DNA of 64,000 nt from Adlercreutzia muris (lineage in GTDB: Bacteria > Actinomycetota > Coriobacteriia > Coriobacteriales > Eggerthellaceae). Location of the stretch: contig NZ_WAJS01000010.1 in assembly GCF_008831045.1 (NCBI RefSeq), positions 1 to 64,000 on the forward strand, read 5' to 3'. This document shows, in pieces, positions 1-64,000 of this stretch. Position 1 is the first letter of the stretch, and each line of letters opens with the position of its first letter. The notes below the pieces were generated by a model. That model did no database searches. It saw nothing but the letters and a program-made list of their open reading frames with translations, and was not told the DNA's origin. The position numbers and the translations under genes were made by a program.

Positions 1-1
1 T

Positions 2-211
2 GTTGCTTGCCGATATTCCGAAAATTGGCTGATTGCTCTCGTCAACAAATTGGATATACCCGCCGGTCTCCGTTACCGCAAAGAGCACACGAGAGCAACG
101 AGCAACGGCTACGCGGGACAGCGAATCACTGCGATATGCTCAATGAGACATGGACGATTGGCGCGTGCTGCTATCCTCGCCAGCGAACGAAAGGAGCACG
201 CATGGACATAG
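2..211 (+). CDS. 3' end of an unidentified gene (partial)
   Basis: The second reading frame is open from the window edge to a TAG at 209-211, giving about 69 residues of the C-terminus of a protein that begins outside the window. The visible part has the segment NWLIALVNKLDIPAG and ends with an ERK-containing basic stretch. This is faintly like the C-terminal half of LAGLIDADG-type endonucleases, but too little is visible to name it. The next small gene overlaps its stop codon, as is common in phage gene strings. Another frame is also open across the same bases, so even the frame is a judgement. Confidence 0.3.
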   Translation, partial: VACRYSENWLIALVNKLDIPAGLRYRKEHTRATSNGYAGQRITAICSMRHGRLARAAILASERKEHAWT

Positions 212-375
212 AGGCAGTAGAGGCCCTGTCCCGGGCTGCATCGGCCCTAGAAGCAGCCTCTGAGGCAATAGTCGCAGACCCCGGGGAGCGGCCCGGGCTG
301 TGCGGGATGATGGCGCTGTGGCTCGCCGAAGAGGCCGAGCGGGCACGCGATGCTGTCGAGGGCGCGTCTGGTTAG
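202..375 (+). CDS. small hypothetical protein of the integrated element (57 aa)
   Basis: The ATG at 202 has a good ribosome binding site (AAAGGAG, about 6 bases upstream). The product is an acidic, alanine- and glutamate-rich helical protein of 57 residues with no transmembrane segment that I can see. I do not recognise the family. It ends tail-to-tail with the integrase gene, overlapping it by 4 bases. Small acidic proteins of this sort are common in phage and mobile-element gene strings, but no function can be given. Confidence 0.5.
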   Translation: MDIEAVEALSRAASALEAASEAIVADPGERPGLCGMMALWLAEEAERARDAVEGASG

Positions 376-1349
376 GCGGCCATGGGAAGCGCCTCGGGCC
401 ATGCGGGCTTGAGAATGACGCCCCTGTACATATCGTCGCTCGTCTTGCCCAGCAATCGCCGGGACACCCTGCGCTGTGCCCTGGTGACAGCGGCGCGCGT
501 GAGGGCGTAGTAGTAGCGATAGCTGGTGCCCACGTTGGCGTGTCCGAGCATCGAGGCCACCAGCTCGATGGTAACGCCGGACTGGGCGGCGATGGTGGCC
601 CAGGTGTGCCTGAGGTTCTTCATCGTGACCCTCGGCAGCCTATGCTGCTTGATCCACCTCTGTATGCGGTATGTGACCTGCCCCGGCTTCAGGGCGCCGA
701 TGATGCGGCCCCTCGGTCTGCCGCGCTCCACCCATATCTGGTGGAGCCTGTCCAAGGCCCAGGGCGGCAGGTACAGGTCGCGCTCGCCCTTGGCGGTCTT
801 GGTGGGCCACAGGTTCAGGCCGTCCGAGGCCAGTTGGAGCGTCTTGCTCACCGGCACCATGCCCGTGCGCCAGTTGATGTCGCCCCAATCGACAGCGTAG
901 CTCTCCCCGGGCCGCAGGCCCAGGGCCGCGCTCAGGACGAACGTGGCCTCGCACTCGCATCCGACCATCCCCCGGATGAGGCGCTTGAGCCGGCGGTGCG
1001 TCAGGGTCTCGGGCTTGTAGGCGGGGACGCGCGGCTTCTCGACGTGCTGGGTCGGGTCGTAGACCCGCATCTTCCACTTTGCCGACGCCCAGCGGATGAT
1101 CTGCCTCAAACATTTGAAGGCCTTCCAGGCCCCGCCGGGGCCTGCGTCGGTCTTGGCCAGCTCGTCCACCCACGCCTGAACGTCGTCGGGGTCTATCTCG
1201 GCGATGGCCATATCGCCCCATCTCTTGTCAACGTAGAGCCTGATGCTGCTCTCGTATCCGTCGCACGTGTTGGTGCGCCTCCGCTGGCGCTTGGCTGGCA
1301 GGTAGTGGCTCCAGGCGATTTCTCCGATTGTCATGCTCATAGCGTTCAT
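372..1349 (-). CDS. int: tyrosine recombinase / phage-type integrase
   Basis: 325 residues. An N-terminal SAM-like DNA-binding region (about residues 5-95) is followed by a tyrosine-recombinase catalytic domain (about 110-290). Visible catalytic positions are Arg146 in GLRPGES, the box KNLRH with Arg247 and His248, His270 in MLGHANVG, and tyrosines at 277-281 in SYRYYYAL. The residue that is usually the first histidine of the HxxR box is lysine here (Lys244), a known alternative in the family. It inserts or excises the element at an attachment site by strand exchange through a 3'-phosphotyrosine. The start at 1349 has a strong site (AAGGAGGAG). It is divergent from the lysis genes, and no excisionase gene is visible in the window. 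Confidence 0.9.
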   Translation of the reverse strand: MNAMSMTIGEIAWSHYLPAKRQRRRTNTCDGYESSIRLYVDKRWGDMAIAEIDPDDVQAWVDELAKTDAGPGGAWKAFKCLRQIIRWASAKWKMRVYDPTQHVEKPRVPAYKPETLTHRRLKRLIRGMVGCECEATFVLSAALGLRPGESYAVDWGDINWRTGMVPVSKTLQLASDGLNLWPTKTAKGERDLYLPPWALDRLHQIWVERGRPRGRIIGALKPGQVTYRIQRWIKQHRLPRVTMKNLRHTWATIAAQSGVTIELVASMLGHANVGTSYRYYYALTRAAVTRAQRRVSRRLLGKTSDDMYRGVILKPAWPEALPMAA

Positions 1350-1439
1350 TGCTCCTCCTTGCCTTCATGGGGGCGCACTGCGCTGTGCGCTCCGCTGCGG
1401 TCTGCCTTGCAAAAAAATATCTGAAAGGAGGTGAGACTA

Positions 1440-1706
1440 TTGGTTGATTTTTCTGTGCTGGCGTCTTGCGCGTTCACGGCGCTCATGGGGTTCATCGGAT
1501 CGTGGGTGGCGTTCTCAAACCGCCTCACGCGGGTCGAGACGAAGATCGACTGCCTGAGTGATCGCGTCGAGAAGCACAACGGCGTGATCGAGCGTACCTA
1601 CAAGGTCGAGAGCGACCTTAAGACCTCTTTTCGGCGTTACGACGAGATGCGGGGCGACCTGCACGAAATGAGAGAGAAGATCGATGAAAGGATGAAACAT
1701 GATTAA
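1440..1706 (+). CDS. XhlA-like membrane-anchored coiled-coil protein (phage lysis module)
   Basis: I place the start at TTG 1440, because the strong ribosome binding site AAAGGAGGTG (1424-1433) overlaps the alternative GTG at 1431 and sits 6 bases before the TTG. The product is 88 residues: one N-terminal transmembrane helix (about residues 5-25) and then a charged helical, coiled-coil tail. This layout matches phage XhlA/hemolysin-type proteins, which sit just before the holin and help in lysis. It overlaps the holin gene by 8 bases. The assignment rests on size, topology and position, not on a diagnostic motif. Confidence 0.55.
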   Translation: MVDFSVLASCAFTALMGFIGSWVAFSNRLTRVETKIDCLSDRVEKHNGVIERTYKVESDLKTSFRRYDEMRGDLHEMREKIDERMKHD

Positions 1707-2163
1707 CTGGAAAGTTCGCGTCAAGCAGAAATGGTTCTGGCTGACTATCATTCCTGCCGTGCTGATGCTGCTGGACCAACTGTGGGGTCTCTTCGCGCTG
1801 CTCGGCAGCATCGAGGCGGGTCACCTCTACGACGGCCCCCTTATGGAGGCCCTGCTGTCCCTGGTCGGCACCGTCTTCGCGGTGCTCGTGCTGGTCGGCC
1901 TCCCTGTGGACACAACCACCGATGGATACGGCGACAGCGCCCGCGCCTTGGCGTACCGGGAGCCGGCGCCCAACGCCAGCGCCTACGGCCTCAAGGAGTA
2001 CGAGGAGCAGTGCGCTGCGGCCGATGCGAAGATGGTTGACTTGTCAGATCTGGTTCACAGGGGACCTGTGGCGTGCACTATCTCGGCGGCCGAGCTGGCC
2101 GATGCCGTCTCTACCCCTGTGCGGCCGGCCGATGGGGAGGGGGCGGACGATGGCGACCGCTAA
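1699..2163 (+). CDS. phage holin, phi LC3 family
   Basis: 154 residues. The N-terminus MINWKVRVKQKWFWL, two transmembrane helices (about 14-35 and 48-68), and the following motif TTDGYGDSARALAYREP are the hallmark order of phi LC3-type holins. Holins form membrane lesions that release the endolysin at the end of a phage cycle. The gene overlaps the preceding XhlA-like gene and the following endolysin gene, so the three form one lysis cassette. The C-terminal 70 residues are a hydrophilic extension longer than in the usual 70-90-residue family members. Confidence 0.85.
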   Translation: MINWKVRVKQKWFWLTIIPAVLMLLDQLWGLFALLGSIEAGHLYDGPLMEALLSLVGTVFAVLVLVGLPVDTTTDGYGDSARALAYREPAPNASAYGLKEYEEQCAAADAKMVDLSDLVHRGPVACTISAAELADAVSTPVRPADGEGADDGDR

Positions 2164-2893
2164 GGACCTGCTCGACTTCGCCGCCGGGGAAGTCGGCTAC
2201 GACCGCTACGGCGACCCGCAGAAGGGCACCAAGTACGGGCGCTGGTACGAGGAGCACGTGGACGGCCGCGCCGACAACTACGACTTCGGGGCCAACGGCG
2301 TGGCGTTCTGCGCCATGTTCGTGAGCTACTGCCTCGCCATGGTCGGCGTGGAGTGCGCTGGGTTCCCCGGGGCGTACTGCCCGAGCATCCACCACAAGCA
2401 GCACCTCTCGGTGTCCGAGCTCAAAGCCGGAGACGTGGTGCTGTTCGACTGGGAGGACGACGGCACCGACGACCACGTGGGCTTCGTGGTGAGCAACGAT
2501 CCGAGCGCCCGCGTCATCCATACCATCGAGGGCAACACCAACGGCGGCAAGGTGGCGCGCCGCACGCGCGCTTGGAGCACCATCTGCGGAGGAATCCGCC
2601 CGAAGTATGGCAACGCACCTGCATCGACGGCCAAGCCCGCGCCGACCAAGCCCGCAACTGCGACCAAGGAGGAGAAGGTGTATAAGTTTCCGACCATCCT
2701 AAAAGGCTCGAATGGAAACGCGGTGAAGCTGTTCCAGGCGGCCTACAACGCCCGCTACGGTGGCAGCCTCGCCATCGACGGGGATGCCGGGAAGAACACG
2801 GATGCGGCTATCTACGACGTCCAGAAGCGCACCGGCATCGAGACCGACCGCGTCTGCGGTCCAGATACGTGGGGTAAGATGTTCCTGGTCTAG
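2150..2893 (+). CDS. endolysin: CHAP domain with C-terminal peptidoglycan-binding repeat
   Basis: 247 residues from ATG 2150, which has a GGGGAGGGGG site and overlaps the holin stop. The frame is open further upstream, but that part only shadows the holin gene. The N-terminal domain has the CHAP catalytic pair: Cys in NGVAFCAMFVSYC and His in DDHVGFVV. An Ala/Pro/Thr/Lys linker (about residues 155-175) leads to a C-terminal peptidoglycan-binding-type domain with LKGSNGNAVKLFQAAYN, IDGDAGKNT and VCGPDTWGKM. It would cut host peptidoglycan (amidase or endopeptidase) after release by the holin. There is no signal peptide, as expected for a holin-dependent enzyme. Confidence 0.88.
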   Translation: MATAKDLLDFAAGEVGYDRYGDPQKGTKYGRWYEEHVDGRADNYDFGANGVAFCAMFVSYCLAMVGVECAGFPGAYCPSIHHKQHLSVSELKAGDVVLFDWEDDGTDDHVGFVVSNDPSARVIHTIEGNTNGGKVARRTRAWSTICGGIRPKYGNAPASTAKPAPTKPATATKEEKVYKFPTILKGSNGNAVKLFQAAYNARYGGSLAIDGDAGKNTDAAIYDVQKRTGIETDRVCGPDTWGKMFLV

Positions 2894-2986
2894 TAATGGC
2901 TGTTCAGATGGCACCTTATATCGTTGGTGTAATATCGAGATCTTCGCCAGCTAGTCTTCGCTTGCAAGCGATAGGTTGAACGAACG

Positions 2987-3021
2987 GCGCCCCCGCCTCA
3001 CCCGAGGCGGGGGCGCTTTGC
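2987..3021 (+). terminator. probable intrinsic terminator after the endolysin gene
   Basis: GCGCCCCCGCCTC (2987-2999) pairs with GAGGCGGGGGCGC (3004-3016) over 13 bp with a 4-base loop, followed by a short T stretch. It lies 93 bases after the endolysin stop. Confidence 0.6.
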
Positions 3022-3041
3022 ATGCGAGGGGAGTGCCAGGT

Positions 3042-3079
3042 GCAACGAGGCCCCCGGAATATCCCGGGGGTCTCGTTGC
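3042..3079. repeat. 16-bp inverted repeat with 6-base loop
   Basis: GCAACGAGGCCCCCGG (3042-3057) faces CCGGGGGTCTCGTTGC (3064-3079), with one G-T pair. No T tract follows on either strand, so it is not an ordinary terminator. It lies between the element's lysis genes and the first chromosomal-looking genes, so it could mark an end of the integrated element or serve as a two-way terminator. Confidence 0.5.
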
Positions 3080-3149
3080 GGCCACGGGGCGCGCCGCAAG
3101 GGGAGGAGGCGCGGCGATTCCCGATGGTCGGTGGAATACGTTGCGCCTC

Positions 3150-3314
3150 TTAGGCGGCGGGCATGGCGGTGCAGAGCGCGGCCGCCGCCTTGGCGAACAC
3201 ACCGGCGATGCCCTCATTGGCGGTGAGGGTGCCTTGATCGTAGGAGAAGATGCCCTCGACGGCATCGGCCCTTACGATATCGGAAGCGGCCGCGTCGTCG
3301 GCAGCTACGGCCAT
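3150..3314 (-). CDS. possible short gene or 3' remnant (54 aa)
   Basis: The minus strand reads a 54-residue product, starting MAVAADDAAASDIVRADAVE, then GIFSYDQGTLTANEGIAG and an alanine-rich end. The frame stays open upstream of this ATG with protein-like sequence, and no good ribosome binding site is seen. It may therefore be the C-terminus of a gene whose front was lost when the neighbouring element inserted. I do not recognise the family. The residue mix looks coding rather than random, but the case is weak. Confidence 0.3.
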   Translation of the reverse strand: MAVAADDAAASDIVRADAVEGIFSYDQGTLTANEGIAGVFAKAAAALCTAMPAA

Positions 3315-3535
3315 GGATGCCGGCTGCGCCTCGGGCGCGTCGGGCGATGGGCGCCCTTCTCGCCTGCCCCGTGCTCTTTCACGGCCACCGCAGCGCCCTC
3401 CCCGTGCGCCGCTTCTGTTGATTTGCCCCCCGCTTGCTTTCGGACGCGGCCCTTCTCGTGTATCGTAAGTCGCAACGGAAGATGGCCGCCTCCGTCGACG
3501 TGCGCGGGCGGTGCGCAGATGAGGTGAGGTTCGGC

Positions 3536-4237
3536 ATGGCGTTCGTTGAGTTTCGCGATGTGAGCAAGATGTACCAGATGGGCGAGGTGTCGGTGGCCGC
3601 TGTGCGCGCCATGAGCTTCCAGATAGAGCAAGGGGAATTCGTCGTCATCGTGGGGCCCTCGGGCGCTGGCAAGACGACGCTGCTGAACATGCTCGGCGGC
3701 ATGGACTCGGCCACTTCGGGCACCATCATGCTGGACGGGGCCGAGGTGAGCTCCTTCAATCGTCGGCAGCTGACCCAGTACCGCCGCCACGATATCGGGT
3801 TCGTGTTCCAGTTCTACAACCTTGTTCAGAACCTCACGGCCCGGGAGAACGTGGAGCTGGCGAGCCAGATATGCCGTGATCCGCTGCCGGCCGATGAGGT
3901 GCTGGCCGCCGTGGGGCTCGCCGATCGGGCGCGCAACTTCCCCGGACAGCTCTCCGGTGGCGAGCAGCAGCGTGTGGCCATCGCCCGCGCCCTGGCGAAG
4001 AACCCCAAGCTGCTGCTGTGCGACGAGCCCACGGGTGCCCTGGACTTTGAGACCGGCAAGGCCATTCTGCGGCTTCTGCAGGACACCTGCCGCACGACGG
4101 GCCGCACCGTCGTGGTGGTCACCCATAACAGCGCCTTCACGGCCATCGCCGATCGGGTCATTCATGTGCGCGAGGGCTCTGTGGCCGCAGTGGAGCGCAA
4201 CGAGGCGCCCTTGTCCGCCGAGGTGCTGGAATGGTAG
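3536..4237 (+). CDS. ABC transporter ATP-binding protein (MacB/LolD type)
   Basis: 233 residues from ATG 3536. I chose this start because [16 protein letters not shown] is the standard beginning of the family and a GAGGTGAGG site precedes it. Walker A is GPSGAGKTT (about residues 40-48), the signature is LSGGEQQR, and Walker B is [12 protein letters not shown]. These are typical of ATPases that pair with FtsX-type permeases, which couple ATP use to movement of an extracellular domain rather than to carrying a substrate through a channel. The permease gene starts 46 bases downstream, so the two form an operon. The substrate or role is not evident. Confidence 0.93.
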
Positions 4238-4283
4238 GGGATCGACCGACCCGCAGCGTCCTCGCGAAGGCGGAGGGGCGCCG

Positions 4284-7200
4284 ATGAGGGCCTTCAGCAA
4301 GGACGTCGTCCGCTCCATCCGTCACTCTCTCGGCCGCTTCGTGGCCCTGGCGGCCATCGTGGCCCTGGGCACCGGCTTCTACGCTGGCCTGCGCATGGCG
4401 CCGCCCGATATGAATCTGGCCGCCGACGCCTACTACGACGGCACGGCTCTCATGGACGTGCGCGTCGTGTCCACCTTGGGGCTTACCGAGGAAGATATCG
4501 AGGCCCTGCGGGCCGTCGACGGTGTGGAGGCGGTCATGGGGGCCTATTCCACCGATGTGCTGGCCACTATGAATGACGAGCAGTACGTCATGCGCGTCCA
4601 CTCCCTCTCGCCGAGCGCGGCGGCGAGCGTTCAGGAGGGCTCCGCCGTCGCCTCCGATGACAGCGACTACTTAAATCGCCTCGAACTGGCCGAGGGACGC
4701 TGGCCGGCGGCCCCGGGGGAATGCGTCATCTTCAACGATAAGGTCATGAGCGGGCCCTCGGAGCTGGGGGATGTCATCGTGGTGGACGCCTCGGTGGGCG
4801 AGGGGGCCGGAACCCTGGCGCGGACGGAGTTCACTGTGGTGGGCCGGGTGCACTCGCCGCTCTACGTGAGTTCCACGGCCATGGGCACATCAACCATCGG
4901 CTCCGGTGCCGTCGAGCAGTTCATGTACGTGATGCCCGAGGATTTCGATCCCGACCTGCCCTTCGTGGAGGCCTATCTTACCGTGGCCGGCGCCGCCGAC
5001 CTGCCAGCGAACAGCATCGCCTACGACGATCGCGTGTCCGCCGTGGTGGCCGCCATCGAGGCCATCGCCCCCGAGCGGGAGCAGGCCCGCGTGGCCGGGC
5101 TTCAGGCCGAGGCCCAGGCCGATCTGGACGAGGCCCGGGCTGAGTTCGAGGAGGAGAAGGCCCGGGCCCAGACCGAGCTGGGGGATGCCCGTGCCGAGCT
5201 GGACGCGGCCAAGGCCGAGCTGGATGACGGCCAGCGCCAGCTGGATTCCGCGGCGAGCGCCCTGGCGGCCAGCGAGAAGAAGATCAGCGACGGCGAGAAG
5301 CGCTACGCCCAGGGTACCGAGGCCCTCGCGAAGCGCCGGGCCGATGCCGAGGCGCAGTTCGCCGAGGCCCAGGCGGCGGTGGAGGCCAACGAGGCGAACC
5401 TGGCCGAGGCGAACGCGGCCCTGCCGACTTTGGAGGCGTCTGTGGCCCAGGTGGAGGCGGCCCTGGCCGCGCCCGAGCTTCCCGAAGAGCAGCGGGCCCA
5501 GCTTGAGGCCCAGAAGGCGGAGCTGGAGAAGAGCATCGCCGATATCGCCGCAGCAGCTGCGGCCCTGGACGAGGCCAAGGCCCAGCTTGCGGCCCAGCGC
5601 ACGGCCGCCGACGAGCAGATGGCCGCGGCCCAGAAGCAGCTCGACCAGGGCAAGCTGGACGTGGAAGAGGGCACGGCTCGCCTTCAGGAGGGCCGTGCCG
5701 AGTACGAGCAGGCCAAAGCCGACCTGGAAGCGGGCCGCGCCACGTACGAACAGGGCGTGGCCGACTACGATGTTGCGGCCGCCGAGGCCAACGAGAAGCT
5801 CGATGAGGCCGAGCGGGAGTTGGCCGACGCCCAGCAAAAGATCGATGACATCGAGCCGCCAGATTGGCTCGTCATGGATCGATCCAAGAATTTCGGGCTG
5901 GTCAGCTTCGAGAACGATGCCGCTCGCGTCGATGCCATCGCCTCCTTTTTCCCGCTCATCTTCTTCCTTGTGGCCGCCTTGGTGGCCCTTACCACCATGA
6001 CTCGCATGGTGGAGGAGGAGCGCATGCTCATCGGCACCTTCAAGGCCCTCGGATACTCCCGGGGCCGCATCACGTCGAAGTACCTCATCTATGCGGCTTT
6101 GGCTGCCGGCCTCGGCAGCATCGTCGGCATCGGGGCTCTCTCCCAGCTGCTGCCTTGGGTCGTTATGGAGGCCTATTCCATCGTCTACTACGTACCGAGC
6201 GGCCCGTTGATCGTCGATTGGCCCATCGCCCTGGCCGCCGCCGGCATCGGCGTGGGCATCACCTTGGCCGCTACCTGGGCGGCCGCGGCAGCCACTCTGC
6301 GCGAGACCCCGGCCGCCCTCATGCAGCCGCCGGCCCCCAAGGCGGGCAAGCGCATCCTCCTGGAACGGGTCGGTCCCCTGTGGCGGCGCCTGTCGTTCTC
6401 GTGGAAGGTCACCTTTCGCAACATCTTCCGCTACAAGCGGCGCCTCGTCATGACCTGTGTGGGCATTGCCGGCTGCACGGCCCTGCTGCTCACGGGCCTG
6501 GGGCTCCAGAACTCCATCAACGACATCATCGATGTGCAGTACGGCGAGATCGTGGACTACAACGTCGTCATAACCGAGAAGGAGGACGCCTCCGATGCCG
6601 ATCGCGAGGCCGCCCGCGTCCTGCTGGACGATGAGGGCCGGCTTCCCGTGGCCGTACGGGCCACTGAGGCCTCCCTGATCGCGGTGGGCGCCAATGGCAC
6701 CGAGGCCATGACCACCATTGTGGCCCCCGACGACCCCCTGGCCTTCCAGGGGCTCTGGCACTTCCGCGCCCGCGAGGGCCATGAGACGCGCGACCTGACC
6801 GACGATGGCGCTGTCATTACCGAGAAGCTCGCCACCAAGCTCGGCGTGGCCGCCGGCGACGAGATCACCTTCGCCGAGCAGGACGACCTGGGCAACGCCA
6901 CGGCCGTTACCTACACCGTGCCCGTGGCCGCCGTCGTCGAGAACTACATCGGCGACTACGCCTTCGTGACGCCCGCGGTCTTCGAGCGCACTTTCAGCGA
7001 GGAGCCGGCGAACTTGACCGTGTACGCCCGGGCCACCGATGACGCCGCCGAGCGCGCGGCCCTCTCCGAGGCGCTGCGGGCCACCGGGGCCGTGGATACG
7101 GTGGCCTTCAACGACGAGGTCATCGATTCCTATCGCCAGATGCTGAAGTCGGTGAACATGATCGTGGTGGTACTCGTGGTGGCCGCCGCGGCCCTGGCCT

Positions 7201-7553
7201 TCATCGTGCTGTACAACCTCACGAACATCAACATCACCGAGCGGGCCCGCGAGATCGCCACCTTGAAGGTGCTCGGCTTCACGCCGCGGGAGGTGAACGC
7301 CTACATCTTCCGCGAGATCGTGCTGCTCACTATCCTGGGGGCGCTTGTGGGGCTGGGGCTCGGCGTGGTGCTGGAGGGATTCGTGGTGGTCACCGCCGAG
7401 GTGGACCAGGTGATGTTCGGGCGCACTATTCACGCCGTCAGCTTCGCCGTCGCCTTTGCGCTCACCATGGTGTTCACGGCCGTGGTGATGGCTGCCATGC
7501 GGCCCAAGCTGGCGAAGATCGACATGGTGGAAAGCTTGAAGTCGAACGAGTAG
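4284..7553 (+). CDS. FtsX-like ABC permease with a long coiled-coil insertion
   Basis: 1089 residues from ATG 4284 (site GGAGGGG). TM1 is at about residues 18-36. An extracytoplasmic domain follows, then an Ala/Glu/Gln/Arg-rich coiled coil from about 265 to 520. A first FtsX domain with three helices (about 547-690, including MVEEERMLIGTFKALGYSR) comes next, then another TM (about 722), a second extracellular domain, and a last FtsX domain (about 955-1085, with REIATLKVLGFTPREV). This is the two-half permease plan with one half carrying the coil. Related proteins are membrane mechanotransmitters that act on wall hydrolases or export lipids or peptides. The coil suggests reaching across or along the wall. 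The partner ATPase is directly upstream. Confidence 0.88.
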   Translation: MRAFSKDVVRSIRHSLGRFVALAAIVALGTGFYAGLRMAPPDMNLAADAYYDGTALMDVRVVSTLGLTEEDIEALRAVDGVEAVMGAYSTDVLATMNDEQYVMRVHSLSPSAAASVQEGSAVASDDSDYLNRLELAEGRWPAAPGECVIFNDKVMSGPSELGDVIVVDASVGEGAGTLARTEFTVVGRVHSPLYVSSTAMGTSTIGSGAVEQFMYVMPEDFDPDLPFVEAYLTVAGAADLPANSIAYDDRVSAVVAAIEAIAPEREQARVAGLQAEAQADLDEARAEFEEEKARAQTELGDARAELDAAKAELDDGQRQLDSAASALAASEKKISDGEKRYAQGTEALAKRRADAEAQFAEAQAAVEANEANLAEANAALPTLEASVAQVEAALAAPELPEEQRAQLEAQKAELEKSIADIAAAAAALDEAKAQLAAQRTAADEQMAAAQKQLDQGKLDVEEGTARLQEGRAEYEQAKADLEAGRATYEQGVADYDVAAAEANEKLDEAERELADAQQKIDDIEPPDWLVMDRSKNFGLVSFENDAARVDAIASFFPLIFFLVAALVALTTMTRMVEEERMLIGTFKALGYSRGRITSKYLIYAALAAGLGSIVGIGALSQLLPWVVMEAYSIVYYVPSGPLIVDWPIALAAAGIGVGITLAATWAAAAATLRETPAALMQPPAPKAGKRILLERVGPLWRRLSFSWKVTFRNIFRYKRRLVMTCVGIAGCTALLLTGLGLQNSINDIIDVQYGEIVDYNVVITEKEDASDADREAARVLLDDEGRLPVAVRATEASLIAVGANGTEAMTTIVAPDDPLAFQGLWHFRAREGHETRDLTDDGAVITEKLATKLGVAAGDEITFAEQDDLGNATAVTYTVPVAAVVENYIGDYAFVTPAVFERTFSEEPANLTVYARATDDAAERAALSEALRATGAVDTVAFNDEVIDSYRQMLKSVNMIVVVLVVAAAALAFIVLYNLTNINITERAREIATLKVLGFTPREVNAYIFREIVLLTILGALVGLGLGVVLEGFVVVTAEVDQVMFGRTIHAVSFAVAFALTMVFTAVVMAAMRPKLAKIDMVESLKSNE

Positions 7554-7569
7554 GGGCCGCCCGGCCGCT

Positions 7570-7679
7570 GACCCCGGCAAGGGGGCACTGCGCTCGGGCA
7601 GGTCATCGCCTTGGGGAACAGCCCAGTGGACTGTTCCCGTCGCTGCGGAATCTGCGCGCTGACCCCCCTCGCCGAGGTC
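7570..7679 (-). repeat. dispersed intergenic element, copy 1 (core read on minus strand)
   Basis: Outer arms at 7570-7585 and 7664-7679 pair with only two G-T type differences. Inside, on the minus strand, lies the core TTCCGCAGCGAC, an inner hairpin (GGGAACAG with CTGTTCCC), and then AAGGCGATGACCTGCCCGAG. The same core occurs at 48776-48893 and 50331-50440. This copy sits between the convergent ends of the permease and the small radical SAM gene. Confidence 0.7.
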
Positions 7680-7706
7680 GGCGGCCTCCGTTGCCTCGGC
7701 CGCTCG

Positions 7707-8339
7707 CTACTTCGTGACCTTGCCCTCTTCCACCCACAGGCGGATGCGGTAGTTCACCCCCAGCTCGTCGCAGATGCGTTGGCACTCCGCTTCCTCCTCG
7801 GGGGTCAGGGTCGTCTCCACGGTGGTCATGGTCACACTCGGCACGTAGCGCTTCACCTCGCGGGCGAAATCGAGCATGGCGGGGAAGGCCGCCTCTCCGA
7901 ACCGGCTGCGCGTGAGCTCGGCGTAGCGCTCGGGATTCGGCGTGTTCAGCGAGATGGACACCGCGTCCACCAGCCCCGCGAACTCCGGTGCGATGTCGCG
8001 TCCGCAGATGAGCGAGCCCTGGCCGTTGGTGTTCACACGCACCGGCAGCCCGAAGGCCTCCTTCACATAGGCGGCCACCCGCTTCAGCACCTCCCAGGCC
8101 TCGGTGGGCTCGCCGAAGCCGCAGAAGACCACTTCGTCGTAGCGGCTCATGTCGAACTTCGCGAACTCGTCGCGCACTTCCTCGAAAGTGGGCTCGCGCT
8201 CAAGCCACAGGCTGTCGGAGCCGCACACGCTCTCGCCCTGGCTGCGCAGGCAGAACGTGCAGCGGCACGAGCAGCGGTTCGTCAGGTTCACGTACAGGCC
8301 GTCATACACCTCGTACAGCAGGGTCATGGTGCGTGTCAT
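7707..8339 (-). CDS. small radical SAM protein (TatD-associated type)
   Basis: 210 residues, starting at ATG 8339 behind GGAGGCAC; the frame runs on upstream but without support. The [4Fe-4S]-SAM motif is C23-x3-C27-x2-C30 within NRCSCRCTFC. GFGEP (the SAM-binding GGE-like motif) and RVNTNGQG follow. The short length and this motif set match the radical SAM family often found next to TatD nucleases. No tatD gene is in the window, and the reaction of this family is unknown. It lies 64 bases downstream of the pyridoxal kinase gene on the same strand, so the two are probably co-transcribed. Confidence 0.82.
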   Translation of the reverse strand: MTRTMTLLYEVYDGLYVNLTNRCSCRCTFCLRSQGESVCGSDSLWLEREPTFEEVRDEFAKFDMSRYDEVVFCGFGEPTEAWEVLKRVAAYVKEAFGLPVRVNTNGQGSLICGRDIAPEFAGLVDAVSISLNTPNPERYAELTRSRFGEAAFPAMLDFAREVKRYVPSVTMTTVETTLTPEEEAECQRICDELGVNYRIRLWVEEGKVTK

Positions 8340-8403
8340 GGGTCTTGTGCCTCCTTCGGCTTCTCTTCTCCGACGCAGGGCTTCCCGCCCGCATCGGCGG
8401 CGG

Positions 8404-9231
8404 TTAGTCCAGTTCCCGAATAACTTCCTCGAAGGCCACCCCGTCAGTGACGGGGATGCCCATCTCCGCCGAACGCTCGATGCATCGCCCGACGAAGGCC
8501 GCTGCCCGCTCCACCGAGGCGCGGAAGGCAATGCCGTTCACCGCGTCGGCGGCGATAATGGCCGCGAACACATCCCCGGTGCCCGAGCGATCGCCGCCGC
8601 ACTGGGGCGTGGCCACGGTAAAGGAACCTTCGCCGCGCTGGAACCCCACGTTCACCACCTGCCCGTCACGCACGTTGCCGGTAATGACAACCCGAGTGGG
8701 GCCGGCCTCGCTCAGCCGCTCGGCCAGGGCGGCCACGTCCTCCAGGCTCGCATCGGCGCGATAGGGCTCGCCGGCCAGAATGCAGGCCTCGGTGAGGTTC
8801 GGCGTCATGATGTCGGCGCGGGCCGCCAGCTCGCCCATGCGCGCGCACATATCCGGCGTGTAAGTGGCGTAAGGGCGCCCGTAATCGCCCATCACCGGAT
8901 CGACCACCACGGTGGTACCCGCTTCCGCGAATTCGCGGATGAACCCGTCGACGATGGCGATCTGGTCGGCCGAGCCGAGAAACCCCGTGCAGATGCTCGC
9001 GAACCGCAGATCCAGCTTGCGCCACTCGGCGATGTGCTCTTCCATGTGTGCGGTGAAATCCTGGATGCTGAAGCTGTCGAACATGGTGTGGTTGGAAAGC
9101 ACCGCCGTTGGCAGCGGGCAACACTGCACGCCCAGGTGCGAGATGATCGGCAGCTGCACGGCCACCGAGCAGCGTCCGAACCCGGTATAGTCGTTCACGA
9201 GCGCGATCTTCTTCTGTCGGTTGTGCGGCAC
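8404..9231 (-). CDS. pdxY: pyridoxal / pyridoxamine kinase
   Basis: 275 residues from GTG 9231, with AGGAGG 5 bases upstream. It is a ribokinase-fold vitamin B6 kinase: the N-terminus reads KIALVNDYTGFGRCSVA, the middle VVVDPVMGDYG, and the C-terminal anion-hole and base motif is SGTGDVFA. It phosphorylates pyridoxal, pyridoxamine or pyridoxine with ATP in the salvage route to pyridoxal phosphate. The family also contains PdxK and ThiD relatives. The start and the GYG/DPVMGD pattern favour the PdxY/PdxK side, but which vitamer it prefers cannot be read. PLP-dependent enzymes in this window include the aminotransferase at 48.9-50.2 kb. Confidence 0.88.
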   Translation of the reverse strand: MPHNRQKKIALVNDYTGFGRCSVAVQLPIISHLGVQCCPLPTAVLSNHTMFDSFSIQDFTAHMEEHIAEWRKLDLRFASICTGFLGSADQIAIVDGFIREFAEAGTTVVVDPVMGDYGRPYATYTPDMCARMGELAARADIMTPNLTEACILAGEPYRADASLEDVAALAERLSEAGPTRVVITGNVRDGQVVNVGFQRGEGSFTVATPQCGGDRSGTGDVFAAIIAADAVNGIAFRASVERAAAFVGRCIERSAEMGIPVTDGVAFEEVIRELD

Positions 9232-9599
9232 GGGGCCTCCTTTTCAGGGCGATGCCCTCTTCTGCTCTCTTGCGGGGCGCCTCCTATCATAGGCCTCGAT
9301 GTTGCCCTCGGGTTTCGAAACTCCTCAGCGTTGGGAGGCTGCCCGCCAACGGCAGAGGCGGGGGCGCCGGATGAGAGGGGGCGGGACGGCTTTCGGCGAG
9401 CGCGGTTGCTCGGACGCTGGTTTTCGATTGCGGCATAGGGCTGGAGTTGCGCGGGTCCATGGGGCCTTCGCGCGCTGCTTATTTGTGGGCTTCCCCATGC
9501 GGGCGATGGGTCCGTGCCGCCTTGTGCTACCATAGCCCCCAAACCTTTTGAGGGGTCGCACAGGAGCGGCCCCCGTTCATGGAGAAGGAGCATTCAACC
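9232..9599. other. intergenic region between divergent genes
   Basis: It separates the pyridoxal kinase gene (minus) from the trigger-factor-like gene (plus). A TACCAT box at 9528-9533, in the string GCTACCATAG, is shared with the region before the flavoprotein gene at 52.2 kb and may be a -10 element. A small palindrome CCTATCATAGG near 9283-9293 could serve the kinase promoter. I see no good -35 boxes and no coding sequence. Confidence 0.4.
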
Positions 9600-11003
9600 G
9601 TGAAAGTAACCGAGAAGAAGCTGGCCGACGGTGTCATCAAGCTCGACTGCGAGGCGACGGCCATCGAGGTGAACAATGCCTTGAAGGAGGCCGGCGAGGC
9701 CTTTGCGCTGTCTATGGGCGTGCGCCCCCAGCCTGGCAAGACCATCGAGCAGCTGTGCCAGGAGCAGATGGGCATCGCCGATCTGGACAAGATCGTCGAG
9801 ACGAGTGCCATCGAGGTGCTCGTGCCCCGTGCCCTCGATCGCCGCAACCTCGTGCCCGCTTTCCCGCCCAAGGCCACGCCCGCCACGAAGTTCGAGCGCG
9901 GCAAGAAGTTCTCCTTCACGCTGAGCGTGACCGTGAAGCCCACCTACGAGCTGTCTTCCTACGATCCGGTCGAGGTCACGGTGCAGCCCTTCGCCTTCGA
10001 CGAGAGCCCCATCAACCAGCAGCTGGAGGAGATCGCGAAGAATTCGGTGACCTACGTGGCCGCCGACGCGAAGCCGCTCACGGCCGGGGATGCCTGCTCC
10101 ATCGCCATGAAGTGCTTCGACGACGGCGAGGAGATCAAGGCGCTCACCTGCGAGGATCGCACCTATCTCATGGGCCGCGGCTTCATGCCCGACGGCTTCG
10201 ACGAGGCGCTCATGGGTATGGAACCGGGCCAGACCAAGGAGTTCACCTTCGAGGCGCCGCTGGGCACCGAGAACGGCGAGGTGGTGAACAAGCCCATCTC
10301 CTGCACCGTTACCGTGAAGGACATTCAGCAGGAGGTCGTGCCCGTTATCGATGATGCCTGGGTGAAGGCGAACATGCCCATGTTCCCGACCAAGGAGGCC
10401 CTCGTGGCCGATATGCGCCGCGTCTTCGAGGCCCAGCAGCGCGAGGCCTACGAGGGTTACGTGCAGCAGATGTGCGTCGGCCAGCTCACGCGCCGCTTCG
10501 AGGGCCGCATTGCCGACGAGATCTACGAGGCCACCCGCGACCACCTCATGCAGAACCTCCGCGCCGAGCTTTCCCAGGCCGGCATGACCTGGGAGCAGTT
10601 CGTGGCCGCCAACGGCGGTGAGCAGCAGTTCGGCATGATGCTCATGATGCAGACCCGCGAGGTGCTCGTGCAGGGCTTCTGCCTGGACGCAGTGTACCGC
10701 CACGAGCGCATGACGCTGACCGACAAGGACCTGGAAGACGCCTGCTACGGCATGAACCCCCAGGGCAACCCCAAGGCCATGCGCGAGGATTTGGAGGCCT
10801 CGGGCCGCGGCTTCGCCCTGCGCGAGACCGCCGAGCGCCTGAAGGCCGCCCGCTTCGTGGCCGCCAACGCCAAGATCACCGTGGCCGAGGCCCCCGCGGC
10901 TCCCGTGGCCGCCCCTGCTGCCGTCGAGACCCCCGCCGCCGAGCCTGCGCCCGAAGCGGCGGTCGAGAAGCCGGCCGCAGATGCGAAGACCGACGAGAAC
11001 TAG
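9600..11003 (+). CDS. trigger-factor-like chaperone / peptidyl-prolyl isomerase, divergent
   Basis: 467 residues from GTG 9600. I prefer this start to ATG 9579 because AAGGAG lies 9 bases upstream and the product then begins MKVTEKKLADG, as trigger factors do. The order is an N-terminal ribosome-binding-type domain (to about 115), an FKBP-like isomerase domain (about 140-245, with LTAGDACSIAMKCF and GMEPGQTKEF), and the helical C-terminal chaperone domain. The tail is Ala/Pro/Glu-rich. The ribosome-contact signature that normally reads GFRxGKxP is altered here to GVRPQPGKT. It may be a second trigger factor with a changed docking surface. A canonical tig gene next to clpP is expected elsewhere. 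Confidence 0.78.
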   Translation: MKVTEKKLADGVIKLDCEATAIEVNNALKEAGEAFALSMGVRPQPGKTIEQLCQEQMGIADLDKIVETSAIEVLVPRALDRRNLVPAFPPKATPATKFERGKKFSFTLSVTVKPTYELSSYDPVEVTVQPFAFDESPINQQLEEIAKNSVTYVAADAKPLTAGDACSIAMKCFDDGEEIKALTCEDRTYLMGRGFMPDGFDEALMGMEPGQTKEFTFEAPLGTENGEVVNKPISCTVTVKDIQQEVVPVIDDAWVKANMPMFPTKEALVADMRRVFEAQQREAYEGYVQQMCVGQLTRRFEGRIADEIYEATRDHLMQNLRAELSQAGMTWEQFVAANGGEQQFGMMLMMQTREVLVQGFCLDAVYRHERMTLTDKDLEDACYGMNPQGNPKAMREDLEASGRGFALRETAERLKAARFVAANAKITVAEAPAAPVAAPAAVETPAAEPAPEAAVEKPAADAKTDEN

Positions 11004-11046
11004 CTGGCGCGCCCTCCCGGGCGACCCTACGCCATAAGATCTGCCA

Positions 11047-11073
11047 GGGCGGGGAGCTTCCCCGCCCCTTTCT
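11047..11073 (+). terminator. terminator-like hairpin between the trigger-factor-like gene and ygiQ
   Basis: GGGCGGGGA (11047-11055) pairs with TCCCCGCCC (11059-11067), with a T-rich stretch after it. The next start codon follows directly, so the hairpin would end the first transcript and sit at the very 5' end of the next. Confidence 0.55.
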
Positions 11074-13278
11074 ATGAAGAAGGTAGCTGTGTCGAAGAAA
11101 ACCCCATCGAAGCGCCCGATGTCTCCGAAGGACGAGAAGACCAGTCCCCGGCCATCGCGCAGCTCTGTGCCCGCCTCGGCCTTCTTGCCCACCACGCGGG
11201 CCGAGGCCGACGAACGCGGCTGGGACGAGCTCGATTTCGTCTATGTCTCGGGCGACGCCTACGTGGATCACCCCTCCTTCGGAAGCGCCATCATCACTCG
11301 CGTGCTGGAGGCCCACGGCTACAAGGTGGGCGTCATCGCCCAGCCCGATTGGAGCGACCCCGAGAGCATCGCCGTGTTCGGCGAGCCGCGCTTGGGTTTC
11401 CTCGTGTCGGCGGGCAACATGGACTCCATGGTGAACCACTACACGGTGAACAAGAAGCGCCGCCATGACGACGCCTACACTCCCGGTGGCCGCAGCGGGG
11501 CGCGGCCCAACCACGCGGCGGTGGTGTATTCCAATCTCATCCGCCGTACCTTCAAGAAAGCGCCCATCATCTTAGGCGGCATCGAAGCGAGCCTGCGCCG
11601 CCTGGCTCACTATGACTACTGGTCCGACTCGCTCAAACGCTCTATCCTCATGGATTCGGGGGCCGACCTCATCTCCTACGGCATGGGGGAGCGCTCCATC
11701 GTGGAGATCGCCGATGCGCTCGCCGCCGGTCTTGCGGTGGAGGACCTCACCTTCATCGACGGCACGGTGTACCGCACTCGCTCGCTGGATCATGTGGTGG
11801 ACTACCAGATGCTGCCGAGTTGGGAGGAGGCGTCCGCCAGCAAGCGCGCCTTCGCGGAGAGCTTTGCCATCCAGTACCGCGCGAGCGATCCGGTGAAGGG
11901 AGGGCGGCTGGTGGAGGCCTATCCCCACGGCGTGTACGTGGTGCAGAATCCGCCCGCTGCCCCGCTGACCCAAAATGAGATGGACGCCGTCTACCGGCTG
12001 CCCTACGCCCGCACGTGGCACCCGTCCTACGACGAGGCCGGCGGTGTGCCGGCCCTTTCCGAGGTGAAGTTCTCCCTCACTTCCTGTCGCGGTTGCTTCG
12101 GCGAGTGCTCCTTCTGCGCACTCACTTTCCATCAGGGGCGCATCGTCACGGGCCGCTCCCACGAGTCGCTTTTGGAAGAGGCCCGCGCCATGACCGCCGA
12201 GCCCGACTTCAAGGGCTACATCAACGACGTGGGCGGTCCCACGGCGAACTTCCGCGGGCCGGCCTGTGCCAGGCAGCGTGCCCGGGGCGCCTGCGTCGAC
12301 CGCCGCTGCCTGGGGGGTAGCCCCTGCCCGGCCTTGAAGGCCGACCATCGCGACTACACGGGTCTGCTGCGCAAGCTGCGTCGGCTGCCCGGGGTGAAGA
12401 AGGTGTTCGTGCGCAGCGGCATCCGCTTCGACTACGTGATGGCCGATCCCGATCCCGAGCGCACCTTTTTGTACGAGCTGGCTGCCCACCACGTGTCCGG
12501 CCAGCTGCGCGTGGCCCCCGAGCACGTGTCCGATAGGGTGCTTGCCGCCATGGGCAAGCCTCCGCGGGAGGTCTACGACGCCTTCTGCGACGCCTTCGAC
12601 GAGGTCAACCGCGCGGCGGGGAAGGACCAGTTCGTGGTGCCCTACCTCATGAGCTCGCATCCGGGCAGCACGCTTGCCGAGGCCGTCGAGCTGGCGGAGT
12701 ACGTGCGCGACATGGGCTTCAACCCCGAGCAGGTGCAGGACTTCTACCCCACGCCCTCCACCATCTCCACGTGCATGTACTACACGGGTCTCAACCCGCT
12801 GACCATGGAGCCCGTCTACGTGCCGAGAAGCCCTCGCGAGAAGGCCATGCAGCGCGCGCTCATCCAGTATCGCAACCCCGCCAACTACGACCTGGTGCGC
12901 GAGGCGCTGGAGAAGGCCGGCCGCCAAGACCTCATCGGCTGGGACGAGAAGTGCCTCATCCGGCCCATCCGTCCCAAGAAGCGCGACGAGGACGCGAGCG
13001 TCCCGCGCAAGGGGAAGGGCGGCGCGCCCGCGAAGGCGGCAAAGAGAAACGCGCCCGCGAAAGCGGCGAAGGGCGGCCGGTCGGAAGCGGGGAAGGGCGG
13101 TGCGCCGGGCAAGGGCGGCAGAGCCGAATCGGGCGCCCGCGACCCGAAGGCCGGCAAGGGCGCCGGCAAAGCAGGCGCCTTCAAGCCCGCGAAGGGCCGC
13201 CCTGCTCCGAAGGCCCAGCGCCCCGGCAGGCCCCCGAAGGCCAACGGCCGCAAGGGCGGCATCCGCAAGGGCCGCTAG
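11074..13278 (+). CDS. ygiQ: YgiQ family radical SAM protein
   Basis: 734 residues. The N-terminal part has the YgiQ-specific blocks VSGDAYVDHPSFGSAII and GRSGARPNHA. The radical SAM motif CFGECSFC (C-x3-C-x2-C) is at about residue 345. A second cysteine group follows in CARQRARGAC and CLGGSPCP. The family is conserved in anaerobes and its substrate is unknown. From about residue 640 the protein becomes a low-complexity Lys/Ala/Gly/Pro/Arg tail, much more basic than the rest; such tails are common in actinobacterial RNA-linked proteins. The start could also be GTG 11089. The last 60 bases of the gene recur at 14.4 kb beyond the abi gene. Confidence 0.9.
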   Translation: MKKVAVSKKTPSKRPMSPKDEKTSPRPSRSSVPASAFLPTTRAEADERGWDELDFVYVSGDAYVDHPSFGSAIITRVLEAHGYKVGVIAQPDWSDPESIAVFGEPRLGFLVSAGNMDSMVNHYTVNKKRRHDDAYTPGGRSGARPNHAAVVYSNLIRRTFKKAPIILGGIEASLRRLAHYDYWSDSLKRSILMDSGADLISYGMGERSIVEIADALAAGLAVEDLTFIDGTVYRTRSLDHVVDYQMLPSWEEASASKRAFAESFAIQYRASDPVKGGRLVEAYPHGVYVVQNPPAAPLTQNEMDAVYRLPYARTWHPSYDEAGGVPALSEVKFSLTSCRGCFGECSFCALTFHQGRIVTGRSHESLLEEARAMTAEPDFKGYINDVGGPTANFRGPACARQRARGACVDRRCLGGSPCPALKADHRDYTGLLRKLRRLPGVKKVFVRSGIRFDYVMADPDPERTFLYELAAHHVSGQLRVAPEHVSDRVLAAMGKPPREVYDAFCDAFDEVNRAAGKDQFVVPYLMSSHPGSTLAEAVELAEYVRDMGFNPEQVQDFYPTPSTISTCMYYTGLNPLTMEPVYVPRSPREKAMQRALIQYRNPANYDLVREALEKAGRQDLIGWDEKCLIRPIRPKKRDEDASVPRKGKGGAPAKAAKRNAPAKAAKGGRSEAGKGGAPGKGGRAESGARDPKAGKGAGKAGAFKPAKGRPAPKAQRPGRPPKANGRKGGIRKGR

Positions 13279-13314
13279 GCAGGTTGCGCCACGCGAGCCT
13301 CAAGCGACGTGCGC
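13216..13314 (+). repeat. 99-bp direct repeat, left copy (ygiQ 3' end)
   Basis: It covers the last 63 bases of ygiQ and the first 36 bases beyond. It aligns without gaps to 14433-14531, with 12 mismatches by hand count (about 88% identity). The two copies bracket the abi gene. Confidence 0.8.
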
Positions 13315-14239
13315 GGAACATTTCGGCGCTCTTTCAGCCCAGGGAGGTGCTCGGCTCCCATACTCGTTACGAGCCTGGAAAAATCTGCTTCCCTCATGTC
13401 CTCTCCGATACTGGCGAGAAGATCGAGTATGTCGTTTGTGAGCAGTGCCGCCTCATTTTTCGGCAGCACGAGTTGAAGGTCGGACAGCGCATCGACGACG
13501 GAGATGTCGTGTCCCGGTGATACTCGCGCGCAATACAAGCGTTCTTCGTGGGCGCAGATATTGCGGAAGTCTTTTATGTGGTCATAGGCTTGCGTCAATC
13601 TGCGCGGTGAGACGTTGATTTTCTCTCCGTAGGACAGCTCGTAGAGAACGGCGAAGCCTTTGGCGATCTTATTGCGCATAGACTCGGTTTGGTAGCAGTA
13701 GAACTTGAATGTTTGCCCGAGGGTCATATAGCGCAGCAATACCCAGAGGGGCACCTCATCGTGGTTTTCAGATAATGCTCCAGATAGGCTTTGGGCTGCG
13801 GTTTTTTGCGGGGGTTTCTCGCAAGTGCTGACTCGAAATCGCTGATGAGCCAATCGACATAGGTGCGCTGGCATTCATCGTAGTTCGTGGCGTTAAGGTA
13901 AGGCTCGGGCTCGTCTTGGTGCGCTTCCGCAAAGTGATAGGCGCAAAGGGATTTGAGAGCTGCCTCGGCGATGGCAAAGTATCTGAAGAATGTTTGGCGC
14001 AACGCTCGATCGAATCGAAAGAGCCGACAGATGTCTTGGAAGGTTGTACCTTTGCGAAACACATCTTCGCCGGCGGTTTTGGTTGCCGCAGGATCGAGGT
14101 AGAGATCTTTGTAGCCGTTGACTACCGAGTAATATCCCTCGCGGGCGAGCACTTCCGGCGTTGACTTGTCGGTGGCGACGCCACGCGAGTTGAGGATGGC
14201 GATCTGCTCCTCAATGGTACGAAACGGCTTGTCCATCAT
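13275..14239 (-). pseudogene. Abi-family abortive infection gene with a frameshift
   Basis: Two minus-strand frames give the two halves of one Abi_2 (AbiD/AbiF-like) protein. The N-terminal half starts at ATG 14239 (site GGAGGGAG) with MMDKPFRTIEEQIAILNSRG and holds REGYYSVVNGYKDLY and LFRFDRALRQTFF. The C-terminal half holds VPLWVLLRYMTLGQ and FRNICAHEERLY, the conserved RNxxxH-type box of the family. The frames join cleanly if one A is restored to the A4 run at 13765-13768 (TTTT on the plus strand), giving YLKNHDEVPLW. Abi proteins stop phage spread by killing or halting infected cells. The break may be real decay, slippage-based switching, or a sequencing error. The gene sits inside a duplication of the ygiQ end. 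Confidence 0.8.
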
Positions 14240-14256
14240 GCTCCCTCCAGAACGCA

Positions 14257-14280
14257 AGAGGCCGCCTTGCGGCGGCCTCT
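14257..14280. repeat. 10-bp hairpin upstream of the abi gene
   Basis: AGAGGCCGCC (14257-14266) pairs with GGCGGCCTCT (14271-14280) with a TTGC loop. There is no T tract on either side. It lies just before the abi start and may be regulatory or a relic of the insertion. Confidence 0.4.
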
Positions 14281-14432
14281 GCGAACTTGGCCGGACGTAC
14301 CGTCGCCAAGTCTCTTCACGCCGCTAACTTTATCAGCAACGGCGCCGCTCAGTCAACCGCCGGAGCGCATTTTCTTGCCGAGACGGCACTTATCGCGCTG
14401 CCTGCAGGCCCGACCGCGGCCGCCCTACAGCG

Positions 14433-14531
14433 CAGCGCTCCGGCAGGCCTCCGAAGGCCAACGGCCGCAAAGGCGGCATCCTCAAAGGCCGCTAGGCAGA
14501 CTGCCCCGTGCGTGCCTCCAGCGACGTGCGC
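14433..14531 (+). repeat. 99-bp direct repeat, right copy (ygiQ 3'-end remnant)
   Basis: In the ygiQ frame this copy reads a decayed tail ending in RPPKANGRKGGILKGR and a stop, matching the real YgiQ end RPPKANGRKGGIRKGR. Its last 40 bases are the 3' end of the double-MarR gene, so the Abi and MarR proteins share the C-terminal string RTSLEAR. Confidence 0.8.
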
Positions 14532-15364
14532 AGGGCGGCCACGGTCTGGAGGTGCGCCGGGCTGCCGTAGTCGTCGCCGAACAGGTTGGCGAGCAGCGCA
14601 TCGGTCTCTTCTGCAATGAGGGAGGCGTATTGCAGGCCGATGGCCGTGGGTGTTGCCTCCACCTCGCGTCTGCTCGCTCCGGCTTGGCGCGAGATGAGGC
14701 CGCGATCGGCAAGGGCGGTCAGGGTGCGTGAGAGCGTCGGTGCGTCGAGGCACAAGTGCCCTCGCAGCTCCTTGGCGGAAATCGACTCCCGCTGCGCGAC
14801 ATGCACGAGGGCATGAGCCTGAATCGAGCTGACGCCTTGACGTTTGCACAGCCGCCCGAATTCGATGGATATCTGTTGGCAGGTCATAATGAACGTGCTA
14901 TCGCCGCGCACGAGGTTGCCCATCATTCGTTTCTTGTCGCGGCGCTTGCAGGCGCTGAAGAGCAGGTGCATGGCCCGAATGCGTCCCTCGCCCTCAAGAG
15001 GATCCAGCGCTATTTTGGCTATGCCCATGAGGCTCTGATCGAATGCCGCTATGCGCTGCGTGCCTGTCGCGGTGAGAGAGATGAGGCTGCGGCGGCCATC
15101 GTCCTCCGAGGTCGTTTTCGCGATGGTGCCCGCTTGCGCCAGCTGGGCAGCGCATTCGGCGGTAGTGGTGTAGTTCAGCTCCAGCACATCGGCGGCAGCG
15201 CCCACGGGTATTCGGGGGCGCTCGCTGGCGAGGAGCAGTATCCAGAACTGGTTGATGCTTCCGGCGCCTTCATCGCGCAACGACGCGGCGATAGCTCTCA
15301 TCCATTGATCGAATATGAGCGCGGTCTCGGTGGCCAGCTCCCACGAATTTAACGATGTACCCAT
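14492..15364 (-). CDS. double-domain MarR-type transcriptional regulator
   Basis: 290 residues, about twice the usual MarR length, from ATG 15364 (site GGAGGGG). Two winged-helix units are visible. The first (about residues 30-120) has the wing-like SEDDGRRSLISLTATG; the second (about 165-265) has the recognition-helix region LCLDAPTLSRTLTALADRGL and wing QAGASRREVEATPT. A single-chain double MarR would imitate the normal dimer. It is divergent from the fumarate-reductase-like operon, and a perfect 24-bp palindrome lies between them. The likely role is ligand-controlled regulation of that operon and of itself. Confidence 0.8.
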   Translation of the reverse strand: MGTSLNSWELATETALIFDQWMRAIAASLRDEGAGSINQFWILLLASERPRIPVGAAADVLELNYTTTAECAAQLAQAGTIAKTTSEDDGRRSLISLTATGTQRIAAFDQSLMGIAKIALDPLEGEGRIRAMHLLFSACKRRDKKRMMGNLVRGDSTFIMTCQQISIEFGRLCKRQGVSSIQAHALVHVAQRESISAKELRGHLCLDAPTLSRTLTALADRGLISRQAGASRREVEATPTAIGLQYASLIAEETDALLANLFGDDYGSPAHLQTVAALRTSLEARTGQSA

Positions 15365-15453
15365 TAAGACCCCTCCTGTCTTCGGGTTGCGCCCATCTTA
15401 CGCTCGCTGCCCTCCCTTTGGAAAGATATTCCAAATGCGCAATGGTCGCTATG

Positions 15454-15477
15454 GACGCCATCGTGCACGATGGCGTC
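15454..15477. promoter_or_regulatory. perfect 24-bp palindrome, candidate operator
   Basis: Each half reads GACGCCATCGTG toward the centre, and the symmetry is exact. It lies between the divergent double-MarR gene and the flavoprotein operon, 90 bases from the first start and 93 from the second. MarR proteins bind such sites, so this is the best candidate for its operator. Confidence 0.65.
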
Positions 15478-15570
15478 AACAATTGATCCATTGATGCAAC
15501 CTTTGCCGCCCTTTGGCGGTCTGTGTAATCTTTCCGTCTGTCTGATCCCGACTTGAAAGGAGAAAAAGGG

Positions 15571-17418
15571 ATGGGGAAGACGCAAGGAGAGAAGGAGATG
15601 CGCAGCATCGATCGACGTTCGTTCTTCAAGCTGGGCGGCCTGACCGCCGGCGCTGCGGCCCTTACCGGTGGCATGCTCGCCGGTTGTGCGCCTCAGAGCC
15701 AGACCGACATGGCGGCTACCGGCGGCGAGAACGAGACGGTGGACGCGGCGGTGCCTTACGCGGTGTTCGACACCGACATTCTTGTCATCGGTGCAGGCTA
15801 TGGCGCCAGCTTTGCGATGCAGGAGGCATGTAAGGCCGGTCAGAACATGCTGGTGATCGACAAAGCTCCCTACGGCTTCGGCGGCGCGTTCGGTATGAAC
15901 TTCGACATCATGAACACGTGGGTACCCGGGGCCTTCTATGAAACCGAAGAGGAGGTGCCCGTTGCCACCAAGATTCGCAACGAGAGCCTCTACCGCAAGA
16001 CTGGCGTTCAGAACGAGGTCGAGCTGAACCCTGACGTGGTCTGCGCCAACTGGGGCGAGATCCTCTCGGCGCGCAACGAGGACGGTACGCCCTTCTACAT
16101 CTATGACTTTCCGACGACGCGTGGCTTCGAGCACTCGATGACGCGCCATTGGTCCGACCACTTCCGTGCCAAGGACTACATCACGGTGCATGATCGCACC
16201 ATGATCACCGACCTCATTATCGAGGGCGGCCGCTGCCTGGGTGCGGTGGGCCTTCATATTCCCACTGGTGAGTATCGCGTCTACCGCGCCAAGGTGACGC
16301 TGACGGCCACGGGCGGCTGTACGCAGTTCTACGGCTGGAACTCCACCTCGCCCACCACGAACAACGTGTGCGACAACACGGCCGACGTGGAAATGGCCCT
16401 TTTGCGCCACGGCGGCAAGATCGCCAACGCCGAGTTCGGCAGCTATGACATGATGGGCGCCTTCCCACGCAGCTTCGCGGCTTCCGAAGGCTCCATGGTC
16501 GGTGCCGACAGCGTGCATTCGGGCGACCTCATGGACTCCGAGGGAACGTACCTCAAGGATTACCCCGAGATTGCCGAGAAAGAGTACCTTGCCACCCAGT
16601 CGGGTGTCATGCAGGCGGTCGACGTGGTGGTGCGTGCCGGCAAGGGCAGTGAGAGCGGTGGCGTGTATCTGGACTGCAAAGAGGAATCCCTTGCTACCAT
16701 GCGCTGGATGTACCAGCGCAACGCCCAGCTGCTGAAGGAGAAATTCGGCTATGACTTCACCGCCCAGCCGACCGAGGTGGTGCCGGAGATGTACGAGCAT
16801 GGCGGCGAGCCCATTACCGACGACAATGCCATGTGCGTCGACGCCGAGGGCCTATTCTGCGTTCGCGCTAACGCTGGCAGCGAGGGCGGCATGATGAACA
16901 TCACCAATCGCCGAATGGGGCGCTACGCTATGAAGAAGGCGCTCGAGTATCTGGCGACCTACGAAGAGCCCGCCTCCGTGACCTACGAGGGGGTGGCGGC
17001 CGAGATCGCTCGTCTTGAGGATCTGCGGACGCGCACCGTGGACGACCCGCTGCGCCCCATCACGGTACGCCGCAACATCCAGCACGCTTGCGCCGAGGCC
17101 GGCCGCCCCGTGCGGCCCACCGATGTTCTGGAGACGGCCAAGGCCGAGCTCGATCGCATCATGGCCGAGGATCTTCCCCGTATGGCATGCGCCGACGACA
17201 GCCTCGTTCAGAACGCCGACTGGAAGGACGCCATCGAAGTGGCGAATCTCCTCGACATCGCGCGCCTGACTGTGGAGGCATCGCTTGCGCGCGAGGAGAG
17301 CCGTGATGCGTTCATCCGTCCGGACTTCCCCGAGCCCGACGACGCGAACTGGAAGTGCGCCCTGGCCTATACCCGCGCCGAGGACGGCAGCCTGTCCTAC
17401 GAGAAGATCGCCTACTAG
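15571..17418 (+). CDS. Tat-exported FAD-binding lipoprotein, fumarate reductase / succinate dehydrogenase flavoprotein type
   Basis: 615 residues from ATG 15571, with GAAAGGAG 8 bases upstream. The twin-arginine motif DRRSFFKLGG (Arg15-Arg16) is followed by a hydrophobic run and the lipobox LAGC (Cys39), so it should be exported folded and lipid-anchored outside. The FAD-binding motif is VIGAGYGAS (about 72-80). RNIQHACAEAGRPVRP and the following helices match the C-terminal domain of FrdA/SdhA proteins. Unlike most Eggerthellaceae flavoprotein reductases it has a partner iron-sulfur gene 34 bases downstream. The substrate is unknown: fumarate-like or xenobiotic electron acceptors are both possible. 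Control is probably by the divergent double-MarR protein. Confidence 0.85.
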   Translation: MGKTQGEKEMRSIDRRSFFKLGGLTAGAAALTGGMLAGCAPQSQTDMAATGGENETVDAAVPYAVFDTDILVIGAGYGASFAMQEACKAGQNMLVIDKAPYGFGGAFGMNFDIMNTWVPGAFYETEEEVPVATKIRNESLYRKTGVQNEVELNPDVVCANWGEILSARNEDGTPFYIYDFPTTRGFEHSMTRHWSDHFRAKDYITVHDRTMITDLIIEGGRCLGAVGLHIPTGEYRVYRAKVTLTATGGCTQFYGWNSTSPTTNNVCDNTADVEMALLRHGGKIANAEFGSYDMMGAFPRSFAASEGSMVGADSVHSGDLMDSEGTYLKDYPEIAEKEYLATQSGVMQAVDVVVRAGKGSESGGVYLDCKEESLATMRWMYQRNAQLLKEKFGYDFTAQPTEVVPEMYEHGGEPITDDNAMCVDAEGLFCVRANAGSEGGMMNITNRRMGRYAMKKALEYLATYEEPASVTYEGVAAEIARLEDLRTRTVDDPLRPITVRRNIQHACAEAGRPVRPTDVLETAKAELDRIMAEDLPRMACADDSLVQNADWKDAIEVANLLDIARLTVEASLAREESRDAFIRPDFPEPDDANWKCALAYTRAEDGSLSYEKIAY

Positions 17419-17452
17419 TCGATGAGAGCTCTTGATTCCGAGGAGATAGACA

Positions 17453-18145
17453 ATGAAGATTACTGTTAAGCGCTATGACCCCTCCAAGGACAACGCGCCC
17501 TACGAGGCCACCTACGAGGTTCCCCACGACGATGAGTACATGACCCTGTTGCAGGCACTCGTGTACATTCACGAGAACGAGGAGCCTCTGGCCTTCGACT
17601 TCTCTTGCCGCGGACGCATGTGCGGTCGCTGCGCGATGATGCTCGACGGCGAGCCGGTGCTCGCGTGCGTGGAGCCCCTGACCGACGGTGCCCATACTGT
17701 AGAGCCGCTCGCCGGCGTGCCGGTGGTGAAGGACCTGGTCGTGGACAAGAGCCAGGTGCAGGCCCGCATCGCCGAGACCTACAAGCGCGTGCGCGTGGCC
17801 CCTCTAACCGAGGAGGACATTCAGACCTACAACATGGACGACGCCGACGAGCTGTTCGGCATCAACTACTGCGCTCGCTGCCAAGTGTGCACTGCCGGCT
17901 GCCCGGCTCGAGCCATGAGCCCCGAATACATCGGCCCCTCGCATATGCTGGCCGTGGCCTTCCGCCACTTCGATCCCTATGATCAGGCCGACCGTATCAT
18001 TGAGGCGGTGCAGGGCGGTCTGTGGGATTGCACTATGTGCGGCAATTGCACGGCCCACTGCAACCAGCTGGAGATCGACCATCTGACCATCTGGCAGAAG
18101 CTGCGCGACGCCGCCACCGAGCGCGGTTTCGTGAAGCAGGACTAA
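17453..18145 (+). CDS. iron-sulfur subunit of the fumarate-reductase-like enzyme
   Basis: 230 residues. The N-terminal ferredoxin-like domain has FSCRGRMCGRCAMM and a later Cys (VLAC) for a [2Fe-2S] cluster. The C-terminal domain has CARCQVCTAGCPA and CTMCGNCTAHCN for two further clusters. This is the SdhB/FrdB layout. It carries no signal peptide, so if it works with the exported flavoprotein it must travel with it as a Tat hitchhiker. No membrane anchor subunit follows, so the electron donor is unclear. A terminator lies 7 bases after the stop, which makes a two-gene operon. Confidence 0.87.
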   Translation: MKITVKRYDPSKDNAPYEATYEVPHDDEYMTLLQALVYIHENEEPLAFDFSCRGRMCGRCAMMLDGEPVLACVEPLTDGAHTVEPLAGVPVVKDLVVDKSQVQARIAETYKRVRVAPLTEEDIQTYNMDDADELFGINYCARCQVCTAGCPARAMSPEYIGPSHMLAVAFRHFDPYDQADRIIEAVQGGLWDCTMCGNCTAHCNQLEIDHLTIWQKLRDAATERGFVKQD

Positions 18146-18152
18146 CTCCGGA

Positions 18153-18195
18153 AAGGCGCGCTGATCCCCTCCCCACCGCGCCTTCATCTCCTTTT
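18153..18195 (+). terminator. intrinsic terminator of the fumarate-reductase-like operon
   Basis: AAGGCGCG (18153-18160) pairs with CGCGCCTT (18177-18184), and a T5 run follows at about 18191-18195. Confidence 0.7.
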
Positions 18196-18391
18196 TAAGT
18201 GCCCTTCGGATCGCAGCCTCATCTGCTCCGAGGGGCGCTTCTCTGTGCACGTAAACTCTTGGCAAGTTCGTACCAAAGGGGGAGGGCCTCCGTTTTGCAT
18301 CTCCCAGTTGAAGCGAGCCTGCCATCGGCTATTCCCTGTCTTCCCCGTATGTGGCAGAAATGTGGGGGAGCGCCGCCGGGCGAAAAACTTC

Positions 18392-18420
18392 TTGAATGCG
18401 TCATACCCCACGCCTATAAT
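18392..18420 (+). promoter_or_regulatory. strong promoter for the ribosomal protein operon
   Basis: TTGAAT (18392-18397), a 17-base spacer, and a perfect TATAAT (18415-18420). Transcription should start near 18427, about 230 bases before rplB. Confidence 0.8.
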
Positions 18421-18426
18421 ACATCT

Positions 18427-18657
18427 TTGCGTCTGTGTGCCTATGGATACACCCGGACGCGTGGTTAGACGGCGTCGCGACGGAGAGCCTCCATCTGCGC
18501 CGATCGGCAATCGCCTGACCACTTAAAGTAGGGGAGCTTCCGGTGTGCGGAGAGGCGCGCGAGCGGAAGGTCCGAAGTAAGGGGCAACGTCACGCGCACC
18601 GGTTGCCGTTACCGGCCGGAGCGGTGGGGAAGCCCGAGGTTAAGAAAGGTTGTTACT
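18427..18657 (+). promoter_or_regulatory. long structured leader before rplB
   Basis: About 230 bases lie between the predicted start of transcription and rplB, with no convincing gene. GTGGTTAG and CTGACCAC can close a multi-hairpin domain over about 18462-18520, and GGCAAC can pair with GTTGCC near 18583-18608. A leader of this length before ribosomal genes often carries autoregulation by one of the encoded proteins. I cannot match it to a known r-protein leader. Confidence 0.45.
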
Positions 18658-19488
<831 letters not shown>

Positions 19489-19508
19489 CGGAATAGAAGG
19501 AGTCTTAA

Positions 19509-19781
19509 GTGAGCAGAAGTTTGAAAAAGGGTCCTTTCGTAGAGCCGCGCCTGCTTGCCCGTATCGAGGCAATGAACGCGGCGGGCGAAAAGAACGTCAT
19601 CAAGACCTGGTCCCGCGCCAGCACCATCTTCCCGGAAATGGTGGGCCACACCATCGCCGTGTACGATGGTCGCAAGCACGTGCCGGTCTATGTTACCGAG
19701 TCTATGGTTGGCCACAAGCTGGGCGAGTTCTCGCCGACCCGTACCTTCAAGGGTCATGCGGCCGACAAGAAGAAGCGATAG
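19509..19781 (+). CDS. rpsS: 30S ribosomal protein S19
   Basis: 90 residues from GTG 19509 ([19 protein letters not shown]). The conserved [21 protein letters not shown] block binds 16S rRNA in the head of the small subunit, near S13. It lies 20 bases after rplB in the usual order, with an AGAAGGAG-like site. Length and order are typical. Confidence 0.98.
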
Positions 19782-19800
19782 GGCATAGGTGAGAAGTTAC

Positions 19801-20142
19801 ATGGAAACTAAAGCAGTATCGCGTTACGTCCGTATCGCTCCCCGCAAGGCCCGCGTCGTGGTCGACCTGGTTCGCGGCAAGTCCGTTGCCCAGGCCCGCG
19901 AGATCCTGGCCTTCTGCGAGCGCGCCGCCGCCGAGAACGTCGCCAAGACGCTGAACTCCGCCGTGGCCAACGCCGAGCACAACAACCACCTTCGCGCCGA
20001 CAACCTGGTCGTGAAGACCGCGTTCGTCGACGAGGGCCCCACCCTGAAGCGCATTCGTCCCCGCGCCAAGGGCTCCGCGTCGCGCATCAACAAGCGCACG
20101 TGCCACATCACCATCATCGTCGCACCCCGAGAGGAGGCATAA
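19801..20142 (+). CDS. rplV: 50S ribosomal protein L22
   Basis: 113 residues from ATG 19801. The upstream GTG at 19789 overlaps the ribosome binding site (AGGTGAG) and is rejected. The conserved [20 protein letters not shown] opening and the C-terminal beta-hairpin region ([20 protein letters not shown]) are present; that hairpin lines the peptide exit tunnel, where macrolide-resistance changes map. It is followed after 3 bases by rpsC. Confidence 0.98.
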
Positions 20143-20145
20143 GGA

Positions 20146-20859
20146 ATGGGTCAGAAAGTAAGCCCTACCGGATTCCGCCTCGGTATCACCGAGGATTGGC
20201 GCAGCCGCTGGTACGCCGGCAAGGACTACGCCGCCACGCTTGAGAACGACATTGCCATCCGCAAGTTCCTCGATGCGCGCCTCGCCCGCGCCTCCGTCTC
20301 CAAGGTGGAGATCGAGCGTGCCGGCGACAAGATCAAGGTCGCCATCACCACCGCCCGTCCCGGCGTGGTCATCGGCAAGAAGGGCGCCGAGATCGACGCC
20401 CTGCGCAAGGACCTGGAGAAGGTCGCCAACGGTCCGGTCTCCATCGACGTGATCGAGGTGAAGCGTCCCGAGCTGGATGCCGAGCTGATCGCCCAGTCCG
20501 TGGCCGAGCAGCTCGAGGGCCGCGTGGCCTTCCGCCGCGCCATGCGCAAGGCCGTGCAGTCCGCCATGAAGTCCGGCGCCAAGGGTATCCGTATCCAGTG
20601 CTCCGGCCGTCTGGGCGGTGCCGAGATGAGCCGCCGCGAGTGGTACCGCGAGGGTCGCGTGCCGCTGCACACCCTCCGTGCGAAGATCGACTACGGCTTC
20701 GCCACCGCCGCCACTACCATGGGCTCCATCGGCGTGCAGGTGTGGGTGTACCACGGCGAGGTGCTGCCGGGCCAGAAGGCCCCCCAGCCCGCGCTCGAAG
20801 GTTCTTCCCGCCCGAGCCGTTCCCGTCGTAACGATCGCCGCGAGAGGGGTGACAAGTAA
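20146..20859 (+). CDS. rpsC: 30S ribosomal protein S3
   Basis: 237 residues. It opens [20 protein letters not shown], has the KH motif [18 protein letters not shown], and ends in an Arg/Ser-rich basic tail ([15 protein letters not shown]). S3 lines the mRNA entry channel and contributes to mRNA unwinding. The C-terminal tail is longer and more basic than in many bacteria, as is common in actinobacteria. The rplP start follows the stop directly. Confidence 0.98.
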
Positions 20860-21282
20860 ATGCTCGTACCTAAGCGCGTCAAGCACCGCAAGGTGCAGCG
20901 TGGTTCCATGAAGGGCAAGGCCAAGGGTGGCACGCGCCTGAACCACGGTGAGTACGGTATCCAGGCCCTCGAGGCTCACTGGATCACCAACCGTCAGATC
21001 GAGGCTGCTCGTATCGCCATGACCCGTCACATGAAGCGTGGCGGTAAGGTGTGGATCACCATCTTCCCCGACAAGCCCATCACCTCCAAGCCCGCCGAGA
21101 CCCGCATGGGTTCCGGTAAGGGCAACCCCGAGGGCTGGGTTGCTGTCGTGAAGCCGGGCCGCATCATGTTCGAGATCGCCGGTGTGGACGATGAGACCGC
21201 CCGCGAGGCTCTGCGTTTGGCCATCAACAAGCTGCCCATCAAGTGCAAGATCGTCACTCGTGAAACGGAGGGGCAGCAATAA
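20860..21282 (+). CDS. rplP: 50S ribosomal protein L16
   Basis: 140 residues, [20 protein letters not shown] at the start. The conserved MRMGSGKG-type segment (here [20 protein letters not shown]) contacts the A-site tRNA. Its start codon directly follows the rpsC stop, and its own stop overlaps the rpmC start (TAATG), so translation of the three is probably coupled. Confidence 0.98.
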
Positions 21283-21476
21283 TGAAAGCAGCAGAGATTC
21301 GTGAACTTTCTGCCGAGGACCTGCAGGTGAAGTTGAAGGAGGCCAAGGCTGAGCTGTTCAACCTTCGCTTCCAGATGGCCACGAGCCAGCTTGACAACAC
21401 CGCCCGCGTGAAGCAGGTTAAGAAGGACATCGCGCGCATCATGACTGAGATGCGGGCTCGCGAGCTGAGCGCGTAG
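21282..21476 (+). CDS. rpmC: 50S ribosomal protein L29
   Basis: 64 residues with two antiparallel helices; the family core [15 protein letters not shown] and [11 protein letters not shown] are present. L29 sits at the tunnel exit near L23 and helps form the docking site for trigger factor and the signal recognition particle. It overlaps rplP by one base. Confidence 0.97.
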
Positions 21477-21495
21477 ATCAAGGAAGGTGCAAACA

Positions 21496-21756
21496 ATGAC
21501 TGAAGAGCGTAACCTGCGTAAGGTCCGTCAGGGCATCGTGGTCAGCGACGCCAACGACAAGACCATCGTGGTGGCTGTGGAGGAGCGCAAGCCCCACCCC
21601 ATCTACAAGAAGATGATTACCTCCACCAAGAAGTTCCATGCCCATGACGAGAACAACGAGGCCGGTATCGGCGACACCGTTCAGATCATGGAGACGCGCC
21701 CGCTGTCCAAGATGAAGCGCTGGCGCCTCGTGAAGATCGTCGAGAAGGCCAAATAG
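21496..21756 (+). CDS. rpsQ: 30S ribosomal protein S17
   Basis: 86 residues from ATG 21496. The upstream GTG at 21487 lies within the AGGAAGGTG ribosome binding site and is rejected. OB-fold blocks [16 protein letters not shown] and [20 protein letters not shown] are typical. S17 binds 16S rRNA early in small-subunit assembly. Confidence 0.97.
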
Positions 21757-21807
21757 TTTTAGTGCCCCGGCACGAAGGCTATTGTTAAGGAAAGTTAGGA
21801 ACATCAC

Positions 21808-22176
21808 ATGATTCAGATGCAATCCATGCTCGCCGTGGCCGACAACTCCGGCGCTCGCAAGGTGCAGTGCATCAAGGTCCTGGGCGGCTCTAAGCGCCGC
21901 TATGCGGGCCTCGGTGACGTGATCATCTGCAGCGTCAAGGAAGCGATGCCCAACGGCAACGTCAAAAAGGGCGAGGTCGTGCGCTGCGTGATCGTGCGCG
22001 TGAAGAAGGAAGTTCGTCGCGCCGACGGCTCCTACATCCGCTTCGATCAGAACGCCGCTGTGCTGATCAATAACGACGGCTCCCCCCGTGGCACCCGTAT
22101 CTTCGGGCCCGTGGCGCGCGAGCTGCGCGACAAGAAGTACATGAAGATCGTGTCTCTGGCACCGGAAACGCTGTAA
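21808..22176 (+). CDS. rplN: 50S ribosomal protein L14
   Basis: 122 residues, opening [18 protein letters not shown] and containing [20 protein letters not shown] and [15 protein letters not shown], all diagnostic for L14. It forms an inter-subunit bridge and is the binding site for ribosome silencing factor. Length is exactly the family norm. Confidence 0.98.
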
Positions 22177-22189
22177 GGGAGGTGTCAGA

Positions 22190-22522
22190 ATGGCTCAGAA
22201 CAAGATGACGATCCGCAAGGGCGACACCGTCAAGGTGATCACCGGCAAGGACCGCGGCAAGACCGGCAAGGTGCTCCGTTCCGTCCCCGAGAAGTCCCGC
22301 GTGGTGGTCGAGAAGGTGAACATGGTCAAGAAGGCCATGCGTCCCACCCAGCAGAATCCCCAGGGCGGCATTTCCTCCCTTGAGGCCCCGATCCACGTCT
22401 CCAACGTGATGCTCGTGTGCCCAAGCTGCGGTGAGGCCACCCGTGTGGCCCGTCGCCGCGACGAGGGCAAGCTCGTCCGCGTCTGCAAGAAGTGCGGCAA
22501 GGACATCCCGGCTGCCGAGTAG
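22190..22522 (+). CDS. rplX: 50S ribosomal protein L24 with a zinc-ribbon-like tail
   Basis: 110 residues. The KOW motif ([20 protein letters not shown]) is followed by an L24 core and a C-terminal CPSC...CKKC pair that could hold zinc. L24 is an assembly starter for the large subunit and lies at the tunnel exit. A terminator follows 10 bases after the stop, so it is the last gene of the first ribosomal transcript. Confidence 0.97.
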
Positions 22523-22532
22523 AGTTTTCGTG

Positions 22533-22568
22533 AAAATCCGCCCGTTCGTTGAGAGCGGGCGGATTTTT
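22533..22568 (+). terminator. terminator inside the ribosomal cluster, between rplX and rplE
   Basis: AAAATCCGCCCG (22533-22544) pairs exactly with CGGGCGGATTTT (22556-22567), ending in a T5 run. This is a full intrinsic terminator in a place where the operon is normally continuous. Confidence 0.8.
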
Positions 22569-22570
22569 CC

Positions 22571-22599
22571 TTGGATAGAGTGCCCGCTTGTGGGACAAT
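22571..22599 (+). promoter_or_regulatory. promoter for the rplE transcript
   Basis: TTGGAT (22571-22576), a 17-base spacer, and GACAAT (22594-22599), just after the terminator. It would restart transcription for rplE onward. Confidence 0.6.
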
Positions 22600-22624
22600 A
22601 TTCAATCGCGCGCTCGCGCGCTAT

Positions 22625-22670
22625 GGCCCTGGGAAGGTCCCAGGGACGCGGGGTCGGAAATCCCGCGTTT
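22625..22670 (+). promoter_or_regulatory. two stem-loops in the rplE leader
   Basis: CCCTGGGA (22627-22634) pairs with TCCCAGGG (22638-22645), and ACGCGGG (22646-22652) pairs with CCCGCGT (22662-22668). The two hairpins stack end to end in the predicted rplE 5' leader and may be a regulatory protein site. Confidence 0.5.
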
Positions 22671-22698
22671 AATCCATCGAAGAAAGGCAAGAGAAGAC

Positions 22699-23250
22699 AT
22701 GGCTGAAACCCCTCGTCTGAAGGTCAAGTACACGACCGAGATCGTGCCGACTCTCATTGAGCAGCTCGGCATCAAGAACGTGAACTGCGTGCCCCGCCTC
22801 GAGAAGATCGTGGTGAACATGGGCGTTGGCGCCGCCGCCGGCGACTCCAAGCTGCTCGATGCCGCCATGAACGACATGCGCATCATCACCGGTCAGCAGC
22901 CCTGCGTCACCCGCGCGAAGAAGTCCATCGCCGGCTTCCATGTGCGCGAGGGCCAGGCCATCGGCTGCAAGGTGACCCTGCGCGGCGACCGCATGTGGGA
23001 GTTCCTCGATCGTCTGCTGGCCACCGCTCTTCCCCGCGTCCGCGACTTCCGCGGTATCTCGCCGAAGAGCTTCGACGGTCGCGGCAACTACACGCTCGGC
23101 ATCACCGAGCAGCTGATCTTCCCCGAGATCGAGTACGACAAGATCGACCGTACCCGCGGTATGGACATCACCTTTGTCACCAATGCCGGCGAGAACGAGG
23201 GCGCCCTCGCGCTGCTGACGGCGCTCGGCTTCCCGTTCAAGAGCAAGTAA
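22699..23250 (+). CDS. rplE: 50S ribosomal protein L5
   Basis: 183 residues from ATG 22699; the frame is open upstream but crosses the leader hairpins and is not conserved-looking. Blocks [31 protein letters not shown] and [20 protein letters not shown] identify L5, which binds 5S rRNA and touches P-site tRNA. It is the first gene of the second ribosomal transcript. Confidence 0.98.
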
Positions 23251-23341
23251 AACGGCAGGGCAGAAGCCCTCGTCGCGTAACCTCAGGTTTTGAGTCCGCG
23301 AAAAGGAATGCGGGCTTGAAGGCATAAGAAAGAAGGAATGC

Positions 23342-23527
23342 ATGGCTAAGAAATCGATGATCGCCAAAGCCAAGCGCGAACCGAAGTTCTCGACGCGGCA
23401 GCACAACCGCTGCACCCGTTGCGGACGTCCCCGCGCCTACTATCGCAAGTTCGGCCTGTGCCGTATCTGCGTGCGTGAGTTGGCTAACAAAGGCGAGCTG
23501 CCCGGCGTGACCAAGGCTTCCTGGTAG
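23342..23527 (+). CDS. rpsZ: 30S ribosomal protein S14, zinc-binding type Z
   Basis: 61 residues, the short form, with [20 protein letters not shown] as the two CxxC zinc-binding pairs. S14 completes the head of the small subunit. Bacteria with this form sometimes hold a second zinc-free copy for zinc limitation; none is in the window. Confidence 0.97.
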
Positions 23528-23627
23528 GAACCGACCCACGTCAGGGTGTGCCAGCGTTACAGGCGGAGGCGCTATGGGCGCCGACGAACCGAACGCATGG
23601 TTCATCACGGATCAAAGGAGAAACCAC

Positions 23628-24026
23628 ATGACAATGACCGACCCCATCGCAGACATGCTGACGCGCGTGCGCAACGGCCAGTCTGCCGGCAAGGCGACGG
23701 TGTCCATGCCGTCGAGCAAGAAGCTCGTCGAGATCGTGCGCATCATGGAGCAGGAGGGCTACATCCAGCGCTTCGACGTGATCGACGGCGAGCCCCGCGC
23801 CACCCTTGAGATCACCCTCAAGTACGGCCCGAAGAAGGCCAAGACCATCCGCGGCATCAAGCGCATCTCCAAGCCCGGCCTGCGTATCTACGCCGGCAAG
23901 GACGAGCTGCCCCGCGTGCTCGGCGGTCTCGGCTGCGCCATTATTTCGACGTCCCGCGGCGTGATGACCGACCGCGATGCCCGTAAAGAGGGCATCGGCG
24001 GCGAGGTTGTCGCCTATCTGTGGTAG
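23628..24026 (+). CDS. rpsH: 30S ribosomal protein S8
   Basis: 132 residues from ATG 23628 behind AAAGGAG; the frame extends upstream without support. [16 protein letters not shown] and the C-terminal [22 protein letters not shown] are diagnostic. S8 binds the 16S central domain and in many bacteria represses the spc operon by binding its mRNA near rplE, so the leader hairpins at 22625-22670 are worth comparing with S8 sites. Confidence 0.98.
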
Positions 24027-24045
24027 GAAAGGAAGGGATTGACCT

Positions 24046-24585
24046 ATGTCTCGTATCGGTAAGATGCCCGTTCCCGTTCCTGCCGGCGTCGATGTGACCA
24101 TCGACGGCCAGACGGTGACGGTGAAGGGCCCCAAGGGCGAACTGACCCGCACGTTCCTTCCGTCCATGACCATCGTCCGCGAGGGCGACGAGCTCATCGT
24201 GACCCGCCCCGACGACACCCGTGAGTCCAAGAGCGCTCACGGCCTGACCCGCACGCTGCTCGCCAACATGGTGGAGGGCGTGTCCGCCGGCTTCTCCAAG
24301 AAGCTGCAGCTCGTCGGCGTCGGCTACCGTGCCGCTCTCAAGGGCAAGGACCTCGAGATGCAGCTCGGCTACTCCCACCCGGTGCTGGTGGAGGCTCCCG
24401 AGGGCATTGCCTTCGAGGTTCCCTCCCAGACCGAGATCGTGGTCTCCGGCCCGAGCAAGGAGCAGGTCGGCCAGGTTGCCGCGAACATCCGCAAGTGGCG
24501 CAAGCCGGAGCCCTACAAGGGCAAGGGCATCCGCTACGAGGGCGAGCATGTCCGCCGCAAGGCTGGCAAGGCCGGCAAAGACTAA
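24046..24585 (+). CDS. rplF: 50S ribosomal protein L6
   Basis: 179 residues: [20 protein letters not shown] at the start, the second fold copy with [20 protein letters not shown], and [19 protein letters not shown] at the end. L6 lies near the sarcin-ricin loop and the factor-binding centre. Spacing and order are standard. Confidence 0.98.
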
Positions 24586-24618
24586 GCCTACTCGGTAGCT
24601 GATTGAAGGGATTAACCT

Positions 24619-24987
24619 ATGAATAAGCAACAGAAGAAGCAGGCCGGTCTCGCCCGTCGCCATCGTCGCGTCCGCGGTAAGATCTCCGGCACTGCAGCCC
24701 GTCCGCGCCTTTGCGTGACGCGCAGCAACAGCAACATCTACGCTCAGGTCATCGATGACGTGGCCCATGTCACCATCTGCGGCGTGTCCACTCTCGGCCC
24801 CGACTTCAAGGCCACCGGCAAGTCCGGCGCCACCGTCGAGGGCGCAGCTGAGCTCGGCGCCATCGTCGGCAAGCTGGCCCAGGAGAAGGGCGTGACGGAA
24901 GTTGTGTTCGACCGTGGCGGCAACCTGTATCACGGGCGCATCAAGGCTCTGGCCGACGCTGCCCGCGAAGCCGGATTGAAATTCTAG
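24619..24987 (+). CDS. rplR: 50S ribosomal protein L18
   Basis: 122 residues with a basic N-terminus ([19 protein letters not shown]) and the core [16 protein letters not shown] and [21 protein letters not shown]18 binds 5S rRNA together with L5 and carries it into the central protuberance. Confidence 0.98.
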
Positions 24988-25001
24988 AAGGGGTTTGGCA
25001 T

Positions 25002-25532
25002 ATGGCTCGTAACAACAACCGTCAGCAGGAGAGCACTACTCCTGAGCTGCAGGAGCGCGTCGTTTTCATCAACCGCGTGTCCAAGGTCGTCAAGGGCGGC
25101 CGCCGCTTCGGCCTGACCGCGCTCGTGGTCGTGGGCGACGGCAACGGCCGCGTGGGCGTGGGCATGGGCAAGTCCCAGGAAGTGCCCACCGCCATCAAGA
25201 AGGGCGTCGAGGACGCGAAGAAGAACATGTTCACCGTGCCCGTCACCGCCGAGGGCTCCGTGCCCCATGAGATCATGGGCGAGTACGGTGCCGGCCGCGT
25301 GCTCATCAAGCCGGCCGTTCCCGGTACCGGTGTTCTGGCCGGCGGCCCGGTCCGCGCCATCATGGAGCTTGCGGGCGTGCAGAACGTCATCACCAAGTCG
25401 CTCGGCACCAACAACGCCATGAACATCGTGAAGGCCGCTGCCGAGGGTCTCAAGAACATGGAGAGCCCGGCCGAGGTTGCCGCTCGCCGTGGTATCTCCG
25501 TGGCCGAGATGTTCGGCGGGAAGGAGAACTAA
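25002..25532 (+). CDS. rpsE: 30S ribosomal protein S5
   Basis: 176 residues. The double-stranded-RNA-binding region [20 protein letters not shown] and the loop [19 protein letters not shown] are typical; changes in this loop give spectinomycin resistance in other bacteria. S5 acts in translational accuracy and mRNA unwinding. It overlaps rpmD by one base (TAATG). Confidence 0.98.
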
Positions 25533-25723
25533 TGGCTGAGACGAAGAAGACCCTGCGTCTGACCCAGGTCAAGAGCCCCATCGGCCGCAAGCCGAATCAG
25601 GGCCGCACCCTGCGCGCCCTGGGCCTGCACCACATCGGCGACACCGTCGATCAGGTCGACAACGAGAGCGTGCGCGGCATGATCTTCACCGTGAAGCACC
25701 TCATCACCGTCGAGGAGATCTAA
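25532..25723 (+). CDS. rpmD: 50S ribosomal protein L30
   Basis: 63 residues: [20 protein letters not shown] and [20 protein letters not shown] are the family blocks. Start overlaps the rpsE stop. The 154 bases that follow, before rplO, hold two small hairpins (GGCGCAC with GTGCGCC; TGCTGGC with GCCAGCA) but no gene. Confidence 0.97.
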
Positions 25724-25877
25724 ATCTTCTCGCACCCCATTTGATGGTTTCCGGCGCACTCGAAAACGGGTGCGCCGTTGCCATGATAGAAGGAAGTTTG
25801 CTGGCGGCGAGCTGCCAGCACCGGTCAGAATTAAGAAAACACCTGGTCGGAAAGCGAAACAAAGGAGAAAGAACAAC

Positions 25878-26327
25878 ATGGAACTCAAGGATCTGAAGCC
25901 TGCTGCTGGCTCCACCAAGAACCGCAAGCGCGTGGGCCGCGGCCCTGCTTCTGGCACCGGCAAGACCGCCGGTCGCGGCATGAACGGCCAGAAGTCCCGC
26001 GCTGGCGGCGGCAAGGGCGCCGGCTTCGAGGGCGGCCAGACTCCGCTGGCCCGTCGCCTGCCGAAGCTGCCCGGCTTCCGCAACTTCAACCGTGTTGAGT
26101 ACCTGCCCGTCAACGTGAGCCGCCTGGACGCCAAGTTCGAGGCCGGCGACGTGGTGGACGGCGATTCCCTGAAGGCCAAGGGCATCATCAAGCACGCCGA
26201 CGCTCTCGTGAAGGTGCTCGGCGACGGTGAGATCACCAAGCCCCTCACCGTGCGCGTGGATAAGGTGTCCGCTACCGCCAAGGCGAAGATCGAGGCGGCC
26301 GGAGGAAAGGTCGAAGAGCCTTGCTAA
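25878..26327 (+). CDS. rplO: 50S ribosomal protein L15
   Basis: 149 residues from ATG 25878 behind AAAGGAG. The glycine-rich N-terminal arm [20 protein letters not shown] and [17 protein letters not shown] are diagnostic. L15 is needed late in large-subunit assembly. Its stop codon lies inside the first codons of secY, so the two are translationally coupled. Confidence 0.98.
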
Positions 26328-27601
26328 GGTCAATTCTTGACGCATTCAAGGTTCCGGAGCTGCGCAAGAAGATCCTCTTCACGTTGGCGATTCTCGCGCT
26401 CTACCGCTTCGGGGCCTATGTGCCGGTCCCGGGCATTCCCTTCCACGAGTTTGCCACGGCCTTCCAGGACACCGGTGTGGCCATGACCATGCTGGATCTG
26501 TTCACTGGCGGTGCGCTGTCGAACTTCTCGGTGTTCTCCCTTGGGATCATGCCCTACATCACCGCATCCATCATCATGCAGCTGATGCAGGGCGTCATTC
26601 CCGCCGTGGGCCGCTGGGCCCGCGAGGGCGATACCGGGCGTCGTAAGATCACCCAGGTCACCCGTTATCTCACGCTGGGCCTGGGCCTCATCAACGCGGT
26701 CGGCTACTTGCTGCTGTTCAAGTCCCCGGCCTACGGCGTGCAGTTCTCCACCGAGGTGCCCGAGCTGCTCACGGATGCCATTATCGTGTTCACCCTCGTG
26801 GCCGGCACGGCGTTCATCATGTGGATGGGCGAGCTGATCACTCAGCGCGGCATCGGCAACGGCATGTCGCTCATCATCTTCGTGAGCATCGTGTCCCGTG
26901 TGCCTTCCGCCATCTTCTCGTCGGTGAACCTCACGAGCGACTTGGGCACGGGCATCGCCCTCACCCTGGTCATCCTGGCCGTGGTGCTGGTGTGCATCCC
27001 GCTCATCATCTTCGTTGAGCGAGCCCAGCGCCGCATCCCGGTGAACTACGCCAAGCGCGTGCAGGGTCGCAAGATGATGGGCGGTCAGTCCACCTACATT
27101 CCGCTGAAGGTGAACGCGGCCGGCGTTATCCCGATCATCTTCGCGAGCTGCCTCATCTACTTCCCGGCCCAGCTGGCGGCTATCTTCAATGTGGGCTGGC
27201 TGACGGAGTTCGCGAACTGGTGCTCCACCGGTTGGCTGAACTGGGTGCTCACGGTGCTGCTCATCGTGTTCTTCGCGTACTTCTACACCTCCATGGTGTT
27301 CAATCCCGAAGAGACCGCTGACAACATCCGCAAGCAGGGCGGCTTCATTCCCGGCGTGCGTCCTGGCACGGCCACGGTGCAGTACATCAAAAACGTCATC
27401 AATCGCGTGACACTGCCCGGCGGCATCTTCATCGCGGCCATTGCCGTGGTGCCCACCATCATCTTCTTCTTCACGAACAACCAGCTTATCCAAGCGTTCG
27501 GCGGCACGTCCATCCTCATCATGATCGGCGTGGCCCTGGACACCATGAGCAAGATCGAGAGTCAGCTGAAGATGTACAACTACGAAGGTTTCTTCAAGTA
27601 A
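26321..27601 (+). CDS. secY: SecY, channel subunit of the Sec translocon
   Basis: 426 residues from TTG 26321, 7 bases inside rplO, with GGAGGAAAGG 10 bases upstream. Ten transmembrane helices are visible. The SecY signatures are [14 protein letters not shown] after TM1, [16 protein letters not shown] in TM2, and the cytoplasmic loop [19 protein letters not shown] that contacts the ribosome and SecA. It forms the plasma-membrane channel with SecE (encoded at 61.1 kb) and SecG. The unusual start codon and overlap may keep its level low relative to ribosomal proteins. Confidence 0.97.
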
Positions 27602-27635
27602 GAGGAACCGCAGGTAGAAACGAAAGGATGTTTCC

Positions 27636-28262
27636 ATGAACATCGTGCTTCTTGGGGCTCCCGGTGCTGGCAAGGGCACCCAGGCAGCCAAGCTGGTAGC
27701 GGAGTTCGAGCTGCCCCACATCTCCACCGGCGACATGCTGCGCGCGGCGGTGAAGGCGGGCACGCCGCTCGGCCAGAAGGCCAAGTCCTACATGGACGCT
27801 GGCGATCTGGTGCCCGATGACGTCATCATCGGCCTGGTGACCGAGCGCCTCCAGGACGGCGACACCGCCAACGGCTTCATCCTCGACGGCTTCCCGCGCA
27901 CTTCGGCCCAGGCCGTGGCGCTGGACGCCGAGCTCTCCAAGCTGGGCCGCCCCCTGGACGCCGCCCTGCTCATCGACGTTGACCCCGAGGTCATCGTCGG
28001 TCGCCTCACCTCCCGTCGCATGTGCCGCGACTGCGGCTACATCGGCAGCGCCGCCGACGGCGATACCTGCCCGAAGTGCGGTGGCGAGATGTACCAGCGC
28101 GACGACGACAACGAGGCCACCGTGCGCAACCGCCTGGATGTGTACGAGACTGCCACGAGCCCGCTCATCGACTACTACCGCGGCTGCGAGCTGCTCGTCA
28201 CCATCGACGGCGACCGCGACCCGGAGGTCGTCTACGCGGACGTGAAGGAAGCGCTCGCCTAG
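27636..28262 (+). CDS. adk: adenylate kinase, zinc-binding LID type
   Basis: 208 residues. P-loop GAPGAGKGTQAAKL, the NMP-binding HISTGDMLRAAV, and FILDGFPRTSAQA are all present. The LID domain carries CRDC...CPKC, the four-cysteine zinc site found in Gram-positive-type enzymes. It interconverts ATP, AMP and ADP. In the usual order map, infA, rpmJ and rpsM follow; here a terminator follows, so the cluster stops. Confidence 0.97.
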   Translation: MNIVLLGAPGAGKGTQAAKLVAEFELPHISTGDMLRAAVKAGTPLGQKAKSYMDAGDLVPDDVIIGLVTERLQDGDTANGFILDGFPRTSAQAVALDAELSKLGRPLDAALLIDVDPEVIVGRLTSRRMCRDCGYIGSAADGDTCPKCGGEMYQRDDDNEATVRNRLDVYETATSPLIDYYRGCELLVTIDGDRDPEVVYADVKEALA

Positions 28263-28315
28263 GTTGCGGCCTCGCCGCCGTTGGTCGTCCCATGAGGTAA
28301 GGCGTTTAACCTCTG

Positions 28316-28348
28316 AAACCCGCATCCCGCGAAGGGGTGCGGGTTTTC
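28316..28348 (+). terminator. terminator after adk
   Basis: AAACCCGCATCCC (28316-28328) pairs with GGGGTGCGGGTTT (28334-28346) with one G-T pair, followed by T residues. It ends the rplE-adk transcript. Confidence 0.75.
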
Positions 28349-28352
28349 TCTA

Positions 28353-28358
28353 TATAAT
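28353..28358 (+). promoter_or_regulatory. TATAAT box 7 bases before a start codon (leaderless transcript)
   Basis: A perfect -10 box ends at 28358 and the next ATG is at 28365, where transcription would begin. No ribosome binding site fits between them. I see no good -35, so this is a suggestion. Confidence 0.5.
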
Positions 28359-28364
28359 AGGCCC

Positions 28365-30554
28365 ATGCCCACTGTGCGCGAGAACATAGCCTACACCTTC
28401 GAGCATTTCATGCTCATCTACCGCGGCACCCTGCTGCGGGCGGCTCGGGCCGTGGCGCTCATCGCGCTATTGGCCGCCGCCTGCGAGGTGTTCGTCTTCA
28501 ATATGAACTACTTCACCAGCGCCGACTACCAGACTATCAACCTCACCGATCGGCTGTCCCTGGCCCAGAACGAGGACGGCACCTACAGCCTCACAGACGT
28601 GGACCACGTCATGGAGTTCTCGAACCTCAATACCGAGGTGCACAACATCAAGCTGGACTTCGCCGCGAGCCAACCGGCCCAGCTGGTCTCGGTGAAGATC
28701 CAGTTCACGGATGGGGCCCACCAGACCTACTTCGACTCCACGGAGTACACCGTGGGGGTGCCCCTGGCCGACATATCCACGAACGTGGAGCAGAGCAAGT
28801 TCGTGAACCTCCAGACCGCCGGCCGCGTGGACAACCTGCGCATCGAGATCGCGGGGGAGGAGCTGGGAGCCGAGGTGTCCTACCCCATCCTGCTCGACGG
28901 GCTGTATCTGAACGCCCATCGCCCCTTCGCTTTCAACGGCTGGCGCTTCGCGGCCGTGCTCATGGTCATGCTCGTGGGCTACGGCTTCCGTCCGAAATCG
29001 GCCATCTACCGCATCCGTATCGTGGAGAACCCCCGCAAGTCCAAGGCGGGTATTATCTTCGCCGTGTTGGTGGAAGTGGCGCTGCTGACCGGATTTCTGT
29101 TCTACGGGTCGAACCTAGTGGGCGTGGCCACCTCGAGCTACAACTACGGCTCCTGGGACGGTGCGTCGGTGGTGAACACCTTCGAAGTGGGCGGCGACAA
29201 TGCCCAGCAGTACGCCGAGCTGGCCCGGGCCATGGCCGAGGGGCGTCTGTACCTGGACGAAGAGCCGCCCCAGTGGCTCCAGGACATGGAAGATCCCTAC
29301 GACAAGGGCGCTCGGGATGAGGCCCAGAAAGCCACCGGCGAGCCCTACCTGTTCGATGTGGCCTACTATGAGGGCCACTACTACGTGTACTTCGGCGTCG
29401 TGCCGGTGCTCCTGTTCTACCTGCCCTTCTATTTGCTCACGGGGGCGAACTTTCCCACGGCTATCGGCGTGCTCGTTATGGCCATCGCCTTCGTGCTGGG
29501 GGCCACGGCTCTGCTCGACCGCTTCGCCCGCTACCACTTCCGCTCGGTTTCCCTCGGTGTGTACCTCCTGTTGCAGATACCGCTCGTGGCCTGTAGCGGC
29601 ATCTTGTACCTGGTGAAGTTCCCCACCTTCTATTCGCTGCCCATCATGTGCGGGCTCGCCTTCTCGGTGTGGGGCCTGTACTGCTGGAACCGAGGGAGTG
29701 TGGGGCGCCATCGCCGTCCGTGGCTGTTCACCGGGTCGCTGTGCATGGCTCTTGTGGCCGGGTGCCGACCGCAGCTGCTGGTGCTGTCGTTTCTGGCCTT
29801 TCCGCTGTTCTGGCGCACCTACATCACCGAGGGGCGGCTGCGCACCCGGGCGGGTGCGGGGGAGTTCGCCTGCCTGGTGGCGCCCTACCTGCTGGTGGCC
29901 GCCGGCATCATGGCCTACAACTACGCGCGGTTCGGCTCGCTGACCGATTTCGGCGCCAACTACAACCTCACGGTGAACGATATGACCAAGCGCGGCATGA
30001 ACCTGGGGCGCCTGGCGCCGGCCTTCTTCACTTACTTCCTGCAGCCGCCCTCCATGGTGGGGGTGTTTCCCTTCCTCCAGCCGGCCCCCTTCGACACCAC
30101 CTACATGGGCCAAACCATCAAGGAGGTCACCTTCGGCGGCATCTTCGCCTGTCTGCCGCTTCTGTGGGTGCTCGCGTTCTCGAAGCGCATTCTGGGCATG
30201 CGGGTGCGGCAGCGCTCGACGCGCACCATTATGGGCGTGATCGTGGTGCTGCTGGCTTCTGGCGTGGTCGTGGCCTTGGCCGATGCGGAACTGGCGGGCA
30301 TCCTCCAGCGCTATTATGCCGATTTCAGCTTCATGTTCCTGGCGGCCTCGGTGCTGCTGTGCTTCGTCGTGAACGAGCAGCTCTCCCACGCGCGGACCGG
30401 CTACGACCTCATGCTGAAGGTGCTTCTCGTGCTGGCGGCGGCGAGCGTCACCTACAGCCTGCTGCTGTGCCTCGTGCCCGAGACCGGCTGGTATTCGGAC
30501 GTGTACCCCTGGGCCTACCAGGATCTGCTCCAGACCGTGCTGTTCTGGAAGTAA
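28365..30554 (+). CDS. polytopic membrane protein, GT-C glycosyltransferase-like
   Basis: 729 residues. TM1 is at about 24-44. A soluble, beta-rich extracytoplasmic domain (about 50-185) follows, then about ten more helices. The segment EGRLYLDEEPPQWLQ, then FDVAYYEGHYYVYFGVVPVL and LPFYLLTG, is a pattern shared by GT-C-like membrane proteins of Gram-positive bacteria thought to use polyprenyl-linked sugars. The catalytic acid is not certain. The gene seems to have a leaderless transcript. A role in cell-surface glycan assembly is an inference from the fold type; the donor and acceptor are unknown. Confidence 0.65.
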   Translation: MPTVRENIAYTFEHFMLIYRGTLLRAARAVALIALLAAACEVFVFNMNYFTSADYQTINLTDRLSLAQNEDGTYSLTDVDHVMEFSNLNTEVHNIKLDFAASQPAQLVSVKIQFTDGAHQTYFDSTEYTVGVPLADISTNVEQSKFVNLQTAGRVDNLRIEIAGEELGAEVSYPILLDGLYLNAHRPFAFNGWRFAAVLMVMLVGYGFRPKSAIYRIRIVENPRKSKAGIIFAVLVEVALLTGFLFYGSNLVGVATSSYNYGSWDGASVVNTFEVGGDNAQQYAELARAMAEGRLYLDEEPPQWLQDMEDPYDKGARDEAQKATGEPYLFDVAYYEGHYYVYFGVVPVLLFYLPFYLLTGANFPTAIGVLVMAIAFVLGATALLDRFARYHFRSVSLGVYLLLQIPLVACSGILYLVKFPTFYSLPIMCGLAFSVWGLYCWNRGSVGRHRRPWLFTGSLCMALVAGCRPQLLVLSFLAFPLFWRTYITEGRLRTRAGAGEFACLVAPYLLVAAGIMAYNYARFGSLTDFGANYNLTVNDMTKRGMNLGRLAPAFFTYFLQPPSMVGVFPFLQPAPFDTTYMGQTIKEVTFGGIFACLPLLWVLAFSKRILGMRVRQRSTRTIMGVIVVLLASGVVVALADAELAGILQRYYADFSFMFLAASVLLCFVVNEQLSHARTGYDLMLKVLLVLAAASVTYSLLLCLVPETGWYSDVYPWAYQDLLQTVLFWK

Positions 30555-30567
30555 GGTAGCTCTTTTC

Positions 30568-32253
30568 CTAGATCGGCCGTGCTTCTTTCATGGGGGTCGT
30601 GCCGAGGAATAGCAGCCCCGTCGCCCCAATGGGGTCGTAGCCGTCCAGCTGGCCGTCGTAGTAGGCCGTGGCTGTCTCGCGGTGGAACAGCGGGTAGAGC
30701 GGCACCTCGGCGGCGATGATGTCGAAGCACTGGTTCCACAGATCCTGCTGGGCGGCCTCATCGATGCTGGCTCGCGCCTCGGCCATGAGTTCGGATAGCT
30801 CGGCGAACTGGGGCGTAGCGGCCCAGCAGGTGCGGGCTCGCGTCCAGACATTGTCGCCGTACCACCAGCTCATGATAAGGTCGGGATCGTTGCCGAAGCA
30901 GGAGGGATCGCCGGGGGAGAGCACCACATCGAAGGGCAGCAGCGTGGCGGCCTCTGGTGGCGTGGAGATGTCCTCGAACAGCGCTGCGGCATCCAGCGGC
31001 ACTACCTCGGCGGTCACGCCCACGGCCTTCCAGTCCTCGATGATCATCGGTGCCAGCGCGCTCACCCAGTTGTCGTTCACGCGCAGGGTAAGGGCGAGCT
31101 CTTCCACGCCCGCCTCTGCCAGAAGCTTGCGGGCCTTCTCCGGGTCGTAGCTGTACACCGTGGAGGCGCGGTGGTAGCCGCGGAAGTAGTCGGGCAGAAG
31201 CGAGGTGGCCGGCCGAGCGTGACCGGCCATGACCTGACCGATCATGGAGTCCACGTCCAGAGCATACAGGAGCGCCTGGCGCACGCGGGCATCGTCGAAG
31301 GGGGGCCGAGCGCAGTTGAACATGAGGAAGGGCAGGTTGCAGCCGGGCACGTAGTCCACCGACGCCCCCGCCTCGGCGATGGCATCGGCGAGCACCTCGG
31401 GGGCCGCCTCCATGGCCAGCACGCGCTTCTCGGTCAGCGCGCGGGTGCGCTCTTCGTCATTAAGGATGACCGACCAGGCCATGCGGTTGCAGGTGGCGGG
31501 GTAGGGGCCCTCGTAGCGGTGGTTGGGGGTGAAGGTGATGGTCCCGCCGTCGGCGGCATTCACGGTGTCGTAGCACCATGGGCCGCTTCCGATAGGACGG
31601 CTTGTGAGTTCCTCGTCGGTGGCGGTGGCGGGGAAGATGCGCACGAGGGCGAGGCGTTCCCGCAGAAGCGAGCCCATGGGGGCGGTCAGGGCGAAGCGCA
31701 GGGTGCGGTCGTCGGTGGCGGTCACAGAGCGGATGAACGAGAGGAAGGGCCCGTAGAGCTCGTCGGCCATATTGCGGTTGAAGGCGTTCACCACGTCGTC
31801 CACGGTAAGGGGGCTGTCGTCGGAGAACACGGTGCCCTCCCGCAGGGTCACCTCGAAGGCGAGGTCGTCGATCTGCACCGGGTCGGCCGCGGCCAGCCCC
31901 AGCTCGGCGCGGTAGGTGTGCATGTCCAGCTCGTAGAGCCCTTCGAACACGTGCCAGTTCGCGGCCAGGAACAGCCCCGAGGCGCAGCCGATGGGGTTAG
32001 GCGTGCCGTCCTCGTAGGCCACGGCCGCCGTCAGCGTGCCAGCCACGCCGCTCTCGATCTCGGGCGCGGCGGCGTGGGCGTCGGGCGCCGGTGCCGGTGC
32101 GGGCTCGAGGGGCTGCTCCACCGAGCAGCCGCCCAGGGCCACGGCCGTCGCAGCGGAAGCGGCCCCGGCCACAAAGGCCCGACGGGTAAGAGGGAGGGCG
32201 GCGGCCTCGGGCACCGCGAGGAGCGCAGAGAGCGGAGAGGGGACCACGGGCAT
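30568..32253 (-). CDS. ABC transporter substrate-binding lipoprotein (family 5, peptide/nickel type)
   Basis: 561 residues. A Tat-type signal LTRRAFVAG (Arg24-Arg25) ends in the lipobox LGGC (Cys43), so it is an exported lipoprotein. The family-5 pattern is clear: FEVTLREGTVFSDDSPLTVDDV, RPIGSGPW, LMFNCARPPFDDARVRQALL and YDPEKARKLLAEAGV. Such proteins bind oligopeptides, nickel or other ligands and pass them to Dpp/Opp-type permeases. No permease or ATPase gene is next to it, so it must share a distant transporter or act alone. GTG 32247 is a possible better start, because the AGAAAGG site is too close to ATG 32253. Its stop is 13 bases from the end of the convergent membrane-protein gene. 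Confidence 0.88.
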   Translation of the reverse strand: MPVVPSPLSALLAVPEAAALPLTRRAFVAGAASAATAVALGGCSVEQPLEPAPAPAPDAHAAAPEIESGVAGTLTAAVAYEDGTPNPIGCASGLFLAANWHVFEGLYELDMHTYRAELGLAAADPVQIDDLAFEVTLREGTVFSDDSPLTVDDVVNAFNRNMADELYGPFLSFIRSVTATDDRTLRFALTAPMGSLLRERLALVRIFPATATDEELTSRPIGSGPWCYDTVNAADGGTITFTPNHRYEGPYPATCNRMAWSVILNDEERTRALTEKRVLAMEAAPEVLADAIAEAGASVDYVPGCNLPFLMFNCARPPFDDARVRQALLYALDVDSMIGQVMAGHARPATSLLPDYFRGYHRASTVYSYDPEKARKLLAEAGVEELALTLRVNDNWVSALAPMIIEDWKAVGVTAEVVPLDAAALFEDISTPPEAATLLPFDVVLSPGDPSCFGNDPDLIMSWWYGDNVWTRARTCWAATPQFAELSELMAEARASIDEAAQQDLWNQCFDIIAAEVPLYPLFHRETATAYYDGQLDGYDPIGATGLLFLGTTPMKEARPI

Positions 32254-32690
32254 CCTTTCTCATCGTGATTTCCCACTATTATAGAAGGGCGCCGCGCCTC
32301 GTCCGGAAATCCCACAGCAAAGCCAAGGAGCGGGTGCCCCATTGGGTCATCGAGGTCGCCGCCTTTTGAGTCGCCTGATGCGCACAGGGCCGCGCGAGCA
32401 CTCCGGGTGCGGGGCGCGTCTGTCGAGGGCGGGGATGCCCCGTGGTGGGCGCGTGTCCTCCCGCCGACCGACGGGTCAGGGCTGTGGCGGGGGAGGGGAA
32501 ACGTTGACGGTGCGTCAACGGTTGCCTCCCTGCTATTATCAGACAGGTATTTCTGTTCGCAGAGCAAATCCGACTCGCCGGTCGGTGCGCTTCCGTCCTC
32601 TCGACCTCTCCGCGACAGTACCACCCCGCGGATGTTCGCGAGGCCGCAAGCCGGCCGATCCCGCGCGGGCCAGATGCAAAGGAGAGGAAC
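32254..32690. other. intergenic region before nifJ
   Basis: 437 bases between the divergent lipoprotein and nifJ genes. It contains a candidate operator and -10 box for nifJ (32502-32539). The rest is GC-rich and I see no gene or RNA in it. Confidence 0.5.
32502..32520. promoter_or_regulatory. inverted repeat over the nifJ promoter
   Basis: CGTTGAC (32502-32508) and GTCAACG (32514-32520) form a perfect 7-bp inverted repeat with 5 bases between. A TATTAT box at 32534-32539 lies downstream, so the repeat covers the -35 region. It could be a repressor or redox-regulator site. Confidence 0.5.
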
Positions 32691-36242
<3,552 letters not shown>

Positions 36243-36289
36243 GGCGAGCGAACGCCAAAGCTTGCCGGCCCAACCCTGGGCCGCAACCG

Positions 36290-36318
36290 AAAAGGGAGCC
36301 TTCGGGCTCCCTTTTCAT
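36290..36318 (+). terminator. nifJ terminator
   Basis: AAAAGGGAGCC (36290-36300) pairs with GGCTCCCTTTT (36305-36315) around a TTCG loop. It is symmetric enough to work on both strands. Confidence 0.8.
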
Positions 36319-36432
36319 TCGTCTGCGCAAATCGCTCAGCGTCAGAAGCGCGATTTTTCTGCGTTAGACACATCTCCGTTTTAGACACACATAACGTGAT
36401 ATTCTTTCCGTATTAGCGACAAACCCCAGATC

Positions 36433-36570
36433 ATGAGCGCAACGAGATGCCCCGTCCTCTCTCTTGGTAACGATCCTTACAAGATGGGATGTGCAGGGCA
36501 TTGTCAGAGACGGCGTAGACAACTGCGTCGCTTCCGCGTTCGCGTCAAGATTGCTCTCGAGGCGGCTTAA
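36433..36570 (+). CDS. possible 45-residue basic, cysteine-containing protein
   Basis: ATG 36433 opens a 45-codon frame with three cysteines (in TRCPVL and KMGCAGHCQ) and a strongly Arg-rich second half (HCQRRRRQLRRFRVRVK). Its TAA overlaps the stop codon of the convergent membrane-protein gene. No ribosome binding site is clear. Two near-repeats of TTAGACACA lie upstream (36364 and 36381). It may be chance. Confidence 0.22.
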   Translation: MSATRCPVLSLGNDPYKMGCAGHCQRRRRQLRRFRVRVKIALEAA

Positions 36571-37283
36571 GCGGCCGCGGCGGTCTCCAGGTCGAGCTCG
36601 GTAGCGGGGGCGGTTGCCTCGGCGCGCCGGTCTGCCAGTGCCTTAGCCGAGCGCAGCACCACGTAGGCGCCCATGACCGCCGAGTACACAGCGATGGACA
36701 CGACGGCCACGGTGTTGCCCACCAGGGCGCTCGGCATGAGCAGCAGCGCCAAATGCACATAGGTCAGCACGTAGAAGGGGTAGGCCAGACGCTGAATGCG
36801 CTTCCAGGTGAGGGCCTTCATGCCGTGCTTCACCACCTGGAACGAAGTGATCCACAGCACCGCCATGAGCGCCGTGATGAGCGCGGCCAAGCCCAGCGAG
36901 AAGGCCAGGTTCCCGGAAAAGGCACTCGTGATGCGCGGGATATAGGAGGCGCTGTAGAAGACGATGTGCCCTACGGCAAAGATACAGGCGAGGATGGACA
37001 GCTGCCGGCGAATGGGCATGAGGTGGGCGCGCAAAGGGTTTCGCTCGTTCAGAACGCCTACGAACATGACGATGGAGAAGAGCAGAAACGCCAAAGCGCA
37101 GCGCTGCATGAGCGGCTGAAAGTAAGACCACGCCTCGCCGTGGATATTCACCGCGGTGCCCCAGAAGTACAGGGCCAAAAGGGCCGCGGCACCCAGGTAG
37201 AAGGGAGCGGGGTGCTTCTTCAGGGGTTTTGCGCATACCCACACCAGGGCAAACGATAGGATCAGTGCGATGACGAATCTCAT
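36567..37283 (-). CDS. ferric-reductase-like / MsrQ-like heme membrane protein
   Basis: 238 residues from ATG 37283, with AGGAGGCAC just upstream; a longer frame has no start signal. About seven transmembrane helices are visible. Candidate heme ligands are His in AVGHIVFYSAS and in YVHLALLL, and KALTWKRIQRLAYPFYVLTY is the loop-helix pattern of the YedZ/MsrQ and ferric reductase group. MsrQ passes quinol electrons to the periplasmic methionine sulfoxide reductase MsrP, but no msrP is here. It may supply electrons to other exported reductases, such as those in this window. The last 30 residues are a soluble Ala/Glu-rich tail. Confidence 0.7.
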   Translation of the reverse strand: MRFVIALILSFALVWVCAKPLKKHPAPFYLGAAALLALYFWGTAVNIHGEAWSYFQPLMQRCALAFLLFSIVMFVGVLNERNPLRAHLMPIRRQLSILACIFAVGHIVFYSASYIPRITSAFSGNLAFSLGLAALITALMAVLWITSFQVVKHGMKALTWKRIQRLAYPFYVLTYVHLALLLMPSALVGNTVAVVSIAVYSAVMGAYVVLRSAKALADRRAEATAPATELDLETAAAA

Positions 37284-37710
37284 AGTGCCTCCTCCGGGCC
37301 TCCTCCAGGCCCCTTCGCGAGCTTTCTCCCTTGTTGTCACAATAGCATAGGATAGATGACCTGTCAGCCCAACATTGGACATATGCAGGGAGTTGTGGGG
37401 GTTTCGATCGCATCCCTTGAGGGGGCATAGTCGTGCAGTCAGATCACGACAGAGAAAGAAGAGGCGGAAAGCAAAGGGGTGGTGCAGAATGGGTGGCAAG
37501 CGTATTGCCTCGCCATAAGGTTGTCCTCAAGAAAGATAGCATGAAACCAGCGATCCCGTTGACTGTCCTACTCATGCATGATAGTATAGGCGCCGTAACC
37601 GTCATACAAGTTTAGGACGGTTTCACCTATGCATGGGTCGTATCGAGAGAGAAGGGGAGGCGACCGTGTCCGGGCGCTTTCCCGCACGACTAGAAGAGGG
37701 AGGGTCAAGA
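37284..37710. other. divergent promoter region between the heme protein and dms genes
   Basis: 427 bases. A TTGTTGTCACAA-like imperfect palindrome lies near 37332-37343, close to the minus-strand gene. The strong dms promoter is at 37559-37587. A hairpin (AACCGTC with GACGGTT, about 37597-37624) lies at the 5' end of the dms transcript. I see no gene here. Confidence 0.5.
37559..37587 (+). promoter_or_regulatory. promoter of the DMSO-reductase-type operon
   Basis: TTGACT (37559-37564), a 17-base spacer and TAGTAT (37582-37587). The spacer contains CATGCATG, a short palindrome. Confidence 0.7.
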
Positions 37711-40362
37711 ATGAGCAACGAATTGACTCGACGCAGCTTCGTCAAGTGGGGCACGGCCACTGCTGGCGCCGCAACCCTCGCGGGCTTGACTGCCTGCGCG
37801 AATTCACCAGCATCGTCCGAGATCTCATTGGGCGACACCGGCATCGAATCCTATCCGGGGGAGAAGGGCGATGGCCAATGGCTGACGGGCGCATGCATGA
37901 ACAACTGCAGTTGCGAGCACTCCCGCTGCCTTTTGAGGGTGTATGTGGAGGACGGCGTGCCGCTGCGCATCCGCACCGATGAGGAGGAAGACTCTATCGA
38001 GGTGCCCCAGCGCCGCGCCTGCCCGCGCGGACGAGCGCAAATTAGTAATATGATGTCACCGGCGCGCATCAAATATCCCATGAAGCGCAAGGGCTGGAGC
38101 CCCGATAATCCCAACGGCGAGATGCGCGGCCGCGATGAGTGGGAGCGCATCAGCTGGGATGAGGCGCTGGATATCATAGCGAGCGAGATGCAGAAGGCCT
38201 ACGACAACTGGGGTCCGAAATCTATTCTTGCCGCGGCCTACTCCGATATTGGCGAGGAGTACTTCGACCCCATCGTGTGCTTGCTGAATGCCAAGGGCGG
38301 TGCGGTGCATCACGATCTGGGCACCGTATCGCTTGGAGCATGGCCTTGCGTCGAGCTGTTCATGACGGGCAGCATCTTCGAGGCTCCCGACGCCCTGAGT
38401 CTCGCCGAGAGCCAGCTCCACTTCCATTTCGGCAACAACTGGGCAGCCAACAAGGCGGGCAACACACCGCTCCAGTTGAGCTACGCGCAGTCCGAGGGGG
38501 GTCGCCTCGTTATTGTGGATCCGTGGCTCAATCAGACGGCCGCCGCCATTGCCGATGAGTGGGTGCCCATCCTGCCCGGCACCGATACGGCGTTCTGCCT
38601 CGGTATGATGTATCACCAGGTGGAGAACAATCTGCAGAATCAGGAGTTCTTGGACACCTACTGCGTGGGATTCGATGCCGAGCATATGCCCGAGGGCGCC
38701 GACCCCAAGGAAAATTTCAAGGACTACTTGCTGGGTACCTACGACGGCGAGCCCAAGACGCCGGAGTGGGCCGAGGCCATCTGCGGTGTGCCTGCAGCAA
38801 CAACGCGCCGCCTGGCTGAGGAAATCGCGAAGACTGAAAAAGTCGATTTCTTCGCCGGCCAGTCTACGACCAAGATTCCCGCCGGTGAGATGTTCGGTCA
38901 GGCCTTCTACACCTTGGCCTTCATGCATGGGGTGGGAACGCCGGGCAACTATGTCGGCTGGCTCGGCATGCACGAGCACGGCTATTCCACCACGCCCTAT
39001 TGCTTTGCGGGAGATGCCTCCAACGGGGCCGGCAAGAACCCCGTCAATCCGCTGGCGCCTCCTGTCATTGTGCTCGTGCCCAATTGGGGCGAGATAACTG
39101 ACAAGGATTCTTGGGAAAAGGTGGACTACACCGAGTGCTGGCAGTCGATTCTCGATGGCGCCTACGGGCGCGATTCCTGGCCTGGCGGGAAAAAGCCCAT
39201 CGACATTCACGTCATTTACACGGGCGGTTATCAGAACAGCCTCAACTCGCTGCCCAATGCGAATGCCGGCATCAAGGTGTTCCGCAAGGTTGATTTCGTG
39301 TGGGGTGTCGGGCCGTTCTTCGATGCCTCGCGGCAGTACTGCGACGTGGTATTGCCTGCGGCCACGTGGTGGGAGAAGGGCAATATCGCCTGGAGCGTGA
39401 ATGCCGAGACCGTGTATTGGGCTGATCGCATTATGGAGCCGCTGTACAAGGCGCGCCCCGAGACTGAGATCGCCGAAGAGCTGGCAAGCCGTCTTGGCCT
39501 GGATCCGAAGACGGTGAACACCATGACCGATGCCGAGCGCACCTATCACTCCTTCGCCGGCGCCATTAAGATGACTGATCAGGCCACGGCGGCCTATGAG
39601 CCGCTGTTCACCATCACTCAGGAAGACATCGATGCCCTGGGTGTGGAGGGCAAGCCCCAGGAGGGCAGCATCACCATCGCAGAATTCAAGGAGAAGGGCT
39701 GCTACAAGACCCAGCGATCCAAGGGCGACGCCCTTACCTATCGGCCCTTCGCGGCGTTCATCGCCGATCCCGAGGGCAATCCGGCGGCCACGGCGTCGGG
39801 TAAGTTCGAGATCCATAGTGCCACACTCTCGGCGGTCGTGAGCTCGCTCGGTTACTCCGTCATTCCGCCCATCGCGAAGTGGCAGATCGGTGATCCCGAC
39901 CAGGGCGCCGGTACCCAGACTGAGGAGTATCCGCTGCTGCTGTGGACGCCCCATTCCCTGCGTCGCTCCCATACGGTGAACGACAACGTCGTCTCGCTGC
40001 GCGAGGCGTTCCCCCAGGAATGCTTCATGAGCACCGTGGATGCCGAGGCACGGGGCATCAAGAACGGCGACTTGGTGCTCATGACGAGTCCCCACGGCAA
40101 GGTGCTGCGTCCGGCCAAGGTGCTGCCTACCATCGTTCCGGGTGCGGTGGCGCTCCAGGACGGCGCGTGGATCCGCATCGACGAGGAGACCGGCATCGAC
40201 TTGGGCGGCGACCCGAACATCTTGCAGGCTCCGAAGGCCTCGGGGCAAGCTTCCCAGTCGTGGACGGGCACGCTGGTGCAGGTGGAGAAATACGACGGGC
40301 CGCTGACGCTTGAGCCCGACAAGAACACGCCCATCGTTACGCCCGTGGGCATCGAGGAATAG
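37711..40362 (+). CDS. DMSO reductase family molybdopterin oxidoreductase, catalytic subunit (DmsA-like)
   Basis: 883 residues from ATG 37711. Tat signal TRRSFVKWG (Arg7-Arg8), ending near Cys29. The [4Fe-4S] site is Cys62, Cys66, Cys68, Cys73 and Cys104; the spacing Cys66-x6-Cys73 is wider than the usual x3. The molybdopterin domain has DEWERISWDEALDIIASEM and RPETEIAEELASRLG, and ends in the MoCo dinucleotide-binding barrel (ECFMSTVDAEARGIKNGD). The serine of DLGTVSLGAW is a candidate Mo ligand. With the ferredoxin, chaperone and NrfD-like genes it forms an outward-facing respiratory reductase. The substrate may be a sulfoxide, N-oxide or another molecule such as a catechol, which this family reduces in gut Eggerthellaceae. 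Confidence 0.88.
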   Translation: MSNELTRRSFVKWGTATAGAATLAGLTACANSPASSEISLGDTGIESYPGEKGDGQWLTGACMNNCSCEHSRCLLRVYVEDGVPLRIRTDEEEDSIEVPQRRACPRGRAQISNMMSPARIKYPMKRKGWSPDNPNGEMRGRDEWERISWDEALDIIASEMQKAYDNWGPKSILAAAYSDIGEEYFDPIVCLLNAKGGAVHHDLGTVSLGAWPCVELFMTGSIFEAPDALSLAESQLHFHFGNNWAANKAGNTPLQLSYAQSEGGRLVIVDPWLNQTAAAIADEWVPILPGTDTAFCLGMMYHQVENNLQNQEFLDTYCVGFDAEHMPEGADPKENFKDYLLGTYDGEPKTPEWAEAICGVPAATTRRLAEEIAKTEKVDFFAGQSTTKIPAGEMFGQAFYTLAFMHGVGTPGNYVGWLGMHEHGYSTTPYCFAGDASNGAGKNPVNPLAPPVIVLVPNWGEITDKDSWEKVDYTECWQSILDGAYGRDSWPGGKKPIDIHVIYTGGYQNSLNSLPNANAGIKVFRKVDFVWGVGPFFDASRQYCDVVLPAATWWEKGNIAWSVNAETVYWADRIMEPLYKARPETEIAEELASRLGLDPKTVNTMTDAERTYHSFAGAIKMTDQATAAYEPLFTITQEDIDALGVEGKPQEGSITIAEFKEKGCYKTQRSKGDALTYRPFAAFIADPEGNPAATASGKFEIHSATLSAVVSSLGYSVIPPIAKWQIGDPDQGAGTQTEEYPLLLWTPHSLRRSHTVNDNVVSLREAFPQECFMSTVDAEARGIKNGDLVLMTSPHGKVLRPAKVLPTIVPGAVALQDGAWIRIDEETGIDLGGDPNILQAPKASGQASQSWTGTLVQVEKYDGPLTLEPDKNTPIVTPVGIEE

Positions 40363-40374
40363 GGGAGGTGCGCT

Positions 40375-41001
40375 ATGACTCAGTACGCATTTCATTTGGA
40401 TGGCGGCAAGTGCACGGGCTGCAAGACCTGTCAGGTCGCGTGCAAGGAAACTTATAGACTGCCGGCGACTAATCTCTATCGCAAGGTGTACAGCTATCAG
40501 GGTGGCAGTTGGGATGCAACAGCGGCGGGTCATTACGTCCCTAATGGGGTGTTCGGCTATTTCATCTCTCTGGCGTGCAATCACTGCACGAACGCCGCCT
40601 GTGTGGAGAATTGCCCGACGGGCGCTATGCAGAAAGACCCTGATACGGGTATTGTGTGGACCGATCATGAAGTGTGCATCGGGTGCAAGACCTGTCAGAC
40701 CGCCTGCCCCTATAAAGCCTCCACCTTCAACGAGGAAGAGGGCTACATGCTCAAGTGCGACATGTGCCGTGGCGAGGTGGCCACGGGCGGCAAGCCCATC
40801 TGCGTAATTGGCTGCCCCATGCGAGCATTGGACTTCGGGCCCCGCGAGGAACTTGTTGAGAGGTACGGCGAGGGCGATATCGAAGTCGAGCCGCTGCCCC
40901 AAGACACCACGGGTCCCAATCTGATCCTGACTCCTCATCGCAACGCCCAGAAGTCTGGTGTCGGTACCGGTTCGGTGGTCAACCTCCAAGAGGAGCTGTA
41001 G
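40375..41001 (+). CDS. DmsB-like electron transfer subunit with four [4Fe-4S] clusters
   Basis: 208 residues. Four cysteine groups are visible: CTGCKTCQVACKE, CNHCTNAACVENCPT, CIGCKTCQTACPY, and CDMCRGEV...CVIGCPM. This is the standard 16-cysteine DmsB plan. It passes electrons from the membrane subunit to the molybdenum subunit. No signal peptide is present, so it should be exported with the DmsA-like subunit by the Tat system. It starts 12 bases after the catalytic gene, behind GGGGAGGTG. Confidence 0.93.
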   Translation: MTQYAFHLDGGKCTGCKTCQVACKETYRLPATNLYRKVYSYQGGSWDATAAGHYVPNGVFGYFISLACNHCTNAACVENCPTGAMQKDPDTGIVWTDHEVCIGCKTCQTACPYKASTFNEEEGYMLKCDMCRGEVATGGKPICVIGCPMRALDFGPREELVERYGEGDIEVEPLPQDTTGPNLILTPHRNAQKSGVGTGSVVNLQEEL

Positions 41002-41140
41002 CGTTCTCGGAAGGTGCTCCGCTGTCTCGGGGGAATTGCGGGGTGCGGGTCGCTGCGCGAAACGGCAAGATCTGTGCCCCTTTCATGAACCTTTCCAATA
41101 CCGAGGAGAATACCTTTCAACCCTGTATAATCCCACGTTA

Positions 41141-41205
41141 AGGCGGGCACCGGACAGATTCACCCCCCTCCCTCCCGATTTGCCCGGTGCCCCGCCTGTT
41201 CTTTT
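41141..41205 (+). terminator. terminator or attenuator between the dmsB-like and torD-like genes
   Basis: AGGCGGGCACCGG (41141-41153) pairs with CCGGTGCCCCGCCT (41184-41197) with one bulge, followed by GTTCTTTT. A TATAAT box at 41126-41131 lies just upstream, so a transcript could also begin right at this hairpin. The torD-like ribosome binding site starts directly after the T run. Confidence 0.6.
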
Positions 41206-41216
41206 AGAGGTGTCCT

Positions 41217-41981
41217 ATGATCGCTCCCCTTTCTTCCGATACGCTGGCTGCGGCCGAGGTCTGCTTCGCTGTCGCCTCTTGGCTGCTGTATGTCGAGCCG
41301 GACATTTCGTCGGTGGCCGAGCAGGTTGCAAGCCGTCAGTTCGCCAGCGCCCCCTTCGGCGAGGAAAGCGATGACGCGCGGCAGGGCCTTCGTTTTCTGG
41401 ACGGCTGGTGTGCCGCCGCTCTGCGCGCATCTGAGGTGCCCGAGGGCGCAAGCACTGATAGTGCGGCCGCCTTCCTTGGGGAAAGCCCTGCGTTCGCCGA
41501 GGCCGTGGCTGAATTGCGTCGCGAATGGCTGCGTCTGTTCGTGGGTCTGGGCACGCCTGAGGCATCGTGCTTGGAGTCATACTACGTGGAGCCGAACCGG
41601 CACGTGTTCGGCAAGAACGTCATTGCTGTGCGCGAGGTCTACCGTCGTCACGGCCTTGAGGTCGAACGACTGCATCGGGAGCCCGACGACCATTTGGGGC
41701 TCATGCTCGGCTTCCTCTCTCGCCTGATTGCCGAGGAACGCGAGGCCTTGGATGCCGGCGAAGGTCAGCGAGCTGCCGCGTTGGCCGGCGAAGGGGACGC
41801 TTTCCTGACGGAGCATGTCCTTCCCTGGTTGGCCCCCTGGCGCTATGCTGTCGAGAGGCATGCACGTACCGGGTACTACCGTGGTGTCGGAGCGTTCGTT
41901 TTCGGCTTGATCGCCTGCTACGCCGAGCGCTTCGGCATTTGCTTCGACGGAGAGGCCCGCGCGTTTCGGCGCAGGAAGTAA
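41217..41981 (+). CDS. TorD/DmsD-family chaperone
   Basis: 254 residues, all-helical. The family marks are EPDDHLGLMLGFLSRL (about 150-165) and HVLPWLAPW (about 200). These cytoplasmic chaperones bind the Tat signal and apoenzyme of molybdenum reductases, help cofactor insertion and prevent early export. It lies between the ferredoxin and anchor genes, behind a terminator-like hairpin, which would keep its dose below that of the structural subunits. Confidence 0.88.
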   Translation: MIAPLSSDTLAAAEVCFAVASWLLYVEPDISSVAEQVASRQFASAPFGEESDDARQGLRFLDGWCAAALRASEVPEGASTDSAAAFLGESPAFAEAVAELRREWLRLFVGLGTPEASCLESYYVEPNRHVFGKNVIAVREVYRRHGLEVERLHREPDDHLGLMLGFLSRLIAEEREALDAGEGQRAAALAGEGDAFLTEHVLPWLAPWRYAVERHARTGYYRGVGAFVFGLIACYAERFGICFDGEARAFRRRK

Positions 41982-42007
41982 CGTCGGTGCCTTGAGGGGA
42001 GGTGCGT

Positions 42008-42886
42008 ATGCTGGGGACGTTCGTGGTTCTCTACCTGTTTCTGGGCGGTTGCGGTGCCGGCACACTACTTGTGACAACCGCCTGGTCGCTCCTGTTCCAC
42101 TGCACGAAATCGCGCACCTTTCGGCAGAGCCGTGCCTTTTGGGGCCTGGCGGGCAAGCTGTACCTCGCCAGCTTCGGGCTTCTGGCCCTCTCGGCATTCT
42201 GCTTGCTGGCGGACTTGGGCAGTCCCCATCGTTTCTTTTTGCTGTTCCTCCGACCGACGGTATCGCTGCTATCGGTGGGCTCGTTCATCCTGCTGGCGTC
42301 GCTGCTCGTCTCGGCTTGCGTGGCTGCGGCCCATGTCCTCGGTTGGCCGCTGCCCTCCATGGCTCGCAAGGGGCTGGAAGTGCTCGGCGCGCTTCTGGCG
42401 GCGGTGCTCATGGTCTACACCGGCCTGTACCTGGCGTGGATGGAGGCGGTACCCCTGTGGAACAACGCGGCGCTTCCGGCGCTGCTTGCCCTCTCATCGC
42501 TTTCCTCCGGCTCGGCGATCGTGCTTCTGCTTGCGCCCTTCGGTCGCGATTGGGCGCTTCTGGCCGGCTGGGTAGACGGTCTGCATCGGGTTCATCTGAT
42601 AACCTTGGGACTCGAGTTCGTGGCGCTTGCCGCCTTCATCGTCCTGGCTGCAGCGAACTTGTTCGCGGGCCCGGGCCTCGCGCAGCTGATTTCGCCCGAG
42701 GGCCAAGGTTCCTGGTTCTTCGGGGGTTTCGTGCTAGGCGGCATTGTCGTGCCCTTTGGCATCGAGGCGCTGCGTCCCTTCGCGGGTCGTGTCGCACCGG
42801 TCGCAGCAGCTGAGGCCTTGTGCCTCTTCGGAGGGCTAATTCTGCGGTTCTGCCTGGTGTTGGCCGGAAGTCATTGGCTCGGGTGA
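42008..42886 (+). CDS. DmsC/NrfD-like membrane anchor subunit
   Basis: 292 residues from ATG 42008 (GGGGAGGTG); GTG 42002 is in the binding site. About eight transmembrane helices are visible, with short loops and YLFLGGCGAG in TM1. DmsC-type subunits oxidise menaquinol and deliver electrons to the DmsB-like subunit. It completes the reductase; the order A-B-chaperone-C is a common variant in the Eggerthellaceae. Confidence 0.85.
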   Translation: MLGTFVVLYLFLGGCGAGTLLVTTAWSLLFHCTKSRTFRQSRAFWGLAGKLYLASFGLLALSAFCLLADLGSPHRFFLLFLRPTVSLLSVGSFILLASLLVSACVAAAHVLGWPLPSMARKGLEVLGALLAAVLMVYTGLYLAWMEAVPLWNNAALPALLALSSLSSGSAIVLLLAPFGRDWALLAGWVDGLHRVHLITLGLEFVALAAFIVLAAANLFAGPGLAQLISPEGQGSWFFGGFVLGGIVVPFGIEALRPFAGRVAPVAAAEALCLFGGLILRFCLVLAGSHWLG

Positions 42887-42954
42887 TACAATGCGAGCCG
42901 ATATGAAACAGAAGCGCCCGGCAGGCGCCCAAGCAGGAAGGCTGCGGAGAGCCC

Positions 42955-43341
42955 ATGGCCCTGTTCGAGATAGACGAGTCGAGCGGACTGCCCGTATGGG
43001 TGCAGCTGCGCAATCGGTTCGTTTACCTCATCAAGACCGGCTACTACCGGCCTGGCGATCAGCTGCCCAGCGTGCGCACCTTGGCCGCCGAGGCCGCCAT
43101 CAACTACAACACCGTGAGCAAGGTATACGTCAACCTGGAGAGCGACGGCTATGTCGAGTCCGTGCGCGGTCGGGGCGTTTTCGTGCGCGACATCGGCGGG
43201 AAGGCCGATGATGTGTGTTCCATTGCCGACACGGAAATAGAGGGTTGCATCCGGCGCTGCCTGGCCCTGGGAATGACCATCGATGAAGTCACGCTGTGCA
43301 TGATGGATGTGGCTCATCGTTTGAAGGATGAGAGGTCCTGA
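42955..43341 (+). CDS. GntR-family regulator, YtrA type
   Basis: 128 residues. An N-terminal winged helix with GDQLPSVRTLAAEAAINYNTV and ESDGYVESVRGRGVFV, then a short helical tail of about 50 residues. This short build is the YtrA subfamily, which usually regulates neighbouring transporter or membrane genes and itself. It begins 68 bases after the dmsC-like gene and 24 bases before the slipin gene, so the slipin is the likelier target. Confidence 0.9.
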   Translation: MALFEIDESSGLPVWVQLRNRFVYLIKTGYYRPGDQLPSVRTLAAEAAINYNTVSKVYVNLESDGYVESVRGRGVFVRDIGGKADDVCSIADTEIEGCIRRCLALGMTIDEVTLCMMDVAHRLKDERS

Positions 43342-43365
43342 TCCTCGAAGAGGGGGGAGAGTCCC

Positions 43366-44325
43366 ATGCTGAATCGTACTGAGAAGACCGAGCGCGAGGG
43401 TCGCGCCCGACGCGTTGCCGGCATCGAGAAATACAATTCCAACGTCGATCGTCGCACATCTCAGAACGGACCGCTCGTTTTCGCGGTCTTCATCGCTGTG
43501 ACGGTGTTCGCCTGCGTGCTGGGTCTCGGGTTCGCACTGGGGGGAAAGCTCGATGTCTGGTGGCTTTTTGGTGCGCTGGCGGCGGCCTGGGCCGCTACCA
43601 TGGCGGTGCACATCGCCATGGAGTGGGAGAAGGTGGTGGTGTTTCGCCTCGGTAAGTTCTCCCGCGTGAAGGGACCGGGGCTCTACTTCACCATCCCCTT
43701 CATCGAGCAGACGGCCCTGAAGGCCGACCAGCGCATCATGGTCACCGGCTTCGGCGCCGAGGAGACGCTGACGAGCGATTTGGTGCCCATCAACGTGGAT
43801 GCGGTGCTGTTCTGGATGGTGTGGGACGCGAAGAAGGCGTGCCTGGAGGTGGAGAACTACTACAACTCCGTGTCGCTGGCGGCCCAGACGGCCCTGCGCG
43901 ACGCCATCGGCCGGGCCAGCGTGTCGGAGGTGGCCATCCGCCGCAACCAGCTCGACCAAGAGCTTCAGGAGGTCATCGAGGAGCGCACGAGCGTGTGGGG
44001 CATCACGGTGCTATCGGTGGAAATCCGCGACATCGTCATTCCCGCCGAGCTGCAGGAGGTCATGTCGGCCGAGGCCCAGGCCGAGCGGGAGAAGAACGCC
44101 CGCATGGTGCTGGCCGAAGTGGAGAAGGACATCTCGGCCATGCTCGTGGATGCGGCCAACGTGTACGAGGAGAACGAGCTGGCCGTGCGCTTGCGCACCA
44201 TGCACCTGCTCTACGAGTCGGTGAAGGGCAGCGGCGGCACCGTGGTCATCCCGAGCGCTTATTCCGAGGGCTTCTCCGATGCGGCGCTGGACAAGGCCAT
44301 CGACGGGTTGAAATCGGGGAAGTAG
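43366..44325 (+). CDS. SPFH/band 7 membrane protein (slipin / stomatin-like)
   Basis: 319 residues from ATG 43366 (GAGGGGGGAG). A cytoplasmic basic N-terminus is followed by two hydrophobic helices (about 38-60 and 66-84), then a band 7 domain with VVFRLGKFSRVKGPGLYFTI and RDIVIPAELQEVMSAEAQAE, then a coiled coil (about 235-285). Such proteins form rings or scaffolds in membrane microdomains and may affect membrane fluidity or proteolysis; no NfeD or protease partner is adjacent. It follows the GntR gene by 24 bases, so the two are probably one operon. Confidence 0.88.
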   Translation: MLNRTEKTEREGRARRVAGIEKYNSNVDRRTSQNGPLVFAVFIAVTVFACVLGLGFALGGKLDVWWLFGALAAAWAATMAVHIAMEWEKVVVFRLGKFSRVKGPGLYFTIPFIEQTALKADQRIMVTGFGAEETLTSDLVPINVDAVLFWMVWDAKKACLEVENYYNSVSLAAQTALRDAIGRASVSEVAIRRNQLDQELQEVIEERTSVWGITVLSVEIRDIVIPAELQEVMSAEAQAEREKNARMVLAEVEKDISAMLVDAANVYEENELAVRLRTMHLLYESVKGSGGTVVIPSAYSEGFSDAALDKAIDGLKSGK

Positions 44326-44340
44326 GGGTATGGCAGCCGG

Positions 44341-44450
44341 GCGCGGCTGCGGGGCGCCTTCATTTGCTCGGATGGTCATCGCTTTGGGGGCAGAGCGCGT
44401 GGTCCTGCTCCCGTCGCACGTCGGCGCCCGGGCGAAGCGGGGAAGCGCCC
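44341..44450 (-). repeat. dispersed intergenic element, decayed copy 3
   Basis: On the minus strand the sequence GCGACGGGAGCAGGACCA, later CAAAGCGATGACC and CCGAGC, match the core of the element at 7570-7679. GGGCGCC and GGCGCCC are weak outer arms. It lies between convergent slipin and asnB genes. The fit is partial. Confidence 0.45.
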
Positions 44451-44490
44451 TTGGGGCAAACGGCGCTCGGCCAGGGTATCTGGGGCTCCC

Positions 44491-46365
44491 TTACGTGTTT
44501 TTCCGCCCTTTGAAGTATTGGTCGTACCAGATGACGAAGCAGTAGGCGCTCCAGATCTTCTTCATGTTCGACCGCATGCCGCGCTGGTGCTCGTCCAGAA
44601 GAGCGTTCAGGCGGTCGCCGCGGAAAAACATCCGGGCCGTCTCGCTGTTCAGCACCTCGCGCACCGAGGCGGCCCAGGGGTCCTCCCGCAGCCACTGGGC
44701 CAGAGGCGTGAGGAAACCCTTTTTGGGCATGGCAGCCGTGACGGCCGGCAGGGTGCGGGTGGCGGCGCGCCGCAGGGCCACCTTGGTCTCGCCCCGGGTC
44801 ACCCGCAGGGCCGTGGGCAGCGTGCGGGCTACGGCGAACACCTCCCGATCGAGGAAGGGCACGCGCAGCTCAAGCGAGGCGGCCATGGACATCTTGTCCG
44901 CCTTCAAGAGAATGTCCTGCTGCATCCAGGTGAGGATGTCGGCGGTCTGCATGGCGGTGACCTCATCGAGTCCTGCGGCGCCCATCTCGGCGAACAGCGG
45001 GGCCGTGACTTCCCAAGGGGCCGGCGCCGCCGCTCCCCGGGCGCCCAACTCCGGTGTGAGCAGGCCCAGAGCCTCGGTCCAGGGGAAATTGTACTCCAGG
45101 CGGATGTAGCGCTCGGAGAGGGGGCGGGCGCCCCGCATGAGGAAGCGGCGCCCCCGAACGCCGGCCGGCAGGCGGGCCGCTGCGGCCCCAAGGCCCCGAC
45201 GCAGGGATGCGGGCGCGGCCATGTAGGGCTCGAAGGCGAGGCACTCCTGGTAGTACGGGTAGCCGCCGAACAGCTCGTCGGCCCCTTCACCTGACAGCAC
45301 TACCTTCAACGACTGGGCCGCATGGGCGCACAGGTGGTACAGCGGCACGGCCGAGGGGTTGGGCAAGGGCTCGTCCAGGGCGTACTGCACAGCGGGCACC
45401 GAGGCGAAGAACTCCTCGGCGCCAAGAGTGCGCCCCTCGTTGGCCAGGCCGATGGCTCGGGCGAAGGAGGCCGCCTGCTCCAGTTCCGAGAAGCGCCCGT
45501 CGTCGTAGCCGATGGAGAACGTGCGGGCATCCATGAGGCGGCTGGCCTCATGGGCTACCAGACTGGAATCCACGCCGGCGGAGAGGAAGCAGCCCACGGG
45601 CACATCGGCCGCGGCATGGGCGGCCACCGATCCGCGCACGGCCTCGGCGATGGCCTCGGCGCTCTCATCGAGGCTGCAGCCCTCGTCGGGGGCGAAGGAC
45701 GGGGCGAACCAGCGGCGGTACTCGGCGCGGCCGTCCCGCCAGCGCAGCCAGTGGCCGGCCGCTAGCTTGCGCACGCCAGTGAAGAGGGTCTCCTCGTCGG
45801 GTAGGTATTCCATGCACAAGTAGTGGGGCAGTCGCCGCTCGTTCAGGCTCCGCTCCAGACGCGGGTAGGGGAGCAGCCCCTTGATCTCGGAGCCAAAGAC
45901 GATGCGCCGGCCGATTTCCGCATAGTACAGGGGCTTGATGCCGAAGGCGTCTCGGGCCAGGAAGAGCTCGCCGTCGGCGGGTCGGTACAGGGCGAGGGCG
46001 AACATACCTCGCAGCCGGTCGAGTACCGCCGGCCCCCACTGCTCGAAGCCGTGGAGCACCACCTCCCCGTCGCCGTCCGTGGAGAAGCGATGCCCGGCCC
46101 GGATGAGCGCCGACCTCAGTTCCCGGTAGTTGTAGATCTCGCCGTTGAAGACGAGCACGAGGGAATCGTCCTCGTTGCGCAGGGGCTGGCGAGCCCCCTC
46201 CAGGTCGATGATGGCCAGGCGCCGGAAGCCGAGGGCCGCCCGCCCATCGGTAAAGTAGCCCGCATCGTCGGGGCCGCGATGGGCGATGGAGTCGGCCATC
46301 GCGCGGACCGTCGCCCCGTGATCTAGCGTGCCGTCCTCGCCGGCGAATCCTACGAAACCGCACAT
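44491..46365 (-). CDS. asnB: glutamine-hydrolysing asparagine synthetase family protein
   Basis: 624 residues from ATG 46365 (AGGAGGGA). The N-terminal glutaminase has the catalytic Cys2 in MCGFVGFAG and IAHRGPDDAGYF. The synthetase domain has the PP-loop VGCFLSAGVDSSLVA, SGEGADELFGGYPYY and KADKMSMAASLELRVPFLDR. It transfers glutamine nitrogen to a carboxylate through an adenylated intermediate. The default call is L-asparagine synthesis. Its place 93 bases after an aspartate racemase and a D-aspartate-ligase-like gene suggests instead an AsnH-type role, amidating D-Asp in peptidoglycan, as in Lactococcus. Sequence inspection alone cannot separate these. Confidence 0.88.
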   Translation of the reverse strand: MCGFVGFAGEDGTLDHGATVRAMADSIAHRGPDDAGYFTDGRAALGFRRLAIIDLEGARQPLRNEDDSLVLVFNGEIYNYRELRSALIRAGHRFSTDGDGEVVLHGFEQWGPAVLDRLRGMFALALYRPADGELFLARDAFGIKPLYYAEIGRRIVFGSEIKGLLPYPRLERSLNERRLPHYLCMEYLPDEETLFTGVRKLAAGHWLRWRDGRAEYRRWFAPSFAPDEGCSLDESAEAIAEAVRGSVAAHAAADVPVGCFLSAGVDSSLVAHEASRLMDARTFSIGYDDGRFSELEQAASFARAIGLANEGRTLGAEEFFASVPAVQYALDEPLPNPSAVPLYHLCAHAAQSLKVVLSGEGADELFGGYPYYQECLAFEPYMAAPASLRRGLGAAAARLPAGVRGRRFLMRGARPLSERYIRLEYNFPWTEALGLLTPELGARGAAAPAPWEVTAPLFAEMGAAGLDEVTAMQTADILTWMQQDILLKADKMSMAASLELRVPFLDREVFAVARTLPTALRVTRGETKVALRRAATRTLPAVTAAMPKKGFLTPLAQWLREDPWAASVREVLNSETARMFFRGDRLNALLDEHQRGMRSNMKKIWSAYCFVIWYDQYFKGRKNT

Positions 46366-46458
46366 GGGCAGTCCCTCCTACCTGGTCGTGTTGCAAAACG
46401 CGGAAAACTTGCCAAGCCAATGACCTGGTGAAATAAGAAGAAACCGCAGATAAAATAA

Positions 46459-47190
46459 CTAGTTTGGAAGTGGCAAGATTTCGGAGTTTTTCAACGGGCG
46501 CCCAGCATGCTCGATGATGCGATCGGCCAATATGTCCAGGGCGTCTATCACGGGCAGGCCCGCCGCCTCGCCGCGACCTCTAAAGGCCAGCGATAGCTCG
46601 GTGCAACCGAGCACCACCCCGTCGCAGCCCATGGCGCAAAAGGGGGCAGCCAGCCCGTCCAGGGCGGTCGGGTCAACGGGCAGTCCCGCCTTCACCTGGT
46701 CGAAGATGATCGAGCTTACGGCCCGCTGTCCCGCGCGATCGGGGTAGTGGGCCGCCACGCCCGCCTCGGCGCCCGCCCGGCCGTATACGTCGGAAAGCAC
46801 GGTGCCGGCTGTGGCCAGCACACCTACCCGGCGCAGACCCATCGCGGCCGTTGCTGCCATGGTCTCGCGCACCATGTGGATGAGGGGAACGGAAAGGGCG
46901 CTCTGCACCTCGTCGAAGAACGAATGGGCCGTGTTGCAGGGCAGTGCCAGAAGATCGCATCCGCAGGCGGCCAGCAACTGTCCGTCCTCGACGAGCGCCG
47001 CCACCGGGGAGCGAGAGCTCGCGCCGGTGAGGAATGCCGTGCGATCGGGAATGGCCGTGTCGTTGAAGGCGAGGGTGCGCACGTGGTCCTGGTCGCAGCG
47101 GGCGTCGGTGCGCTCCACGAGCCGTCGCAGGAAGTGGGCCGTGGCCCCCGGGCCCACGCCGCCGAGCACGCCCACCAAATGGGCGGTCAC
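46459..47190 (-). CDS. aspartate/glutamate racemase family protein
   Basis: 243 residues from GTG 47190, overlapping the upstream ATP-grasp gene by 4 bases (GTGA). The two catalytic cysteines are in ALPCNTAHSF and LGCTELSL, and the N-terminus VGVLGGVGPGATAHF is typical of the YgeA/aspartate racemase branch rather than MurI. It interconverts L- and D-aspartate (or glutamate) without a cofactor. Coupling with the ligase-like gene points to supply of D-aspartate for the cell wall. Confidence 0.87.
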   Translation of the reverse strand: MTAHLVGVLGGVGPGATAHFLRRLVERTDARCDQDHVRTLAFNDTAIPDRTAFLTGASSRSPVAALVEDGQLLAACGCDLLALPCNTAHSFFDEVQSALSVPLIHMVRETMAATAAMGLRRVGVLATAGTVLSDVYGRAGAEAGVAAHYPDRAGQRAVSSIIFDQVKAGLPVDPTALDGLAAPFCAMGCDGVVLGCTELSLAFRGRGEAAGLPVIDALDILADRIIEHAGRPLKNSEILPLPN

Positions 47191-48620
47191 AGGATCGCTC
47201 CCGCCCAGCAGTCATCGGTCCCCTTGAATGCGGCGGACGCAGGCGCGCCGTCGGCGGAGGGCGCGGAGGCCTCCTGCCCGCAGTCGGGGCTCCCATCAGG
47301 CGCAGGCCCGTGCCCAGCACGGGCCGGGTGCGGGGTTACCCCGCACCCGAAAGAGACTTCCCCGCGCATTTCCCGGGCCCGTTTGGCGGCCAAGGCCGCT
47401 CGACAGGTGCGCCATTGGCGGGCAGCGAACACGAGGGGGTAGAGTCGTCGCCGCAGACTGCGCTCGGCCTCATAGTCCAAAGGGTCGGCATCGCGGCCCA
47501 AGGCGTACAGGCCGCGCACCTCGCGCCTAAGGTCGTCGTCTCGGATGTAGTCCATTAGGATGGCCTTCGGCACCACGGTGTACAGCGAGTCGGTGGTGCG
47601 GGCTACGGTGAGCCCGGCCGGAAGCCCGCGGCCCTCCACGAGGTCGTCCACGAGCCAGCGGGCCACGTTGTAGCCGGCGGCCGTCACATAGTAGTTGCTG
47701 CGGCCGAGCCGCGTGTTGATCTCGAAGAACACGTGGCTGCCGTCGCGCGGATCCACCTTGATGTCAAAGTTCGCGAAGCCGGTGTAGCCCACGGCCTCCA
47801 AAAGCCGCGTCGCCTCGGCCACGACGGTCTCGTCCACCCGGCTCACAATGGCCAGCGGGTTGCCCACCCCCATGGGCCGCATGTCTTCCAGAAGCGTCTG
47901 GCCGAAGGCGGCGAAGCGCACTTTTCCCGTCTGATCGGAATAGGTGGTCAAGATGCGCATGTGGGTGTCGTCGCCGGGAATGGTCTCCTGAATGAGAAAC
48001 GATCCGTCGTAGCGGCTTTTCTGCACGGCGCCGAGCACGCGGGCGAGTTCGGCGCCGTCGCGGGGGAAGAACACCTTCTCCTTGCCGGGAAAGTCGGCAT
48101 AGTGGTAGGCCGCCGAGGAGGCGGGCTTGGCCACGACGGGGAAGGGGAAGGGGAGCTTCAGCGCGGCGGGGTCGGCATCGGGGTCGCCTACGTCGAAGAT
48201 AACGGTGCGCGGGGTGGGCACGCCGACTTCGGCGCACAGGGCGTAGAAACGCTCCTTGTCGGTGAGGCGGTTTAGGAGATCCTCGCCGATGTAGGGGATG
48301 ATGAAGGCGTCTTCGAGCTGGGCGCGCATCTCCACGATGGTGCGCACGTACCAGTCGCCGCAGCCGAGCAACAGCAGGGGGCGGTGGTCGAAGCACTCGG
48401 CCACATCGGCCAGGGTGGACAGCAGCACCTCGCGGCGCTCCAGATGCGGTACCACCCGGTTCACGAGGATGGAGGAGTCGCCGCACATATGGCAGTCGGC
48501 CTGGGACAGCACGAGGGACACGATGCCGTAGGCCTCATGGAAAGCCCGCGCCAGGCTGTAGGCACCGATGTCGCCCCCGAGTATGACGGGTAGCACGTCC
48601 GGGGCGTCGGTTCTCTCCAT
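47187..48620 (-). CDS. ATP-grasp ligase, D-aspartate ligase (Asl) type
   Basis: 477 residues from ATG 48620, 9 bases after AGGAG; the frame runs far upstream but only through non-coding sequence. The protein opens PVILGGDIGAYSLARAFHEA. Later blocks IPYIGEDLLNRLTDKERFY, FLIQETIPGDDTHMRIL, YTGFANFDIKVDPRDG and FFEINTRLGRSNYYVT follow the order I recall for the D-aspartate ligase of Enterococcus faecium, which adds D-Asp to the lysine of the peptidoglycan precursor. The family also contains other carboxylate-amine ligases. The last 55 residues are a low-complexity tail. It is the first gene of a unit with the racemase and probably asnB. Confidence 0.75.
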   Translation of the reverse strand: MERTDAPDVLPVILGGDIGAYSLARAFHEAYGIVSLVLSQADCHMCGDSSILVNRVVPHLERREVLLSTLADVAECFDHRPLLLLGCGDWYVRTIVEMRAQLEDAFIIPYIGEDLLNRLTDKERFYALCAEVGVPTPRTVIFDVGDPDADPAALKLPFPFPVVAKPASSAAYHYADFPGKEKVFFPRDGAELARVLGAVQKSRYDGSFLIQETIPGDDTHMRILTTYSDQTGKVRFAAFGQTLLEDMRPMGVGNPLAIVSRVDETVVAEATRLLEAVGYTGFANFDIKVDPRDGSHVFFEINTRLGRSNYYVTAAGYNVARWLVDDLVEGRGLPAGLTVARTTDSLYTVVPKAILMDYIRDDDLRREVRGLYALGRDADPLDYEAERSLRRRLYPLVFAARQWRTCRAALAAKRAREMRGEVSFGCGVTPHPARAGHGPAPDGSPDCGQEASAPSADGAPASAAFKGTDDCWAGAIL

Positions 48621-48775
48621 AGGTCTCATCTCCTGCATCGGCGAGGGTTTCGGTACAGGAAAGATGATAGAAAAAGCCCTCATTACGCATCCCATAGCAA
48701 ATGCTGAAGAAAGCGTAAGGAGGGCGAAACTTTTCCTTACGAAGGGAACGGTCGTCGACGAATTCCTCGCGTGCA

Positions 48776-48893
48776 GGGTCGGGGCGGCCGGTGTTTCGAC
48801 CGAGCGAGTTCCGCAGCGACCGGGAGTGCCCGGTGGGCACTCCCGCAAAGCGAGGACTGTCTGAGCGAATCGGAATACCGGGCGCCCCGACCC
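48776..48893 (+). repeat. dispersed intergenic element, copy 4
   Basis: Outer arms 48776-48794 and 48875-48893 match in 17 of 19 positions. Inside are TTCCGCAGCGACC, a perfect 10-bp inner hairpin (GGGAGTGCCC with GGGCACTCCC), and GCAAAGCGAGGACTG then GAGCG. The inner and outer stems differ in sequence from those of copies 1 and 2 but keep pairing. Confidence 0.75.
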
Positions 48894-48904
48894 GAAGGGG
48901 TAGC

Positions 48905-50194
48905 CTACGCTGCGACCAGCCGCTCCAGCGCGGCTAGCTTCACGCAACAGCAGAACACGTCCATGGCGGCGTCCAGCTCCTCGAGGGGCGGCAGCGACGG
49001 CGCGATGCGGATGTTGGAATCGGCCGGGTCGTCGCCGTAGGGCCAGGTGGCGCCCGCGCCGGTCATGGTCACGCCGGCCTCCTTCGCCAGGGCCACGATG
49101 CGGCGGGCGGTGCCCTCGGGCCCCTCGAAGCTCACGAAGTAACCGCCCCGGGGGTTCGTCCACGTGGCAATGCCGGCCTCGCCCAGCTCCTCGTCCAGAC
49201 GGCGGCACACCAGGTCGAACTTCGGCGCCATGAGCTCGCCGTGGCGCGCCATGTGGGCGGCAAGGCCCGCGCCCTCGTCCAGGAACCGGGCATGGCGCAG
49301 CTGGTTCAGCTTGTCGTGGCCGATGGCCTGGGCGCTCATGTGGCGCTTGATCTCCGCTACGTTGGCGGGACTCGCCGCCACGGCCGCCACGCCGGCCCCG
49401 GGGAAGGTGATCTTGGAAGTGGAACCGAACTTCAGGTAGCGGTCGGGGTTGCCCGCCTCGCGGCAGGCCGTGGCGATGTCGAGCACGGTATCCTGCTCGG
49501 CCGCATCGGCGGAGAAGTGGTGCACGGCGTAGGCGTTGTCCCAGAAGATGCGGAAGTCAGGCGCGGCGGCGTCCATGGCCGCCAGGCGGCGCACCACGTC
49601 ATCGGAGTAGGTGACGCCCGTGGGGTTCGAGTACTTCGGCACGCACCAGATGCCCTTCACGGCTGCATCGGCGGCCACGAGGCGCTCCACCTCGTCCATG
49701 TCCGGGCCGTGCTCGTCCATGGGCACGGGAATCATCTCGATGCCCAGAGCCTCGCAGATGGCGAAGTGGCGGTCGTAGCCCGGCACGGGGCACAGCCACC
49801 TCACTCGGGGCAGCCGGCTCCAGGGCCCGTTTCCCTGGGTGCCGAACAGCATGTATCGCACCATGGCGTCGTACATGGCCGTGAGGCTGGCGTTGCCCAG
49901 CACGATGACATTTTCGGGCTCATCGTCCAGCAGCGTCGCCATGAGCCGCTTCGCCTCGGGGATGCCGTCGAGCACTCCGTAGTTGCGGCAGTCGGTGCCG
50001 TCCTCGGCGGTAAGGTCGGCGGTTGCGTCCAGAGCGTCCAACAGGGGTAGCGACAGCTCCAGCTGCGCCGCCGACGGCTTGCCGCGGGCCATGTTCAGGG
50101 AAAGCCCCCGGGCGACCATCTCGTCGTAGCGGGCCCGCACGGCCGCGAGCTCGGTCTCCAATTCCGTCTTCGTCATGGCTGCGTAGCGCGGCAT
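48905..50194 (-). CDS. aspartate-aminotransferase-like PLP enzyme (AspB-4 / MocR-type fold I)
   Basis: 429 residues from ATG 50194 (AAAGGACGG). The PLP lysine is in FGSTSKITFPG. Other marks are NMARGKPSAAQLELS, NYGVLDGIPEAKRLMA, VPKYSNPTGVTYS, and the substrate-carboxylate arginine in NIRIAPSLPPLEEL. These match the actinobacterial-type aspartate aminotransferases (Aminotran_MocR group), which lack the DNA-binding domain of MocR regulators. It would make L-aspartate from oxaloacetate and glutamate. The placement before the ligase-racemase-asnB unit on the same strand fits supply of aspartate to that route, though the repeat element and 284 bases lie between. Confidence 0.85.
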   Translation of the reverse strand: MPRYAAMTKTELETELAAVRARYDEMVARGLSLNMARGKPSAAQLELSLPLLDALDATADLTAEDGTDCRNYGVLDGIPEAKRLMATLLDDEPENVIVLGNASLTAMYDAMVRYMLFGTQGNGPWSRLPRVRWLCPVPGYDRHFAICEALGIEMIPVPMDEHGPDMDEVERLVAADAAVKGIWCVPKYSNPTGVTYSDDVVRRLAAMDAAAPDFRIFWDNAYAVHHFSADAAEQDTVLDIATACREAGNPDRYLKFGSTSKITFPGAGVAAVAASPANVAEIKRHMSAQAIGHDKLNQLRHARFLDEGAGLAAHMARHGELMAPKFDLVCRRLDEELGEAGIATWTNPRGGYFVSFEGPEGTARRIVALAKEAGVTMTGAGATWPYGDDPADSNIRIAPSLPPLEELDAAMDVFCCCVKLAALERLVAA

Positions 50195-50262
50195 CTTCCG
50201 TCCTTTCGCCGTAAAACTGCTCGTCTGCATAAGATGATGGCCTTCACTCCATCGCGGTAAAG

Positions 50263-50268
50263 TATAAT
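50263..50268 (+). promoter_or_regulatory. TATAAT box, probable putP promoter
   Basis: A perfect -10 box with no clear -35 partner. Transcription from it would carry the element at 50331-50440 in the putP leader. Confidence 0.45.
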
Positions 50269-50330
50269 CCCAACGGTAAGGTTATCGGCACGGAATATGG
50301 CACTTCGCAAGAATGGCTGGCTATACGGTG

Positions 50331-50440
50331 TCGGTTTCGGCAGGGGGTCCGCGCGCAGATTCCGCAGCGACGAGAACAGTCCAGGGGGCGGTTCCCCGAA
50401 GCGAGGACTGCCCGAGCGCGGCGCCCCCTGCCGAAACCGA
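50331..50440 (+). repeat. dispersed intergenic element, copy 2 (in the putP leader)
   Basis: Perfect 17-bp terminal inverted repeats: TCGGTTTCGGCAGGGGG (50331-50347) and CCCCCTGCCGAAACCGA (50424-50440). The core reads AGATTCCGCAGCGACGAGAA, then CGAAGCGAGGACTGCCCGAG. The total of 110 bp equals copy 1. It lies in the 5' region of putP, 51 bases before the start codon. Confidence 0.8.
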
Positions 50441-50491
50441 CCCCCGGGGAGTCCCAAGCGTGTTGAAAAGGTTCTCGCAGAAGGGGGAAAT

Positions 50492-52054
50492 ATGATCGAA
50501 AGCGACTTCTGGGTAGTTTTCGCCATGCTCATCTACTTCGTCGTCGTGGTCGTCATCGGCTTCGTCTACGCGCGGCGCTCCAACTCGTCGAGTGAGGAGT
50601 ACTTCCTCGGCGGGCGCGGGCTGGGCCCGTGGCTCACGGCCCTGTCGGCCGAGGCCTCGGACATGTCGGGGTGGCTGCTCATGGGCCTGCCCGGCGTGGC
50701 CTACTTCACCGGTGCGTCCGATGCCATGTGGACGGCCATCGGCCTGGTTATCGGCACGTACCTGAACTGGAAGTTCGTGGCCAAGCGCCTGCGCAAGTAC
50801 TCCGAGAAAGCCGGTAACGCCATCACGGTGCCCGACTTCTTCAGCAACCGCTTCCACGACAAGAAGCACATCCTCATGACCATCGCCGCGGTCATCATCC
50901 TTTTGTTCTTCACCATCTACACGGCCTCGTGCTTCGTGACCGTGGGCAAGCTGTTCGCCACGCTGTTCGGCTGGGATTACGCGGCCATGATGGTCATCGG
51001 CGCCATCATCGTGTTTCTGTACACCTTCATGGGCGGGTATCTCTCGGTGTGCACCACCGATCTCGTGCAGGGCACCCTCATGTTCTGCGCGCTCGTGACC
51101 ATCTTCGTCGGCAGCGTCACGGCGGCCGGCGGTGTGGAGAACACTGTGGCGTTCCTCCAGTCCATCCCCGGCTTCCTGTCGGCTACCCAGATCGCCACCC
51201 CCGTGCTCGACGAGGGGGGCGCCCAGGTCATGATCGACGGGCTGCCGCAGTTCGGCGACGCCAACACCTACGGCATCATCACCATCGTAAGCGGCCTGGC
51301 CTGGGGCCTCGGCTACTTCGGTATGCCCCAGGTGCTCATCCGCTTCATGTCCATCCGCCACTCCGACGAGATCAAGAAGTCCCGCCTCATCGCCATGATC
51401 TGGCTCGTGGTGTCCATGAGCGCCGCCGTGTGCATCGGCCTTATCGGCCGCGCGTATCTGCCCGACGCCTTCGCCACCCAGGCGGCGGCCGAGAGCGTGT
51501 TCATCGTGCTGGCCCAGATCCTCTTGCCGTCGTTCTTCTGCGGCCTGGTGGTCTCGGGCATCTTCGCGGCGGCCATGAGCTCGTCGTCCTCCTATCTGCT
51601 CATCTCGGGCAGCGCGGTGGCCACGAACATCTTCAAGGGCCTTATCAAGCGCGACGCCACCGACCGCCAGGTCATGATCGTGGCCCGCGTGACGCTCACC
51701 TGCATCCTCGTGCTCGGGTGCTTCTTGGCCATGGATCAGAACTCCTCCATCTTCAACATCGTGTCCTACGCCTGGGCCGGCTTCGGCGCCTCGTTCGGCC
51801 CGCTCATGTTGTGTTCGCTGTATTGGCGCCGCACCACGCTGCCCGGCGCCATCGCCGGCATGCTCACCGGTGCCGCCACGGTCATCATCTGGAACAACTT
51901 CATCGCGCCTCTGGGCGGGTGGTTCGCCGTCTACGAGCTTTTGCCCGGCTTCGTGCTGGCGCTGCTGGTGATCATCGTGGTCTCCAAGCTCACGCCCGAG
52001 CCCAGCAAGGAGGTCACCGACGACTTCGACACCTACATGGAGCTGGATGTGTAG
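50492..52054 (+). CDS. putP: sodium/proline symporter
   Basis: 520 residues from ATG 50492 (AAGGGGGAA). Thirteen transmembrane helices of the sodium:solute symporter fold are visible. Marks include SSSEEYFLGGRGLGPW, SAEASDMSGWLLMGLPG in TM2 (sodium and substrate site), GMPQVLIRFMSIR, and FAAAMSSSSSYLLISG in TM9, where serines bind sodium. It imports proline with sodium. In anaerobic Eggerthellaceae proline may be a carbon or electron acceptor source or an osmoprotectant. The 5' leader carries one copy of the dispersed element. Confidence 0.92.
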   Translation: MIESDFWVVFAMLIYFVVVVVIGFVYARRSNSSSEEYFLGGRGLGPWLTALSAEASDMSGWLLMGLPGVAYFTGASDAMWTAIGLVIGTYLNWKFVAKRLRKYSEKAGNAITVPDFFSNRFHDKKHILMTIAAVIILLFFTIYTASCFVTVGKLFATLFGWDYAAMMVIGAIIVFLYTFMGGYLSVCTTDLVQGTLMFCALVTIFVGSVTAAGGVENTVAFLQSIPGFLSATQIATPVLDEGGAQVMIDGLPQFGDANTYGIITIVSGLAWGLGYFGMPQVLIRFMSIRHSDEIKKSRLIAMIWLVVSMSAAVCIGLIGRAYLPDAFATQAAAESVFIVLAQILLPSFFCGLVVSGIFAAAMSSSSSYLLISGSAVATNIFKGLIKRDATDRQVMIVARVTLTCILVLGCFLAMDQNSSIFNIVSYAWAGFGASFGPLMLCSLYWRRTTLPGAIAGMLTGAATVIIWNNFIAPLGGWFAVYELLPGFVLALLVIIVVSKLTPEPSKEVTDDFDTYMELDV

Positions 52055-52079
52055 CAGCGTATCCGCACCGCGCGTTATC

Positions 52080-52105
52080 GAGCCGCCTCCGGGCGGCTCC
52101 TTTTT
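52080..52105 (+). terminator. putP terminator
   Basis: GAGCCGCC (52080-52087) pairs with GGCGGCTC (52092-52099) around TCCG, with a T5 run after it. Confidence 0.85.
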
Positions 52106-52210
52106 CGCGCCGTTCTCTCCAAACAGTTCCCCAACAAGCGACCGCGCGGCAGGACAGCGGGCGGTATCTGGGCTACCATAGGCCGGTAACCGACGAACAA
52201 AGGGGAGCTC

Positions 52211-53404
52211 ATGCTGAAAGCCGTTGAGATCAAGCCGGATGTGTTCTGGGTGGGCGGTGTGGATTGGAACGAGCGCAACTTCCACGGCTATACCACCGAG
52301 CGCGGCAGCACCTACAATGCCTACCTCATCCTCGATGAGAAGATCACCCTCATCGACACCTGCAAGCGCCCCTTCGTGGGCGAGCTCATCGAGCGCATCG
52401 GCACCATCGTGGATCCGGCCAAGATAGACTACATCGTGTCGAACCACGTGGAGATGGACCACTCCGGCGGCCTGCCCGAGATGGCGGCCATCGCGCCGAA
52501 CGCCACCATCGTCACCGGCGCCCCCAAGGGCGTGGCGGGGCTCACCGCCCATTATGGCGAGGGATTGAACCTCCTGGGCGTGAAGACCGGCGACACGCTG
52601 AACATCGGCAAGCGCACCCTCACCTTCGTGCAGACGCCTATGGTGCACTGGCCCGATTCCATGGTCACCTACGACGAGTACGACCAGATCCTCTTCTCCA
52701 ACGACTCCTTCGGCCAGCACTACGCCTCCTCGAAGCGCTTCGACGACGAGGTGGGCCTGCCCGAGGTGCTCGTTCAGGCCCAGAAGTACTATGCGAACAT
52801 CGTGATGCCCTATGGGAAGAACGTGGAGGCGGCCCTGAAGGCCCTCGCCTCCCTCACCTTCGACATGATCGCGCCGGCCCACGGCATCATCTGGCGCAGC
52901 CACGTGCCCGAGATCTTGGCCATGTACCGGAAGTGGAGCAGCGGCGAGCCCGACGAGTATGCGCTCGTGGTGTACGACTCCATGTGGCACAGCACCGAGG
53001 CCATGGCCGTGGAGATCACCGAGGCCTTTGTGGAGATGGGCATCCCGGCGCGCTTGCTCGATCTGAAGGTGAACCACATCTCCGACATCATGGCCGAGGT
53101 GCTGATTGCCCGCTACATCGCCGTGGGCTCACCCACCCTGAACAAGACCATGATGCCCACGGTGTCGGCCTTTCTCTGCTACATGCGGGGCCTTGCGCCT
53201 GCGGGCCGGGTGGGCCTGCCCTTCGGCAGCTACGGTTGGGCGCCTATGGGTCCCAATGAGGTGTACCAGCAGCTGGAAAGCTGCAAGTTCACTCTGCCCG
53301 AGGCCCCCTTCACCCATCAATGGGTGGAAGACGGGGAGGGCTTGAACCACCTCCATGACGCCGTGGTCGACTTCGTCTCCCTGTTCCACGACAAGGTGCA
53401 GTAA
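52211..53404 (+). CDS. FprA-type A flavoprotein (oxygen or NO reductase)
   Basis: 397 residues. The N-terminal metallo-beta-lactamase-like domain carries the diiron ligands of SNHVEMDHSGG and later histidines (MVHWPDSM, APAHGIIW). The C-terminal flavodoxin domain (from about 255) starts VVYDSMWHSTEAMA for FMN binding. These proteins reduce O2 to water, or NO to N2O, and protect strict anaerobes. The usual rubredoxin partner is not adjacent. A GCTACCATAG string just upstream (52174-52183) is also found before the trigger-factor-like gene. The terminator at 53466-53498 follows. Confidence 0.92.
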   Translation: MLKAVEIKPDVFWVGGVDWNERNFHGYTTERGSTYNAYLILDEKITLIDTCKRPFVGELIERIGTIVDPAKIDYIVSNHVEMDHSGGLPEMAAIAPNATIVTGAPKGVAGLTAHYGEGLNLLGVKTGDTLNIGKRTLTFVQTPMVHWPDSMVTYDEYDQILFSNDSFGQHYASSKRFDDEVGLPEVLVQAQKYYANIVMPYGKNVEAALKALASLTFDMIAPAHGIIWRSHVPEILAMYRKWSSGEPDEYALVVYDSMWHSTEAMAVEITEAFVEMGIPARLLDLKVNHISDIMAEVLIARYIAVGSPTLNKTMMPTVSAFLCYMRGLAPAGRVGLPFGSYGWAPMGPNEVYQQLESCKFTLPEAPFTHQWVEDGEGLNHLHDAVVDFVSLFHDKVQ

Positions 53405-53465
53405 GAAAATAGGGATCGGCTCTTTCTGCGAGCTTGGGCGGGAGCGGCAGCCGTGCGGCGGGTAA

Positions 53466-53500
53466 AAAAAGGAACTCCCGGTGTGGGGAGTTCCTTTCAG
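53466..53500 (+). terminator. terminator after the A-type flavoprotein gene
   Basis: AAAGGAACTCCC pairs with GGGGAGTTCCTTT around a short GGTGT loop, flanked by A and T runs on both sides, so it can serve both strands. The convergent flavoprotein gene at 53590 also ends here. Confidence 0.8.
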
Positions 53501-53589
53501 GTAGGCTCTTGCGGTGCCGTAAAACTCGGGGAGCCAGCGAGCGGGGAGGGGAGGGGATGCCGGCTCCCGAGCAGATCGGAATGGACTGC

Positions 53590-55548
53590 CTAAGCTGGCG
53601 CTCCTCCCGTGCTGGCGCCAGGCCCGCCCTCGCCGCCTGGGGCTCCAGCGGCTCCGCCGCCTTCGCCCGGAGGAGGTCCTTGCATGCCTTTGTCGGACTG
53701 CTTGATATCGGCGTTTCCAGAACCCAGGGTGCAGTAGCGATTGAAGTCCTCGGTGGCCAGAAACTCGCCCAAAGTGTAGCCCAGGCACAGGCACATGCCG
53801 ATGGACACGCCGTTCATGATGCCGTTGTAGCCCATGGGGAAACGGCCGCCCGAGGTGTTACCACAGGCGAACAGGCCCTTGATGGGCTCGAAGCCCTGGC
53901 CCTGCACCTGCTGGCGACCGGTGACGAGCAGGCCGGAGGTGGCCACGAGCGAGCCGCCGCCCACGCGCTTGCCGCAGGGGTATCCGTAGAAGGGGCCTTG
54001 GCTGATGGGCCACATGGTCTCGGGGTCGCGGCCGAACTCGGTGTCCTCGCCTTTGTCATGGGCGGCGTTCCAGGCCTCCACGGCAGCGAGCGCGTTGGCC
54101 TTCACGCCCTCTTCCATGCCCATGAAGTCGCACAGCTCCTCCAGGGTGTCGGCGCAGTACAGGAATTTGCCCGAGGTATCGTCGCCCTCGGCGCCCGAGT
54201 CCACGGCGGCCTCCATGGTGGCCTGCACGTTGGCGATGGTCTCCTCGTCCCACTCCTTGGGGGCAAGATGTCCCGCCAGCTGATTGAGGAACACCTCTTT
54301 CCAGTCGGCGCCCCAGATAAGGTAGGCGCGGTCGCCCGGCTCGCGAGCACCGGCGCAGCCGGACAAGAGAGGGCCGCCGAAGGCCTCGTTGCAGTAGCGC
54401 TCGCCGTACTTGTTCAGCCACAGGCACTCGATGCCCTCCATAGGGGACAGGGGGATGAAAGCGTGGCTGCCCATGTCGCCGCCGGTGGCGATTTCTACCT
54501 TGGCGCCGATGCGCATGGCCATGGCAATGCCGCTGCCGTCGCGACCGGACATGGCAGCGCAGTCCTTGTACTCGCCCAGCTCGTAGTTCTCGCGGCAAAT
54601 GGCGTTGTACATGGCGGAGTTGCTCCCGATGTCGCCGCAGGCCAGCACCACGGCATCGCCGTTGTACTGGTGGTATTCGCCCGTGCCGGAATCCTGGGCG
54701 ATAACGCCCGTTACTTCGGTGCCGTCCTCGTTGTGCACGAGGCGCACGGCGGCCTGGCCGTAGATGAACTGAGCTCCGGCGGCCTTCGCCTTCTCCTGGG
54801 AGCGCTTGACAGCATCGGTCATGCCCACGGAACCCCCGAACTGGCAGGTGCCCACGTAGGAGGTGAAGCCATTCTTCTTGTAGTTGTAACCATCAACCAC
54901 GGGCCAATTGAGGGGAATGAGCTCGTCTTTCTCCTGCTCGGTATAGCCGTCGATGAACCAGTCAAGGGCCTCGCCGGAGCGGTTCGCGAACTGGGAGAGC
55001 AGCGTGGGCTGGGTGCGGCCGGCAGCGTACATCTGGTACTCGTTCATGAAGTCGACGACGCTGTACTTCGGAATGCCTACACGGTCGAGCTGCCAGGAGG
55101 AGTTCAGGTGGCCGATGTCGTTGCCCAGGGCACTGAAGGTCTCTTCCGGCTGCATTTCCACGACAACCACCTTCTTGCCCAGCTCACTCGCGCGTCGGGC
55201 CACAGCGGTGCCTGCATGGCCCGCGCCGCAGACGATGATGTCCGCGTCGGTTACGCTGACAATGGCGTCGGCGGCTATCTCCGGCTCTTCGCCAAGCCAT
55301 CCGGCGCCGAGCACCTCGCCCATGGTCTTGCCCTCGTTGCCAGTGGGCGCTGCTGCGCCCGTGGCGGCCATGGCCGGATCGTCGGCTGCGCCCCTGGCCG
55401 CAGCCGACTCCTGGGGGCTGCATCCCGCGATCATGCCGGCGCTGGCGGCGCCCAGGGCAATGGCCCCGGCACCGGTTAGGAAGTTGCGGCGGCTGAGCGG
55501 AATGCGCCCGCGGCCATCGGCGATGTCGCCGTTGCGATGGTTCGTCAT
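53590..55548 (-). CDS. Tat-exported FAD-binding reductase (fumarate reductase/urocanate reductase-like lipoprotein)
   Basis: 652 residues from ATG 55548 (GGGGATGGGG). Twin arginine in LSRRNFLTG (Arg20-Arg21), lipobox IAGC (Cys43). The FAD motif is VCGAGHAGTAVARRAS (about 106-121), followed by KKVVVVEMQ. The C-terminal part has the FAD-capping and second-nucleotide region GLFACGNTSGGRFPMGYNG. The tail is Gly/Pro/Ala-rich (about 40 residues). No FMN-binding domain and no iron-sulfur partner are present, so it depends on another electron donor. Eggerthellaceae have many such paralogues with different substrates; this one's cannot be named. It is divergent from a membrane LuxR regulator, its probable controller. 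Confidence 0.87.
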   Translation of the reverse strand: MTNHRNGDIADGRGRIPLSRRNFLTGAGAIALGAASAGMIAGCSPQESAAARGAADDPAMAATGAAAPTGNEGKTMGEVLGAGWLGEEPEIAADAIVSVTDADIIVCGAGHAGTAVARRASELGKKVVVVEMQPEETFSALGNDIGHLNSSWQLDRVGIPKYSVVDFMNEYQMYAAGRTQPTLLSQFANRSGEALDWFIDGYTEQEKDELIPLNWPVVDGYNYKKNGFTSYVGTCQFGGSVGMTDAVKRSQEKAKAAGAQFIYGQAAVRLVHNEDGTEVTGVIAQDSGTGEYHQYNGDAVVLACGDIGSNSAMYNAICRENYELGEYKDCAAMSGRDGSGIAMAMRIGAKVEIATGGDMGSHAFIPLSPMEGIECLWLNKYGERYCNEAFGGPLLSGCAGAREPGDRAYLIWGADWKEVFLNQLAGHLAPKEWDEETIANVQATMEAAVDSGAEGDDTSGKFLYCADTLEELCDFMGMEEGVKANALAAVEAWNAAHDKGEDTEFGRDPETMWPISQGPFYGYPCGKRVGGGSLVATSGLLVTGRQQVQGQGFEPIKGLFACGNTSGGRFPMGYNGIMNGVSIGMCLCLGYTLGEFLATEDFNRYCTLGSGNADIKQSDKGMQGPPPGEGGGAAGAPGGEGGPGASTGGAPA

Positions 55549-55708
55549 ACCCCATCCCCTTTCCTTCGGTTCTCTCGTTGCATCCATGGCAGCCGCCCTT
55601 GGGACGGCTTTCGGTGACTATGCCCCGTTCTCAGCCTCCGATCCATACCGATGGGATGGTGAAATGATGGGAAATCGCCTCACCACGAGAAGGTGAATTC
55701 GGTGTTTT

Positions 55709-55728
55709 ACCTGATAAGAGCTTCAGGT
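55709..55728. promoter_or_regulatory. inverted repeat between the flavoprotein and LuxR genes
   Basis: ACCTGA (55709-55714) and TCAGGT (55723-55728) are perfect arms with 8 bases between, a spacing suited to a dimeric LuxR-type protein. It lies 31 bases before a TATAAT box. Confidence 0.5.
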
Positions 55729-55758
55729 CATTTTCGATGCCAGGGAAGGTGCCAACGT

Positions 55759-55764
55759 TATAAT
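55759..55764 (+). promoter_or_regulatory. TATAAT box before the LuxR-type gene
   Basis: A perfect -10 box 45 bases before GTG 55809. No good -35 is present, which suits a promoter needing an activator bound at 55709-55728. Confidence 0.5.
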
Positions 55765-55808
55765 GCTAATGGAATGAGGCGGGCGCAATTGCAAGGGAGG
55801 AGCGGGCT

Positions 55809-57404
55809 GTGACCGAGGAGAGGAACAACGGTGCCGCAGGGGATTCCGATTCGGGGGTGCGCGGAAGGCGGGAGGGCGGCGGACGGATCGCCGGTGCCCC
55901 GGATGCCCGATCGACCCGGGAACCCTTCCTCTCCGTTTCTCTCTGCGGGGCTAAGGGCCGGCTGCTCTTCGGCTTCGCAGCTTTCGTCTCCTGGACTAAT
56001 CTGCTCATTTGCTTCGAGGGGCTTCTGCGCGACAGCGTCGCCTACGGTGGCGGGGTCGTACACGATCCGTTTCTCGTGGGTGCTTGCGTCACAGCCGCCC
56101 TGTTGCTCGTTGTCGCCGCATTCAGGCGTGCGGGCTCGCAGGGCGGGAGGGCTGCTGTCTCCCGTGTTCGTCGGCGACTCCCCGTTATCGCAGCCAGCGC
56201 GGGGGCGGTTTGCGCGATAGCCGCCGTGTTGCTCAGCGCCATCGCCGTCTCCAACGGTCCCCATATATGGTTCTTGGCGACGATCCTGGGGGCGGGCGCT
56301 GGGTGCTTCGTCGCCTACTTCACCTTGGCCTGGGGGTCGGTCATCGCCGCCTTCGATATGCGCGACATCCTCGCTGTGCTCTGTGCGGCGCTATGCCTTC
56401 AATGGGCGCTCTTCGTGCCCGTGGTTCTTTTCGGCCCCGAGGTAAAAGTTGCCCTGGCCGGCATATTGCCCTTCCTGTCATGGGGGTGCTTGCGCGGCTT
56501 CGACGACGGAGGCGTCGAGGAGGGTTTGCCGAGAATCGCCCCTTGCACCCCTAGCGGCAAGGGGACCGAATGCTGCGACGGCGTTGTCCCGCGCTTGTCT
56601 GCCGCGCTGTTCTGCTTTGCCCTCACGATTGAGTTTGTATGGACCTGCAACGTGGTGATGACAAGCGAGCCGCTCGACGAGGGGCTGTTCTGGCTTGTCT
56701 ACGTCTGCGTGCTGGGCGCGGCGGCTCTCGTCATGGGTATCATTCTGGGACTCATGGAGCGCTGGCGGGCCTATCGCATGGAGCTATTCTACCGCACGGC
56801 GTTCGCCTTTGCCGTGGTGGGATCAGTGGCGCTGCCCTTGTCCTATCACCACCTGTTCTTTTCCTACGCCGTCGTCTATGTGGCCTACGCGCTTATTACT
56901 GCAACCATGTGGATGCTCGCCTGGGCGGTGATGCTTATGAGGAAACGGGCCCCGTACCGTGTTATCGGATGCGTGTTCGGTCTTCAGTTTCTCGCGTTAC
57001 CGTGCGGATTTGCCGCCGCTAAATTCATGCAATGGTATGCGGCAGCCCAGGCAGACGCTGATCTGCTGCCCTATGTGGGGTTCGTTGCCGTGGTAGTGCT
57101 CGTGGCCGCTTACGCGTTCCTCTTGCCCGAGCGCGTGCTGCTCTTGCTTTCACCGCGGCTCTTGAAGCTATCCCATGAGTCCCTCGATGACCGCTGCCGC
57201 GATGCGGCCGCCGCCTTCGGTCTTACTGAGCGGGAGACCGAGATATTCATGTTGCTGGCGCGCGGGCGCGATGTGGGTTATATCGAGAAGACGCTCTTCA
57301 TTTCCCGCAACACGGTGAATACCCACCGCAAGAATCTCTATCGCAAGCTCGGCATTCACACCCAACAGGAGCTGCTATCCCTGATCGAGGATAGCTTGGG
57401 GTAG
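55809..57404 (+). CDS. LuxR-family regulator with an N-terminal multi-helix membrane domain
   Basis: 531 residues from GTG 55809 (GGGAGGAG). About twelve transmembrane helices fill residues 55-440. The C-terminal 65 residues are a LuxR/FixJ-type helix-turn-helix: FGLTERETEIFMLLARGRD, then ISRNTVNTHRKNLYRKLGIH. This membrane-LuxR design is abundant in the Eggerthellaceae, typically beside genes for exported flavin or molybdenum reductases, and probably senses a ligand in the membrane or at its surface. Here the neighbour is the divergent flavoprotein gene, with an inverted repeat between them. Confidence 0.88.
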   Translation: MTEERNNGAAGDSDSGVRGRREGGGRIAGAPDARSTREPFLSVSLCGAKGRLLFGFAAFVSWTNLLICFEGLLRDSVAYGGGVVHDPFLVGACVTAALLLVVAAFRRAGSQGGRAAVSRVRRRLPVIAASAGAVCAIAAVLLSAIAVSNGPHIWFLATILGAGAGCFVAYFTLAWGSVIAAFDMRDILAVLCAALCLQWALFVPVVLFGPEVKVALAGILPFLSWGCLRGFDDGGVEEGLPRIAPCTPSGKGTECCDGVVPRLSAALFCFALTIEFVWTCNVVMTSEPLDEGLFWLVYVCVLGAAALVMGIILGLMERWRAYRMELFYRTAFAFAVVGSVALPLSYHHLFFSYAVVYVAYALITATMWMLAWAVMLMRKRAPYRVIGCVFGLQFLALPCGFAAAKFMQWYAAAQADADLLPYVGFVAVVVLVAAYAFLLPERVLLLLSPRLLKLSHESLDDRCRDAAAAFGLTERETEIFMLLARGRDVGYIEKTLFISRNTVNTHRKNLYRKLGIHTQQELLSLIEDSLG

Positions 57405-57568
57405 GGCCTGCTTCCTGCGGGATAGAGGCGAGTCATGGGGGCACCGGCCAGACGCTTGGCCGACTAACGGCAGCCAGGACGCTCCTTACCGAGGGTTCGT
57501 GAATCTATCTGGGGAGGGGTAGCGTCGAGAGAGAGGTGACTGTCTGTTCCCGAGGGCATTTCCTGCAC

Positions 57569-57601
57569 AAGAAAGGGCTCCCCGCAGGGAGCCCTTTCTT
57601 G
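57569..57601. terminator. two-way terminator between luxR-type and NlpC/P60 genes
   Basis: AAGAAAGGGCTCCC (57569-57582) pairs with GGGAGCCCTTTCTT (57587-57600) over 14 bp with a 4-base loop. The A and T arms let it act on both strands. Confidence 0.85.
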
Positions 57602-57623
57602 CTTCGATGCATTTTCCTCGTGC

Positions 57624-58784
57624 CTAGTAGCGCACGTACACCATACCGGAGTGAACGCCGGAGACCTTCACCACATCGCCGGAGCGGGGGGCGTGGATCA
57701 TCTGGCCATCGCCGATGTAGACACCGCAATGGTGGCTGTTCACGCAGATGTCTCCGGGCTTGGGATTCGACACGTGGGGCCAGCCCATGAAGGTGCCCGT
57801 AGTGCCCAAGCGCGTATGGCTGCCAGAGAGGCAGTAGCTCACGAGGCCGGAGCAATCGTAGGAGTTCGGGCCTACGGCACCCCAGGCGTAGGGCTTGCCC
57901 AGCTCGCCGTAGGCGCGATCCACCACGGTGTTGCCGGAGACGGACTGCGGGCGGTTGTTGTTGGAGCTGGAACCGCCTCCACCACCAGAACCGCCGCCGT
58001 TGTCATCGTCGTCGCTGCCGCCCCCACCGTTGTTGCCGGAGTTGGAGTTCTGCTGCTCGCGACGGGCAGCCTCCTCGGCCTCGGCCTGGCGCCGGGCCTC
58101 TTCCTCGGCAGCCTGGGCGGCAGCGCGAGCGGCGGCCTCGCGGGCCTCCTCCTCCTGGCGCAGCAGCTCGGCGGCCTCGGCGGACAGCGAGTTGTAGGTC
58201 TCGGCCATCTGGTCCACCAGGACCTCGGCCTCGGCCTGAACGGCCTCGGCCTCCTTGGCCTTCTGGTCGGCGACATCGCGCTGCTCGGTGTAGACGGCCT
58301 TCTCGGACTCCACCTCGGCTCGCAGCGTCTTGGTCTCCTCCACCATGTCCGCGTCGTTCTGGTTCATGTCGTTGAGCAGATCCCAGTTCGAGGCGAAGGC
58401 CTGGAACGTGGTGGCGCCCAGCAGCAGATCGAGGAACGTGGACGAACCGGAGCGGTACATGGACCGGGCGCGATTACCCAGATGATCCTGCAGCTCGCTG
58501 ATGCGGGAGGAAGCGGTGTCGATGCGGCCTTGGGCCTCGTCCATGCGGGCCTGAGCGTTATCGCGCTCGGTGCAGGCGTCGAAGTAGGCATCGGAGGCCC
58601 GATCGAGCTTCTCCTGCATAGCGTTGAGTTTCTCAAGAGCAGCGTTCGCCTCGGCCTGCTTCTCAGCGGCCGTGACGGCGAGAGCCGGAGTGGGGGTCAG
58701 CGTCGGCAGGCATAGGGAAATGCCGAAGACAGCGGCGCCGCCGACAAAGGCACGTCTGCTAAAAGGGCGTGTATGCTCACTCAT
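57624..58784 (-). CDS. secreted coiled-coil NlpC/P60 peptidoglycan hydrolase
   Basis: 386 residues from ATG 58784 (AGGAGGT). A Tat-like signal FSRRAFVGGAAVFG leads to cleavage near ALAVTA. A long coiled coil (about 40-225) of the PcsB/CwlO type follows, then a Ser/Gly/Asn/Asp linker, then the NlpC/P60 domain with the catalytic Cys in YDCSGLVSYC and His in HHCGVYIGDGQMIHAP. Such enzymes cut the D-Glu to diamino acid bond in stem peptides, and the coil usually inhibits until an FtsEX-type complex releases it. The FtsX-like transporter at 3.5-7.6 kb might be such a partner, though it is far away. Confidence 0.9.
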   Translation of the reverse strand: MSEHTRPFSRRAFVGGAAVFGISLCLPTLTPTPALAVTAAEKQAEANAALEKLNAMQEKLDRASDAYFDACTERDNAQARMDEAQGRIDTASSRISELQDHLGNRARSMYRSGSSTFLDLLLGATTFQAFASNWDLLNDMNQNDADMVEETKTLRAEVESEKAVYTEQRDVADQKAKEAEAVQAEAEVLVDQMAETYNSLSAEAAELLRQEEEAREAAARAAAQAAEEEARRQAEAEEAARREQQNSNSGNNGGGGSDDDDNGGGSGGGGGSSSNNNRPQSVSGNTVVDRAYGELGKPYAWGAVGPNSYDCSGLVSYCLSGSHTRLGTTGTFMGWPHVSNPKPGDICVNSHHCGVYIGDGQMIHAPRSGDVVKVSGVHSGMVYVRY

Positions 58785-58823
58785 ATAGTGTGACCTCCTG
58801 GGGAGCATCTGGTGCGTTCAGTG

Positions 58824-58835
58824 CAAACTAGTTTG
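58824..58835. promoter_or_regulatory. palindrome CAAACTAGTTTG before the NlpC/P60 gene
   Basis: A perfect 12-bp palindrome 40 bases before the start codon. A minus-strand TATGAT box (58839-58844) places the transcription start at about this palindrome, which suits a repressor site. Confidence 0.5.
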
Positions 58836-59018
58836 TGTATCATAGCACGCCACGGCCATCTTCACGTCCCTTCCAGAAGGGATTCACAATAGGAAACCTC
58901 CTGAAGGCAGCCTCGCGAGCCCCAATGGCCACCTCAAGCTTATATATAGTAGGGACGAAGGCGCGTCGTGGGATTTTGGGGAGGAATGATGGAGACACGC
59001 CCGGGGGCGTGTAAGTGG

Positions 59019-59047
59019 TTGACACGTTCGTTGCCGTAGCGTATTAT
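59019..59047 (+). promoter_or_regulatory. strong promoter of the tRNA-tuf region
   Basis: TTGACA (59019-59024), a 17-base spacer, and TATTAT (59042-59047): a near-consensus promoter about 80 bases before tRNA-Tyr. Confidence 0.85.
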
Positions 59048-59125
59048 TCCGTTCGCTCGCTTGTTCCGGCGACGGATGCAAACGGGCGGCAGCTTGAAAA
59101 GTACACATGAATTCAGCGCCGAAAT

Positions 59126-59210
59126 GGGCGTGTGCCCGAGTGGTTAAAGGGGACGGGCTGTAAACCCGTTGGTTATGCCTACCTAGGTTCGAATCCTAGC
59201 GCGCCCACCA
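59126..59210 (+). tRNA. tRNA-Tyr (GTA)
   Basis: 85 bases. The acceptor arm GGGCGTG pairs with CGCGCCC, the anticodon loop reads CTGTAAA, a long variable arm is present as expected for class II tRNA-Tyr, the T loop is GGTTCGAATCC, and CCA is encoded. Confidence 0.95.
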
Positions 59211-59214
59211 TTTC

Positions 59215-59290
59215 GCCTGCGTAGCTCAGTCGGTAGAGCACTTCGTTGGTAACGAAGAGGTCACCGGTTCAAGTCCGGTCGCAGGCTCCA
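59215..59290 (+). tRNA. tRNA-Thr (GGT)
   Basis: 76 bases. GCCTGCG pairs with CGCAGGC; the anticodon stem CTTCG/CGAAG encloses TTGGTAA; the T loop is GGTTCAAGTCC; CCA is encoded. Four bases follow tRNA-Tyr. Confidence 0.95.
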
Positions 59291-59293
59291 CCT

Positions 59294-59370
59294 GGCGGTG
59301 TAGCTCAGTTGGTCAGAGCACACGGTTCATACCCGTGGCGTCACTGGTTCAAATCCAGTCACCGCTACCA
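59294..59370 (+). tRNA. tRNA-Met (CAT), elongator type
   Basis: 77 bases. GGCGGTG pairs with CACCGCT (one G-U); the anticodon loop reads TTCATAC; CCA is encoded. The first pair is a base pair, not the mismatch of initiator tRNA. A CAT anticodon could also belong to tRNA-Ile with a modified C, which I cannot exclude by eye. Confidence 0.88.
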
Positions 59371-59380
59371 TTAGATTTAC

Positions 59381-59406
59381 CGCGCCCTCCGGGCGCGTTT
59401 ATTTTG
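59381..59406 (+). terminator. hairpin after tRNA-Met, before tuf
   Basis: CGCGCCC (59381-59387) pairs with GGGCGCG (59391-59397), followed by TTTATTTT. It may end the tRNA transcript or allow partial reading into tuf. Confidence 0.65.
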
Positions 59407-59446
59407 TTGAAATCGAATCGCCACCACCCTTGAAGGAGGATGAAAC

Positions 59447-60649
<1,203 letters not shown>

Positions 60650-60674
60650 GCTAGTCCTTACGCATCGCTTCACC

Positions 60675-60714
60675 GAAAGGGGCTGTTCCTCAGCCGAGCA
60701 GCCCCTTTCTTTCC
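60675..60714 (+). terminator. tuf terminator
   Basis: GAAAGGGGCTG (60675-60685) pairs with CAGCCCCTTTC (60699-60709), followed by T residues. Confidence 0.85.
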
Positions 60715-60772
60715 AGCGCTTCATGTGTATCATCAATCCTGCATTTTGGTTTTATAGGTAAAAGGAGAATTC

Positions 60773-60922
60773 ATGCGTACTCTGGTCACCCTGGCCTGCA
60801 CCGAGTGCAAGCGCCGTAACTACACGACCAAGAAGAACAAGCAGAACAATCCTGACCGCATCGAGTTCAAGAAGTATTGCAAGTGGTGCAACAAGCACAC
60901 CCTGCACAAGGAAACCCGATAA
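60773..60922 (+). CDS. rpmG: 50S ribosomal protein L33
   Basis: 49 residues from ATG 60773, 6 bases after [26 protein letters not shown] and [15 protein letters not shown] carry four cysteines in two pairs, the zinc-binding (C+) form. L33 lies near the E site. It is followed by tRNA-Trp, then secE and nusG, a common bacterial order. Confidence 0.96.
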
Positions 60923-60946
60923 GAGGTTAGGTTCTGAAACAGGCAT

Positions 60947-61023
60947 AGGCCAGTAGCTCCAATTGGTAGAGCGGCGGTCTCCAAAACCGCATGTTGGGGG
61001 TTCGAGTCCCTCCTGGCCTGCCA
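60947..61023 (+). tRNA. tRNA-Trp (CCA)
   Basis: 77 bases. AGGCCAG pairs with CTGGCCT; the anticodon loop reads CTCCAAA; the T loop is GGTTCGAGTCC; CCA is encoded. It lies between rpmG and secE, its usual place in many bacteria. Confidence 0.95.
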
Positions 61024-61036
61024 GCTTGTTTACGTG

Positions 61037-61060
61037 AGCAGCCTAGAGGCTGCTTTTTTG
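61037..61060 (+). terminator. terminator after tRNA-Trp
   Basis: AGCAGCC (61037-61043) pairs with GGCTGCT (61048-61054), followed by a T run. It should separate rpmG-trnW from secE-nusG, or reduce transcription into them. Confidence 0.75.
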
Positions 61061-61095
61061 GCGATTAGAGAAAAGATATTTCCGTAAGGAACCTC

Positions 61096-61500
61096 ATGGC
61101 TAAGAAATCAAAGACACAGAAGGCAAAGGCTTCCGCTGCCCGCCAGCAGCGCAAGGTCGAGCGCGAACTCGAAGCCGCTAACCCCCAGCCGGCCAAGGCC
61201 GAGGAGGCGGCACCCGAGAAGAAGGGGCTGTTCAAGAAGAGCTCCGATGCCTCTGCGTCCTCCGATAGCGGCAAGCCCGCAAAGAAGGCCGAGGAGAAGC
61301 CGAAGAAGAAGCGCTTCCAGTTCCTTCGCGATGTGAAGGCTGAGATGAAGCGTGTCACCTGGCCGACCCGCACCGACGTCCTGCGCTGGAGCGGCGTGGT
61401 CGTGGTGGCCCTGCTGTTCTTCGGTATCTTCGTGGCGATTCTCGACAACGCGATCATCACGCCGTTGCTCGTGCTGATCTCTGGCATCTCTCTGGGATAG
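61096..61500 (+). CDS. secE: SecE, translocon subunit with a long charged N-terminus
   Basis: 134 residues. The last 65 hold the conserved core: the amphipathic helix FLRDVKAEMKRVTWPTR followed by one transmembrane helix (VVVVALLFFGIFVAILD). The first 70 residues are a Lys/Ala/Glu-rich extension, common in actinobacterial SecE. SecE clamps SecY (26.3 kb). Thirteen bases separate it from nusG. Confidence 0.95.
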   Translation: MAKKSKTQKAKASAARQQRKVERELEAANPQPAKAEEAAPEKKGLFKKSSDASASSDSGKPAKKAEEKPKKKRFQFLRDVKAEMKRVTWPTRTDVLRWSGVVVVALLFFGIFVAILDNAIITPLLVLISGISLG

Positions 61501-61512
61501 GAGCTAGAACCA

Positions 61513-62043
61513 ATGGCTAAGAAGTGGTATGTGCTGCACACCTATTCCGGTTACGAGAACAAGGTGAAGAGCAACCTGGAGCAGCGTATCGAGGTCATGG
61601 GCCTCGAGAACAATGTCTTCGGAATCGAGATTCCCACCGAGATGGTCACCGAGATCAAAGAGGGCGGCCGTCGCGTCGAGAGCGAGAAGAAGGTGTTCCC
61701 GGGCTACGTGCTCGTGCGCATGGAGCTCGACGACCGCAGCTGGGCTGCGGTGCGCAACACCCCCGGCGTCACCGGCTTCGTGGGCAGCCAGGGCAACCCC
61801 CAGGCGCTCACCCGCGAGGAATACAACAAGATCATGAAGCGCACGAGCCGCGAGGCTCCGAAGAAGACCTCCTCCAACCTGGAGGTCGGCCAGTCGGTGA
61901 AGGTCACCCACGGCCCCCTTGCCGAGTTCGACGGCACGGTGTCCGAGGTTATGCCCGAGGCCGGCAAGGTCAAGGTCATGGTCTCCATCTTCGGCCGCGA
62001 AACCCCCGTCGAGCTGTCGTTTGACCAGGTGGCCAAGATCTAA
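61513..62043 (+). CDS. nusG: transcription antitermination/termination factor NusG
   Basis: 176 residues. The NGN domain starts [20 protein letters not shown] and holds [16 protein letters not shown] and [14 protein letters not shown]; the KOW domain has [19 protein letters not shown]. It binds RNA polymerase and links it to the ribosome through S10. A terminator-like hairpin follows before rplK. Confidence 0.97.
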
Positions 62044-62059
62044 CTGTGCGAGCACTTTG

Positions 62060-62113
62060 ACTCGAGGGGCTGTGCCCGCGTGGACCGGGGCTTCTCGCGA
62101 ACCTCGAGTTTTT
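62060..62113 (+). terminator. terminator or attenuator between nusG and rplK
   Basis: ACTCGAGG (62060-62067) pairs with CCTCGAGT (62102-62109), followed by T residues. The 34-base loop can fold further. It would give rplK-rplA a transcript level different from nusG. Confidence 0.6.
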
Positions 62114-62158
62114 AGTGATAGAGAAGTAGTAGTCGATTCATCTGAAAGGTAGTCACAG

Positions 62159-62656
62159 ATGGCTGACAAGAAAGTCACCGGATTTGTAAAGCTGCAAATC
62201 CCCGCCGGTGCCGCTAACCCGGCCCCCCCGGTTGGTCCGGCCCTTGGCGCCCAGGGCGTCAACATCATGCAGTTCTGCCAGGCGTTCAACGCCCAGACGC
62301 AGGACCAGGCCGGCACCATCATCCCCGTCGAGATCACCGTCTACGAGGACAAGTCCTTCACCTTCGTGTGCAAGACCCCGCCGGCGGCCGTGCTCATCAA
62401 GGAGAAGCTCGGCATCAAGAGCGGCGCCGCCATTCCGCAGATTCAGGTGGCCGGCACCCTCACCGAGGACCAGCTCCGCGAGATCGCCGAGATCAAGATG
62501 CCCGACCTGAATGCCAACACCATCGAGGCCGCCATGGAGATCGTGGCTGGCACCGCCCGTTCCATGGGCGTGCGCATCGAGGGCCGCGAGATGAAGAAGA
62601 AGTACGTGCCCAGCCGCAAGGTTGCCGCCATGCTTCAGGGCAAGACCGCTGAGTAG
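62159..62656 (+). CDS. rplK: 50S ribosomal protein L11, C-terminally extended
   Basis: 165 residues, against about 141 in most bacteria. The normal protein is complete ([52 protein letters not shown]). The extra 24 residues, starting [13 protein letters not shown], are basic. L11 and its rRNA site form the base of the stalk where elongation factors and RelA act. Confidence 0.96.
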
Positions 62657-62751
62657 TTGCCAGGTATTTAGTAATCACAGGGCTTGCGACTGCGCAAGCT
62701 GAATCAGTGGAAGGGCTGGAAGCGCCCGCCATTACCACGAAAGGAATTGCA

Positions 62752-63462
62752 ATGAGCAAGAAGTCCAAGAAGTACGTTGCCGCTGAGGCGCAGATTCCGG
62801 CCGAGCCGGTGTCCCCGCTGGCGGCCATGGCGCTGCTGAAGGAGATTTCCACGGCTAACTTCGACGAGACCGTGACCGGCGATTTCCGTCTGGGCATCGA
62901 TACCCGTCAGGCCGACCAGCAGCTGCGCGGCACCGTGAGCCTGCCCAACGGCTCTGGCAAGACCGTGCGCGTGGCCGTGTTCGCCGAGGGCGCTGCCGCC
63001 CAGGCCGCCGAGGAGGCTGGCGCCGACATCGTGGGTACCGACATCCTCATGGAGCAGATCCAGGCCGGCGAGTTCAACTTCGACGCCGCCGTGGCTACCC
63101 CGGATCAGATGGGCAAGGTCGGCCGTCTCGGCAAGATCCTCGGCCCCCGCGGCCTCATGCCGAACCCGAAGCTCGGCACCGTCACCAACGACGTGGCGAA
63201 GGCCATCAACGAGCTGAAGGGCGGCCGCGTGGAATACCGCGCCGACCGTTATGGCATCGCCCACGTCATCCTCGGCAAGGTGTCCTTCACCGCCGAGCAG
63301 CTGGCTGAGAACTACGGCGCCGTCTACGACGAGATCCTGCGCATGAAGCCGGCCGCGGCCAAGGGCAAGTACGTGAAGTCCGTCACCGTCTCGGGCACTA
63401 TGACCCCGGGCGTTGCCGTGGACTCCTCCGTGACCCGCGCCTACACCCAGGCTGCCGAGTAG
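62752..63462 (+). CDS. rplA: 50S ribosomal protein L1
   Basis: 236 residues from ATG 62752 (AAAGGAATTG); the frame is open upstream without a site. Blocks [17 protein letters not shown] and [20 protein letters not shown] identify L1, which moves with the E-site tRNA and represses its own operon in other bacteria by binding the leader. A small hairpin (GCTTGCG with CGCAAGC, about 62683-62700) lies in the rplK-rplA gap. rplJ and rplL do not follow; a terminator does. Confidence 0.97.
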
Positions 63463-63488
63463 CTGACACGCTTCTCTATCAGTAAAGG

Positions 63489-63523
63489 GAACCCCGCGAC
63501 TGTTCCGGTCGCGGGGTTCTTTT
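63489..63523 (+). terminator. rplA terminator
   Basis: GAACCCCGCGAC (63489-63500) pairs exactly with GTCGCGGGGTTC (63508-63519), followed by TTTT. Confidence 0.9.
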
Positions 63524-63660
63524 GCGTTTCGGCCCTTAGGGCCGGCGGGATGATCGCTTCTGTGCGGATTTATCGGCCGGGTGAGGCTATGTGCCCGCTC
63601 AGAGTCGGAAAGTTGCGAAAGCGAGGTCTGCGAGGTCGAGAGCCGCGCCAAGCGGGAGCC

Positions 63661-64000
63661 CTATTCGCCGAAGAAGTCGTGGGAGACGCGCTCGTAGAAG
63701 GTGGCGCCGCCGGCGCGCAGGAGCGTGACGGGGTAGGGGGCGCACTGCACGTAGAGCTTCTCGAGGGAACGCTCGAAGGGAACGATCTCCCCGTCGACGA
63801 ACAGGGTGGCGTCGCGGTAGTCTTCGGTGTCATCGAAGGTGACCTCGATGACGTCGCTGGCATCGGTGACGATGGCCCGGGAATGAAGGGTATGGGGGGC
63901 CAAGGGCACGGCTACCATGCCGGTGAAGCGAGGCGAGACGAGGGGGCCTCCAGCCGAGAGGGCGTAGGCGGTAGAGCCCGTGGCCGTTGACACGACGAGG
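63661..64000 (-). CDS. nadK: NAD kinase, C-terminal part (cut by the window edge)
   Basis: The last 112 residues are visible; the start lies beyond the right edge. STATGSTAYALSAGGPLVSP is the conserved NAD kinase motif after the substrate site, and VPLAPHTLHSRAIVT is the following family block. The enzyme makes NADP from NAD with ATP or polyphosphate. The protein ends YERVSHDFFGE. It converges on rplA. Confidence 0.93.
   Translation of the reverse strand, partial: LVVSTATGSTAYALSAGGPLVSPRFTGMVAVPLAPHTLHSRAIVTDASDVIEVTFDDTEDYRDATLFVDGEIVPFERSLEKLYVQCAPYPVTLLRAGGATFYERVSHDFFGE

Follow-up and report, generated by a model that had tools for sequence, protein, structure and literature searches.

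Repeated hairpins of several kinds have been described in bacterial genomes. REP and REPIN sequences, with their RAYT (Y1) transposases, are dispersed, mostly intergenic hairpins with compensatory changes (PMC2817692, PMC3733652). Rickettsia palindromic elements (RPE) are palindrome-like mobile units of 105 to 146 bp, found in intergenic regions and in frame within conserved protein genes, and ERIC/IRU and other MITE-like repeats are long stem-loops of about 100 to 200 bp that are intergenic and sometimes intragenic (PMC2229807).

The element described here shares features with each of these. Like REP/REPIN, it is dispersed and mostly intergenic, shows compensatory change, occurs in inverted pairs, and is likely recognized as one folded strand. 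However, it is about 150 bp long, whereas a REP has 20 to 40 bp; it has a conserved internal core between variable stems instead of the GTRG head (a GTRG or CGTC end tag); and the Y1 gene is missing from most high-copy genomes tested. It resembles RPE as a palindrome-like mobile unit that lies between genes and also in frame in conserved genes (trmD, mfd, and an iorA-like gene), although it belongs to another phylum, the likeness is one of description (PMC2229807), and neither covarying stems nor a one-strand wobble asymmetry is described for RPE in that review. Terminal inverted repeats are usual in ERIC and other MITE-like repeats, and target-site duplications are frequent (PMC2229807), whereas here the core is internal and the arms of different copies are only 45% identical at the median. 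The family is a new, class-wide one of the REP/ERIC/RPE kind, distinct by its internal conserved core and covarying stems, and none of the enzymes tested (Y1, reverse transcriptase, and IS110) accounts for its mobility.

Copies in the window and architecture of the element

We analyzed a 64-kb stretch of DNA (the window), in which the original prediction had placed three copies of a block with a conserved core inside stems of changing sequence. All three are present at the predicted positions, copies 2 and 3 with slightly wider limits.

7570..7679, minus strand: copy 1 of the element, degraded; covariance-model match of 78.5 bits; flanked by two convergent genes
7639..7650, minus strand: left core of copy 1, TTCCGCAGCGAC; exact match
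7591..7609, minus strand: right core of copy 1, GCGATGACCTGCCCGAGCG, diverged from GCGAGGACTGYYYGAGCG; exact match
48775..48902, plus strand: copy 2 of the element, main subtype; covariance-model match of 129.1 bits; antisense to its neighbors
48809..48820, plus strand: left core of copy 2; exact match
48850..48867, plus strand: right core of copy 2, GCGAGGACTGTCTGAGCG; from the alignment of copies
50326..50453, plus strand: copy 3 of the element, GCGCGCAGATTCC subtype; covariance-model match of 96.7 bits; between divergent genes
50360..50371, plus strand: left core of copy 3; exact match
50401..50418, plus strand: right core of copy 3, GCGAGGACTGCCCGAGCG; from the alignment of copies

The left core TTCCGCAGCGAC occurs exactly three times within the window, and copy 2 ends 2 nt from the stop of an aminotransferase gene at 48905-50230 (minus strand). 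Copy 1 has GCGATGACCTGCCCGAGC as its right core versus GCGAGGACTGYYYGAGC in the family, and its 78.5 bits compare with up to 145 bits in other copies; it is a worn member of the family, and copies 2 and 3 are nearer the family consensus. Every window copy has the same fold layout (outer stem, core, inner hairpin, core, outer stem), and the RNA-fold z-scores of five representative copies, two of them from the window, were -5.8 to -8.9 against dinucleotide shuffles.

The predicted 110-bp block is real, but it is not the full length of the element. Conservation falls to zero about 40 nt beyond the GACCGAGCGAG...GAGCGA core on both sides, and thus the discrete unit in this genus is about 150 bp long; sizes range from 110 to 175 bp. 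Along the strand with the core GAGTTCCGCA...GAGGACTGYYYGAGC, a small palindrome on the left (CTCAACCnnGGTTGAG) is often followed by GTAGAGG. The left arm and left core come next, and after the inner hairpin the unit runs through its right core and right arm to a short tail. The internal-loop core of this plus strand consists of GAGUUCCGCA on the left and GAGGACUGYYYGAGC on the right. The main subtype contains AGCGA four times, two on each side, and the few bases that surround the core distinguish the subtypes. The inner hairpin can be missing: in several genera, only GCAGCGAAGC separates the core halves. The outer stem reaches about 45 bp in some genera, where it is in cases perfect or almost so. 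Only in this genus do most main-subtype copies carry GTAG at the outer-stem foot, and the head is not conserved across other genera. The aligned copies have neither a fixed terminal sequence nor conserved terminal inverted repeats; the outer arms are the variable part, and the conserved part is internal.

Two arrangements were also observed among the copies. Head-to-head pairs of elements lie 18 to 25 bp apart with a CTCAACCnnGGTTGAG-type palindrome common to both (C1:54123-54398 and C33:20696-20957 in the genome of the window; L095 and L092). In one subtype, the inner hairpin is long, and a TACAAT- or TAAAAT-like sequence in its loop recalls a -10 box (L114:4001-4139, L115:4001-4140, L117:4001-4142, L119:4001-4140, and L109:995-1131).

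Dispersal and phylogenetic range

A gapped core pattern had 22 matches in the genome of the window, and its reversed control had none. A covariance model built from an alignment of 23 copies, with rough E-values, gave 47 matches at E<=1e-3 in the 2.77 Mb of this genome, about 34 of them strong; strongly diverged copies are among those scoring below about 55 bits. In eight further genomes of the genus, the model had 24 to 56 matches each, so that the search of its own and related genomes suggested with the original prediction did yield further copies. In the class, the exact gapped core was found in 168 of 398 genomes (reversed control, 0 of 398), with 0 to 60 pattern copies per genome and 20 to 60 in many; about 40% of the species sampled in this class of gut bacteria carry the family. 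Some genera (g62 and g80) include both high-copy genomes and genomes with no copy. We infer that this class is Coriobacteriia, as Adlercreutzia and other Eggerthellaceae are among the closest named relatives of the DNA in the window. Outside the class, 1 of 358 genomes in a sample of the phylum had a match, and as far as sampled the range is specific to one class. This lone match (L331:1501-1539 in G622) has the outer stem, and it could reflect transfer or contamination of a draft assembly.

The core pattern was absent from IMG/VR viral contigs, and a search of plasmids (PLSDB) and phages (INPHARED) with one copy gave no match. At the gathering cutoff of Rfam 15, the only matches in the window were tRNAs, none of them for the element, and at E<=10 only chance miRNA-like matches appeared, the best weak one (copy 3) scoring 23.4 bits against a cutoff of 90. 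As regards named RNA families, this bears out the original prediction, whose author knew of none with this core. The open literature searched holds no prior description of the element, and an earlier report may exist elsewhere.

In the complete chromosome G001:C1, about 40 of the 52 matches lie between 1.15 and 2.45 Mb, i.e., in 45% of its length, possibly around the terminus. A by-eye count of the G001 matches, with the position of the origin assumed, made no replication-strand bias evident. At L289:1430-1730 (G276), a 125-bp tandem duplication holds the minimal core twice.

Covariation of the stems

The original prediction held that both stems vary while pairing persists, and we examined this in 72 copies from the genome of the window and 1.2 Mb of a second genome of the genus, G002. 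In an alignment fitted to the model, which favors pairing, 95.5% of cells were paired versus 72.1% in shuffles, two-sided changes occurred at 29 of 37 pairs, the cells with a two-sided change numbered 571 versus 159 after shuffling, and the covariation score was 0.629 versus 0.183 +/- 0.007. Sliding the partner columns by 1 to 3 positions destroyed the signal (score, 0.09 to 0.13). A plain MAFFT alignment of 23 copies gave the same picture, with two-sided compensatory change at 26 of 37 predicted pairs. All 19 outer-stem pairs and all 8 inner-hairpin pairs had two-sided changes, and the core helices were nearly invariant.

The prediction was thus correct on this point, covariation being far above both the shuffled and the slid-column controls, and the covariation supports its further claim that selection acts on the folded structure. 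The findings that it had named as contrary to a structured family (no other copies, no covariation, or a match to a named family) were each looked for, and none was obtained.

Insertion, loss, and in-frame copies

We compared orthologous sites between the genome of the window and G002, with flanks mostly 80 to 99% identical, and found four groups of sites: those with the same element, those with a different element or subtype (hisF, purH, and others), those filled in one genome and empty in the other, and those with one versus two elements. The element of copy 1 is missing from the orthologous site in G002. The copy 2 site, with another sequence at its orthologous position, was classed as filled versus empty, and the G002 orthologue of copy 3 has the same outer stem and an altered inner hairpin. 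Nested copies and half elements with breakpoints within the core were also found. Four of the 47 copies in the genome of the window lie in frame inside open reading frames (ORFs) that stay open, among them trmD, mfd, and a gene that we take, from its domains and our own reading, to be iorA-like. The trmD site is empty in G006 and holds full or partial elements, all in frame, in the other eight genomes of the genus. Taken together, filled/empty and swapped sites, nested and half copies, and in-frame insertions show, at the level of sequence comparison, that the element undergoes insertion and loss and behaves as a mobile one.

In the hisA-hisF intergenic region (L101; G002:C1:1067189), each genome has a half and a full element, the two lineages being exchanged between the species. 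No clear target-site duplication was seen among the few filled/empty pairs. We rejected the idea that the arms are copied from the target flank, as a clean empty site (element 29) has no such arm and element 36 gives a weak hint only. In about 1.6 Mb of DNA from the genome of the window and G002, a search for an autonomous copy, whose core halves would enclose a gene, gave only nested and half elements.

A REP-associated transposase gene had been proposed as a check. Y1 (PF01797) is absent from the genome of the window (99.99% complete) and from nine other high-copy genomes (G002, G004, G005, G007, G024, G028, G029, G295, and G199), i.e., from 10 of 15, control genomes being positive; some genomes do have Y1 genes. 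A reverse transcriptase domain is missing in 7 and IS110 in 6 of the 15 high-copy genomes. For Y2 (PF04986), no control was positive. As each is missing from several of these genomes, Y1, reverse transcriptase, and IS110 were all rejected as the shared mobilizer.

Proposed mechanism and alternative explanations

We propose to read the block as one copy of a small, nonautonomous mobile element of about 150 bp whose folded plus strand is recognized via its core, and we give this reading a probability of roughly 0.62. The plus strand would fold into a hairpin with an internal-loop core; both the outer stem and the inner hairpin are variable, and the latter is optional. A trans-acting enzyme would recognize the core within this fold. 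The recognized form would more likely be single-stranded DNA, like REP/IS200-type hairpins, than an RNA intermediate. Only copies that still fold would propagate, and this may be why the stems drift with compensation and the core stays fixed.

Which strand folds, and as what, bears on the RNA-based alternatives. When a transition hits one side of a G-C or A-T pair, G-T and A-C mismatches are equally likely to result, unless the fold of one strand is selected. Counts of G-U from minimum free energy folds of both strands are biased by the folding rules, and Watson-Crick-only scoring was used instead. In the outer stems of 108 copies, which are related and so not fully independent, we counted 148 G-T (G-U) versus 26 A-C; the G-U:A-C ratio was 43:6 for elements sense to their neighbors and 41:2 for antisense ones, and with one conserved wobble removed it was 67:17 overall and 23:2 in antisense copies. 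The inner hairpin, with very few imperfections, had no asymmetry (G-U, 6; A-C, 9). Selection in host mRNA would require the asymmetry to flip in antisense copies; as it does not, the plus strand of the element itself folds, as DNA or as its own RNA, and these comparisons show that selection acts on one strand in its folded form, independently of host transcription. It is this result, with an orientation to genes that is about random (19 sense, 15 antisense, 6 convergent, and 6 divergent by our simple gene finder, the convergent and divergent shares equal to background), that makes a cis-acting RNA in host transcripts (a leader, terminator, RNase-processing site, or mRNA-stability hairpin) highly improbable, although copies are mostly intergenic and several lie 10 to 40 nt 5' of a ribosome-binding site and start codon (presumably those of hypE-, cysK-, hisF-, and purH-like genes, by our own reading of the starts). 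The leader or riboswitch reading suggested by such positions was rejected on orientation and strand asymmetry. A mobile element that moves through RNA, or a structured RNA transcribed on its own (e.g., a SINE-like template, or a ribozyme or noncoding RNA gene with its own promoter), with the fold selected in RNA, is unlikely. In its favor, the strand asymmetry needs no host transcription, one-strand G-U tolerance suits RNA at least as well as DNA, and covariation is massive with conserved internal loops. Against it stand the lack of an Rfam match, the patchy occurrence of reverse transcriptase, the copies within ORFs and in antisense orientation, the variation from 0 to 60 pattern copies between genomes of one class, and the near absence of GNRA and UNCG loops. 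Among 217 distinct inner hairpins, drawn from the core-pattern matches in the class and phylum samples and from individual loci, 122 had triloops, nearly all C-G closed, 23 had C(GNA)G, 1 had GNRA, and none had UNCG; C(GNA)G loops are very stable in DNA. The scarcity of RNA tetraloops may argue against RNA, the loop evidence being suggestive only, and the one-strand wobble excess, with the loops and orientation as indirect signs, favors a single-stranded-DNA hairpin over a cis-acting RNA.

Two further explanations were considered. In palindrome-correcting mutation, one arm would be rewritten from the other by template switching, with no selection on the fold; the almost perfectly Watson-Crick inner hairpins without strand asymmetry, and the outer stems of up to about 45 bp with no or almost no mismatches in some genera, would fit. 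However, G-U exceeds A-C several-fold, one outer-stem G-U wobble is kept in 57 of 72 copies, and at the trmD site a central A-G mismatch is fixed while its neighbors change on both sides; correction would erase the kept wobble and the mismatch, and both count against this explanation, which we consider quite improbable. In four species with the same insertion subtype at trmD, the outer stem has GAAG/CTTC versus GGGG/CCCC, TAC/GTA versus CGC/GCG versus CAC/GTG, and G-C versus C-G, with one G-U also keeping its position. Such compensation in place speaks against the arms simply correcting each other; these arm differences may also stem from conversion by other copies in the genome. The chance that the element is a true REP, moved until recently by a RAYT (Y1 HUH transposase) since lost from many genomes, is likewise small. 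GTAG is frequent at the outer-stem foot in this genus, turnover is REP-like, and Y1 genes occur in some genomes, but Y1 is absent from the genome of the window and the nine high-copy genomes named above, other genera do not conserve the head, and 110 to 175 bp far exceeds the 20 to 40 bp of a REP. Among the options first raised for this block, a cis-acting structured RNA is thus disfavored by the about random orientation and the unflipped wobble asymmetry, and a REP-like mobile hairpin is the best match in behavior, but the Y1 transposase expected with a REP is absent from the genome of the window and the nine others.

Significance

The folded mobile element that we propose differs between sister species and inserts into conserved housekeeping genes, e.g., trmD and mfd. 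With a fixed internal core and freely covarying stems, it shows selection on shape more cleanly than is usual for a mobile element. More tentatively, and with somewhat more doubt than belief, we suggest that this class-wide element is known by the internal core of a folded single strand, not by its ends, and that its mover is neither a Y1 enzyme, a reverse transcriptase, nor an IS110 transposase. If true, this would be a new kind of hairpin-based mobility.
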